Below the pieces are notes generated by a model that was given only the letters and a program-made list of their open reading frames with translations, did not search any database and had not been told where the DNA came from. Positions 1 through 41,860 of a stretch of 41,860 nt of DNA are shown here, one piece after another. A program made the position numbers and the translations under genes. The stretch's first letter is position 1. Each line of letters opens with the position of its first letter. This DNA comes from Candidatus Daviesbacteria bacterium RIFCSPHIGHO2_01_FULL_40_11. GTDB lineage: Bacteria; Patescibacteriota; Microgenomatia; Daviesbacterales; UBA10151. Location of the stretch: positions 1 through 41,860 of the forward strand of contig MFCP01000008.1 of NCBI GenBank assembly GCA_001776635.1, in the 5' to 3' direction.

Positions 1-186
1 GAAGTGCTGGTGGTTGGAGATACCATTGAGGAGGTGGAAATTGGTAAAAACTTGGGCTGCTACACTGTGGCGCTGACCCATGGTAACTGCTCTGTGGCCC
101 GTTTAAAAAAGGCAAACCCTGATTTTCTAATTAGTAATCTAAAAGAAGTCATAAATATTATTAAAAAGCTTAAATACTATAAATAA
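1..186 (+). CDS. C-terminal fragment of a HAD-family phosphatase
   Basis: The reading frame is open from base 1, so the gene begins outside the window. The visible piece has [17 protein letters not shown] near its start, which matches HAD motif IV (GDT/D followed by the 'x-E-x-x-x-G-x-x-A/C-G' stretch that positions magnesium). It then runs through the usual final alpha-beta unit ending in '[12 protein letters not shown]'. HAD phosphatases of this type (phosphoglycolate phosphatase or beta-phosphoglucomutase-like) dephosphorylate small metabolites in the cytoplasm. The catalytic DxD motif is off the window, so the substrate class cannot be judged. It ends 4 bases before msrA on the same strand and may share its transcript. 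Confidence 0.7.
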
Positions 187-190
187 AGTT

Positions 191-733
191 ATGGAATTGG
201 CAACTTTGGCAGGAGGTTGTTTTTGGTGTACAGAGGCCATCTTTAAAAGGCTTAAAGGAGTGGATTCAGTTATCCCTGGCTATATCGGAGGGGAAATGGA
301 TAATCCCTCATATGGTGAAGTTTCTACAGGTAAAACTGGTCATGCCGAAGCTGTCCAAATAAAGTTTGATTCAAAAGTCATCTCCTACAATAAATTACTG
401 GAAGTTTTCTGGGTTATTCACGATCCAACCACACTTAATCGGCAAGGATCAGATGTGGGTACTCAGTACAGGTCGGCTATTTTTTATCACGATGAGGAGC
501 AAAAACGTATTGCGGAAGATTCAAAAAGAAAGCTTGAAAAATCCGGCCTGGAAAGTGGTAAAATTGTGACTGAAATTAAACCTTTCATCGAGTTTTACGG
601 TGCTGAAGAATATCACCAAAATTATTACGAAAGGAACAAGGACTTAAATCCCTATTGTTCAATTGTCATCGACCCAAAGATTGAGAAACTTTTAGAAAAA
701 TTTAATAAAGATGCAAAAGAGGAATACAGATGA
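191..733 (+). CDS. msrA: Peptide methionine-(S)-S-oxide reductase
   Basis: MsrA reduces the S epimer of methionine sulfoxide in oxidised proteins, using a catalytic cysteine that is recycled by disulfide exchange. The signature GGCFWC is at residues 8-13 with Cys10 as the nucleophile. The family blocks [24 protein letters not shown], and [13 protein letters not shown] follow in order, and a possible recycling cysteine lies in the C-terminal 'NPYCSIVI'. At 180 residues it is full length for the single-domain form. The stop TGA overlaps the ATG of msrB (ATGA), so the pair is translationally coupled and together repairs both sulfoxide epimers. No signal peptide is visible, so it acts in the cytoplasm. 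Confidence 0.97.
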
Positions 734-1113
734 AAAACATTAATGACCTAAAGAAGAAATTAACACCGGAACAATACAATATTTGTTTCTTAAAAGGGAC
801 TGAGCCGCCTTTTTCCGGTAAATATACTAACAATCATGACCCGGGGATGTATACATGTGTAGTTTGTGGTGCTCCCCTTTTTTCATCAGATGCCAAGTTT
901 GACTCCGCCACCGGTTGGCCTTCTTTTGATAAGCCATCAAAAAATGAAAATATTTCCTATGAGGATGATTATTCTTTGGGTACTCATAGAATTGAGGTTA
1001 TGTGTAAAAACTGCGGCGCTCACTTAGGCCATGTCTTCGATGACGGTCCCACCAACACCGGCAAGCGTTTTTGCATCAACTCCTTAGCCTTACATTTTAT
1101 CTCTAAAAAATAA
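730..1113 (+). CDS. msrB: Peptide methionine-(R)-S-oxide reductase
   Basis: MsrB reduces the R epimer of methionine sulfoxide and complements MsrA. The protein has the two structural zinc CxxC pairs (CVVC and CKNC), the conserved '[10 protein letters not shown]' and '[12 protein letters not shown]' blocks, and the catalytic cysteine in 'RFCINSLAL' near the C terminus. Its 127 residues fit the short zinc-containing class. It starts inside the msrA stop (ATGA overlap). Its 3' end lies 5 bases from the end of the convergent S41 peptidase gene, with no room for a separate terminator. Confidence 0.97.
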
Positions 1114-1118
1114 ACTGC

Positions 1119-2408
1119 CTATTTTAGGATTTCCTCAACTGAATCGACCAGAACCGGAGAATTAAAATATACAAGGAGTTGTTCTGACCAATTGGGATCC
1201 TTAATATTAATATCCGGTTCCACTCCCCTGCCTTCAATTGGCAAATTATCATCCCGCAAAGTGATGGAATGGACTAAAAATATCGAGTACTTTTCTTTTT
1301 GGCTGATTTGGGTTTCCAGAGGAAAAACTCTCTCAACTGTCCCCCAGCCTTTGGTGGACATCCCTACCAATACTCCCATATGATATTTTTTCAAAGAAGC
1401 TGCCATCATTTCTGCAGAAGACTGGGTATTTTGATCCACGAGCACAACCATCTGTTTATATTTGCTAATGCTGGGTAGTTTATCTGTGGGCGTTTTAAAT
1501 GGTAAATATTCGCCTTTATGGTAAAAATCAAAAGCATATTGGCCTTTTCCCAGGAAATACCCTAGAAAGTAACCTGTTGCGTCTATTGCCCCACCAACAT
1601 TGCCCCTTAAGTCAAAAATCAAGGCGCTGAGTCCAGGAGAATCTTTGTATCTATCAAAAGCCTTTTGGAATTCATCTAAAGATGTGGGTGAGAATTTCTT
1701 AAACTGTACATACAAAACGCCTGGTCTGGTGATTTTGGTAAAAATGGTGGGTTCAACCTGATTTTGATCATACCTTTGCTTGGTATCTTGCTGGGTTAGG
1801 GTGTCTCTGGCATAGGTAAGTGCTTTAAGTTTTTCCTGCGCTTCCGGAGATTTATCTTTAGCCAGTTCGGAAGCTTTATTTTGGTAAGCTTGCTGTACTG
1901 CAGTCTCTGAGGCGCCTTTTTGTAATCCTAAATCCTTGTATAAATCTTTCTCCGGGTTAATATTGGAAACAGTATTTTTAAGTTGCTCCTCCTGTTTTTG
2001 TGTATATAGCCCTGATCTTCCGGCAGGAGCTAATGAACTTAAAACTGAACTCACTGCGGTGGCGAGGAATTGACTTCTTTGTTCCTCCTTCATACCAGCT
2101 GTCGCTTTATTAATGGCTTCCAGAAGCTTGTCTTTATTTTCAAATTTGGCAACTGTTACATTCCCGCCCGCCTTCTCCATGGACAGCTTGAATAAGTCCA
2201 GGAGTTCCGCATCGGAAATATTGTTCCAATAGTTTTCCTTGATTTTATCGTAAATCTCTAAGACAAATGCGTGAGGGGTATTTTTTTCAATTTTTTGGTT
2301 CTCTTGATTTTTAGTGAAGTATTCACGGCCAAGACTTAAACCCACGGTAAAAACTATGATTAAAATAAGTAGTTTAACGAAGATTTTTCGGTTAAAAATT
2401 TTGGGCAT
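1119..2408 (-). CDS. S41 (C-terminal processing) peptidase with an inserted J-like domain
   Basis: This is a membrane-anchored serine protease of the CtpA/tricorn family that would cut proteins outside the cytoplasmic membrane. Residues 9-27 form one membrane segment. The S41 core occupies the C-terminal half: the LRGN/VGG block near 268-273, the catalytic Ser in 'TQSSAEMMA' near residue 331 and Lys in 'STKGWG' near 353, the Ser/Lys dyad of the family. The usual PDZ domain between the N-terminal helices and the core is not seen. In its place residues about 155-214 read like a J domain (DLYKDLGL, an AYQNKASEL helix, ALTYARDTL, then QRYDQN), but the HPD tripeptide that stimulates Hsp70 is absent. 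It is transcribed towards msrB and divergently from the DUF475 gene. Confidence 0.88.
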   Translation of the reverse strand: MPKIFNRKIFVKLLILIIVFTVGLSLGREYFTKNQENQKIEKNTPHAFVLEIYDKIKENYWNNISDAELLDLFKLSMEKAGGNVTVAKFENKDKLLEAINKATAGMKEEQRSQFLATAVSSVLSSLAPAGRSGLYTQKQEEQLKNTVSNINPEKDLYKDLGLQKGASETAVQQAYQNKASELAKDKSPEAQEKLKALTYARDTLTQQDTKQRYDQNQVEPTIFTKITRPGVLYVQFKKFSPTSLDEFQKAFDRYKDSPGLSALIFDLRGNVGGAIDATGYFLGYFLGKGQYAFDFYHKGEYLPFKTPTDKLPSISKYKQMVVLVDQNTQSSAEMMAASLKKYHMGVLVGMSTKGWGTVERVFPLETQISQKEKYSIFLVHSITLRDDNLPIEGRGVEPDINIKDPNWSEQLLVYFNSPVLVDSVEEILK

Positions 2409-2451
2409 GTTGTCTTGTGACTAAATTTGTACTAATGTATTGTAATTAAAG

Positions 2452-3369
2452 ATGGATTTTTTATCAATTCTAATAATAGTTTCGGGACTGGTGCTTTTTG
2501 AAACGATTTCCTCAATTGATAATGCGGTTATCAATGCCGAAGTCCTCTCTACCATGAGCCAGCGGGCCAAGAGATGGTTTTTGCTTTGGGGGCTTTTGAT
2601 TGCAGTTTTCTTGCTTCGGGGAGCACTCCCTTGGGCCATAGTTTGGGCTGTTAACCCAGGCTTAGGTCCTATAGGATCATTTACGGCTGCTTTAAGTTCT
2701 GACCCGGCAGTAGCAGAAGCGATTGAGAGTTCAAAACATATACTGCTTTCGGGTGGAGGCATATTTTTAGTTTTCCTATTCTTCCACTGGCTGTTTCTGG
2801 AGCCCAAGAATTTCGGCCTGAAGGGGGAACGTTTTTTTCAGCGGCAAGGTGTTTGGTTTTATGCGGTGGTTTCCGTGATTTTGGCAGCAGTTGTTTGGTT
2901 TGCCATACAAAAAGACCCCATGATGGCCTTTGGGGCTGTGGTGGGCTCCACTGCTTTTTTTATTACCCATGGGTTTAAGGAAAACGCCAGGCAGGCTGAA
3001 GAAAAACTCCTTAAAAAAGGAGATACAAAACTTTCCGATGTCAGCAAAATCCTCTATCTTGAGGTGATTGATGCTACCTTCTCAATAGACGGTGTGGTGG
3101 GAGCCTTTGCTTTTACCTTGTCTGTTCCGTTAATTCTACTGGGTAATGGTATAGGTGCACTGGTTGTCCGACAACTAACTATTTCAAATATAGATAGAAT
3201 TAAACGTTTTATATTCCTTAAAAACGGTGCCATGTATTCAATCTTCTTCCTGGGTACTATCATGCTTGTAGATAGCTTTGGTTTGCATATTCCCACTTGG
3301 TTTTCCCCTCTTGTCACAGCTTGCGTGGTAGGCTATTTCTTTCTAAAATCCAAGAAAGCCTTGAGTTAA
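2452..3369 (+). CDS. DUF475 / TerC-like integral membrane protein
   Basis: A 305-residue polytopic membrane protein with about eight hydrophobic segments. It has the paired acidic motifs of the DUF475/TerC/YjbE superfamily: 'ETISSIDNAVINAEV' in the first helix and 'EVIDATFSIDGVVGAFAFT' around residues 203-221. Relatives include manganese exporters and tellurite-resistance TerC, so export of a divalent metal is plausible but is inferred from the superfamily only. A -10-like TGTAAT ends about 5 bases before the ATG, suggesting a leaderless transcript. It is divergent from the S41 gene, with a 43-base shared promoter region, and converges on the next gene with one base between the stops. Confidence 0.85.
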   Translation: MDFLSILIIVSGLVLFETISSIDNAVINAEVLSTMSQRAKRWFLLWGLLIAVFLLRGALPWAIVWAVNPGLGPIGSFTAALSSDPAVAEAIESSKHILLSGGGIFLVFLFFHWLFLEPKNFGLKGERFFQRQGVWFYAVVSVILAAVVWFAIQKDPMMAFGAVVGSTAFFITHGFKENARQAEEKLLKKGDTKLSDVSKILYLEVIDATFSIDGVVGAFAFTLSVPLILLGNGIGALVVRQLTISNIDRIKRFIFLKNGAMYSIFFLGTIMLVDSFGLHIPTWFSPLVTACVVGYFFLKSKKALS

Positions 3370-3370
3370 A

Positions 3371-5059
3371 TCACCAGAAGAAGCGAGTTTTTTTAATTCC
3401 GAAAAGCGTATTGCCCAAGGGACTTTGTGGGAAAAGCGACAGTCCAGTCCTGGCAAACTTTTCCGCCGATTCAGGATGTCCTATTTGAACCAGGAAAAGT
3501 GAAAGCCTGAGGTATGAAATGTAGGAGTTATATGAATAAGCAGCCGGATCTAATTTCGACAGGTCAATAGATTCCAGGGTGTCCCCTTGTGAAGCTACAT
3601 CGCTTTTCACTAAAACTATCATAAAATCATCCAGATATACTGTTTTCCAACCCGGATTTTTGACGATTGAAGCTAAGAATGCTTTTCCCCAAGGGGTTTG
3701 ATCCGTATGGGAAAAAATGATGGTTTTAAAACTTAATTTTTGGTCAAGTTCTTTAAATTTCTGCGGTTCATATTGAACAGGAATATAAACTTCCTGGAAA
3801 AATTCCTTAGGGTATTCTCCCGGCCTGCCGTCAACAAATATGCGGTATTTTGGGTAAGCACGGTAGGTAATATAGCTGCCGATGTCAAAATTGTTAAATA
3901 CGGGCTGGGGCAAATTATTTTTTAAAACAAAATCTAAGGCGCCCCTTCCACCCTCTTTAAATTCAAGCCTAGGATTAGTATCGCTATCAGTGTACTTATA
4001 GTAACTTCCGTTTAGGTAAAGAAAACTTTCAATAAGAAGAAGCGCTGCGGTGATCGAAATTAGCATTTTCGTCCAAAGGAAAGATTTGGCAGCGCCAAAA
4101 TTTTCTAATACTGCAGGGAAAGAAATTAATGCCAGATATGGGAAACTTCGCACATTCAACATGGTCAGCAACAATCCTAAGCCGGCCAGCCCCAGATTTT
4201 TAAGCAATAGCCTTCTTTTGAAAAAGGCAATCAGTATCGACAATATGATGATGCCTGTAGCCAATTTTACAAACAAAAAGTTGGGGTTCCTAAAGCCGAT
4301 GTTTTCCAGAAAGAACATTGTCTGGTTTTCAACAATGGTGTAACCATAATTTTGATTAAAAGTTAAAGGGTTAAGAAAACCTCTGATGCCGCTGGGATTG
4401 ATGAGACTTGCCATAACTGATAGTAAGAAGATTACCCCCAATGGTTTTATTGCGTCAGCAACAAACTTGTTTATATTGACACCCTTGGGGTGGGAACGTA
4501 GATGTTGGTAACCTAGGTGAACAAGATAAATAGCCTGTAGAAACAGGCCTACTATAAAATAGATATGGCTATTAACCCAAAGAAGCTGGATAAGTGGCAA
4601 TGTAAAGATAAGTTTCGTTTTTGTTTTCTCATATCTATCTAGTAGGTAGAAAGTTGCTCCGGTAAATAGGAAACTAAGTATTTCTGGCCTAAGTTCTGGT
4701 CTTTCCCTTAGAGTATGTAGGAAGATAAAACCAATGGGCAAAAGTAAATATTGATTTTTAGGAACAACTTTCAAGACCAGCCAGACAGCCAGTAAAATAA
4801 TGGCTACTTTCAAAAAAAGAAGTGCCTGCAGGCCGATTGTTTGTTGCCCTAAATAGACCAACACTTCAAACAACCAATGACTATTAATAAAAGGAAAATC
4901 CGGGTAGGTATAGGAAAAAAGGTTGGTTTGGGGGACGCTTTTGGTTTGGAGAATAATTTCACCTAATCGTAAGTGCCTTCCCAAGTCTTGGTCAAAAGAG
5001 TAGTCGGTCCTAAAAAGAAAGGAAAAAACAAAGAAAAGAAGCAGGATTTTTGCCCACAT
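3371..5059 (-). CDS. Polytopic membrane protein, probable GT-C type glycosyltransferase
   Basis: A 562-residue protein with roughly ten or more hydrophobic helices in the first 370 residues and a soluble C-terminal part. The start resembles GT-C enzymes (dolichol- or polyprenyl-phosphate-sugar dependent): a first extracellular loop with 'DQDLGRHLRLGEIIL', then 'FSYTYPDFPFINSHWLFEVLVYLG', a pattern common in CPR 'RgtA/B-like' proteins. The soluble tail (residues about 370-562) has 'KYRIFVDGRPGEYP' and ends in a helical, TPR-like stretch. A TACAAT box (minus strand, 5071-5066) ends 6 bases before the ATG, so the transcript is probably leaderless. Its -35 region lies in the iteron array upstream of fic. 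The glycosyltransferase call is an inference from topology and the first loop. Confidence 0.6.
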   Translation of the reverse strand: MWAKILLLFFVFSFLFRTDYSFDQDLGRHLRLGEIILQTKSVPQTNLFSYTYPDFPFINSHWLFEVLVYLGQQTIGLQALLFLKVAIILLAVWLVLKVVPKNQYLLLPIGFIFLHTLRERPELRPEILSFLFTGATFYLLDRYEKTKTKLIFTLPLIQLLWVNSHIYFIVGLFLQAIYLVHLGYQHLRSHPKGVNINKFVADAIKPLGVIFLLSVMASLINPSGIRGFLNPLTFNQNYGYTIVENQTMFFLENIGFRNPNFLFVKLATGIIILSILIAFFKRRLLLKNLGLAGLGLLLTMLNVRSFPYLALISFPAVLENFGAAKSFLWTKMLISITAALLLIESFLYLNGSYYKYTDSDTNPRLEFKEGGRGALDFVLKNNLPQPVFNNFDIGSYITYRAYPKYRIFVDGRPGEYPKEFFQEVYIPVQYEPQKFKELDQKLSFKTIIFSHTDQTPWGKAFLASIVKNPGWKTVYLDDFMIVLVKSDVASQGDTLESIDLSKLDPAAYSYNSYISYLRLSLFLVQIGHPESAEKFARTGLSLFPQSPLGNTLFGIKKTRFFW

Positions 5060-5083
5060 GCAAAGATTGTAGCATAGACTGTC

Positions 5084-5172
5084 TGCGCGATAAGTTGCGC
5101 GATTATTGCGCGATTATTGCGCGATTTTAAAAAAGGGCTTCGCGATAGATTTCGCGATTTTTTCGTGATAAT
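5084..5172. repeat. Seven-unit 11-12 bp iteron array in the GT-C/fic divergent promoter
   Basis: Seven related units begin at 5084, 5096, 5107, 5118, 5139, 5151 and 5162. The first four read TGCGCGAT plus 3-4 bases (5096 and 5107 are identical, TGCGCGATTAT). The next two read TTCGCGAT plus 3-4 bases, and the last is TTCGTGATAAT. The 11-12 base spacing puts each unit on the same face of the helix. The array covers the -35 region of the leftward membrane-protein gene and the whole upstream region of fic. It looks like an operator array. A shorter copy follows fic. Confidence 0.85.
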
Positions 5173-5188
5173 ATGATAGAATATATAT

Positions 5189-6247
5189 ATGTTTAATCCA
5201 AAATATACGATCACCCCTACAATTCTTTCCAAAACTGCAGAAATAGCTGAAATTAAAGCAGCTGTTGAACGCTCTCGGGTATTACCCTTGAATGAAGCCC
5301 AACTGCGGCGTCAAGCAATCCTTAGGATGGCATACACCTCCACTTCAATAGAAGGTAATAAACTGGCTCAATTTGAGGTCGGTAAGGTGTTTGATGGTCA
5401 AACGGTGAGAGCTCCACAAAAAGATATTTTAGAAGTTGAGAATTATTTGAATGGATTGAAACTTCTGGATGAGCTTTCAAAATCATCGCATAACTTAATT
5501 TTAAGGGAAATTTTAAGAACTCACAAAGTAGTAATTGCCGGTTTAGTTGATCAGGATAAAGTAGGTGCAATCAGACCAGCCGATGTGTATGTTCTTGATG
5601 ATTTAGGCGATGGACGGGAGATGTTAAGATTTAAAGCTCCGCCTACGTCTCGTGTGCCAAAATTGCTAACAGATCTTCTAGATTGGCTCAAAACCGCAAA
5701 GGACGAATCAATACACCCTATCATTATAGCCGGGATATTCCACTTGGAATTTGTCTCTATCCATCCTTTTACGGATGGAAATGGTAGGGTTGCCAGGCTT
5801 TTAACTCAGTTGCTGCTTTATAGACTTGGGTGGGATTTTAGGAAGATTATTGTCTTAGAGGATTATTACAACCAGAATAGATTGGCTTATTATAATGCTC
5901 TGCATGCGGAGGAAGGGAAAGAATATGTCCAAGGTCGGGAGTTTACCAATTGGCTGGAATATTTCACAACCGGTTTTTTAGTTGAAGCTCGAAAAGTTTT
6001 AGATAAGATTCAATCTATTGGTTATGGGCAAGTCAGTAAGAAAGCAGAACAAATATTTTTAGATAAGGACGAGATTCAAATAATGGATTTTCTCTCAACC
6101 ACTGGTAGGATTACCTCTGATGATATTTCGGATATTTTAAATGTAACCAAAAGGGCTGCTCAACTTAAACTGAAAAAGCTTATTCAAAATAAATTAATTA
6201 AAGTTGTTGGAAGCGGACCCAGTACATACTATATTTTGAATAAATGA
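5189..6247 (+). CDS. Fic/DOC family protein AMPylase with C-terminal winged helix
   Basis: Fic proteins transfer AMP (or another nucleotide moiety) from a nucleotide to hydroxyls of target proteins. The complete catalytic motif HPFTDGNGRVARLL is present near residue 193, so the enzyme should be active. An N-terminal inhibitory motif of the S/T-xxx-E-G/N type is seen in 'TSTSIEGNK' at about residues 50-58, placing it among the self-inhibited, N-terminal-helix class. Residues about 285-350 form a helix-turn-helix-like domain ('TSDDISDILNVTKRAAQLKLKKL'), a layout known from Fic proteins that may bind their own promoter. The gene stands alone, has a TAGAAT box 6 bases before the ATG (likely leaderless) and is flanked on both sides by iteron arrays. 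The wHTH could be the iteron reader, which is inference. Confidence 0.92.
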   Translation: MFNPKYTITPTILSKTAEIAEIKAAVERSRVLPLNEAQLRRQAILRMAYTSTSIEGNKLAQFEVGKVFDGQTVRAPQKDILEVENYLNGLKLLDELSKSSHNLILREILRTHKVVIAGLVDQDKVGAIRPADVYVLDDLGDGREMLRFKAPPTSRVPKLLTDLLDWLKTAKDESIHPIIIAGIFHLEFVSIHPFTDGNGRVARLLTQLLLYRLGWDFRKIIVLEDYYNQNRLAYYNALHAEEGKEYVQGREFTNWLEYFTTGFLVEARKVLDKIQSIGYGQVSKKAEQIFLDKDEIQIMDFLSTTGRITSDDISDILNVTKRAAQLKLKKLIQNKLIKVVGSGPSTYYILNK

Positions 6248-6248
6248 C

Positions 6249-6282
6249 TTCGCGATAGATTTCGCGATTATTGCGCGATGAT
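6249..6282. repeat. Three-unit iteron array downstream of fic
   Basis: Units begin at 6249 (TTCGCGATAGAT), 6261 (TTCGCGATTAT) and 6272 (TGCGCGATGAT), with the same 12 and 11 base steps as upstream. The 22 bases 6248-6269 are identical to 5138-5159, so fic lies between exact direct repeats. The array also encodes the last residues and stop of the frameshifted lipoprotein gene on the other strand. Confidence 0.85.
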
Positions 6283-7259
6283 TATGAGGCGTTGGTACAT
6301 GTTGGTATCGCCTATGTTTATTGCATGAAGGAGACTCATACTAAAAAAGAGTCTATCTTTTTCGACAATGCCAAACTTTTCCCCAATAAATCTTCCATAC
6401 CTTTCTCTCCCACCAATCTCCCCACGTAAAGCAGCCAGCATTCTTACACCATTGTCCAGATCAAAGCCGATCCTTCCCTGTAAGTCCCTTATCAAATTAA
6501 CCTGAGACTCAATTCCCATATCAGAAGCGGTTAAATAAGTCGCAATTTGTGGTCTGCCTCTTTTTTTGCTACAAAATCACCGATGATAAATGCTTCACTT
6601 TCTTCTAGATTCTCAAAAGTGCTTTTACGTACACCATCAGCATATGCTTTAACTTCTGCTCCCATCACCATATCCGGAGTAATTTGTTTCCCTCTAATAT
6701 TCTTATCATTAGCAAACATTTTTCCGTAAACGAGATCATGTAGTTCAACGGAGGGATAATTTGAGGCAGACCAATGGGAAAATTCATGGTAAATAATCCA
6801 TTCAACCAAATTTTCTCTCGCTCTAATTCCCTGCTCGGTTGCAGGAAGAGATCTTGTTAACTCATCAATTGCATCTTTATAGAGAAAAATTTGTACTCCA
6901 GACGAAAAAGAGGAATCAGTCGTAATACCTGGTCTGTCTTTTTCGTTTGAAGGTTGATAATCGATCTCTGATTCTTTTAAAATATTTTGATAAAGGGCAA
7001 GATCCGAAACAAGATGGACTTTACTGGCTGCATCCTTTTCGGGTATGCTTAAACCCAGGACTTTATTGAAATCGCTGATACAGCGCAGTGCTATAGTTTT
7101 TACATCACCCTCTGTAATTTCCGGCAGTCGTTTTGTTGTTTCAACTTTAACAGAACACCCTCCAAGAAGTGCGCTAACCCCTGCCACTACCCCCACTTTT
7201 ATTAAATCTCTTCGGGAGAAATCTATATCCCAAAAACTTAATTTTTCAGCTTCAACCAT
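6268..7259 (-). pseudogene. Tat-exported lipoprotein with HExxH site, interrupted by a -1 frameshift
   Basis: The first part starts at 7259 and runs to a stop at 6531. It has a twin-arginine signal (SRRDLIKVG), a hydrophobic stretch and a lipobox (LLGGC), so it should be a lipoprotein outside the membrane. It has a zinc-peptidase-like HEFSH motif in 'IIYHEFSHWS'. The second part continues in the -1 frame to 6268: after 'FVAKK' the alternative frame reads on without a stop as 'RGRPQIATYLTASDMGIE' and about 85 further residues. The junction is a run of seven A (minus strand, about 6565-6571), which one extra A or a -1 slip would repair. Together they would make about 330 residues. Start 7259 is chosen because a TATAAT box (7272-7267) sits just upstream, inside the longer open frame from 7295. 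It may be a broken gene, phase-variable, a programmed frameshift or a sequencing error. Family not recognised. Confidence 0.7.
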
Positions 7260-7266
7260 AACGCGA

Positions 7267-7295
7267 ATTATAACAAAAAACGCATTAATTTTCAC
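7267..7295 (-). promoter_or_regulatory. Promoter of the Tat lipoprotein gene
   Basis: The minus strand reads GTGAAA (7295-7290), 17 bases, then TATAAT (7272-7267). The expected transcription start falls at about 7260, next to the ATG at 7259, so the mRNA would be leaderless. Confidence 0.6.
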
Positions 7296-7397
7296 CTTCA
7301 GAGCAAGTTGGTTTAAATTTAAACTGGATTGTTGCTATTTTCAAGAATATATGGGACAATTAAGGAGTGAGTAGAGTGTATTTAGTGTTTTTACAGT

Positions 7398-7446
7398 AAT
7401 TCACCTCCACAGAAATCTTAAAAAGAAAGAGAGGTGAATTTTTTTG
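7398..7446 (+). promoter_or_regulatory. Hairpin sequestering the Shine-Dalgarno of the RRM gene
   Basis: AATTCACCTC at 7398-7407 is perfectly complementary to GAGGTGAATT at 7431-7440 (10 bp, 23-base A-rich loop). The right arm contains the ribosome-binding site GAGGTGA, five bases before the TTG start at 7444. Seven T follow the stem (7439-7445), so the same hairpin could also act as a terminator. It resembles a thermosensor or an autoregulated leader; which one cannot be read from sequence. Confidence 0.75.
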
Positions 7447-7704
7447 AATAACAAGAAATTGTTCGTAGGTTCTTTACCTTGGGCTGTTGATGACGCCAAA
7501 CTGGCTGAGCTTTTTGCTCAAGCCGGAAACGTTGTTTCAGCACAAGTTGTCAAAGACCGAGAAACAGGCAGATCCAGAGGTTTTGGTTTCGTTGAGATGT
7601 CTACCGATGAGGAAGCTCAAAACGCAGTCAAAAACTTAAACGGTACAGATGTTGAAGGTCGCAAGATCGTTGTTAACATCGCTCGTCCTCGAGAAGATCG
7701 CTAA
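7444..7704 (+). CDS. Single-RRM RNA-binding protein
   Basis: An 86-residue RNA recognition motif protein, like the small cold-inducible Rbp proteins of cyanobacteria and their relatives in many bacteria. RNP2 is 'KLFVGSLPW' (residues 4-12) and RNP1 is 'RSRGFGFVEM' (about 44-53), with the aromatic residues needed for RNA stacking. The protein should bind single-stranded RNA in the cytoplasm, perhaps as an RNA chaperone. No ATG is available near the conserved start, so the TTG at 7444, five bases after GAGGTGA, is chosen. The binding site is buried in a 10-bp hairpin, which suggests control of translation. A probable terminator follows, so it is a single-gene unit. Confidence 0.93.
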   Translation: MNNKKLFVGSLPWAVDDAKLAELFAQAGNVVSAQVVKDRETGRSRGFGFVEMSTDEEAQNAVKNLNGTDVEGRKIVVNIARPREDR

Positions 7705-7729
7705 AAATCCCTTTAACGTAAGTTAGATT

Positions 7730-7775
7730 AAAGCCTATGCTTTTTAGTGATAAAAGGTATAGGTTTTAGTGGAAT
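7730..7775 (+). terminator. Probable terminator after the RRM gene
   Basis: CCTAT and CTTTT pair with AAAAG and ATAGG around a small internal loop and a 6-7 base apical loop, followed by TTTT. It is AT-rich and imperfect, so only moderately convincing. Confidence 0.45.
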
Positions 7776-7848
7776 TTTTTGAAGGTCTTTAGGAAGCGCC
7801 TGTTTCCAGTTTTGGAAAATGTCAATGGTTTTTTGCTAAAGTATTTAT

Positions 7849-8511
7849 GTGATTAATATAAATCGCATAGAATCCGCTGATTTATGGTATGTGGTAGGTT
7901 ACATTGCAACTGATGGGTATTTAAGTATTGATGGTCGACATATAAACATTACCTCAAAAGATAGAGACCACCTTTATAAAATAAGATCTGCTTTAAAATT
8001 GGATAATAAAATAGGAAGAAAATCCAGAGTGGCTCATGATGAAAAAAGATTTTCTCAATTACAGTTTGGGGATGTAAAGTTCTACCGATTTTTAAAAGGG
8101 CTTGGGCTTGTTTCAAGGAAATCCTTAACTTTAGGCCCGCTTAATATTGATGATAAATTTTTCAAAGACTTTTTTAGAGGAGTTATTGATGGTGATGGAA
8201 ATATAAGTACCTGGATTCATAGGACTAACCATAACCGTCAGTGGTGTTTAAGGATATATTCAGCATCAAAAGTATTCATTGAATGGTTAAATAATAGAGT
8301 AAATCAGGAGTTTGGTATAAAAGGCAGGTTATACTCAAAAAAAGACAAGGATAGAGATAACTTTATTTACCTCTTAAAATTCGGTAAATTGTCTGCATTA
8401 AAAATTCTGAAAAGAATCTACTACGATAAAAGTCTGTTTTTAGAAAGAAAATTTTTACAGGCTCAGTTATGTTTACAAGAAGGGCAGAAAAATGGTAAAT
8501 TATACACCTAA
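7849..8511 (+). CDS. LAGLIDADG homing-endonuclease-like protein abutting tRNA-Leu
   Basis: A 220-residue protein with two LAGLIDADG-type helices: 'WYVVGYIATDGYL' near residue 13 and 'FFRGVIDGDGNIS' near residue 108. Each carries the acidic residue that holds the catalytic metal, so this is a two-motif monomer. It begins with GTG. Its TAA stop occupies 8509-8511 and the first base of tRNA-Leu is 8512, on the same strand with no gap. No intron or intein is seen around it, so it is a free-standing endonuclease gene. The likely role is cutting a DNA site, perhaps in or near the tRNA gene, to spread itself; that is inference. Confidence 0.88.
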   Translation: MININRIESADLWYVVGYIATDGYLSIDGRHINITSKDRDHLYKIRSALKLDNKIGRKSRVAHDEKRFSQLQFGDVKFYRFLKGLGLVSRKSLTLGPLNIDDKFFKDFFRGVIDGDGNISTWIHRTNHNRQWCLRIYSASKVFIEWLNNRVNQEFGIKGRLYSKKDKDRDNFIYLLKFGKLSALKILKRIYYDKSLFLERKFLQAQLCLQEGQKNGKLYT

Positions 8512-8597
8512 GCCCAGGTGATGGAATGGCAGACATTCAGGACTTAAAATCCTGTGACCGCAAGGTCGTGAGGGTTCGAATCCCTCCCTGGGTACCA
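8512..8597 (+). tRNA. tRNA-Leu (UAA)
   Basis: Acceptor GCCCAGG pairs with CCTGGGT (one G-U). The anticodon stem is CAGGA/TCCTG around CTTAAAA (anticodon TAA). A long variable arm GACC-GCAA-GGTC marks a class II tRNA, and the T-arm GAGGGTTCGAATCCCTC is canonical. CCA is encoded at 8595-8597. Confidence 0.96.
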
Positions 8598-8669
8598 CGG
8601 GGTGTAGGTCATCGGTAGACCGCTGCGTTTGGGACGCAGATGTAGAGAGTTCAATTCTCTCCACCCCGA
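8598..8669 (+). tRNA. tRNA-Pro (UGG)
   Basis: It begins at the base after the CCA of tRNA-Leu. Acceptor CGGGGTG pairs with CACCCCG. The anticodon stem CTGCG/CGCAG encloses TTTGGGA (anticodon TGG), and the T-arm is AGAGAGTTCAATTCTCT. CCA is not encoded, unlike its neighbour. The two tRNAs are clearly cotranscribed. Confidence 0.95.
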
Positions 8670-8703
8670 CTTAAAGAAAATCCCCGGGTGAGATACTACA
8701 AAA

Positions 8704-9216
8704 TTAAACAACTGGAGTTTGGCCAAAGATACGAATTGGGGTAGTAAGATCCATCCAGAAGTAGAGTTTTTGCATATCCTCTGTCCGAAGATTGACACAA
8801 CCATGGCTCATCGGGTAGCCAAAATTGTTATGCCAATAAGTGCCGTGCAAACCATAGCCTCTGGTGTTGGGAACCTCTTCGTTACCGAAATAAATCACGA
8901 AAGGAACGTTTGGCAGGTCGTAGTAGGTTCCATACTCAACACTTCCTCCCTGCATCCTGGAAGAAAGAAGCTTGATCCAGGGTTTAAATGTGCCGACGGG
9001 TGTTGGCCACCAGGGCTTGCCGGAAGAGATCACAAAATCATAAATCTTTTGGCCCCCTTCAAAGGCATAAAGCCTTTGGTTTGTCAAATCTATCTCCACC
9101 TTCTTTGAGGTTTCCTCAGCCAAAACAGAGCTGGCCGGAGCGAATGTCAGCAGAAAGATTGCTATCAGCACAATCTGTACTAATAATCTTTTCAACCATT
9201 TCATATTTATAGACAT
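8704..9216 (-). CDS. Secreted L,D-transpeptidase (YkuD domain)
   Basis: L,D-transpeptidases form 3-3 cross-links in peptidoglycan, or attach proteins to it, outside the membrane. A signal peptide (MKWLKRLLVQIVLIAIFLLTFAPASSVLA) covers the N terminus. The YkuD domain follows directly: 'KVEIDLTNQRLYAFEGGQ', 'TPVGTFKPW', and the active-site block 'HGTYWHNNFGYPMSHGCVNL', where the final Cys is the nucleophile and the His residues complete the site. It is a minimal single-domain enzyme. The ATG at 9216 is chosen over the TTG at 9222 because TAGTAT (9232-9227) lies 10 bases upstream. It lies opposite the tRNA pair. Confidence 0.95.
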   Translation of the reverse strand: MSINMKWLKRLLVQIVLIAIFLLTFAPASSVLAEETSKKVEIDLTNQRLYAFEGGQKIYDFVISSGKPWWPTPVGTFKPWIKLLSSRMQGGSVEYGTYYDLPNVPFVIYFGNEEVPNTRGYGLHGTYWHNNFGYPMSHGCVNLRTEDMQKLYFWMDLTTPIRIFGQTPVV

Positions 9217-9260
9217 AGACAAAAAAATACTAACACCCCTCTTTTTAGATATCAGTAAGA

Positions 9261-9288
9261 TTGCTTACGTTTCTGTTTCTGCTATAAT
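9261..9288 (+). promoter_or_regulatory. Leaderless promoter of the C39-like peptidase gene
   Basis: TTGCTT (9261-9266), 16 bases, TATAAT (9283-9288), then only 9 bases to the ATG at 9298. The start of transcription should fall within about three bases of the ATG. Confidence 0.7.
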
Positions 9289-9297
9289 ATCCGCCCT

Positions 9298-10362
9298 ATG
9301 TTTTGGGTAATCCTGTCCACCATATTAATAACTTTATTGACCACTGCTTTTTATCTAGGTTCCATCAATGGTCAGTTGCTCATCTCTCCCCAACTCAGCT
9401 CATCTGAGATGACACCTTTACCGACAACCTCGCCTACCCCAGCCATATCTCTTGCCAAACCTCCTCCCGTCAAAATTATTCCTCAAAAACTTCAGGTTTT
9501 CCAAACCTTTAATAACTGCGGCCCGGCCGCTCTTTCCATGGCCCTGTCATATTTTGGGATAAATGAGTCACAACAAAAATTAGGCAATGAGCTGCGTCCT
9601 TACCAAAATCCCCAGGGAGACAATGATGACAAATCAGTCACTTTAGACGAACTGGCAGGTAAAGCAAAAGAATACGGGTTGCTGACCTATCATCGGCCGG
9701 CTGGCGACATTGGGCAAATGAAACTCTTTATTTCTTATGATATGCCGGTAATTGCCCGCACCTGGCTAAAGCAGGGAGATGACATCGGTCACTACCGCCT
9801 TGTCCGAGGATACGATGATAACCTAGGGCAAATTATCCAAGACGACTCTTTGCAAGGAGCAAATTTAAAGTACACTTATGAAGATTTTTTAAAGCTTTGG
9901 CAAGGATTTAACTATGAATACTTAGTGCTGGTACCAAAGGAAAAGAGAGCTGTTGCAGAAGCTATTTTAGGTGAGAGTTTAGATGAGAAAGTTGCCTGGG
10001 AAGAGGCTTTAACAACTGCCCGGAGGGAGCTTGTCCAAGATCCTGATAATATCTTTACCAAATTTAATCTTTCGGTAGCCTATTATTATTTAGGCGATTT
10101 CCAAAGATCAGTGGAAACTTTTGAAAGTGTGGAGGGAAGACTTCCTTTCAGAATGTTGTGGTATCAGATTGAACCGATTCTAGCCTATCAAAAATTAAAA
10201 AATTATACCAGAGTTTTTCAGCTGACAGATAAAATTTTGAATACCTACAACCGGGCTTTTTCCGAGCTTTATCAAATCAGAGGAGAAATTTACCAAGAGC
10301 TGGGCAAAGTTGATTTAGCCGAAGCCGAATTTGGAAAGGCGCGATTTTACAAACCTACTTAA
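9298..10362 (+). CDS. Membrane-anchored C39-like cysteine peptidase with TPR-type tail
   Basis: Residues 3-20 are a signal anchor, followed by a Pro/Thr/Ser linker. A papain-like peptidase C39 domain follows: the nucleophile Cys74 in 'FNNCGPAALSMALSYFG', the catalytic His near 163 in 'GDDIGHYRLVRGYD', and an acidic residue in 'IIQDDSLQG'. The C-terminal third has TPR-like helical pairs ('NLSVAYYYLGDFQRSVETFESV', 'SELYQIRGEIYQELGKVDLAEAEFGKARFY'). C39 domains normally remove double-glycine leaders inside ABC transporters. Here there is no transporter part, so a general exported peptidase or amidase role is more likely. The last 8 bases overlap the convergent hydrolase gene. Confidence 0.85.
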   Translation: MFWVILSTILITLLTTAFYLGSINGQLLISPQLSSSEMTPLPTTSPTPAISLAKPPPVKIIPQKLQVFQTFNNCGPAALSMALSYFGINESQQKLGNELRPYQNPQGDNDDKSVTLDELAGKAKEYGLLTYHRPAGDIGQMKLFISYDMPVIARTWLKQGDDIGHYRLVRGYDDNLGQIIQDDSLQGANLKYTYEDFLKLWQGFNYEYLVLVPKEKRAVAEAILGESLDEKVAWEEALTTARRELVQDPDNIFTKFNLSVAYYYLGDFQRSVETFESVEGRLPFRMLWYQIEPILAYQKLKNYTRVFQLTDKILNTYNRAFSELYQIRGEIYQELGKVDLAEAEFGKARFYKPT

Positions 10363-11401
10363 GAATTTTATCAAAGAACTCTACTGAGCGGTTAAGAGCC
10401 AAAGATAAATTCCGGGAGAGATTATGGTCATCCCCTTCATATGTATAAAATTCTACACTTTGGCCTGCATTTTTCATTGCCTCATTTAACCTTTCACTAA
10501 AAAGTAATGGCACATCTTGATCCGAAGTCCCGTGGTGAAGTTGTAAGGGTCCGGAAATATCTTTAACAAAAGATATCGGTGAGATAGACTGCCAAAATGC
10601 CGGATTTTTATCAGTATTGCCGTACTTGTCAATCAGCGCCTGCCTGCCAGGTCTTCTGAAAGCCCGTTCGCTTTCGGACAGCATAAAGGGTCTGGCCCTT
10701 CTCCAGTTTTTGATCATGTCATCGTATGATGCCACTACCCCGGCCCAAATCACCCCGGCTTTAATATCTTCGGTCACCACCATAGAGCGCAAAGTGATAC
10801 TTCCTCCCATTGAGTGTCCCCACATGCCGATTTTGTCCGGATTTACATTGGGGTATTTTTTGACAGAGGCAACAGCGTTTAAAACATCAGTGGTATAAGC
10901 CGTAGAATAATATGCCCCTTCGGGGTTGCCTTCAGAATCTCCGTGTCCCCGGTAGTCCGGTTTAAAAACAATGTAACCATTGCGGGAAAAGATGTCTGTA
11001 TAAGCAGCGTAACGCCCGGTGGTGGAATACTGCGCCGGAGGGATATAGCCATGGTTAAATATAATCACCGGCCACCCGCCGACCGGTTGGTTACCTTGGG
11101 GTACGGTTAGGAGAGCGTAAATTTTCAAGCCTTCGGATCTGTAAGAAGCCAGGTACTGTCTGTAGTTACTGCCGGATGCAAGATCCCTTTCGATAGTAAT
11201 CTCGCTACCAGGATATTCCTTCTTTCTCATGTCGGCAATCTGCAAAGGGTGGACATCTTCTTGCTGTTGGGATGGCTGGATTACAGTCCCAGGGTTTTCC
11301 AGAGAGGGGTTATTACCTGATTTTCTAACAGAAACCACTCCCACCAGTAACAAAGCCGAAACTACCAATAAACCAATTACCAACTTTTTGCTGGAACTCA
11401 T
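10355..11401 (-). CDS. Secreted alpha/beta hydrolase, prolyl-oligopeptidase/dienelactone type
   Basis: A single N-terminal membrane segment (residues 7-24) anchors or exports the protein. The alpha/beta hydrolase core has the oxyanion block 'FNHGYIPP', the 'PDYRGHGDSEG' loop, the nucleophile elbow GHSMGG with Ser197, an acid in 'GTSDQDVPL' near 293 and the catalytic His in 'GDDHNL' near 327. This fits the peptidase S9/acetyl-esterase group, so it probably cleaves a peptide or ester outside the cell; the substrate is unknown. Its ATG overlaps the TGA of the sugar dehydrogenase gene upstream (ATGA), so the two are translationally coupled. Confidence 0.9.
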   Translation of the reverse strand: MSSSKKLVIGLLVVSALLLVGVVSVRKSGNNPSLENPGTVIQPSQQQEDVHPLQIADMRKKEYPGSEITIERDLASGSNYRQYLASYRSEGLKIYALLTVPQGNQPVGGWPVIIFNHGYIPPAQYSTTGRYAAYTDIFSRNGYIVFKPDYRGHGDSEGNPEGAYYSTAYTTDVLNAVASVKKYPNVNPDKIGMWGHSMGGSITLRSMVVTEDIKAGVIWAGVVASYDDMIKNWRRARPFMLSESERAFRRPGRQALIDKYGNTDKNPAFWQSISPISFVKDISGPLQLHHGTSDQDVPLLFSERLNEAMKNAGQSVEFYTYEGDDHNLSRNLSLALNRSVEFFDKILK

Positions 11402-12576
11402 ATTTTTGAAGGATCAATTTTGATTATTTTATCGTCGCCTTCTTGGACCCGGCCTCTTCCGTCACGGTTGCTGGTGGTAATATAGAGGAAATTATCCGGC
11501 CCTAAGACTACATCACGAATCCTGCCAAACTGTTCCTTAAATTGTTCTTTCAGAGTTCCCGTGGAGATGTCATATTGAAAAAGTGCCTCACCACGAAGTC
11601 CTCCAAAGAATATTTTTTCTTCCAAGAAAGCTGTCCCAGCCGGAGCCCAGGTGCTGGAGCCGGAATTTATCACCGGAGTTTCTAAGCCATCTCTTTTTTC
11701 ATCTCCCTGAATAGTTGGCCAGCCATAATTTTTTCCCATTTCTATTAAATTGAGCTCATCTTTAGTGGATGGTCCATGCTCTGTTGCCCAAAGCCGGCCC
11801 TGGCTATCCCAAGCTAGTCCCTGAGGGTTCCGGTGACCATATGAGTAGACCAAATTACCAAAAGGATTTCCGGGTGCTGCGCTCCCCTCGTCTGTTACCC
11901 GCAAAATCTTTCCTGCCAGAGAATTTCTATCTTGTGCTCGGGAAGGATTCCCCGCATCTCCGGTGGTAATGTATAAGAAGTTATCAGAGCCGAACTTAAT
12001 CCTTCCGCCATTATGATTGGCTGCCCCTGGAATGTTGTTTACAATAACTTGCTCATTTACTAACTTTCCGTTCTCAAACTTAAATCTTACTACTTTATTT
12101 AATGTATTATCTCCAGTGCTAGAGTAAGTATAGTAAAGATAAACATAGCCGTTTTCTGCAAAATCAGGATGGAGAGTAATCCCCAACAGCCCACCTTCGC
12201 CGATATGTTTGACAGCAGAAATGGTGACAACTGGCGTGGGTGAGAGCTTACCATTTTTATCAATCATTCGAACCCGCCCGGTCCGTTCTGTAAAAAGGAT
12301 ACTTTTATTAGGGAGAAATACCAAACCCCAGGGAATTTCCAAATTTTGAGCAATTACTGTTATTTGAGCAGACTGATTTTGGTCCGGGCATGGAGCAAAT
12401 TCACAATTCGGCGGTACTCTTCCCACAGCCGAGCCGTCCGGACAGATTTTGGCTTCCTGAGTACAGACAATACCATCACCAGAAGGTTCCTTTTCAAAAA
12501 AATTCTTACCAGAGAGTATTGCACCCAAGGTAATCAGGGAAATCACTACTACGGCCGTTATTATTTTGGGAGACAT
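11398..12576 (-). CDS. PQQ-dependent aldose sugar dehydrogenase-like beta-propeller
   Basis: A 392-residue protein with an N-terminal membrane segment and a short cysteine-rich region with four Cys (CTQEAKICPDG...NCEFAPCP). The glucose/sorbosone dehydrogenase (GSDH) propeller follows: 'IPWGLVFLPN', 'GEGGLLGITLHPDF', 'NHNGGRIKFG', 'YSYGHRNPQGLAWD', 'EHGPSTKDELNLI'. These include the His/Arg residues that hold the quinone and calcium in soluble aldose dehydrogenases. Whether PQQ is available in this organism is not known, since no pqq gene is in view. It is first in a two-gene unit with the hydrolase. Confidence 0.9.
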   Translation of the reverse strand: MSPKIITAVVVISLITLGAILSGKNFFEKEPSGDGIVCTQEAKICPDGSAVGRVPPNCEFAPCPDQNQSAQITVIAQNLEIPWGLVFLPNKSILFTERTGRVRMIDKNGKLSPTPVVTISAVKHIGEGGLLGITLHPDFAENGYVYLYYTYSSTGDNTLNKVVRFKFENGKLVNEQVIVNNIPGAANHNGGRIKFGSDNFLYITTGDAGNPSRAQDRNSLAGKILRVTDEGSAAPGNPFGNLVYSYGHRNPQGLAWDSQGRLWATEHGPSTKDELNLIEMGKNYGWPTIQGDEKRDGLETPVINSGSSTWAPAGTAFLEEKIFFGGLRGEALFQYDISTGTLKEQFKEQFGRIRDVVLGPDNFLYITTSNRDGRGRVQEGDDKIIKIDPSKI

Positions 12577-12597
12577 TTGGTATAATAATTATATCAA

Positions 12598-13338
12598 ATG
12601 AAAACCTATGCGATACTGGCTATTCCTATCCTGGCCTTTTTTGTCATGTTATTTGTCTACACCAAAGCAGTCGGCCCAATCCCCTTTTCTGTTAGTAGCG
12701 TTACTACTTCCAAGACGGATACTTTTAATGTAACAGGGGAAGGTATAGTGGTTGCAAAGCCGGATATAGCTACCTTAAGTGTTGGTATTACAGCCCAGGC
12801 CTCTACAGTCAAGACAGCCCAAGACCAGATAAGTTCTGCCATCAATAAAGTCTCTGATGCCATTAAAAAGCTGGGGATTGAACAAAAAGATATCCAAACA
12901 CAAAATTATCAAATCAACCCCAATTATGACTTCCAGGGTCCTACCCAGCGGATTACCGGCTACTCCGCCTCTACCAACCTGTCAATAAAGGTCCGAAACA
13001 TTGACTTGGTGAACCAGGTAATTGATTCTGCCACCGAAAACGGCGCAAATCAGGTAGGTGGAATCAATTTTGATGTGGATGATAAAGCTAAGGTGGAAAA
13101 TGAGGCCAGGCAGAAAGCAGTAACCGCAGCTAAAACAAAGGCTGAAAACGCAGCCAAAATTGCCGGATTTAGGCTGGGTAGGCTGGTAAATTATTCGGAA
13201 AATTTTGAAGGAGAACCTAGGCCAATCCCTCTTCGGGTAAGTGCCGGGGCACCGGAAGTTCAAGAACTTGAAACAGCAGTGGAGCCAGGATCCTCTGAAA
13301 TCAGGGTGGTAGTTACCTTAAGCTACGAAATTTTCTAA
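12598..13338 (+). CDS. SIMPL-domain (DUF541) exported protein
   Basis: A signal anchor (residues 5-23) precedes a SIMPL/DUF541 domain: 'FNVTGEGIVVAKPDIATLSVGI', 'KLGIEQKDIQTQNYQINPNYD', 'GYSASTNLSIKVRNID', then 'ARQKAVTAAKTKAENAAKIAGFRLG' and a final 'EIRVVVTLSYEI' strand. Family members such as E. coli YggE are periplasmic proteins linked to oxidative stress, with no agreed biochemical function. TATAAT (12581-12586) ends 11 bases before the ATG, giving a very short or absent leader. It is divergent from the sugar dehydrogenase with 21 bases between the starts. Confidence 0.92.
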   Translation: MKTYAILAIPILAFFVMLFVYTKAVGPIPFSVSSVTTSKTDTFNVTGEGIVVAKPDIATLSVGITAQASTVKTAQDQISSAINKVSDAIKKLGIEQKDIQTQNYQINPNYDFQGPTQRITGYSASTNLSIKVRNIDLVNQVIDSATENGANQVGGINFDVDDKAKVENEARQKAVTAAKTKAENAAKIAGFRLGRLVNYSENFEGEPRPIPLRVSAGAPEVQELETAVEPGSSEIRVVVTLSYEIF

Positions 13339-13547
13339 ATATCCTTTATCTCCTTGGCAAAAGGTCTTTGTTGATCTCTGTCAAAGCCTATCTCGTAGAC
13401 TTTACTACTTGGTAATCTAGCAGATAACTCATCAAAATAGTCTCCCCTGTTTCCATAGATCCGGTGAGAGCCCGAGTCCATCCTCCTCAGGCCTGAAAAT
13501 GCCCTTGAAATGAACTGGCCAAATTCAACTTTTCCCATACCTAACAT
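13335..13547 (-). CDS. Small basic protein of unknown family
   Basis: A 70-residue frame, overlapping the SIMPL stop by 4 bases on the opposite strand. It has a mixed charged composition ('SGSHRIYGNRGDYFDELSARLPSSKVYEIGFDRDQQR'). The pattern of a His/Arg strand, 'GxYFDEL', 'LP', then 'YEIGFD' is faintly like small barnase-type RNases, but the usual C-terminal catalytic His block is missing, so no function is claimed. No Shine-Dalgarno is visible before the ATG. Confidence 0.5.
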   Translation of the reverse strand: MLGMGKVEFGQFISRAFSGLRRMDSGSHRIYGNRGDYFDELSARLPSSKVYEIGFDRDQQRPFAKEIKDI

Positions 13548-13625
13548 TTACGATATTTAAGATTTAGTTCAAAGTCAAGGGAGCAATTGAAAAAGGTAGA
13601 GTACTTCAGATAGAATATGGAATAC

Positions 13626-13700
13626 GCGGGTGTAATTCAGCGGTAGAATGTCACTTTTCCAAAGTGAACGTCAGGGGTCCGACTCCCCTCACCCGCTCCA
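13626..13700 (+). tRNA. tRNA-Gly (UCC)
   Basis: Acceptor GCGGGTG pairs with CACCCGC. The anticodon stem TCACT/AGTGA encloses TTTCCAA (anticodon TCC), and the T-arm is AGGGGTCCGACTCCCCT. The T-loop reads TCCGACT where most tRNAs have TTC, a small oddity. CCA is encoded at 13698-13700. Confidence 0.94.
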
Positions 13701-13718
13701 GACGGGGCAGTTTACCTC

Positions 13719-14576
13719 CTAGGATATTGAAGCCACTGTTGTGTTTATACTTCGTCTTTTTCTCCAAAGCAAAAAGATTAGAGTTAATGCCGCAATAAGG
13801 GAGGCAGCATAATTTATAGCTATTTTGGATGGATCCATCGTTTTGTTTATAAAAGAAGCTAGGAAATGAAATATTAAGAAAAGATAAGTAAAGAAATACA
13901 GATTTGATAAATTCATCATTTTTCCTCGTATCACAAACCAAATTAATATTAAAATTACTCCTAAATCATTTTGCTGGCTAAAAACAACTATCAAAGAAGC
14001 TAAAATAATTAGGACAGTCTTCTCTAGATGTTTTAAACCTAATCCTGCTACCAATTTTCCCACCTGTCCATATTTCTTTATTAAAATCAACATAATGATT
14101 AGAACAGATCCTAATATTAATGAATCTGGATAAGCAAAAGGAATCAGCCCTGCCATCAATACATAAAGAATCAATAGATACAAAATTGACAGAATATAAC
14201 CGATCTTTCCTAAAAATGGTCGTTTTTCTCCAGGAATTAAAAAGTTAGTTAAAAGATAGGGAAAAGTTACGGTTACTGCGCTGTGGCCTAAAGCCAGAAG
14301 AAGTGTTAAAAAGAAGGGATTTTTGATATAAAAAGCCTCTTCCAAAATACCATAAAGTATGCCAATAAGAAAAATGCCCAGAATGGATAGTTTTTTTCTG
14401 AGAATAATATCTGCCACGACGGCTAACTGTATTAAATAATAGGAAAAAGAAAAGATGACTGTACTAAGATCTATCCTATTAAAAAGAGTAGAAACCGTTA
14501 CAATCTCAGCTGAAAACCAACCCAAGAATCCAAATAACCAGACCCACTTAGGAAATAGAAAATACTTTTGTTTGAT
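13719..14576 (-). CDS. Polytopic membrane protein, CPBP-like, possible AUC start
   Basis: About eight hydrophobic helices. The segment 'GILYGILEEAFYIKN' followed by 'LALGHSAVTV' recalls the EE and H motifs of the CPBP/Abi intramembrane protease-like superfamily, but the match is loose. In-frame coding sequence extends upstream of the first accepted start (TTG at 14525) with a natural-looking N terminus, 'KQKYFLFPKWVWLFGFLGWF', back to a stop just before 14582. The only start-like codon there is ATC at 14576, with AGGGGA about 8 bases upstream. I place the start there tentatively; 14525 is the conservative alternative. Confidence 0.7.
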   Translation of the reverse strand: MKQKYFLFPKWVWLFGFLGWFSAEIVTVSTLFNRIDLSTVIFSFSYYLIQLAVVADIILRKKLSILGIFLIGILYGILEEAFYIKNPFFLTLLLALGHSAVTVTFPYLLTNFLIPGEKRPFLGKIGYILSILYLLILYVLMAGLIPFAYPDSLILGSVLIIMLILIKKYGQVGKLVAGLGLKHLEKTVLIILASLIVVFSQQNDLGVILILIWFVIRGKMMNLSNLYFFTYLFLIFHFLASFINKTMDPSKIAINYAASLIAALTLIFLLWRKRRSINTTVASIS

Positions 14577-14628
14577 GGAAAATTTCCCCTATTACTCTTT
14601 TTAACAAAATATATATTACAATTCAACC

Positions 14629-14763
14629 CTCGACTGCCTGATACGCTCTCATCAATTTGTTAAAATGAGACAGGTAGTTGAGCAGGATTAGTTCAAAATA
14701 ATTTGCGTGTCCTGCTCATTCACTTTGTGAATGAGCGAGGCTCGCCCAAAGGGCGGCCCGCTC
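14629..14763 (+). repeat. Cluster of overlapping hairpins upstream of the GIY-YIG gene
   Basis: Four inverted repeats follow one another. CTCGACTGCCTG (14629) pairs with CAGGTAGTTGAG (14671) with an inner TCTCAT/ATGAGA stem. GAGCAGGA (14680) pairs with TCCTGCTC (14710). GCTCATTCAC (14714) pairs with GTGAATGAGC (14727) around TTT. GAGCG (14733) pairs with CGCTC (14759) with an inner CGCCC/GGGCG around AAA. Neighbouring stems share GAGC/GCTC arms, so they are partly exclusive. The last two are GC-rich, like REP-type palindromes. Confidence 0.75.
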
Positions 14764-14769
14764 TCCATA

Positions 14770-15018
14770 ATGTATTTCATTTACGTTCTACAAAGCCTTA
14801 AAGATCAGAGAACATATGTTGGTTATACAGATAATGTAGAAAGAAGATTTATTCAACATAACTCTGGTTATGTGAGATCTACCAAACACAGAATTCCTTT
14901 TAAATTGCTTTTTACTGAGAATTTTTTAACATCTGCAGAGGTAAAGAAACGTGAGTTATATTGGAAAAGTGGAGCAGGTAGGCGAAAACTAAAGGACTAT
15001 TTTCAAAAGGGTTGCTAA
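14770..15018 (+). CDS. GIY-YIG domain endonuclease-like protein
   Basis: A compact GIY-YIG domain of about 82 residues (UPF0213/YhbQ-type). It starts 'MYFIYVLQSLKDQRTYVGYTDNVERR' with the GIY (FIYVL) and YIG (TYVGYT) strands, the conserved Arg in 'NVERRFIQHNSG', and the later Glu in 'EVKKRELYWKSGAGRRKLK'. These single-domain nucleases cut DNA or process structured nucleic acid; a cellular role is not settled. ATG 14770 is chosen over the in-frame ATG 14731 because the 13 extra residues are encoded by a GC-rich hairpin and are not conserved-looking. No Shine-Dalgarno is visible. Confidence 0.9.
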   Translation: MYFIYVLQSLKDQRTYVGYTDNVERRFIQHNSGYVRSTKHRIPFKLLFTENFLTSAEVKKRELYWKSGAGRRKLKDYFQKGC

Positions 15019-15121
15019 AATTAGTTAAAATTCGATCCTATAACCAAGAACCCTAACGGGAATCGAACTAGCCAGTAATTTGCATTTTGCTTGAGTAACT
15101 AATAAACTATCTTTATAAGAT

Positions 15122-16291
15122 ATGAGAATATCTCTAAGTAAGCAAGATATATTTAATGAGTTAAAAGCATTTGTAGCTGCCATAGGAGTCTGGACACTAA
15201 CTTCCTTAGTTTTAATGCTTATTACCTCATTTATTTTCGGAGTAACCCCAAATAAAATCGGTATTCTAGCAACTATTATTGGATTGGCTGCAGGTATCTT
15301 CGTCGCGTACACCATAAATGATCGTAAAATTCCTAAATTAACATTGGGAATGATGATTATTGTAGGCGCTATATTTTATATTCTTACCTCTTTTATCGGC
15401 AGATCAATGGTGTTTGGTCCAGGAATGGAACCATCTTATAAAGATAGAGAAGGAATCTGGGTGGATCGTTTTACAGTTGAGTTTAACAAACCAAAACGAG
15501 GAGATGTCGTTTTGGTGCAAAATTCATCAGGCGGAGATTCTATTAAAAGAGTTATTGGTCTCCCTGGTGAAGAAATTAAACTGCTTGGTAGCATGGTAGT
15601 TATCAACGGAGATAGCGTTCTCGTGGAACCCTATGTAAAAACTACGGAAAGATGTGCTATGGGGGTTTCTTTTATCAATCCCTATGTGTCTACATACAAA
15701 CTTGATTCCTATGAATATCTTGTTTTATCCGATAATAACAGATTAGAATTGCAACCTCCGACTGTAGTTTCACAAACAAATATAATAGGCAGGGTTCTTG
15801 GACAGAAAGGCCAACCTACCATAACTAAACTATCACCTACTGGATTAAAAGAATATAATAATCCAGAATTAAAAATAAGTTTTCAATATTCATCGGGTTG
15901 TTTAGTCGAAAGTAAAGAGAAAAATAAAATAACAGTTAAAGAATCGCAATCAGGCTCTGCATTGTTAGATATCACTTTATTTGCACAAAACCCTAAAAGA
16001 CTGACTACAGAGGAGTGGATAAATGATAATTATAAAGTTGTTGAGAGTATCTATTGCAAGCAAAATGAAAATTGTCGTGTAAGACCAGGGGATAAAATTT
16101 TTCAAATTACAGAAAGGTTCACTATTGATGATTTACAATATGTGGCTGGTAGTTATAAAGATTCTAAGTACCTAGGGAAGGATTTAACTACAGGATATGG
16201 TCTTTTTGTTGCTGCGGGAGATAACGTTTATTTGATTAGTTCAGGTACTGATAAAAAACTCCTAGAAACTATTAACTTTTTACAACAATAG
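15122..16291 (+). CDS. Signal peptidase I (S26) homologue lacking the catalytic serine, with extra C-terminal domain
   Basis: Three or four membrane helices (residues about 15-110) lead into an S26 domain. The box B region reads 'VFGPGMEPSYKDREGIWVDRF': the family has G-x-S-M-x-P, so the nucleophilic Ser is Gly here (codon GGA at 15429-15431). The general-base Lys region 'DSIKRVIGLPGEEI' and the last box, 'YLVLSDNNR' (family G-D-N), are kept in outline, also with Gly changed to Ser. Residues about 250-389 are an added domain ('KISFQYSSGCLVESKEKNKITV' onward) like PsbP/lipoprotein-type folds. It probably does not cleave signal peptides by the usual mechanism. Repurposing as a membrane binding protein is inference. 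Confidence 0.85.
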   Translation: MRISLSKQDIFNELKAFVAAIGVWTLTSLVLMLITSFIFGVTPNKIGILATIIGLAAGIFVAYTINDRKIPKLTLGMMIIVGAIFYILTSFIGRSMVFGPGMEPSYKDREGIWVDRFTVEFNKPKRGDVVLVQNSSGGDSIKRVIGLPGEEIKLLGSMVVINGDSVLVEPYVKTTERCAMGVSFINPYVSTYKLDSYEYLVLSDNNRLELQPPTVVSQTNIIGRVLGQKGQPTITKLSPTGLKEYNNPELKISFQYSSGCLVESKEKNKITVKESQSGSALLDITLFAQNPKRLTTEEWINDNYKVVESIYCKQNENCRVRPGDKIFQITERFTIDDLQYVAGSYKDSKYLGKDLTTGYGLFVAAGDNVYLISSGTDKKLLETINFLQQ

Positions 16292-16294
16292 TTA

Positions 16295-16531
16295 TTGTAC
16301 TTTATTGTACATAAAAAACTAGTTACTGGACAAGAATTAAAAGGGGTTACTAACACTTATTTTGAGGAAGGAGGAAATTTTAAGGTAAAATTAGCCTCCA
16401 ATTCGTATAAAAAATCTGGTAAAATAGGCGAGGAGCTAAATTCTTGGATAAATTCTGGCAGTCTGGCTAAGATCACGTCAGGAGCTCACGGATCTCTGAT
16501 TCTTTCACTTTTGGGTGCACATTTAAGATGA
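16295..16531 (+). CDS. Hypothetical 78-residue protein, doubtful
   Basis: An open frame from a TTG 3 bases after the signal-peptidase-like gene to a stop at 16531. The translation ('KLVTGQELKGVTNTYFEEGGNFKVKLASNSYKKSGKIGEELNSW') has a protein-like, hydrophilic character but matches no family I recognise. There is no clear ribosome-binding site, and the start region contains a short direct repeat TATTGTAC. It could be a real small gene or a decayed 3' remnant. Confidence 0.35.
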   Translation: MYFIVHKKLVTGQELKGVTNTYFEEGGNFKVKLASNSYKKSGKIGEELNSWINSGSLAKITSGAHGSLILSLLGAHLR

Positions 16532-16552
16532 TTAGATGGTACAATACTGTCT

Positions 16553-17137
16553 ATGGGAAATTTTAACCGTGGTGATCGTGGCGGCAGATCCGGTGGAGCT
16601 TTTGAAAGACGTGGCTACAGTGACAGAGGTAGAAGAGGGCCTGTAGAGATGCACCGTGCAGTTTGTGATAATTGCAGAAAGAATTGTGAAGTGCCTTTCC
16701 GGCCAACCAGCGGCAAGCCTATTTTTTGCAATGATTGTTTTCAAAGCAACCGTGGTTCTGACTCAAGAAGATCTACTAATTCTGATGACCGGCAAATGTT
16801 TGAAGCAGTTTGTGATGAGTGTGGACAAAGTTGCAAGGTGCCTTTTCAGCCAAGCGACGGAAAGCCGGTTTATTGTAGCAACTGTTTTGGAGAGAAAAAG
16901 GGAGCCGGAAACAGAAACAGAGAACAATCTCAACCTCAATACAAAAACCAGCTTGCGGAGTTAAATAATAAACTGGATAGAATATTACTAATGCTAGCTC
17001 CTAATGCTTTTGAAACAGCAGTTCCGGTAGTTGCTGAGGAGATAGTGATTGATGAAGTATCTGACCAACCGATTGAAGAACAAGTTGTTGAAGAAAAAAT
17101 AAAAGCACCTAAGAAAAAATCCTCAAAAAAGAAATAA
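16553..17137 (+). CDS. Zinc-ribbon protein with two CxxC...CxxC units and RGG-rich start
   Basis: An Arg/Gly-rich N terminus (FNRGDRGGRSGGAFERRGYSDRGRRG) is followed by two near-identical zinc modules: CDNC...VPFRP..GKPIFCNDC and CDECGQSCKVPFQPSDGKPVYCSNC. Next come a short helix ('NQLAELNNKLDRILLML') and an acidic then Lys-rich tail. This 'CxxC-x-CxxC' module is common in CPR and Chloroflexi proteins of unknown role. The RGG start and basic tail suggest nucleic-acid binding, which is inference. TACAAT at 16541-16546 ends 6 bases before the ATG (leaderless). Confidence 0.85.
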   Translation: MGNFNRGDRGGRSGGAFERRGYSDRGRRGPVEMHRAVCDNCRKNCEVPFRPTSGKPIFCNDCFQSNRGSDSRRSTNSDDRQMFEAVCDECGQSCKVPFQPSDGKPVYCSNCFGEKKGAGNRNREQSQPQYKNQLAELNNKLDRILLMLAPNAFETAVPVVAEEIVIDEVSDQPIEEQVVEEKIKAPKKKSSKKK

Positions 17138-17171
17138 TCTTTCTTAAATTTTCCTTGCCCGCTCAGAAATG

Positions 17172-17200
17172 TTGAAAAACAAAACCAATCCTGCTAAAGT
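17172..17200 (+). promoter_or_regulatory. Leaderless promoter of the fatty-acid pair
   Basis: TTGAAA (17172-17177), 17 bases, TGC-extended TAAAGT (17195-17200), then 8 bases to the ATG at 17209. The mRNA would start 1-2 bases before the ATG. Confidence 0.7.
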
Positions 17201-17208
17201 CACAACCT

Positions 17209-18072
17209 ATGGCAGTTGAAGATTTAACAGAACCACTTTCACGAATTTATGGTTCTAGTGCTATCTATGTTGAACAGATTGAAAAACTTGGTGAAAAAAA
17301 TGGAACCAAGAGCGCAAGATGTTTTTATACTGTTTCTTCCATCCATGCCAATCGCCCAGATGACCCGCCTGCTTTAGACGGATTCGAACCGCATACAAAC
17401 GGAAAACCTGTCGGTATCCTAAATGTTACACCCGGACATACAGTTGGCCACTTTAAACAAACTCCGGTATTCCCTGGGCATAAAGGAATTAGGGCAGCAG
17501 TAGCATACGTTGATACGTTTGTGAATTCTTCTGTCCCTTACCATTTACATCCTAATCAGGTACGTTTGTCCAGCTTTGATAGTGTAGTTTTTAAAGGCTT
17601 CGTACTTCCCGGTACCCAATTAAAAGTGTTTGAATCAGGAGATGATTTAAGACGTCGGACGTTAGATATTGAAATCAAAAAAGGTGATGATGTTATAACC
17701 GAAATTAATGGATTAAGAGTTATTTTCCATCCTACTGAAAGACCACTTCTAGCTGCACTTTTAGAAGACCAGCTTATAGAAGCTATGGTTCAGTCAGCTG
17801 CTGCAACAGCGCTTGATTTAAATCAAGAATTAGATGGAATACCTATGTTTCAGAGCATAGGCAGGACAAGTTTTTCCTTTGACCGAGCGCTAGAAGGTTT
17901 AACAGTAGAAATGAGGACAGAAACTACTGCTGCTGACAAAAGGGGGTTCATAGGAAATGTTAAAGCCTATGTAGATAGGAAAGAAATCGCCCAGAGTTTT
18001 GATACGAAAGCTATGATCATTACGAAAAGAATAGCCGAAAGAATGATGGGAATCAAGCTTGACAAAAGTTAA
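17209..18072 (+). CDS. Double-hotdog 3-hydroxyacyl-ACP dehydratase-like protein (FabZ/FabA type)
   Basis: FabZ-type enzymes remove water from 3-hydroxyacyl-ACP in fatty-acid elongation. The first hotdog half (residues about 60-175) has 'GHTVGHFKQTPVFPGHKGIRAA', matching the FabZ 'GHFPG-x-P-x-x-PG-x-x-x-x-E' block and keeping the catalytic His81, while the usual Glu is Arg95. The second half (about 180-287) has 'EDQLIEAMVQSAAATAL', matching the FabZ helix with its Glu at 191. One active site made of His from half one and Glu from half two is therefore possible. It lies 21 bases before the enoyl-ACP reductase gene on the same strand, the next step of the same cycle. Confidence 0.8.
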   Translation: MAVEDLTEPLSRIYGSSAIYVEQIEKLGEKNGTKSARCFYTVSSIHANRPDDPPALDGFEPHTNGKPVGILNVTPGHTVGHFKQTPVFPGHKGIRAAVAYVDTFVNSSVPYHLHPNQVRLSSFDSVVFKGFVLPGTQLKVFESGDDLRRRTLDIEIKKGDDVITEINGLRVIFHPTERPLLAALLEDQLIEAMVQSAAATALDLNQELDGIPMFQSIGRTSFSFDRALEGLTVEMRTETTAADKRGFIGNVKAYVDRKEIAQSFDTKAMIITKRIAERMMGIKLDKS

Positions 18073-18093
18073 TATATAGGATAAAACTCATTT

Positions 18094-18900
18094 ATGGCAG
18101 AAAGAGCTGGTTTGTTAGAGGGTAAGCAAATTTTAATCATGGGTTTAATTAATACCAAAAGCTTTGCCTGGACAATTGGACAAAGGGCGACTGAGGCAGG
18201 TGCCAGTGTTACTTATACTGTTCAGAATGAAGAATTCCGCCATGGCTTTCTACGAAGGTCTTTTAAGCAGGAAAAATTAAATTTTGAAGACTACAGAATT
18301 CTTCCATGTGATGTAACAAGTGATGAAGACATTAATAAACTATTTGCTCAAATTGAAGCTCCTTTGGATGGTTTAGTACACTGCATTGGTTTTGCTAATC
18401 CCCAAACTTGCATGCAGGAATCAATGTTCGGATCCCCACGGGCAGATATTTTAAAGGCTTTAGAGATTTCTGCCGTCAGTTTAGCGTTAGTGGCTGAGGC
18501 AGCCCGGGAAAAGTTCATCAGAGGCGGATCGATCGTGACAATGACTTTTGATTCGGAAAAGGTTTACCCTAATTATAACTGAATGGGGGTATGCAAGTCA
18601 GCCTTAGAAGCTAGTGTTAGATATTTGGCCAGAGACTTAGGATCTCTTGGAGTTAGAGTCAACAGTCTTTCAGCCGGTCCCCAAAATACCACGGCAGCAA
18701 CTAAAATCCCTGGCTTCGATAGAATTGCCGCCCATTGGGACGGACGCTCACCGCTTGGGTGGGATCTGAATAAGGATCGTGAAGCAGTTGCTGATAGTGT
18801 TATTTATCTATTGAGCGATCTTTCCAGAAAAGTAACAGGTGAAATTCATCATGTAGATGGCGGATTCCACAGCGTCAGTCTTCCCATAAAGGAAGGTTAA
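18094..18900 (+). pseudogene. fabI: Enoyl-ACP reductase (FabI) interrupted by TGA in the catalytic motif
   Basis: FabI reduces trans-2-enoyl-ACP with NAD(P)H, the last step of each elongation cycle. The first part (18094-18582) has the divergent SDR nucleotide site 'IMGLINTKSFAWTIGQRATEAGA', 'LPCDVTSDEDINKLF' and 'LVHCIGFA'. The second part (from 18583) has 'MGVCKSALEASVRYLARDLGSLGVRVNSLSAGP' and the C-terminal 'GEIHHVDGGFHSV'. Both are in the same frame, divided only by TGA at 18580-18582. The stop lies within the YX6K motif: Tyr-Asn-stop-Met-Gly-Val-Cys-Lys. Mycobacterial InhA has Trp at that place (YNWM), so one TGG to TGA change explains it. All else looks intact. It could be a recent nonsense mutation, readthrough, restart at the ATG directly after the TGA, or a read error. 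Confidence 0.85.
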
Positions 18901-19242
18901 TTAGAGTTGCCCCAGATCTTGATCTACCGGGGTAAAATCACTATCTATTTCGCCTTCCACATCAATACTCCTTAAATCATTTTCCAGATTTTCTTGAGGT
19001 AGGGTTACAGGAGTCTGCAAAGGGGTAATTTGTGACTTTGGGGCAGATGTCTGTTGTTTGCTTAAGAATAGATATATTCCTCCTACCAAGGCAACTACTA
19101 TTACTAGTCCAATCAGTAGCCAAAGAATCATTTTATTTGAATCACCCGAAGAAGAATCAGGCATCAGTGTTTGAGGTACTGACGGTTGTGACGGTGACAT
19201 ATTTGGTGTTGGCATTTGAGGAGTTTGGTTACTATTGTCCAC
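18901..19242 (-). CDS. Small single-pass membrane protein
   Basis: 113 residues: a Pro/Gln/Ser-rich N terminus, one strong membrane helix 'MILWLLIGLVIVVALVGGIYLFL' (about 38-60) and an acidic tail. This build, common in CPR genomes, is that of a membrane-anchored protein with disordered sides; no function can be assigned. Its start overlaps the end of the coiled-coil gene upstream by 11 bases, so they form an operon. Its stop touches the stop of fabI on the other strand with no gap. Confidence 0.75.
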   Translation of the reverse strand: MDNSNQTPQMPTPNMSPSQPSVPQTLMPDSSSGDSNKMILWLLIGLVIVVALVGGIYLFLSKQQTSAPKSQITPLQTPVTLPQENLENDLRSIDVEGEIDSDFTPVDQDLGQL

Positions 19243-19924
19243 TGCTTGTTCCCTCCTTCCTAAGACCAGGAATCAATGCTTTGCCTGATTTAGCTACTCT
19301 TATTGCATTTGCAACCGCCTGTTTTGCATCTATAACTATTTTTCTAAGGGCCAGCAAATCAGTATGCAATTTATCTCTTTGTGTTTTAGCATCTATTCTG
19401 ATATTAGATTCAGAAGTGACCACAATTGTATAATCTTTAAGTGCCTGATCTGAAACAGCAGCAGAAGCCGATGCTATAGCATCTCTTGCAGAAGCAATAG
19501 CTGCGCTAGCGCTGGCAGAGCCTTTTATATCCGGCGTTCCACTATTTACTCTTGCTTCCAGTTTATCCAGGATTTCAGACATTCTATCCAGATGTTTTTG
19601 CATCTGAGTAGTTCGGTTTTGGTTTATTTTATTTAAATTGGCACTAACTCTCTCTGCTATCTCTGCCTTTTTGGTATCCTTAAATGCTTGTAGTTTTAAC
19701 TTTAAAGCTGCAGCTTTGGAGGCCAATTTTTCTCTCATGACTTCAATTCTATTCTCTAAATTTTCTCTTTTGGTTTCTATTCTCTCCTGAACAAGTTGAC
19801 TTTTAACTACGGGTCTGATTGCCTTAGGCGTTAATTCTTGGGCAAAAACAGGGTAAGTAGCAAAAGCTAGTAGTGATAAACTAAGCAAAATTACAGAGGT
19901 TTTTAGCATGGTGTATTGGGACAT
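19232..19924 (-). CDS. Exported helical coiled-coil protein (DUF5667-like)
   Basis: A signal peptide (residues 1-29, 'LLSLSLLAFATYPVFA') is followed by almost wholly helical, charged sequence with heptad character ('RIETKRENLENRIEVMREKLASKAAALKLKLQAFKDTKKAEIAERV') and 'HLDRMSEILDKLEARVNS'. It ends in an Ala/Ser-rich helix set. Such secreted coiled-coil proteins recur in Microgenomates; the role is unknown, perhaps envelope-structural. It is cotranscribed with the small membrane protein that follows. Confidence 0.75.
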   Translation of the reverse strand: MSQYTMLKTSVILLSLSLLAFATYPVFAQELTPKAIRPVVKSQLVQERIETKRENLENRIEVMREKLASKAAALKLKLQAFKDTKKAEIAERVSANLNKINQNRTTQMQKHLDRMSEILDKLEARVNSGTPDIKGSASASAAIASARDAIASASAAVSDQALKDYTIVVTSESNIRIDAKTQRDKLHTDLLALRKIVIDAKQAVANAIRVAKSGKALIPGLRKEGTSSGQ

Positions 19925-20004
19925 TATTTCCTACTCTATCAAAAGGCTAGATATCTGTCAACCCTTCGGTAAAACATGATATAATCCACCCCTAAGGAGC
20001 AACA

Positions 20005-21693
20005 ATGCTAAGTGATCTTAAAATCGCCCAAGCGGCAAAATTAAAACCCATCCTAGAAATTGCAGCCGATATGGGGTTTAGCGAGGATGAGATCGAGTTA
20101 CACGGCAAATACAAGGCTAAGGTTTCACTTGAAGTACTTAAAAGATTAAAGGACAAACCAAATGGTAAGTATATTGACGTGACGGCCATCACTCCTACTC
20201 CGCTCGGAGAAGGCAAAACTACCACCACAGTTGGCCTAGGTCAGGCTCTAAATAAGATCGGAAAAAAAGCGATCATTTGCATCCGCCAGCCATCCTTGGG
20301 ACCGGTTTTCGGTATCAAAGGAGGTGCGGCTGGCGGCGGCTATTCTCAGATTATCCCGATGGAGGACTTCAACCTGCACTTAACCGGCGATGTTCACGCC
20401 ATTGGCCTTGCTCATAACCTCTTGGCTGCTTTTGTGGACAACCATATTTTCCATGGCAACAAGTTAAATATTGACCCTCAGGCAATAACTCTCCGCCGGG
20501 TGGTAGATGTTTCCGATCGGACCTTGCGCAACATCATCATCGGTTTAAATAAAGAAGGCATGGTTCGGGAAACAGGATACGATATTACTGTAGCCTCTGA
20601 GGTGATGGCCATTTTGGCCCTGACAACTGGACTGCAGGATCTGCGGAGGCGCTTAGGCAAAATAGTCATTGGGACTACCAAAGATGGTAAGCCGGTAACT
20701 GCAGAGGATCTCAAGGTGGCTGGGGCAATGACAGTGCTTTTAAAAGATGCTATCAAACCAAATTTGATGCAGACACTGGAAAATACGCCCGCTTTTGTCC
20801 ATTGCGGCCCGTTTGCCAACATTGCCCACGGCAACAGTTCTATCTTGGCAGATGCCATTGCCTTGAAGCTTTCTGATTATGTGGTGACAGAAAGCGGGTT
20901 TGGAGCAGACTTGGGGGCGGAGAAATTCATGAATATCAAGTGCCGTACCAGCGGTCTGGTACCGAATGCCGCGGTGATTGTGGCCACCATCCGGGCCCTC
21001 AAGATGCACAGCGGCCGTTTTAAAGTTATCGCCGGAAGACCACTGGATCCCGGACTGGCAAAAGAAAACTTGGCTGCTGTTCGTGAAGGTTCCGCAAACC
21101 TCGAAAAACAAATCGAAAATATGCGATATTTTGGAATCCCGCTGGTAGTAGCAATTAATCGTTTTGCTAGCGATACCGATGCTGAAATCGAGCTGGTGAA
21201 AAAGGTATCGCTAGCATCTGGCGCCTTTGCAGCTTGCACCAGTGATATTCATGCAAGAGGCGGCAAGGGCGGAAAAGAACTGGCTGAATCCGTGGTTTTA
21301 GCCTGCGAGCAACCGAATAATTTCCGGTTCCTGTATTCACTGGAGGCCTCGATAAAAAGCAAGATTGAAACTATTGCCAAGAAAATTTACGGTGCAGAGG
21401 GAGTCACCTATCTGCCTGTAGCAGAAAAGGCCATCGAGATGTATACGCAGATGGGGTACGCCAACTTACCTATTTGCATGGCCAAGACTCATGAGTCCTT
21501 ATCTCACGAGAAACATCTTAAAGGTAGACCAAGAGGATTTACAGTTCCTATTCGCGATGTCCGGTTATCAGCGGGTGCAGGTTTCCTCTATCCTCTCCTG
21601 GGTGAGATGCGGACCATGCCGGGTCTGCCCTCTTCTCCTGCCGGAGAAAAGGTGGATATTGACTCAAAAGGCCGCATAGTGGGATTATTTTAG
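20005..21693 (+). CDS. fhs: Formate-tetrahydrofolate ligase
   Basis: Fhs joins formate to tetrahydrofolate using ATP, feeding one-carbon units to purine and formyl-Met synthesis. The 562-residue length is typical. The P-loop 'TPTPLGEGKTTTTVGLG' is at about 64-80, followed by 'RQPSLGPVFGIKGGAAGGGYSQIIPMEDFNLHLTGD', 'VVTESGFGADLGAEKF' and the C-terminal 'PGLPSSPA'. The gene has a TATAAT at about 19979-19984 and a real AAGGAG five bases before the ATG, unlike the leaderless neighbours. It looks more GC-rich than the genes around it, which could mean strong codon selection or acquisition. No folD is in view. Confidence 0.97.
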   Translation: MLSDLKIAQAAKLKPILEIAADMGFSEDEIELHGKYKAKVSLEVLKRLKDKPNGKYIDVTAITPTPLGEGKTTTTVGLGQALNKIGKKAIICIRQPSLGPVFGIKGGAAGGGYSQIIPMEDFNLHLTGDVHAIGLAHNLLAAFVDNHIFHGNKLNIDPQAITLRRVVDVSDRTLRNIIIGLNKEGMVRETGYDITVASEVMAILALTTGLQDLRRRLGKIVIGTTKDGKPVTAEDLKVAGAMTVLLKDAIKPNLMQTLENTPAFVHCGPFANIAHGNSSILADAIALKLSDYVVTESGFGADLGAEKFMNIKCRTSGLVPNAAVIVATIRALKMHSGRFKVIAGRPLDPGLAKENLAAVREGSANLEKQIENMRYFGIPLVVAINRFASDTDAEIELVKKVSLASGAFAACTSDIHARGGKGGKELAESVVLACEQPNNFRFLYSLEASIKSKIETIAKKIYGAEGVTYLPVAEKAIEMYTQMGYANLPICMAKTHESLSHEKHLKGRPRGFTVPIRDVRLSAGAGFLYPLLGEMRTMPGLPSSPAGEKVDIDSKGRIVGLF

Positions 21694-21722
21694 GGACGCT
21701 GGCCGATAATCAAGTTATTGGG

Positions 21723-21755
21723 AAACCAATTTTTGATTGGTTTGGGGTGTTTTTC
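21723..21755 (+). terminator. Possible terminator after fhs
   Basis: AAACCAAT (21723-21730) pairs perfectly with ATTGGTTT (21736-21743) around TTTTG, followed by GGGGTGTTTTT. The stem is AT-rich and the T run is offset, so the call is tentative. The stretch from here to 22035 holds no convincing gene; a 60-residue minus-strand frame at 21690-21872 is not supported. Confidence 0.45.
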
Positions 21756-22035
21756 AACCGCAGATAAACTTAATTTTTCGCCGTCAATAGGAACTGTCCA
21801 GAGTGTGAATAATGCTCCGAAGATTGATTCTTTCAAGACCTTTTTCATAATAATCTTTATAATCTTTTTCATATTCTTTTCTCAGTTGAAGGGTAGGCCC
21901 GAGAAGTGTTTAGGTAGATATTTATGTTTTTATTAGATCTCCCTTTTCTTCTTGGATCTAGTTTGACATCTCATCCTATCAAACTTTTCCTACCCTCAAC
22001 CTGAGTAATCCTTTTATATACCCCAGAGACCTTCT

Positions 22036-22090
22036 TTTCAGTGATATTTATTACAAATATTATGTATATATGTAAGATTTATCACTGAAA
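22036..22090. promoter_or_regulatory. Long inverted repeat upstream of the SPW gene
   Basis: TTTCAGTGAT (22036-22045) and ATCACTGAAA (22081-22090) are perfect inverted repeats. The similarity continues inward for about 25 bases per arm (both arms carry TTACA near the centre). The AT-rich middle with TATTATG and TATATA looks like promoter sequence, so this is probably an operator around the SPW promoter. A third copy of the arm is at 22621. Confidence 0.65.
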
Positions 22091-22148
22091 TAACCTTGTC
22101 AAATGGTTTATATTTTGGCTGTCTAATTGGGAAAGGAGGTGAGAAAAG

Positions 22149-22478
22149 ATGTATTTATTAGTCGGTCTTTTAGGATTAATGTCAATAGTTTCGCCATACT
22201 TATTTGGATACAGCGAAGATGCGATTGCTCTTTGGACTAGTTTAGGCTTAGGAGCTGTTTTAGTAGTAGCTTCTATCCTGGAAGGGATTGCGGCAGATAA
22301 GGAAAGATGGGAATACTGGGTAGTGGGTGTGGCTGGAGTAGGTGCGGTCCTGGCGCCGTTTGTTCTGGGCTTTAGCGCGCTCACAGCTGCTTTATGGACT
22401 TTAGTGATAATAGGTGTGGTAACGATACTAACCGCCTGGATGAAGCTTTTTCCGGGAAGACCACACTACTTTAGATAG
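22149..22478 (+). CDS. SPW-repeat integral membrane protein
   Basis: 109 residues with four membrane helices in two homologous halves: 'LMSIVSPYLFGYSEDAIALWTSLGLGAVLVVASI' and 'GVGAVLAPFVLGFSALTAALWTLVIIGVVTIL'. Each has the S/A-P-x-x-x-G...A-x-W signature of the SPW family. Function is unknown for the family. It has the strongest ribosome-binding site in the window, AAAGGAGGTGA 8 bases before the ATG, an 11-base match to the expected 16S 3' end, so high expression is likely. It is preceded by a large dyad and followed by a foldable RNA segment. Confidence 0.9.
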   Translation: MYLLVGLLGLMSIVSPYLFGYSEDAIALWTSLGLGAVLVVASILEGIAADKERWEYWVVGVAGVGAVLAPFVLGFSALTAALWTLVIIGVVTILTAWMKLFPGRPHYFR

Positions 22479-22494
22479 ATCCGTTAGTGGAATG

Positions 22495-22597
22495 AGCAGA
22501 AGGAAGAATTTGAGCCGCCGGAGAGTCGGACTCCGGTCTGTCTTCTTTCCATTTCTGAAAGGAGGCTGTTCTGCTGTTGAACTAGCGACTCTCCGCC
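22495..22597 (+). other. Foldable RNA segment with mutually exclusive helices
   Basis: An outer stem AGCAGAA (22495) / TTCTGCT (22569) encloses GGAAGA / TCTTTCC and a GC-rich hairpin CCGGAG (22518) / CTCCGG (22531). The competing pair CGGAGAGTCG (22519-22528) / CGACTCTCCG (22586-22595) is 10 bp and perfect, and it uses the same bases as the GC hairpin. A Shine-Dalgarno-like AAAGGAGG lies between. It could be a 3' UTR switch, an sRNA or a leader; no known riboswitch is recognised. Confidence 0.5.
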
Positions 22598-22620
22598 ATA
22601 TTAAACCTTAATCAACATTA

Positions 22621-22646
22621 TTTCAGTAAGATTTATTACAGAGTAA
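22621..22646 (+). repeat. Third copy of the TTTCAGT...TTACA motif
   Basis: TTTCAGTAAGATTTATTACA matches the left arm of the dyad at 22036 in 17 of 20 positions. It lies about 45 bases upstream of the -10 box of the HAD gene, so it may be a shared operator. The rest of 22600-22700 is AT-rich with TATAAT at 22689-22694. Confidence 0.55.
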
Positions 22647-22700
22647 CAAATAAGTAAATAGCTCATATGATTGAGTAATCGTCTGATATATAATCGCTTC

Positions 22701-23318
22701 ATGAGTACTCCTTTGGTGGAAATACCTGCAAATGTTGCTGTCGACGCAGATGAAACTTTAGTTCAATTCCGTCAAGGGGTAGTTGACTATGCATGGGCAA
22801 AATTGAAACGGGAGTACACCGCAGACCAAATATACCCTGATCCCTACCAAAACGGAGATGACGAATTGGCTAGAATTATAGAGGATTTCTTAGATCAGCC
22901 CGATGAAGTGGAACAGCTTAAGCCGTACCTTGGCGCTGCTTTGGGTTTGCACATTTTACGCGAGGAAGGATATGTTTCCCACTTAATTTCATCACGTAGA
23001 GCGTCTGTCTTACAGAAAGCAACTGACTATTGGGTAGATATAAATGGTCTCCGACCCTATCTTCCGGGAATACACTTAAGTGATGGGTGGTTTGGCCCTA
23101 AATTTAAAGTAGACAAAGCAAAGGAGTTAAAAGTAGTGGCGGCATTTGATGATGATGATTTTATAGCCAGAAGCTATGCATCTTCAGGAATCCCAGTCTT
23201 TCGCATCTGTAATTCAAACAGACACAGATTAATGTTGGTAGCAGGTATCCCTCTTATTACCCAGCATCCTTCATTTCTAGAAGCAGTCCGTGCGTTCATA
23301 AGCAAACAGACTCTCTAA
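22701..23318 (+). CDS. HAD-superfamily phosphatase, 5'-nucleotidase-like
   Basis: The HAD nucleophile motif is 'VAVDADETLVQF' (DxDxT, residues about 12-18). Motif II Ser/Thr is in 'HLISSRRASV', and the acidic metal motif is 'VAAFDDDDFIARSY'. A helical cap of about 80 residues sits between motifs I and II, as in the NT5C deoxyribonucleotidase-like group. It should dephosphorylate a small metabolite in the cytoplasm. The ATG at 22701, 6 bases after TATAAT, is preferred over the upstream in-frame codon at 22671, which precedes that box. It ends 11 bases before the tRNA-Arg gene on the other strand. Confidence 0.75.
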   Translation: MSTPLVEIPANVAVDADETLVQFRQGVVDYAWAKLKREYTADQIYPDPYQNGDDELARIIEDFLDQPDEVEQLKPYLGAALGLHILREEGYVSHLISSRRASVLQKATDYWVDINGLRPYLPGIHLSDGWFGPKFKVDKAKELKVVAAFDDDDFIARSYASSGIPVFRICNSNRHRLMLVAGIPLITQHPSFLEAVRAFISKQTL

Positions 23319-23329
23319 AACAACTTCGG

Positions 23330-23402
23330 CGCCCCCGGAGGGATTCGAACCCCCAATCTAGTGATTAGAATTCACTTGCTCTATCCGTTGAGCCACGGGG
23401 GC
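23330..23402 (-). tRNA. tRNA-Arg (UCU)
   Basis: On the minus strand acceptor GCCCCCG pairs with CGGGGGC. The D-arm is GCTCAACGGATAGAGC, the anticodon stem AGTGA/TCACT encloses ATTCTAA (anticodon TCT), and the T-arm is GGGGGTTCGAATCCCTC. CCA is not encoded (GCCG follows). The 5' half also encodes the end of the HTH protein gene. Confidence 0.95.
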
Positions 23403-24077
23403 AAATATTTTAAAGTTTTCTAGGATTCCCAACTTCCAACCCATTATCTTCCTGAATAAATTCTTATCAGAAATAACTATCCTACACGTCCCCATATAAG
23501 AGGGATTTCTTTTACCCTTTAGAAGTGTTTGTTTAATACGTGTTTTATTGAACCTACTTAGAGGTATTCCAGTAATTTCTGACCAAAATCTCTCTGATAC
23601 ATTTTTATCGTGCAAAGTCATAATGCTTAAGACTACTCTAAACTTTTCTTCGCTCGCTCCACAAACTTCCCTAAACCATCTCATTATAAACTGAATCATT
23701 GCAGGGTCAGCGTTTGTAAAACCAACTCGTTCTTGAGACTTATCCCCCTCTGCCCAATAAAGCATAATTCCCATTGTAAAAAAGGGGTCCTGCATTCTTT
23801 TTCCAGCTTCTTCCTTAGCATTATTAATAATCTGAAAAGTAGTTTCTATTCTTTTTTGGCGATTTCTAAATGCTCCCTTAAGTCTTCCTTTGTCAGCCCC
23901 TTTCTCCATTTTGGCAAATAGCCTTTGCTTTTGCTCCTCAGACAATTCAATTCCTTTAAGCCACCCGTTAAGAGTACCCTTAGAAAGATTTGGTATTTTC
24001 TGCATGATCTCACTAAAACTGAGTCCTTGTTTCCTTAGCTGTCTTGCCAATATTCTTTCGTTTAATCTAACTCTCAT
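23358..24077 (-). CDS. HTH protein of the CPR 'WxEG' endonuclease-like family, running into tRNA-Arg
   Basis: An N-terminal helix-turn-helix ('ERILARQLRKQGLSFSEIMQKIPNLSKGTLNGWLKGIELS') is followed by a basic linker and a domain with 'FTMGIMLYWAEGDKSQERVGFTNADPAMIQFIMRWF' and 'RFWSEITGIPLSRFNKTRIKQ'. I know this build from many CPR genomes. The 'MGIMLYWAEGDK' helix resembles a degenerate LAGLIDADG helix, so a DNA-binding or nicking role is plausible but unproven. The last 14 codons (APVAQRIEQVNSNH) and the stop TAG are encoded by the first half of tRNA-Arg on the same strand. ATG 24077 is preferred over 24104 because TATACT-like promoter sequence lies between. Confidence 0.75.
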   Translation of the reverse strand: MRVRLNERILARQLRKQGLSFSEIMQKIPNLSKGTLNGWLKGIELSEEQKQRLFAKMEKGADKGRLKGAFRNRQKRIETTFQIINNAKEEAGKRMQDPFFTMGIMLYWAEGDKSQERVGFTNADPAMIQFIMRWFREVCGASEEKFRVVLSIMTLHDKNVSERFWSEITGIPLSRFNKTRIKQTLLKGKRNPSYMGTCRIVISDKNLFRKIMGWKLGILENFKIFAPVAQRIEQVNSNH

Positions 24078-24206
24078 ATCGAGACCTATGCAATTAGTAT
24101 ACACTATTTGCCAGTTCAGATGTTAATGTGCGATTAATGACTATTTTACCAATTCGCAGCGAGTTTAGCAAAACTAAAGGAATCCTACCTCGAAGTGGGA
24201 ATGAAG

Positions 24207-25166
24207 CTACACCTGGGGTTTTTGCATGGTTTGTAAATACACAATTAATTTTTTCAAACCCTCTTCAAGCTCCACCTTAGGCTCCCATCCCAACTTTTCT
24301 CTGGCTTTAGTAATATCCGGACAGCGCCTCAGCGGATCATCCTGCGGTAAGCTTTCAGTGAACTCCACTTCAGAAGTAGCACCTGTGAGTCTTTTGACAA
24401 TCTCAGCTAATTCCAGAACCGTAAACTCATGAGGATTCCCCAAGTTATATACTTCCCCTTTGTCACCTTTTTCCATGGCCGCAATAATCCCGTCCATTAA
24501 ATCGGATACGTAACAAAAAGACCGGGTTTGTTTGCCGCCACCGAAAATTGGAAAAGGTTTATTCTGCAGCGCTGCACTGATAAATTCAATGACCACCCTG
24601 CCGTCCGCAGCCATTCTGGGACCATAGGTATTAAAGATACGGACGATCCGAGCATCTAACTTGTTGTAACGAACGAAGGCAGAAGTAACAGTTTCGCCAA
24701 ACCTTTTTGATTCATCATAAACAGATCTTGGTCCGGTAGTTGAAGTGTTGCCTCTGTAGCTTTCTTTTTGCGGGTGTTCCAACGGATCTCCATAAACTTC
24801 GGAGGTGGAGGCGAATAAAAACTTGGCACCGCGGGCAGTAGCTTCCTCACACAAGCTCCATGTCCCTATGGAATTTATCTGCATAGTTTCAAAGGGAAGC
24901 GCAATGTAACTTTTGGGGTTACTTTTATTAGGAGAAGCAGGTGAAGCCAGGTGATAAAGTTGGTCAAAATCAAGGTCTTCTGGCAGATTTTCAGTTGCAT
25001 CAGCTTCTACAAACATAAAATCCGGGCTGCTTTGCAAATGGGCAATATTGTCAACGCTGCCTGTCGAAAGGTTATCTATACAAAAGACCTGATCACCTCG
25101 CTCAATTAATTTGTCGCATAAATGGGAACCTAAAAATCCGGCTCCACCGGTAACAATAATTCTCAT
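24207..25166 (-). CDS. NAD-dependent nucleotide-sugar epimerase, UDP-glucuronate decarboxylase type
   Basis: An extended short-chain dehydrogenase with 'VTGGAGFLGSHLCDKL' (Rossmann NAD site, residues 5-20), 'DNLSTGS', 'YHLASPASP', 'STSEVYGDPLEHPQ' and the catalytic Tyr150/Lys154 in 'SVYDESKRFGE'. The 'HLASPASP' and 'YDE-x-KR' forms are hallmarks of UDP-glucuronate decarboxylase, which makes UDP-xylose for surface polysaccharide; a UDP-glucose epimerase is less likely. Acts in the cytoplasm. It is divergent from the pyk remnant, with a 56-base AT-rich promoter region between. Confidence 0.88.
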   Translation of the reverse strand: MRIIVTGGAGFLGSHLCDKLIERGDQVFCIDNLSTGSVDNIAHLQSSPDFMFVEADATENLPEDLDFDQLYHLASPASPNKSNPKSYIALPFETMQINSIGTWSLCEEATARGAKFLFASTSEVYGDPLEHPQKESYRGNTSTTGPRSVYDESKRFGETVTSAFVRYNKLDARIVRIFNTYGPRMAADGRVVIEFISAALQNKPFPIFGGGKQTRSFCYVSDLMDGIIAAMEKGDKGEVYNLGNPHEFTVLELAEIVKRLTGATSEVEFTESLPQDDPLRRCPDITKAREKLGWEPKVELEEGLKKLIVYLQTMQKPQV

Positions 25167-25222
25167 CTCATTAAATATACTACTTTTTCTTATAATTAAC
25201 TACAGACTTATAATGGTAAAAT

Positions 25223-25800
25223 ATGCATTCAAGTATTATGACCGGCAAAAGAACTAAAATTGTTGCAACTATCGGGCCTGCTTCCTCACATCCTACAACT
25301 CTTCGGGCTTTAATTAAAGCCGGCCTTAATGTAGCTAGGCTAAATTTTTCTCATGGTACATACGAAGAAAGAAAAGAGCAAATAAATAGTATCAGAAGCA
25401 TTGCCAAAGAGCTCAACAGACCTGTGGCCATTATGGCAGATCTGCAAGGGTCTAAACTCCGCTTAGGATCATTTGAGGGAATAAAAGAGATTAAAAAGGG
25501 CAGTATTATTTCGCTTAGCGCTTCCCCTTCTCAAAATGAAATCCCGATACAGTTTGACCTTTCTCCTTAAATATAAATCTAAGATCAAAATCGTTGCTAA
25601 GATCGAAAATCAGTGCCATAGTTTCATCCGCAGCAAATATTGCTTACAAAGTCAATGCTAAGACTTTTGTAACAAAGTTTACCAAAGATTACGATGTTTT
25701 TTGGAAACTAATAATTAATACAATAAATAAGAATAGGATAGCCGCCAAGGGAGATAAAGTGGTAATAGTCAGTTTAATGGGTCAAAATTCTCTTTCCTAA
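25223..25800 (+). pseudogene. pyk: Pyruvate kinase remnant
   Basis: The first 115 codons encode an intact pyruvate kinase start: 'GKRTKIVATIGPAS', 'AGLNVARLNFSHGTYEER', 'PVAIMADLQGSKLRLGSF'. A stop follows at 25568-25570. Two bases out of frame the sequence then reads 'KSKIKIVAKIENQ', the active-site block that lies about 100 residues later in the enzyme. Straight after, in a third frame from 25594, comes the C-terminal domain piece 'SSAANIAYKVNAKTFVTKFTK' and 'AAKGDKVVIVS'. Most of the barrel with the Mg/PEP site and part of the regulatory domain are gone. The final bases overlap the end of gpm on the other strand. A TATAAT 8 bases before the ATG still remains. It cannot make active enzyme. 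Confidence 0.85.
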
Positions 25801-26382
25801 AATCTTGCCTTTACTATCAATCTCAAAGATATAAATCTCCCCAAACCCCAATTCAAGTCTGGCAATATCTTCATCAGAAATATTTTCTAAATACTTCATT
25901 AAAGCCCTCAAAGTATTTCCGGAAGAAATAACCAAAACATTTTTCCTTTCCTTTAAGTCTCTCAAAATACGTTCTTTGTAAAAAGGCACTACTCTATTGT
26001 ATACATCCACTAAACTTTCCCCTTCCGGAATTGGATAATCCCATCCTCTTCTGATTTGAATAAATTTCTCATGCCCTAACTGTTTTTCAACTTCCCATTT
26101 ATTTTTGCTGGTATAAATACCATAATCTCTTTCATTTAAAGCCGGATTGTGAAAAACCGGACAGGACAAACTTAAACTGTTACAAATTTCCTGGTACATT
26201 TGTTTTGTCCTGCTTAACTCCGAGGTATAAACCTCATCAATTCTCATACCCCTTAATATCTCTGCCACTTCCTTAGCCTGCTTTTTCCCCTCCTTACTTA
26301 AAAATGTATCAGTTAAACCTTGCCATTTACCTTCTATATTCCAATCAGTAATCCCATGTCTAATTAGTATTAGATAAGCCAT
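25774..26382 (-). CDS. gpmA: 2,3-BPG-dependent phosphoglycerate mutase-like, second catalytic His replaced
   Basis: A histidine-phosphatase-fold protein closest to dPGM (GpmA), which interconverts 3- and 2-phosphoglycerate. It keeps the phosphorylated His in 'LIRHGITDWN' (residue 9), Arg in 'TSELSRTKQ', the acid in 'LNERDYG' and the phosphate-binding 'RRGWD'. The dPGM hallmark after the second core His, 'GNTLRALMKYLENISDEDI', is present, but that His is Ser: 'ISSGNTLRAL' instead of 'AHGN-S/T-LRAL' (checked on the minus strand, about 25906-25935). At 202 residues it is shorter than the usual 230-250. It is last in the ppsA-eno-gpm unit, 11 bases after eno. Confidence 0.85.
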   Translation of the reverse strand: MAYLILIRHGITDWNIEGKWQGLTDTFLSKEGKKQAKEVAEILRGMRIDEVYTSELSRTKQMYQEICNSLSLSCPVFHNPALNERDYGIYTSKNKWEVEKQLGHEKFIQIRRGWDYPIPEGESLVDVYNRVVPFYKERILRDLKERKNVLVISSGNTLRALMKYLENISDEDIARLELGFGEIYIFEIDSKGKILGKRILTH

Positions 26383-26393
26383 AAGCTCTATTC

Positions 26394-27578
26394 TTAATTC
26401 TTTATTCTTGATTCTATTTCCAAAAGCCTTTCATATTTTACCAATCTTTCTTTCTGCAGTGGGCAACCGCTTTTTAATCCAGCAGCTCCCAGACCAACCG
26501 CTAAATCCGCAATAAAATCATCCATAGTTTCTTCACCCCGGTTAGCCACAATAATTTTCCAACCAAAACTTTTGGCAAGATTAGCAGCTTGAATAGTTTC
26601 CGAAACCGTACCTATTTGAGTAGTTTTAATAATAACGGCATTTACTGCCTCTTTTTCTGCAGCCATTTTTATCGTTTTGGGGTTGGTAGTTGTCAAATCA
26701 TCTCCCACTATCCAGGTTGCACTCCCCAAACTTTTGGTGATTTTTGCAAATCCATCCCAGTCTTCTTCTGCAAAAGGATCCTCAATAGCAAAAAGTTGGT
26801 AGTTGGTAGTAAGCAACTGGTAGTAAGAAAGCAGATCATTATTACTCATTATTTTCTCTCCCATCCTATACGAACCATTTTCAAAGAGAGTCGAAGCTGC
26901 TACATCCAGTCCTAAATTTGTATCTAACCCGCGCTCTTTTATAACTTCTTGGAGAATTTTTAAGCCGTCTTCAGCATCTTTTGAAGGCACTGTGAAACCA
27001 CCTTCTGACCCCATCTTTACCTCTCCATATTTTGCCTGAATTTTCTCTCCCAAGAATTTAAGCAAGCTTAAACATTTATCTAAAGCCTCTTTAGGTGAAT
27101 TTGTTTTAGGGATAAACCAGTATTCTTGAAAAGGTAAAGAATCAGTTGTATGCACTCCTCCCTCAATAACATTAAAAAAACAAAGTGGCAACCCAGGTTT
27201 AGAACCGGAAATCTTGGCAATCAGCTGCCAAACTTCCAAATTACTCTGTTTTGCCAGAAGCTTTGTAAAAGCTAAGCTTAAAGATAAAATAAAATTGGCC
27301 CCCAAATTTGATTTATCAGGTGTTCCGTCTAAAGTATTAAGAAATCCATCAAATTGTTCCAAGGTAATAAAATCCTGATTTTTCATTTGAGTCTTCACCC
27401 AGGAAGCTTTTTCCAAAGCCGCTTTAGGAACGATAACTTTTGTTTCGTTTCTGCCGGTACTTTCTCCTGCTGGCACAGAAGCGGTAATCCTGATCCCACC
27501 GGATTCCATTTCAGCCTCCAAAGTATCTTTTCCCTTGGAATCAGGTATTATCTTTATATCAATTTCATTAATTTTCAT
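26394..27578 (-). CDS. eno: Divergent enolase
   Basis: Enolase interconverts 2-phosphoglycerate and phosphoenolpyruvate. Metal ligands are kept: Asp in 'LGLDVAAS', Glu in 'AIEDPFAEEDWDG', Asp in 'VGDDLTTTNP'. So are the catalytic Glu region 'GSEGGF' and the Lys in 'IIKTTQIGTVSET'. Several normally fixed loops differ: the N-terminal 'S-x-GNPT' is 'DSKGKDT', the S-G-A-S-T-G loop is 'PAGESTG', and the mobile 'SHRSGE' is 'ANRGEE', losing its His. The start ATG 27578 (MKINEIDI) is preferred over 27623, whose extra 15 residues are not family-like. Probably active but fast-evolving. It lies between ppsA and gpm on one strand. Confidence 0.9.
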   Translation of the reverse strand: MKINEIDIKIIPDSKGKDTLEAEMESGGIRITASVPAGESTGRNETKVIVPKAALEKASWVKTQMKNQDFITLEQFDGFLNTLDGTPDKSNLGANFILSLSLAFTKLLAKQSNLEVWQLIAKISGSKPGLPLCFFNVIEGGVHTTDSLPFQEYWFIPKTNSPKEALDKCLSLLKFLGEKIQAKYGEVKMGSEGGFTVPSKDAEDGLKILQEVIKERGLDTNLGLDVAASTLFENGSYRMGEKIMSNNDLLSYYQLLTTNYQLFAIEDPFAEEDWDGFAKITKSLGSATWIVGDDLTTTNPKTIKMAAEKEAVNAVIIKTTQIGTVSETIQAANLAKSFGWKIIVANRGEETMDDFIADLAVGLGAAGLKSGCPLQKERLVKYERLLEIESRIKN

Positions 27579-27628
27579 ACTGAGACGAGCTAACTTTTGT
27601 GCGCCGACGAGCCGACTTATCAAAATAA

Positions 27629-30007
27629 TTATTTCTGTTCTATTTTATCAACAGCAAGAGTTGTTTGAACCAAGGCATCGGGGTTTAGGGAAATACTATC
27701 TATCCCTTCTTTAATTAAAAACTCTACAAATTCCGGATAATCCGAAGGGGCCTGTCCGCAAATGCCAATATATTTTCCTTTAGCCTTGCACTTTTTAATT
27801 ACCTCCGAAATCAACTCTTTTACTGCCGGATCATTTTCATTGGAAATGCCTTTTATTTTTTCATTTCCATCCCGGTCAATTCCTAAAGTTAGCTGGGTTA
27901 GATCATTGCTGCCAATACTCATCCCGTCAAAAATCTCTAGAAACTGCTCAGCCAAAATAACATTAGCCGGTATTTCACACATCACATAAATTTTTAAATC
28001 TCTATATCTTTTTTTAGATAACCCCTGTTTTTCCAAAAGTGCTAGCACCTTTTTACCTTCCTCCAGAGTCCTACAAAACGGCACCATCACGGCAGTATTT
28101 TTAAGTCCCATTTCTCCAATTACCTTTTTTATGGCCTCAATTTCTAAAATAAAAGCCGGGGCAAAATCTTCGGAATAATATCTGGAGGCTCCCCGGAAAC
28201 CTATCATGGGATTTTCTTCTTTTGGTTCATATAAATCTCCGCCCAGCAAAGATCTATATTCATTAGTTTTAAAATCCGAAAAGCGGACAATCACCGGGTT
28301 TGGGTAAAAAGCTGCCGAGATTTTAGCAATGCCGTAAGAGAGTTTATCAATATAAAACTTCTTCTTGTCAGGATAACCGGCTGTTTTTTGGTCAACGGAT
28401 TCTTTAATGGCTTTTGATAAGGTACCGTAGTTTATCAGCGCTAAAGGATGAATACCGATATCAGAAGCAATAATAAATTCCTCCCTGGCCAAACCAACTC
28501 CTTTATTCGGTAAAAACGATTTTTCAAAAGCCGTGTCCGGGGTGGCAATATTCATCATGATTTTAGTTTCCGTTTCCGGTAAATTCTTAACATCCCGCTC
28601 AGTTACTTTAAACTTTAATTTGCCCTTAAAAACAATCCCTTCTTCCCCTGAACAATCTACAGTTACTTCCTCCCCATTTTTAATTTTAGTAGTGGCATTT
28701 TTACAGCCGACTATTGCTGGTATACCCAACTCCCGGGAAACTATGGCTGCATGGGAGGTCCTACCGCCTTGATCTGTCACAATGGCTGAGGCAATTTTCA
28801 TAATCGGTTCCCAATCAGGGTCTGTCATTTTGGTGATCAACACTTCGCCTTCTGCAAAGATAAGGATATCTTTAGGATTTAAAATAATTCTGGCTTTACC
28901 AGCACCAATCTTATTGCCAACCGAAGCGCCCTTTACTACCGGAGTTCCATTTTCAAGCCTTACATATTCTTTAATAATGGAAAAGTTTCTTTCCGCATGG
29001 ACTGTTTCCGGCCTGGCCTGGATAATGTAGAGTTTTCCATCCAAACCATCCTTCGCCCATTCCATATCCATCGGGGTCCACTTGCCGTTTTTACTGCTGT
29101 AGTGCTCCTCTATTTTCATTCCCCAGCCGGCCAGTTTCAAAATCTCTGAATCCGAAAGTGTAAAAGATTCCTGCTCTTTTTGAGAAGTTTCAATAATTTC
29201 GGTTGGCTTATCTTTGCCATAAACCATCTTCTTCACCTTTGACCCCAGCTTTTTACTTATCACTGCCTTGGTGCTCTTAAACACCAAAAATTCATCCGGC
29301 GTTACTTCCCCTTGCACTATCATCTCTCCCAATCCCCAAGAGCCGTTAATTAACACTACATCTTTAAAACCTGTTTCAGTATCCAAACTAAACATCACTC
29401 CAGAACAAGCTAAATCCGAGCGAACCATCTTTTGCACTCCTACAGACAGATAAACCTTGAAATGATCAAATCCTTTGTCCTCGCGATATGAAATTGCCCG
29501 GTTAGTAAACAAAGATGCCATGGCCGCTTTAATGGCTATCTCGGTATTTTGCTCACCCCTAACATTTAAAAATGTTTCATGCTCTCCGGCAAAAGAAGCT
29601 CCTGGTAGATCCTCAGCTGTAGCAGATGAACGGACTGCAAAATCAGCTCCTTGGCCATATTTTTTCTCGGCTATTCTGAACGCCTCTTTAATTGCCTCCT
29701 TCAACTCATCCGGAAACTCCGTGCTTTTAATTTTTTCCCGAATATTGTTGCCTCGTTTTTCTAAATCTGCCAAGTTTTTAGTATTCAAACCTTTTAACTC
29801 TTGTTTGATGAAATTGTCCAAGCCGGTTTGTGATAAAAAGAATTTATAAGCACTAGTAGTCACTACAAATCCACTCGGGATATTAATATCACTGCCGCGA
29901 AAAGCTTGGATCATCTCCCCCAACGAGGCGTTTTTCCCACCCACTTCTGACATATCACGGATATTTACTTCTTCAAAAAGCTTGATAAACTGTTTATTCT
30001 TTAACAT
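27629..30007 (-). CDS. ppsA: Phosphoenolpyruvate synthase (pyruvate, water dikinase)
   Basis: PpsA makes phosphoenolpyruvate from pyruvate and ATP, and in organisms lacking pyruvate kinase related enzymes can run in reverse. Domains in order: the ATP-grasp/PPDK N domain ('VGGKNASLGEM', 'FAVRSSATAEDLPGASFAGEHET', residues about 15-350), the swivelling phosphohistidine domain ('TDQGGRTSHAAIVSRELGIPAIVG', His near 415) and the PEP-binding barrel ('RFSDFKTNEYRSLLGG', 'IPANVILAEQFLEIFDGMSIGSNDLTQLTLGIDRD', 'CGQAPSD' with the catalytic Cys). It is full length. ATG 30007 is chosen because the promoter (TTGACA/AATTAT) covers the earlier in-frame ATGs at 30016 and 30046 and predicts a start at about 30008. 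Confidence 0.95.
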   Translation of the reverse strand: MLKNKQFIKLFEEVNIRDMSEVGGKNASLGEMIQAFRGSDINIPSGFVVTTSAYKFFLSQTGLDNFIKQELKGLNTKNLADLEKRGNNIREKIKSTEFPDELKEAIKEAFRIAEKKYGQGADFAVRSSATAEDLPGASFAGEHETFLNVRGEQNTEIAIKAAMASLFTNRAISYREDKGFDHFKVYLSVGVQKMVRSDLACSGVMFSLDTETGFKDVVLINGSWGLGEMIVQGEVTPDEFLVFKSTKAVISKKLGSKVKKMVYGKDKPTEIIETSQKEQESFTLSDSEILKLAGWGMKIEEHYSSKNGKWTPMDMEWAKDGLDGKLYIIQARPETVHAERNFSIIKEYVRLENGTPVVKGASVGNKIGAGKARIILNPKDILIFAEGEVLITKMTDPDWEPIMKIASAIVTDQGGRTSHAAIVSRELGIPAIVGCKNATTKIKNGEEVTVDCSGEEGIVFKGKLKFKVTERDVKNLPETETKIMMNIATPDTAFEKSFLPNKGVGLAREEFIIASDIGIHPLALINYGTLSKAIKESVDQKTAGYPDKKKFYIDKLSYGIAKISAAFYPNPVIVRFSDFKTNEYRSLLGGDLYEPKEENPMIGFRGASRYYSEDFAPAFILEIEAIKKVIGEMGLKNTAVMVPFCRTLEEGKKVLALLEKQGLSKKRYRDLKIYVMCEIPANVILAEQFLEIFDGMSIGSNDLTQLTLGIDRDGNEKIKGISNENDPAVKELISEVIKKCKAKGKYIGICGQAPSDYPEFVEFLIKEGIDSISLNPDALVQTTLAVDKIEQK

Positions 30008-30014
30008 TAATCTC

Positions 30015-30043
30015 ATAATTGCAAGAAAACTCCATGTTGTCAA
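30015..30043 (-). promoter_or_regulatory. Leaderless promoter of ppsA
   Basis: The minus strand reads TTGACA (30043-30038), 17 bases, AATTAT (30020-30015). The start of transcription is expected at about 30008, next to the ATG at 30007. Confidence 0.7.
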
Positions 30044-30082
30044 CACAAGTAAAAAAGAAAAAATGGTAAAATAACGAGAACC

Positions 30083-31810
30083 ATGTCGACCTTTGTATTT
30101 TTAGGCTTATTGCTTTATTCTTTATTCTTTATTCAACCTGTATTTGCAATTGTCAATCCTCTCTCCGTCCCCAACAACAAGTTCGGGATCCACATCATCC
30201 AAGCTACCCCGGATGAATCTTCACCTGCAGCTAAGCTTGTTAATACTAACGGTGATTGGGGTTATATTACAGTTTTGGTCGAAAGTAAAGATAGAGATCA
30301 TAATAAATGGCAGGAGTTTTTTGATGACCTGCGCCGCAGACACTTGATTCCGCTGGTAAGGCTGGCCACAGAGCCGCAGGGAAACTTCTGGAAAAGACCC
30401 TATGAGAAAGAGGAGGAGGCTTGGGCAGATTTTTTAGATGCCTTAAATTGGCCAACTAAAAACCGTTATGTCATCGTTTACAACGAACCTAATCACGGTA
30501 CAGAATGGGGAAATAAAGTTGACGCGTCCTCTTATGCAGAAGTTCTAGATAAGACTATTACAGCGCTTAAAAACAAAAATCAGGACTTTTTTGTACTCAA
30601 CGGCGGCTTTGATGCTTCCACCCCCTCCAAACCTCCCGTATATGAAGATCAGATAACATTCATGAAAGAAATGAATAAAGCCGTACCGGGTATTTTTGAA
30701 AAATTGGATGGCTGGGTTTCTCACTCATATCCTAACCCGGCTTTTGCAGGATCTCCGGCGGCAGTTGGCAGAGGAACCGTAAGGAATTGGTTTTGGGAAA
30801 TACAGCAACTTCGAAATCTTGGTGTAACTTATAACTTACCGGTTTTTATTACCGAAACAGGCTGGAAACATGCGGAAGGCTTAAGCTACGATTCAAGATT
30901 GCCGGACGAAGAAACTGTAGCCAAGTATTACAAAGAAGCCTTTGAGACTGCTTGGAATATCGACAGGATTGTTGCCATAACTCCTTTTTTATTAAGCTAT
31001 CAGGAGATTCCTTTTGACCACTTTTCGTTTAAAAAACCGACTGGAGAGAAACAAAATATCAAAGTCTTGAGTGTTGCGTATCCTGAGTATTATTCTATGT
31101 ATCAAACAATACAGGATTTACCAAAAGTTACAGGTAAACCTGTTCAGGAAACAAAAGCGCTTCTTACAAAAGGCGAAATTTATAGCTCCATAATTTCAGG
31201 GGAAATCTACACAATTTCTTTAACCTTTAAAAACATAGGCCAGTCAATCTGGAATGATAGGCAGGCAGTAATGCTGCAACCTATTGAGGGAGGTCAAAGC
31301 CTGGGGATTACAGGTATTGAGCTACCTGAAGATAGAAAGATTGAACCCGGACAGGAATACACATTTAATCTAAATTTAAAAGCGCCTCAAAGCGGAACGT
31401 ACAAAGTCTCCCTTAATTTGTTTGATGGGAGCAGTCAATTTGATTCAAAACCTGTTGAATTTACCACAGAAGTTAAGTCCCCTGTCGTTTTGAAAATTTT
31501 GTCTACGCTGGGATGGAAAAAAGATTTTGCAGGAGCTTATGTCCTAAGAATTAAAGGGATAAGCGAAGAAAGCGCCCAAGCCATAACCTTAAATACGGAA
31601 GGGGTATCTCCCGAAATAGAAGCAAGATATCTGCTGCCGGATTATTCCTTTGAGTTCTCTTTGGAAAAACCTTTTTACAAACCCAAAACTATAAATCAAA
31701 AAGTCTCTGCCGGAGTTAATACCTTAGATTTTGGGGTCCTGCAGCCGGATATATTTACCGCAATCTTACATCCTAAGGAGCTTTGGAAACTGTTACCTTT
31801 TTCTAATTAA
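30083..31810 (+). CDS. Secreted TIM-barrel glycoside hydrolase with Ig-like C terminus
   Basis: A signal peptide (residues 1-22) is followed by a clan GH-A type barrel. The acid/base Glu is in 'IVYNEPNHGTEWG' (about 135) and the nucleophile Glu in 'VFITETGWKH' (about 258), about 120 residues apart as in GH5/GH39-like enzymes. Residues about 360-470 form an Ig-like beta domain ('IYTISLTFKNIGQSIWNDRQAVML...GTYKVSLNLFDG'), and a second small beta region with 'LPDYSFEFSLEKPFYKP' ends the protein. It likely cuts a beta-linked polysaccharide outside the cell, perhaps of a host or of the organism itself; the family number cannot be fixed from sequence alone. It is divergent from ppsA, and TAAAAT lies 12 bases before the ATG. 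Confidence 0.8.
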   Translation: MSTFVFLGLLLYSLFFIQPVFAIVNPLSVPNNKFGIHIIQATPDESSPAAKLVNTNGDWGYITVLVESKDRDHNKWQEFFDDLRRRHLIPLVRLATEPQGNFWKRPYEKEEEAWADFLDALNWPTKNRYVIVYNEPNHGTEWGNKVDASSYAEVLDKTITALKNKNQDFFVLNGGFDASTPSKPPVYEDQITFMKEMNKAVPGIFEKLDGWVSHSYPNPAFAGSPAAVGRGTVRNWFWEIQQLRNLGVTYNLPVFITETGWKHAEGLSYDSRLPDEETVAKYYKEAFETAWNIDRIVAITPFLLSYQEIPFDHFSFKKPTGEKQNIKVLSVAYPEYYSMYQTIQDLPKVTGKPVQETKALLTKGEIYSSIISGEIYTISLTFKNIGQSIWNDRQAVMLQPIEGGQSLGITGIELPEDRKIEPGQEYTFNLNLKAPQSGTYKVSLNLFDGSSQFDSKPVEFTTEVKSPVVLKILSTLGWKKDFAGAYVLRIKGISEESAQAITLNTEGVSPEIEARYLLPDYSFEFSLEKPFYKPKTINQKVSAGVNTLDFGVLQPDIFTAILHPKELWKLLPFSN

Positions 31811-31831
31811 AATTGGTATATTTTGACCTAT

Positions 31832-31858
31832 TTTGTCTTAGTTGACAAGGGATATAAT
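31832..31858 (+). promoter_or_regulatory. Promoter of the structured RNA
   Basis: TTTGTC (31832-31837), 15 bases, then a perfect TATAAT (31853-31858), predicting a start at about 31865. A TTGACA at 31842 is too close to be its -35. The -10 is good, the -35 weak. Confidence 0.5.
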
Positions 31859-31865
31859 TTAAGTG

Positions 31866-31978
31866 TAGAGTGATAGAACCTGTTAAAAACTTTAAGTCGC
31901 AAGACAAAAAGTTTGCATCAGTCGAAAGACAGATATTGACAGGTTCTCTAAGGAAGCCCCGCAAGGGGCTTTTTTAGT
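31866..31978 (+). ncRNA. Candidate structured small RNA with three-way junction and two GNRA loops
   Basis: Between two convergent genes. P1 is AGAACCTGT (31875-31883) with ACAGGTTCT (31939-31947), 9 bp perfect, with a TAG/CTA extension outside. P2 is AAACTTT (31887-31893) with AAAGTTT (31908-31914), capped by GTC-GCAA-GAC (31896-31905). P3 is ATC-A-GTC-GAAA-GAC-A-GAT (31917-31934). Both tips are GNRA tetraloops on GTC/GAC stems. A strong terminator follows (AGCCCC-GCAA-GGGGCT and T6). The fold works only on the plus strand, since the GNRA loops vanish on the other. No plus-strand gene follows, so it is not a leader of a local gene. It matches no RNA family I recognise. Confidence 0.75.
31954..31975 (+). 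terminator. Strong intrinsic terminator
   Basis: AGCCCC (31955-31960), GCAA loop, GGGGCT (31965-31970), then six T. It ends the structured RNA and possibly the glycosidase transcript. Confidence 0.9.
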
Positions 31979-31988
31979 ATAAATTATC

Positions 31989-33050
31989 TTAGGGTGTCGC
32001 CTTTGGTTTTCCAGTGGTAATTAATATATCTACGTCCAGTGAGTCGAGATCATTCTGGATTGAAACATTATCAAACTCTTCCTGAAGCAGGGCAGCTATC
32101 TCATTCTGTAAATCTGGGGCCACTATAGGGGAGAAAATGACTATTGTATCTGTGGTAGATGCTCCTCCGGCATTATCTACTTCAATTTTTGACAATCCTA
32201 ACGGGATAAGAAGATTCTTAATTTTAACGGCCTGGCCCGCTATGCCCGTACCGTTTAAGATACTCACCCGCAACCGATCCTTAGCTAAAGTTGCAGACTC
32301 TGTGGAGGTTTCAGGTGCCGCAGACTCGGTGCTGATAGAGGTGGGTGAAGCTTCTAAAGTTGCCTCTGTTGTCTTAAGGTCTTTTTTAAATGCAGTTCGG
32401 GATTGCTTCAAATATATATTAATTAGAAAGAAACTTAGGATGATAACAATTGCGAGCAGAAACAAAATTATAGCTAAAGCCTGCTTGCTTTTACCTCCAT
32501 TGCTTAAGACAGAGCTGTCATTTAAAAAATTTGCGCTCTTAAGGAATCCCCTATCTTTGTATATCTTCCTTACAATATCTTCATTTAAGCTATTATCAGC
32601 GGAATAAAGAGACAGCGGCACCACCGCCAAAACCTTAAAACCCAACCCTTCCAAGGTTTCCAAAACTATTTCAAATAATTGTTTATTAACTGCAAAAAGA
32701 TAAATATTCGCATTTAATTTAACAGTCTTTTTAATTAGTTTCCCACTTTCAAGGGGTATCATTTCTGTAAAGTCTGCCAGTTTTTCATCCAGCAGTTTTA
32801 AGTCTGTGGCGGGAATTAATTTTTTAAAAATAATCTCCTCTGATAGCACCAGTAAAACCCTCTGGCTTTTTATGTTTTCAGCAGTAATAAAATCCGCAAT
32901 AAGCTTACTGTATTTAGCAGGGTTTATAATATCTTCTTCAGAAACAGTATCTTCCGGGAACTCAAGATGTTTTTCCTCGCCATTTATATAGAAGCTCAGG
33001 GAATTTTTTTGAATATAGATTGCCGAAGGGTACTTCTCAAAAAAAATCAT
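31989..33050 (-). CDS. PilM/GspL-like protein with membrane helix and LytR_C domain
   Basis: Residues 1-160 look like a degenerate PilM/GspL cytoplasmic domain ('SAIYIQKNSLSFYING', 'VLLVLSEEIIFKKLIPA', 'NIYLFAVNKQLFEIVLETLEGLGFKVLAVVPLSLYSA'), the actin-like scaffold that ties the pilus motor to the membrane. A single helix (about 197-217, 'ALAIILFLLAIVIILSFFLINIYL') follows. After a Ser/Thr/Ala-rich linker, residues about 255-350 form a LytR C-terminal (LytR_C) domain: 'RVSILNGTGIAGQAVKIKNLLIPLG'. This is the GspL layout (cytoplasm, helix, exterior) with an unusual outer domain. It is last in the pilus operon, and PilN and PilO are not in view. Confidence 0.75.
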   Translation of the reverse strand: MIFFEKYPSAIYIQKNSLSFYINGEEKHLEFPEDTVSEEDIINPAKYSKLIADFITAENIKSQRVLLVLSEEIIFKKLIPATDLKLLDEKLADFTEMIPLESGKLIKKTVKLNANIYLFAVNKQLFEIVLETLEGLGFKVLAVVPLSLYSADNSLNEDIVRKIYKDRGFLKSANFLNDSSVLSNGGKSKQALAIILFLLAIVIILSFFLINIYLKQSRTAFKKDLKTTEATLEASPTSISTESAAPETSTESATLAKDRLRVSILNGTGIAGQAVKIKNLLIPLGLSKIEVDNAGGASTTDTIVIFSPIVAPDLQNEIAALLQEEFDNVSIQNDLDSLDVDILITTGKPKATP

Positions 33051-33083
33051 AACTTAAATACATTTTAGCAGTTTTTAATAAAA

Positions 33084-33596
33084 TTATCTGGAGACTGAAA
33101 TTGTGGTGGTTCCGTCAGTATAGCAAGCCTTGACAGTTACTATGCCGTTCGAATCTCCTTGCACGGAATAACCGGTTTTAGCATCACTTCCTAAAGTTGT
33201 ATCCGGGTCAAAGGGCATAGTTTTAAGGTATTTGCTAACGTTTTGTGATCCAGTCATTAAATCAGTACAAGCTGCTGCTGTAATGGTACAGTCAGAATTG
33301 CTAATTGTGCATCCGGCAGCATCAGTCCCCAACTGCACTTCGGTTCCTGCAGCCGGCATGTTGGATGGATAAGTCCCTTTATTATCCACAATGGATTGGT
33401 GAATAGCGGATAAAATCGAATCCAAGTCCGATGCCCGTCTGGCATCCTTAGCATCTTTTAATCTCTGAGCGGGGTTTAAAGCTACAAATACCGACACAGC
33501 CAGTATTGCCACAATCGTTATGGCAACAAGTAATTCAATTAAGGTAAAGCCTTTTTGCTTACTCTGAAGTAATCTGAAATGGGCAGAAATTCTCAT
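33084..33596 (-). CDS. Type IV pilin-like protein, probable major pilin
   Basis: A class III prepilin leader ends in 'KQKGFTLIELLVAITIVAILAVSVFVALNPAQRL', with the cleavage Gly and Glu5 kept. The globular part has four Cys ('AGCTISNSDCTITAAACTDL...VKACYTDG') able to form two disulfides, and a 'KTGYSVQGDSNGIVTVKAC' end strand like Gram-positive PilA. It is exported and would polymerise into the fibre. The 52-base gap before it carries TTGACA (33634-33629, minus strand), 17 bases, TAAGCT, so it may have its own promoter as well as operon transcription, fitting a subunit needed in excess. Confidence 0.9.
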   Translation of the reverse strand: MRISAHFRLLQSKQKGFTLIELLVAITIVAILAVSVFVALNPAQRLKDAKDARRASDLDSILSAIHQSIVDNKGTYPSNMPAAGTEVQLGTDAAGCTISNSDCTITAAACTDLMTGSQNVSKYLKTMPFDPDTTLGSDAKTGYSVQGDSNGIVTVKACYTDGTTTISVSR

Positions 33597-33648
33597 AACT
33601 ATATCAGCTTATTAAAATCTTAATACCTTGTCAAGACCCATTTAGTGG

Positions 33649-34023
33649 CTAAATTTCTTTCCAGCTGGTTAAACTAATACCGGTAGGATTTCTGGTGAAA
33701 ACAACATTGACTTTTCTTTGGTAAGCAGCAGATAAAGAGGTAATAGTAATATCCCAGTTGGACGGGCCGCCTGAATTATAAGTAATTGAACAAGTCCCCT
33801 CTGGTCTGGTAATAGATGTTCCATTGTAGGAGCTGTTGGCCCGGATTTTCAGCATCACGTCTTCGACACATCCCTCAACAAAATTTAGATTATCTTCCCC
33901 TTTGTATAAAGATAGGGATGATTGAGCTTCGCCTATGGACAGGAGCGTGACAGTGGTCGCAATTGCCACCACTACTACGCTCAAGATTAGTACCGTTGTA
34001 ATTGCAACAAAGCCATCTTTCAT
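33649..34023 (-). CDS. PilX-like minor pilin
   Basis: A short positive start (MKDGFVAITTVLILSVVVVAIATTVTLLSIGEAQSSL) resembles the PilX group, where the cleavage Gly is followed by a hydrophobic helix with no Glu5 at the usual place. The body includes two Cys ('VEGCVEDVML', 'EGTCSITYN'), a pair typical of this family in Gram-positive and CPR pilus operons, and a strand-rich C terminus. It probably belongs to the tip/initiation complex with the other minor pilins. It starts 4 bases after the PilW-like gene. Confidence 0.8.
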   Translation of the reverse strand: MKDGFVAITTVLILSVVVVAIATTVTLLSIGEAQSSLSLYKGEDNLNFVEGCVEDVMLKIRANSSYNGTSITRPEGTCSITYNSGGPSNWDITITSLSAAYQRKVNVVFTRNPTGISLTSWKEI

Positions 34024-34027
34024 AATT

Positions 34028-34522
34028 CTAATTGCTACGCAGTTCTGCGCTTGATTCCGCTGCTATTGCCGGAGCATCATATTCTTGTCTGGAACCGGTG
34101 TAATTATCATCAATTGTGAAAGCAAACTGGATATGCTTAGTCTTGGCGTCTGCAGAACTGTAGTCAGAAAAAGTTAGGTTGGTTACATTTGTATCATTTG
34201 AGTTTAGATTAACCGGTGTTCCACCTGCTCCATACTTAATCCTGATTTTTCCCCCCGCATAGTCTATGACTGTGGTAGCATTGGTGTCCGTATTTAGATC
34301 TATGCTGGTTGCCGAAATGCTATTGATAGCATTTGCATTTCTGATTTCATATTTGATCCTTTCAGAAACATATCTTGCCTGAGATGAAACTTCTTGTTCC
34401 GCACTACTTTTGACCCCTCCTTCTATCACGTCCCACGCAAAAGGAATTAATGCCCCCATCACTATGGTAATAATAGCTATGTAAAGAATGAGCTCGATCA
34501 GTGTAAAACCATTTTTTTTCAT
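34028..34522 (-). CDS. PilW/PulJ-like minor pilin
   Basis: The prepilin leader is 'MKKNGFTLIELILYIAIITIVMGALIPFAWDVI', with Glu5 present. Then comes 'SAEQEVSSQARYVSERIKYEIRNANAINS', the PilW/GspJ pattern of a long helix and 'R-I-x-x-x-I-R-x-A'. The start at 34522 (MKKNGFTL), right after the stop of the upstream pilin gene (TAATATG), is chosen over 34600, since the 26 extra residues would precede a normal leader. A minor pilin of the tip complex. Confidence 0.88.
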   Translation of the reverse strand: MKKNGFTLIELILYIAIITIVMGALIPFAWDVIEGGVKSSAEQEVSSQARYVSERIKYEIRNANAINSISATSIDLNTDTNATTVIDYAGGKIRIKYGAGGTPVNLNSNDTNVTNLTFSDYSSADAKTKHIQFAFTIDDNYTGSRQEYDAPAIAAESSAELRSN

Positions 34523-34523
34523 A

Positions 34524-36263
34524 TTAAGGCGCTGATATATCAACCCTGAAATATACCGGTTCAGCAGAAATAGGGCCGGCCCAAATGGTATTTTCAGCAT
34601 TCCAAGAAGTCCCGCCTCCTGTTAAATGTGATTCCCAAATATCATCAGTTTTGGATGTTGCCGATTCATAAATCCCCGCAAATATTGCACCGGAGTTAAG
34701 ATCAGCTTTTAGCCTAATAAATGAGGTGTCATCGCTTCCGGTTAAAGTAGTGGCTGAACCCCAGGCAGATCCTGACCACTGCTTCTTGGAGATGGCGGCA
34801 CCATCTCCCCACAGGATCCATGCCTTTCCCGGATTAGCTGAATTTGTTTCCCAGACTAAATCAAAGTTCATGGAGGTAATATTTTCTACAGCCTTATCGT
34901 ACTCAGGATGCTGGGTATCAGTGTCCCAGGCACTACCAGACCATTTGCGGGTATTCAAGTCAGCTTTTGCATCCTGTACTCCATACATCAGTTCGTTGGA
35001 GTTGGGTCTTGTAACTAACTTTACCCAATTAGCCACACCACCTGAAGCTGGGATGTCCAAGAGGGTAGCAGCAGTTAAACTCGAGCTGTTCCAGATCCGA
35101 TAATACTGGTCAGTTGCAGTTGCATCACCCCAGATAAACATGGCTCTCCCAGATGTTTGCTCATAAGCCACATCAACTGCTTTTCTGTCGGCAGTGGACG
35201 CTGTAGCATCCCAGACTGTGGCAACACCCATATTGCTCCATCCGGAGCCGCTCCAAGTCATTCCATAGACATCGATGTTAGCATCCAGCATGATCATGGC
35301 AATTTCATTACTGGTACTTATCGGATTTTGAGCTGTTTCAATCCACCTAATAACACCTGTAGTAGGTGGTGCTGTAATAGTGGTTGCAGGAGTCCAATTA
35401 CTTCCATCCCAAATACGGTAGGCGGGATCAACAGATGTTGAGTTTGGGAGAAAAACAATCACTGAGCGGTCGTTACTTTTTTCATATTCAAGATCAAAAC
35501 TTCGATATACAGCAAATGTTGTTCCAACATTAGCCATTAGTGTTGGCGTCCCCCAGCTAGTACCATCCCAAACTTGAGCATAAATATTACCATTTGAATC
35601 TAGAGTAGCTAAAACAGCCTCATTTCTGGTACGTGAGCTTTTAAGAACAATATAATTAATGTTTCCTCCAACATTTTGAGCTGACGCCTCTGCGCTCCAA
35701 GCTGAACCATCCCATATTCGGTAGAAGGGAGTAGAAGTAGTTTTAGAATAAACCATCATAATAGGTCCACCGCTGACTATTGGTTTTCTCCAATCGGATA
35801 AATAACTAATTAAAGAAGTAGTTTCCGGCCTGGCAGAGTTAAAGTTCCAGGTAACTGTTGAGGTAATTTTTTTGGTGTCAGGGTCCAGAGCGCCTCCAGA
35901 GGAAACGACGTTTCCGCTGCCGTCACGATTAACGTTTTCTACTTTAACGGTTCTGACATAGTTATCGCTATTGTTGTGAGCTAAAATATTATTTGTTCCT
36001 TCTGTCTTAAACTCCCAGTAATTTCCCGGATTGTTTCTTTGTAATCCTACTGCATTAAAATTTGTTAAATTTGAATATCCCCTGTTCTTAATTGACCTTA
36101 CTGCCTCTGCTCCTTCTGCTGCAAATTGAGAAGCCACTGTATTTTCTGTGCCTAATCTGTTGGTATTATAACCTTGAACAACTGTCATAACCGCCCCGGT
36201 GGAAAATATCATGAAAATTGCCACTGCCAGGATCACTTCCAAAACCGAAAAGCCATTCTTCAT
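34524..36263 (-). CDS. Giant minor pilin with C-terminal beta-propeller-like repeats, candidate tip adhesin
   Basis: Residues 1-160 are a pilin: leader 'MKNGFSVLEVILAVAIFMIFSTGAVMTVVQ', then the PilV/GspI-like 'AAEGAEAVRSIKNRGYSNL'. From about 165 the protein becomes eight repeats of about 50 residues, each ending in W-x-G-x-x-W: 'RIWDGSAWS' (about 184), 'QVWDGTSWG' (232), 'RIWDGSNWT' (284), 'MTWSGSGWS' (337), 'RIWNSSS' (390), 'RKWSGSAWD' (441), 'KQWSGSAWG' (495), and a final one near 543. Even spacing suggests one closed eight-bladed propeller. With 579 residues it is three to four times a normal minor pilin. A place at the fibre tip as a binding head is inferred by analogy with PilY1/PilC adhesins. 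Confidence 0.85.
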   Translation of the reverse strand: MKNGFSVLEVILAVAIFMIFSTGAVMTVVQGYNTNRLGTENTVASQFAAEGAEAVRSIKNRGYSNLTNFNAVGLQRNNPGNYWEFKTEGTNNILAHNNSDNYVRTVKVENVNRDGSGNVVSSGGALDPDTKKITSTVTWNFNSARPETTSLISYLSDWRKPIVSGGPIMMVYSKTTSTPFYRIWDGSAWSAEASAQNVGGNINYIVLKSSRTRNEAVLATLDSNGNIYAQVWDGTSWGTPTLMANVGTTFAVYRSFDLEYEKSNDRSVIVFLPNSTSVDPAYRIWDGSNWTPATTITAPPTTGVIRWIETAQNPISTSNEIAMIMLDANIDVYGMTWSGSGWSNMGVATVWDATASTADRKAVDVAYEQTSGRAMFIWGDATATDQYYRIWNSSSLTAATLLDIPASGGVANWVKLVTRPNSNELMYGVQDAKADLNTRKWSGSAWDTDTQHPEYDKAVENITSMNFDLVWETNSANPGKAWILWGDGAAISKKQWSGSAWGSATTLTGSDDTSFIRLKADLNSGAIFAGIYESATSKTDDIWESHLTGGGTSWNAENTIWAGPISAEPVYFRVDISAP

Positions 36264-36700
36264 CTGCTGACCACTCCTTGAGAATTGATGGTGACAGTCT
36301 TGCTGTTGCTGCCGGAGCTGATGGTAATAGTGGCAGTGACAGGCGTAGGCAAACCGGTGACGCGGGCGTAGTCAATGTCAGAAATGCCGCTTACAGAAAC
36401 CGCCGGATTGACGCTGAATTCTTCATCAAAAGCAGGATCCCGGCCGGCAAAGCTTAGGCCTTTATATAAAGTAATGGTGTTTGAACTAAAATTTACTGAC
36501 CAGGTACTGCCCTGCTTTCCCGCCATGGCGTAAGTTTGGGCTTTCCTTAAACTGCCGCTAAGCTCGTCCACAGTGTTATCTACCGCATTTTGCACTAAAA
36601 ACCTGGCAAAGAAAGGAGAAGAAAGCAAGGCTATAAAAGAAATTATAGCTATGACCAAAATCAGCTCAATTAGTGTAAAACCATTATTCTTACGTTGCAT
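36260..36700 (-). CDS. GspH/FimT-like minor pilin
   Basis: The leader 'MQRKNNGFTLIELILVIAIISFIALLSSPFFARFLVQNAV' has Glu5, followed by 'VDELSGSLRKAQTYAMAGKQGSTWSVNF', the GspH/FimT block. The C-terminal region is beta-rich, 'TATITISSGSNSKTVTINSQGVVSR', as in GspH. A minor pilin of the initiation complex. Its stop overlaps the start of the giant pilin gene by 4 bases, so they are translated together. Confidence 0.9.
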   Translation of the reverse strand: MQRKNNGFTLIELILVIAIISFIALLSSPFFARFLVQNAVDNTVDELSGSLRKAQTYAMAGKQGSTWSVNFSSNTITLYKGLSFAGRDPAFDEEFSVNPAVSVSGISDIDYARVTGLPTPVTATITISSGSNSKTVTINSQGVVSR

Positions 36701-36701
36701 C

Positions 36702-37778
36702 TTATCTCCTGATGCCGCCTGTAAGCTGATAAATCGGTGAAATAATGGCCAAGGATACCAAAGCTACCGCCACTCCGATCACCAGCAGCAAAACCGGCTC
36801 CAAAACATTGGATAAATTCCTGGTAGTATCGTCTACATCATCTTCAAAAAAATCTCCCATATAGATAAACACATCCTCAAGCTTACCGGTATCCTCCCCC
36901 ACCCCGATCATCTTTGGTACAATGGTGGGAATAAAGGGGTATTTGTTGCTTGACAGCTCCGTAGATAATTTTTTGCCCTTTTCCATGGTTTTTAAAAGGT
37001 TGCCGAAATAGCTTTTGTAAATCAGGTTGTCGGTCGCGTTAAATTGAGTTCTAAGCGAATCAGTGATAGTCAATCCGCTCTTTAGCATCACCCCCATATT
37101 CCGGCAAAAAGAGGCCATTTCAATATTCTGGTTAAGGCTGCCGATCAGCGGTAAGGACACAAGCATCTTATGCCATTTAGGCTTTATAAAAGAGGTCCTT
37201 AGCAGGAAAGAAACCAGGACGGCAGACCCAAAAAAGGCCGCCACGATGATTGTTCCGTAGCCTTTCATCAGGTTGGCGATGTACAGAAGAATTTTGGTAC
37301 TGAGGGGCAGTTCTACCTCCAGTGAGTTGAAAAGATCAACCAGTTTAGGCAGGACAAAAAGCGACATAAACATGCCCATGATGACAGTAGCGGCTAAAAT
37401 AAGCTTTGGGTAAAGTATTGCACCCTGGATTTTTTTATTAAAGTCGTAACTTTTTTTTAGCTGCTGTGCCAAATACTCTAAAGTAACCTCTAGGCTTCCG
37501 GATTTTTCCCCTATCCCGATTAGGCTGATATACAAAGAAGAAAATACACTTTTCTGTTTGGCAAGCGAAGATTCCAGTGTTTGGCCGTTTTCAACATCAG
37601 CTTGGATTTTACCTAGAATCTCTTTAAAAGTGATATTTTTGGTTTGATCCTTGAGTGTGGTAATTGATTCAGCGAGGGGAATACCGCTTTTTAGCATGAC
37701 TGATAAATGCTTGGTAAAAAACAAAATATCCAGCGGGCTGACCCGCAATAATATATGGGTTATGGAAGGCAGTTTCAT
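36702..37778 (-). CDS. pilC: Type IV pilus inner-membrane platform protein PilC
   Basis: The platform protein that couples ATPase movement to pilin extraction. Two homologous T2SSF domains are seen: 'FTKHLSVMLKSGIPLAESITTLKDQT' to 'GEKSGSLEVTLEYLAQQL' and 'FCRNMGVMLKSGLTITDSL' to 'GVGEDTGKLEDVFIYMGDFFEDDVDDTTRNLSNVLEPVLLLVIGV'. Each is followed by membrane helices, three in all. The 358 residues are slightly short of the common 400, with the missing part at the N terminus. The gene lies 6 bases after pilB and one base before the GspH-like pilin. Confidence 0.96.
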   Translation of the reverse strand: MKLPSITHILLRVSPLDILFFTKHLSVMLKSGIPLAESITTLKDQTKNITFKEILGKIQADVENGQTLESSLAKQKSVFSSLYISLIGIGEKSGSLEVTLEYLAQQLKKSYDFNKKIQGAILYPKLILAATVIMGMFMSLFVLPKLVDLFNSLEVELPLSTKILLYIANLMKGYGTIIVAAFFGSAVLVSFLLRTSFIKPKWHKMLVSLPLIGSLNQNIEMASFCRNMGVMLKSGLTITDSLRTQFNATDNLIYKSYFGNLLKTMEKGKKLSTELSSNKYPFIPTIVPKMIGVGEDTGKLEDVFIYMGDFFEDDVDDTTRNLSNVLEPVLLLVIGVAVALVSLAIISPIYQLTGGIRR

Positions 37779-37784
37779 TTTAAT

Positions 37785-39461
37785 CTAGGATTCTTTTGTG
37801 ACTCTCATGACTTCTTCAATAGTAGTTATCCCCAACTGGATTTTATCCAGGCCGTCCTCCATCATAGTAGCCATACCCTCCTCGATGGCTTTTTTAGCTA
37901 TCATGTCCGAATCAGCTTTTTGGGTAATCAATTTCTTGATTTCTTCGCTTAATTCAAGGATCTCAAAAATGCCGATCCTGCCGCTATATCCGGTAGTATG
38001 GCAGACTTCACACCCGGTGCCACCGTATACCCTGATTTCTTTGGTGTCACCAAAGTGTTTTTTTACCACATCGGCGGCGAATAACTTGGCCATTTCATCG
38101 AAGGTTTTGATGGATGAAGCCTTGCATTTTTCGCAAATTTTCCTGACCAGCCTTTGGCCAATAATGATATTGACTGTCGAGGCAACCAGAAACGGCTCAA
38201 TACCCATATCAATCAACCTGGGTAAGGCTGTGGCTGCATCATTGGTATGCAAGGTGGATAAAACCAGATGTCCGGTCATAGCTGAGTTGATGGCAATATC
38301 TGAAGTTTCACCGTCCCTAATTTCGCCCACATAAATAATATCTGGGTCCTGCCTTAGGATTGACCTTAAGCCTTCCGCAAAAGTCAAGTTCGTCTTGGGG
38401 TTAACCTGAATTTGGTTAATGCCTCCGATATCATATTCCACAGGGTCTTCTATGGTGGCAATATTTTTCTCCCTGGTATTAAGAATTTTTAAGATGGCAT
38501 AAATCGTCGTAGTCTTACCAGATCCGGTTGGCCCGGTCGAAAGCACCATCCCAAAAGGTTTGGTAAAACCAGCTTTGACCTTTTTCATATCCTGTTCGTC
38601 CATGCCCAGGTCAGTCAAACCAAATTGCCGGTATCTGGAGGTCAGTAGTCTTAACACAGCTTTTTCCCCCTCCACTATCGGGACAATTGAAACCCGGACA
38701 TCCAGTTCTTCTTCTTTCAGCTTGATTTGCAGCTTGCCATCCTGGGCGCTTAAGTGTTCATCTGTCCTTAGCCTTGATAGAACCTTGATTCTGGTGATTA
38801 CCTGGTCGTGCAGGTTAATAGGCAAAGTCAGTACATCGTGCAAAATACCGTCTATCCTAAACCTGACAAGCGATTTGCCCTCTTCCGGTTCAATATGGAT
38901 GTCTGATGCTTTATTTTCGTAGGCATACTCGATTAAGGTATCTACCATCTCTGAAATAGGCGCTTCGGAGTCTGATTTACCTGCCTGGTCAACCTGTTGC
39001 TTTAAAAGTTCGTCAAAAGTTTTTTGGATTTCTTTTTTGTAAAGGTTGAGGGTCTCTTTGATATCGTGGGGAGTCGCAAAATAAACTTCTACTTTCCGGC
39101 CGGTTTTTTTGGTAATCAGACTTTCAAATTCCTGGCTGCGGGATTTTGAGGTAGCAATCTTTAAATTATCATCAGTTTTGCCAAAGACTATGGTTTGCTG
39201 CGACCTGGCCACTGATTCCGGAATAGTCTGTAGCAAGTTTTGGGGGATCGGAGTTTTATTAAGCACCACAAAAGGCAATTTCAAATTATCAGCGATGAGC
39301 CTACCCAGGTTTTCATCCGTTATCAGATCGCTCTTTATCAGAGCATCATAAAAAGGAATTTTTTCAACCTCTGTCTGATCATGGATCTTTTTTAATTCTT
39401 CTGCCGAAAGTATTTCGTTTTGCAGTAAGAGGTTGTATAAATCCTTATCAGATATAACCAT
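37785..39461 (-). CDS. pilB: Type IV pilus assembly ATPase PilB
   Basis: The hexameric ATPase that drives pilus extension at the cytoplasmic face. The N-terminal GSPII_E domain (about 1-150) has 'LLLQNEILSAEEL'. The ATPase core has Walker A 'GPTGSGKTTTIYAIL' (about 306-320), the Asp box 'IATIEDPVEY', Walker B 'QDPDIIYVGEIRDGET' and the His box 'MTGHLVLSTLHTNDA'. A four-Cys zinc module, 'CEKC...CEVC', lies near the C terminus, typical of PilB/GspE and absent from the retraction ATPase PilT. No pilT is in view. It follows the receiver genes and leads the pilus structural genes. Confidence 0.97.
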   Translation of the reverse strand: MVISDKDLYNLLLQNEILSAEELKKIHDQTEVEKIPFYDALIKSDLITDENLGRLIADNLKLPFVVLNKTPIPQNLLQTIPESVARSQQTIVFGKTDDNLKIATSKSRSQEFESLITKKTGRKVEVYFATPHDIKETLNLYKKEIQKTFDELLKQQVDQAGKSDSEAPISEMVDTLIEYAYENKASDIHIEPEEGKSLVRFRIDGILHDVLTLPINLHDQVITRIKVLSRLRTDEHLSAQDGKLQIKLKEEELDVRVSIVPIVEGEKAVLRLLTSRYRQFGLTDLGMDEQDMKKVKAGFTKPFGMVLSTGPTGSGKTTTIYAILKILNTREKNIATIEDPVEYDIGGINQIQVNPKTNLTFAEGLRSILRQDPDIIYVGEIRDGETSDIAINSAMTGHLVLSTLHTNDAATALPRLIDMGIEPFLVASTVNIIIGQRLVRKICEKCKASSIKTFDEMAKLFAADVVKKHFGDTKEIRVYGGTGCEVCHTTGYSGRIGIFEILELSEEIKKLITQKADSDMIAKKAIEEGMATMMEDGLDKIQLGITTIEEVMRVTKES

Positions 39462-39473
39462 ATTCTTCTTTGT

Positions 39474-39839
39474 CTATTTGAGGAATCCTTTAACCTTATC
39501 GATAACTTGGGAAGGGGTATAGTTTGATTTAATGAGGTATCCTACTGCGCCTTTTTTGACAGCTGTTTCCGTATCAGCAGTGGCTGATAAGTTGCTTAAG
39601 ACTAGAATAGGAATACTTTGGGTCTCGGGATCAGCCTTTACCCTTTCGATTACCTCCAAGCCGTTTAGCTTGGGGAGCATCACATCCAGTAAGACTAAAT
39701 CCGGTAAAAAGGATTTAAACTTGGCCAATCCCTCTTCACCATCTTTGGCTATCTCAACCTCAAAACCCTCCACCTGAAGTTTTTTAGCATACATCTTCAA
39801 TAGAAATGGATCATCCTCTACAATTAATATCTTAGGCAT
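39474..39839 (-). CDS. Stand-alone receiver protein (CheY-like)
   Basis: A single receiver domain of 121 residues: the acidic pocket 'ILIVEDDPFLLKMY', the phospho-acceptor Asp in 'LPDLVLLDVMLPKLNG' (about 53), the switch Ser/Thr in 'ILVLSNLSA' and Lys in 'GYLIKSNYTPSQVID'. All key residues are present, so it should be phosphorylated by the kinase upstream. No output domain, so it acts by protein contact, possibly on PilB which starts 12 bases later. Its ATG overlaps the end of the preceding receiver gene by 8 bases. Confidence 0.93.
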   Translation of the reverse strand: MPKILIVEDDPFLLKMYAKKLQVEGFEVEIAKDGEEGLAKFKSFLPDLVLLDVMLPKLNGLEVIERVKADPETQSIPILVLSNLSATADTETAVKKGAVGYLIKSNYTPSQVIDKVKGFLK

Positions 39840-40212
39840 GGGTGTTTAAATATTTTTCAACGTTTTGGAAAACCTCAGAGGGGGTGACCTGATCTTTTCT
39901 CCAGTAGGCCACGACTTTTGACATTAAATCAGGGTTGTCTTTTAAAACCAGGTCCTTCTGCACAACTGTTAATGCCGCTACCGGGATATCCTCAACAGCC
40001 GGGGTACTCTTTAGCCTTTTTAACACCTCAAATCCATCAACCTTGGGTATCCTTAAATCAAGGATAATAAAATCAGGGCGATTTTTTACGGTTTCACCAA
40101 ACCCTTGTTCACCATCTGTGGCCGTGATGATTTGATAGTCCCCTTTTTTAAATCTATTCGCATACATTTTCAGTAAAATTGGGTCGTCTTCAATAATTAA
40201 TAGTTTTCTCAT
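39832..40212 (-). CDS. Second stand-alone receiver protein
   Basis: A receiver domain: 'LLIIEDDPILLKMYANRFK', phospho-acceptor Asp in 'RPDFIILDLRIPKVDG', Thr in 'VAALTVVQKD' and Lys in 'VVAYWRKDQVTPSEVF'. A short insertion (LVLKDNPDLMSK) lies before the final strand, a feature not seen in the partner receiver. ATG 40212 (MRKLLIIEDD) is chosen, since the frame from 40254 would overlap the kinase gene and adds a non-family tail. It lies between the kinase and the other receiver, 10 bases after the kinase stop. Confidence 0.92.
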   Translation of the reverse strand: MRKLLIIEDDPILLKMYANRFKKGDYQIITATDGEQGFGETVKNRPDFIILDLRIPKVDGFEVLKRLKSTPAVEDIPVAALTVVQKDLVLKDNPDLMSKVVAYWRKDQVTPSEVFQNVEKYLNTHA

Positions 40213-40222
40213 TATTTTTAAA

Positions 40223-41701
40223 TTATAGCATACTGCTAACCAGAGGCAGCGCAAAAGTAAAGGTTGTACCTTTGCCGGGTTCCGAGTGTTCTATCCACAT
40301 ATTTCCACCCAGCCCCCTGGTAAATTCCCGGGAAAGATATAGACCTAAACCTGTTCCCAGCGGTCTGCCCATTTGAGATGTGCTGATTTGAGAAAATTTT
40401 CCAAACAATTTTTCCTGGTTCTCTTTAGAGATTCCAATTCCCGTATCAGTCACTGAAATATAGGCAAATTTTCCATATGGTCGGAAAGATATGGTGATCC
40501 CGCCTTGATCAGTAAATTTTAGGGCATTGCTTACCAAATTAATCAGGATCTGTTTGACTTTATCTACATCAGCCCTGACTTTGTTGATAGGCGACTGTGA
40601 AACCGCCAATTTGATATTCTTTTGGGAAGACAGCGGTTTTAGTGTCTCTACAATCTCATTTGCCACATCAGGTATTGATACCTCAGTTATAGCATACTTA
40701 ATCCTGCCTGATTCAATCCGGGATACGTCAAGCATATCGTTAACCAGTTGAATTAACCGTTCTGTGGACTGGGCAATATCTGATAAAGGATCTTTTAACT
40801 GCTCATTGACACTGCCGTAATCCCCTTCAAAAATCATTGAGATTAATCCTTTTATAGCCGTCATGGGTGTGCGTAGCTCGTGTGAAGCCAGGAAAACAAA
40901 TTCATCCTTCATTTTCTCCAGTTCTCTTTCTTTGGTAATGTCTTTTAGCACCACCACTACACCTGTAACCCTTTTATTGCCTTCGAATATGGGCGAACTG
41001 GTATATAGAACCGGCATCATATTCCCGTCTGTCTTTTGAAGTATAATCCTGCTTCCGCTGATTAACTTTTCGCCTTGTAAAGCCATACTGATAAAATCAG
41101 CAGCCGGGGTATAGTCTTTTTCATTCATCAGTTTTAATATTGTCAGGTAAGGTTGTCCTACAGCCGCGGTAGGATTTATTCCGATCATCTTGCCAGCGGC
41201 ATCATTTAGTAGAATTATCCTTTGTTGGTTATCAATCGCAATCACCGCATCACCAATACTGGTCATTAGTGCCTCGTCCTTAGCCCTTTCCCTGTCCAGT
41301 TCCAAATAATTGGCGGCCAACTCTTTTTCTTTTAATTTCTCATCCCGTAAAGAGTTAGCCATGTTTTGCATTCCGCTGGTTAAATTATTAATAACGGTAT
41401 TAAAATTTTGCGCCAGCTCTCCGATTTCATCTGTGGATTTTATCCCTATCCTTCGGCTTAGGTCTCCGGTTGCGATCGTTTTGGCAACTGAATTCAGACT
41501 ATCAATTGGATTGATAACTAATTTTTTAAGAACCAATAAGACTATTAAAGTCGAGGGGATTACCGCCAAGCATAAAATGAAAAGTATCCTTATTGCCTCC
41601 GAGAAATTTACAGTTAAAGGTAGGATCAGAAAATTTGTAGCCGAAAGACCTAAAATTATTCCGGCCAAAACAACGATGATTATTTTAAGAGAAAGTTTCA
41701 T
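40223..41701 (-). CDS. Membrane histidine kinase with HAMP and PAS domains
   Basis: Two helices at about 6-28 and 36-59 with almost no outer loop, a HAMP domain (about 60-112, 'INPIDSLNSVAKTIATGDLSRRIG'), a coiled region, a PAS domain (about 140-255, 'DAVIAIDNQQRIILLNDAAGKMIGINPTAAVG' to 'GVVVVLKDITKERELE'), and HisKA with phospho-accepting His274 in 'FLASHELRTPMTAIKG'. The HATPase follows: N box 'QILINLVSNALKFT', 'VTDTGIGI' and 'GTGLGLYLSREF'. Complete and probably active. Lacking a sensor domain outside, it likely senses membrane state or a cytoplasmic ligand through PAS. It heads the receiver and pilus genes, so it probably controls pilus output. Confidence 0.95.
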   Translation of the reverse strand: MKLSLKIIIVVLAGIILGLSATNFLILPLTVNFSEAIRILFILCLAVIPSTLIVLLVLKKLVINPIDSLNSVAKTIATGDLSRRIGIKSTDEIGELAQNFNTVINNLTSGMQNMANSLRDEKLKEKELAANYLELDRERAKDEALMTSIGDAVIAIDNQQRIILLNDAAGKMIGINPTAAVGQPYLTILKLMNEKDYTPAADFISMALQGEKLISGSRIILQKTDGNMMPVLYTSSPIFEGNKRVTGVVVVLKDITKERELEKMKDEFVFLASHELRTPMTAIKGLISMIFEGDYGSVNEQLKDPLSDIAQSTERLIQLVNDMLDVSRIESGRIKYAITEVSIPDVANEIVETLKPLSSQKNIKLAVSQSPINKVRADVDKVKQILINLVSNALKFTDQGGITISFRPYGKFAYISVTDTGIGISKENQEKLFGKFSQISTSQMGRPLGTGLGLYLSREFTRGLGGNMWIEHSEPGKGTTFTFALPLVSSML

Positions 41702-41812
41702 CTAGGCAGGCTACTGCATTAATCATACAATAAACCGGAAAACACTAAAAGCTCTCAAGGCAGATCCCTAAGTAGAGAATTAGCAAATAAACTGTTAAAA
41801 TAACAATCACAT

Positions 41813-41860
41813 GGTGATCGTAGCTCAACGGCAGAGCGCCAGATTGTGGATCTGGTGGTT
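41813..41860 (+). tRNA. tRNA-His (GUG), 5' part
   Basis: It begins GGTGATCG, with the extra 5' G typical of tRNA-His. The D-arm is AGCTCAACGGCAGAGC, and the anticodon stem CCAGA/TCTGG encloses TTGTGGA (anticodon GTG). The variable loop starts at the window edge, and the T-arm and acceptor 3' strand lie outside. The 110 bases before it hold no gene. Confidence 0.93.

Follow-up and report, generated by a model that had tools for sequence, protein, structure and literature searches.

How most Patescibacteria recognise their partners is the question on which this locus bears: in this ultrasmall bacterium a minor pilin gene carries a large C-terminal repeat module, and the partner cell or surface to which the pilus attaches may depend on what fills this gene slot. 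The window is the whole stretch of 41,860 nucleotides analysed from Candidatus Daviesbacteria bacterium RIFCSPHIGHO2_01_FULL_40_11 (contig MFCP01000008.1), the genome of which is 964 kb and 95% complete. The fusion pilin gene (34524..36263, minus strand) is an intact ORF of 579 aa with an ATG start and no internal stops; an earlier note on this sequence had not given the strand. The preferred reading, to which a probability of about two in three is assigned, is that it encodes a tip-displayed, probably glycan-binding, eight-bladed lectin-type propeller adhesin on a modular minor pilin of an accessory pilus.

The N-terminal head (residues 1 to about 156; 35796..36263, minus strand) was delimited from the DSSP assignment and pLDDT of the model and from a weak TIGR02523 match. 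Its leader, MKNG/FSVLE, is short, ends in Gly, is followed by a hydrophobic helix and has Glu5, as in class III signal peptides; this agrees with the prepilin leader and minor-pilin start described earlier. The N_methyl match is weak (E-value: 0.005, below cut-off), as is that of TIGR02523 (PilV; E-value: 0.037) on residues 3-139, which spans profile positions 2-138 of 139 and scores 14.5 bits against a cut-off of 52.2. In position, the gene fits the I subunit (PilV/GspI) of the HIJK tip complex: it lies between the H and J/K pilins, in the order H-V-W-X, both here and in about 20 relatives. In the AlphaFold model of the full protein (23 aligned sequences; pLDDT 80.9, pTM 0.70), helix 7-61 and a pilin beta-sheet extending to residue 156 are followed by a low-confidence linker (residues 157-167; 35763..35795, minus strand; pLDDT <50 at 160-165) and then by regular four-strand units. 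An N-terminal pilin module, a short linker and a non-pilin module are the parts of a modular pilin as defined by Raynaud (2021).

The fusion pilin is encoded on the minus strand in an operon with the order GspE-GspF-GspH-fusion pilin-PilW-PilX-PilA. The first two genes encode a GspE/PilB-type extension ATPase (37785..39461; PF00437 E-value: 1e-128) and a GspF/PilC platform protein (36702..37778; PF00482 E-value: 2e-50). A GspH/FimU-like minor pilin in the H position (36260..36700) overlaps the fusion gene by 4 nt (ATGA), and the PilW-like minor pilin in the J position (34028..34522) starts 1 nt past the fusion gene stop. The K position is occupied by a PilX-like minor pilin (33649..34023; MKDGFVAITTV), which has no Glu5 and matched no family in the HMM searches. 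The last gene encodes a PilA-like pilin (33084..33596; N_methyl E-value: 1e-10) that is probably the major pilin. The sequences and family searches bear out the GspH-, PilW- and PilX-like neighbours, a tip-type set, named in the earlier note. By analogy, the operon order is that of the H-I-J-K minor pilins, of which the tip complex of other type IV filaments is built, with a subunit without Glu5 as its cap (PMC10191384); the PilX-like protein resembles that capping subunit in its lack of Glu5. Beside PilA lies a gene (31989-33050, minus strand) for a 353-aa protein that has a single hydrophobic stretch, a LytR_C domain and an unassigned N-terminal region of 150 aa; a PilM-like identity for it was not supported, and a LytR_C protein of this kind adjoins the operon in several relatives too. 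Near the operon on the opposite strand (30083-31810, plus strand) is a gene for a 575-aa secreted-looking protein with weak glycoside hydrolase matches.

There are two type IV pilus loci in this genome, and PilT is found in just one of them, which is not the fusion pilin locus. The second locus holds PilB, PilT, PilC and PilD-like genes together with PilMNO-like genes (the names were given by inspection, except for the ATPases). This arrangement bears on a different explanation, in which the fusion pilin belongs to a pilus for DNA uptake and the module aids DNA capture or surface anchoring. The H pilin scores best with the competence pilin ComGD (E-value: 9e-11, below its cut-off) and the genome has ComEC, as that explanation would expect. 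However, the second locus, with its PilT, could serve uptake, a DNA-binding signature was not seen, and the C-terminal module is far more variable than the head, unlike what general DNA binding would need. DNA uptake is therefore considered improbable, and attachment remains the preferred function.

The module that follows the linker comprises 412 residues. It contains six strict W-x-G-x-x-W motifs (residues 184, 232, 285, 337, 441 and 496), and a seventh, WNSSSL at residue 391, is degenerate. In 20,000 shuffles of the module, the mean number of motifs was 0.09 and the maximum was 3, compared with the six observed. An eighth blade has no W-x-G-x-x-W motif, yet is present in both sequence and model. 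The autocorrelation of the module peaks near 106 and 211 residues, which indicates a repeat unit of about 106 residues that is made of two dissimilar blades, A and B, and is present four times. The earlier note counted about eight W-x-G-x-x-W repeats spaced 48-54 residues apart; the number agrees with that of the blades, but the strict motifs number six, the spacing is 48-55 residues and the true unit is the two-blade pair.

The blades, all on the minus strand, are arranged as follows. The module opens with a partial type-B blade that lacks the first strand (residues 168-200; 35664..35762) and was typed with blade HMMs (over 21 relatives, a mean of 21.9 bits for type B against 2.4 for type A). 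From the model and motif pattern, it is followed by A1 (residues 201-254; 35502..35663), B1 (255-303; 35355..35501), A2 (304-360; 35184..35354), B2 with the degenerate motif (361-408; 35040..35183), A3 (409-464; 34872..35039), B3 (465-510; 34734..34871) and A4 (511-566; 34566..34733), the blade without a strict motif. The C-terminal segment (residues 567-579; 34527..34565), modelled as a strand at 574-577, would complete the first blade as a velcro strand. In most relatives the last seven residues resemble strand A of type B (median shuffle fraction 0.033, 20 relatives); for this protein alone the match is not significant (0.105), and adding the strand did not raise the blade HMM scores. The type-B partial blade and the likeness of the C-terminal strand together point to a ring closed by the C-terminus. 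The module thus apparently consists of eight blades, predicted as four two-blade units closed by the last strand.

Both AlphaFold models are propellers, as the earlier note had anticipated. The propeller alone (47 aligned sequences) was modelled with a pLDDT of 85.2 and a pTM of 0.89, and the prediction is of a closed ring of four-stranded blades in which the partial first blade is joined by the C-terminal strand. In Foldseek searches of the PDB, the top 21 matches with one model and the top 22 with the other are seven-bladed sugar-binding lectins of the PLL/PHL/BP39L type, mostly Photorhabdus PLL/PHL (E-values: 1e-12 to 1e-9; TMq 0.54-0.59). AAL/RSL-type fucose lectins rank below these. Propellers resemble one another, and more than 600 PDB entries matched at E <= 0.001. 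Searches of the module against the sequences of solved structures (phmmer, whole-domain profiles and blade-level profiles, with one blade set including one row with mistyped N-terminal residues) returned nothing credible, and neither sequence nor profile searches placed the module in the PLL/PHL family. Its eight units, counted by sequence and strand pattern, also differ from the seven blades of that family. With no sequence relation and seven-bladed targets, kinship to these lectins is a likeness of fold and not membership. No Pfam family was found for the module among the 47 members scanned, and the locus adds a propeller family without a Pfam entry. A DUF2510 match (E-value: 0.011, below cut-off) was short and W-rich and was set aside as due to chance. 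The fusion pilin does not match the PilY1 family (PF05567); a genome scan for PF05567 was also silent, as were the positive controls of the same scan.

Glycan binding is suggested by the predicted fold. In PHL (PMC5584973) and PLL3 (PMC6943638), fucose, galactose or O-methyl sugars are held between the blades, and the pockets take Met side chains as well. There is a minority chance that the protein is a tip adhesin with a different kind of ligand, namely a protein, a peptide or a mineral surface. The generic nature of the propeller fold, the missing sequence link to PLL-type lectins and the acceptance of Met side chains by the PLL3 and PHL pockets all agree with such a ligand. So does the fact that long proteins other than pilins carry the domain in Elusimicrobia, Geobacter, Nitrospirae and others. 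Against it, lectins ranked first by a wide margin with both models. It is very improbable that the propeller is a pilus-borne enzyme, sialidase-like or otherwise glycan-cleaving: sialidases and one glycoside hydrolase do occur among the later Foldseek matches, but they rank below the lectins, and no Pfam enzyme family was found in any of the 47 members. A glycan thus remains the preferred ligand.

A search for the same fusion in other Patescibacteria, suggested in the earlier note, found it on about 20 further contigs. Homologues of the head or module are present in 39 of 95 relatives, and module homologues in 24 of 374 genomes of the class. About 20 of the 43 loci with named records repeat the arrangement GspE-GspF-GspH-fusion-PilW-PilX; these belong to the Roizman-, Collier-, Shapiro-, Woese-, Davies-, Falkow- and Buchananbacteria. 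In Uhr- and Peregrinibacteria, the pilus genes were detected in part. A genome of the same family encodes a fusion that is 70% identical, so the expectation that close relatives share the gene is upheld at this level; the locus is unevenly distributed within the genus, with a clear PilW match in three of 12 genomes. That the fusion is an assembly artefact was rejected, as it recurs intact in over 20 genomes. A scan of the genome collection with the single protein found nothing. Outside these operons, the propeller domain stands at the start of long proteins from MAGs of Acidobacteria, Geobacter and Nitrospirae (L102, L103 and L105), two of which have CxxCH-like motifs at their ends and are possibly multihaem. 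In Elusimicrobia (L081-L087, L090, L092, L093, L104 and L107) it lies inside very long repeat-rich proteins of about 2,950 aa or more. A Planctomycetota ORF (L108) begins like a pilin and is weakly similar to the module.

The head and the module differ in their conservation. Between this protein (P0001) and its same-genus homologue, identity is 66% in the head and 22% in the propeller. At other loci, the slot after GspF/GspH is filled by heads with LVIVD repeats (Pfam, above cut-off; L015, L016, L017, L020, L023 and L026), V-type heads with a C-terminal module that matches no Pfam family (L008 and L010) or heads with a short Cys-rich tail (L014, L022, L025 and L027). PilW is recognised downstream in L008, L010, L014, L015, L022 and L025. 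It was not recognised in the majority of the LVIVD loci, which are either truncated or more distant. In the head tree, a well-supported, starred clade (98) of eight rows holds the divergent propeller subtypes W1, W2 and W3 as well as an unassigned module. LVIVD repeats or a Cys-rich tail are found on more distant heads, and L015, with LVIVD, falls among W-type heads (95, starred). The claim of module exchange rests, in this tree, on that clade and L015 alone; the total of 17 module changes is inflated because the automatic labels put some W3 members (L038, L040, L067 and L100) under "other". In the tree of modules, copies borne on pilins are interspersed with other copies, and at least four changes are forced by starred branches. 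Part of the difference between W1, W2 and W3 could be fast divergence instead of replacement, but the LVIVD and unassigned modules are not explicable in this way. As far as these sequences tell, the V/I slot is modular: the pilin head is kept and the end module is exchanged between lineages.

A related mechanism is known from IncI2 plasmids, in which a shufflon switches the C-terminal adhesins of PilV (PMC9045228). Fast DNA inversion of this kind within one genome would follow the same logic, but here it is largely refuted and its likelihood is close to nil: the genome holds a single propeller copy, no inverted repeats lie near the gene and PilW starts directly downstream. Exchange between lineages is thus preferred to switching within a cell. 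A broader proposal is put forward tentatively, at somewhat less than even odds: in Patescibacteria at large, the V/I position of a conserved operon for the pilus tip may be a docking slot into which different modules for receptor binding have been swapped, among them several subtypes of lectin-like propeller and LVIVD propellers. The slot would then be a main determinant of partner range, comparable to phage tail fibres or the PilV shufflon, but chromosomal and at the level of lineages. One recognisable slot with a fixed pilin and a changing binding module is a direct, computable candidate for partner specificity in this group, and ligands could be sought with purified modules, with no need to culture the organisms.

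The mechanism proposed for the fusion pilin is as follows. The PilV/GspI-like head would be cleaved by prepilin peptidase, as its leader suggests, and would then enter the H-I-J-K minor-pilin complex and be assembled into the filament. This complex would initiate and cap the type IV pilus. As a module of this size could hardly be packed inside the fibre, it would be displayed at the tip, in keeping with the HIJK position of its head. Glycans would probably be bound between the blades, and the pilus, encoded by an accessory locus that has no PilT of its own, would hold the cell to a surface or to a partner cell. Since the head is conserved and the module is exchanged between lineages, the slot would set binding specificity.

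Attachment to a partner or host is proposed by analogy with three systems, Nanosynbacter lyticus TM7x PilX2, Streptococcus sanguinis PilC and IncI PilV. TM7x, as an analogue, is the strongest precedent: its PilT-less pilus (T4P-2) and the propeller pilin PilX2 contribute to host binding, which is roughly halved by loss of PilX2 (PMC12206443). In both organisms a beta-propeller is covalently attached at the C-terminus of a minor pilin, the pilin has a proposed role as adhesin, and a machinery without PilT accompanies a second one bearing PilT. The covalent joining of propeller and pilin, which the earlier note took as the distinguishing feature, is therefore not particular to this locus, and modular pilins are in any case widespread, Patescibacteria included (PMC8179133). 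PilX2 differs in being an X/K-type pilin without a predicted PilD leader and in having a seven-bladed RCC1 propeller (PMC12206443), whereas the protein described here is a V/I-type pilin with a canonical leader and an eight-bladed lectin-like propeller, encoded in one compact operon. The function of PilX2 was shown by deletion; that of the fusion pilin is deduced.

In S. sanguinis, PilB and PilC likewise have functional modules grafted on minor pilins and shown at the tip, and the PilC module is a proven lectin (PMC8179133, PMC9934059). These modules are vWA or ConA-like and not propellers, and the I-type subunit there, PilA, has no module. IncI PilV shares a constant head and an exchangeable C-terminal adhesin, the exchange of which changes recipient affinity (PMC9045228), but it belongs to a type IVb conjugative pilus and is exchanged by in-cell DNA inversion, which was not seen here. 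The PLL/PHL lectins of Photorhabdus (PLL3: PMC6943638; PHL: PMC5584973), the closest solved fold, are built from four-stranded repeats named W-motifs, but are free soluble proteins. PilY1/PilC tip adhesins also present a propeller at the pilus tip, but on a separate, non-pilin protein. Published work thus already includes modular pilins, pilins with a lectin module and, in a Patescibacterium, a pilin with a propeller. Relative to the open literature searched, the new elements are a family of eight-bladed lectin-like propellers on the V/I pilin, the occurrence of this family in many groups of Patescibacteria in a fixed gene order and module exchange at the slot. The other type IV pilus locus of this genome encodes a 616-aa PilX-like protein (L065:3572-5422, minus strand), which has a large C-terminal part and resembles TM7x PilX1 in this.
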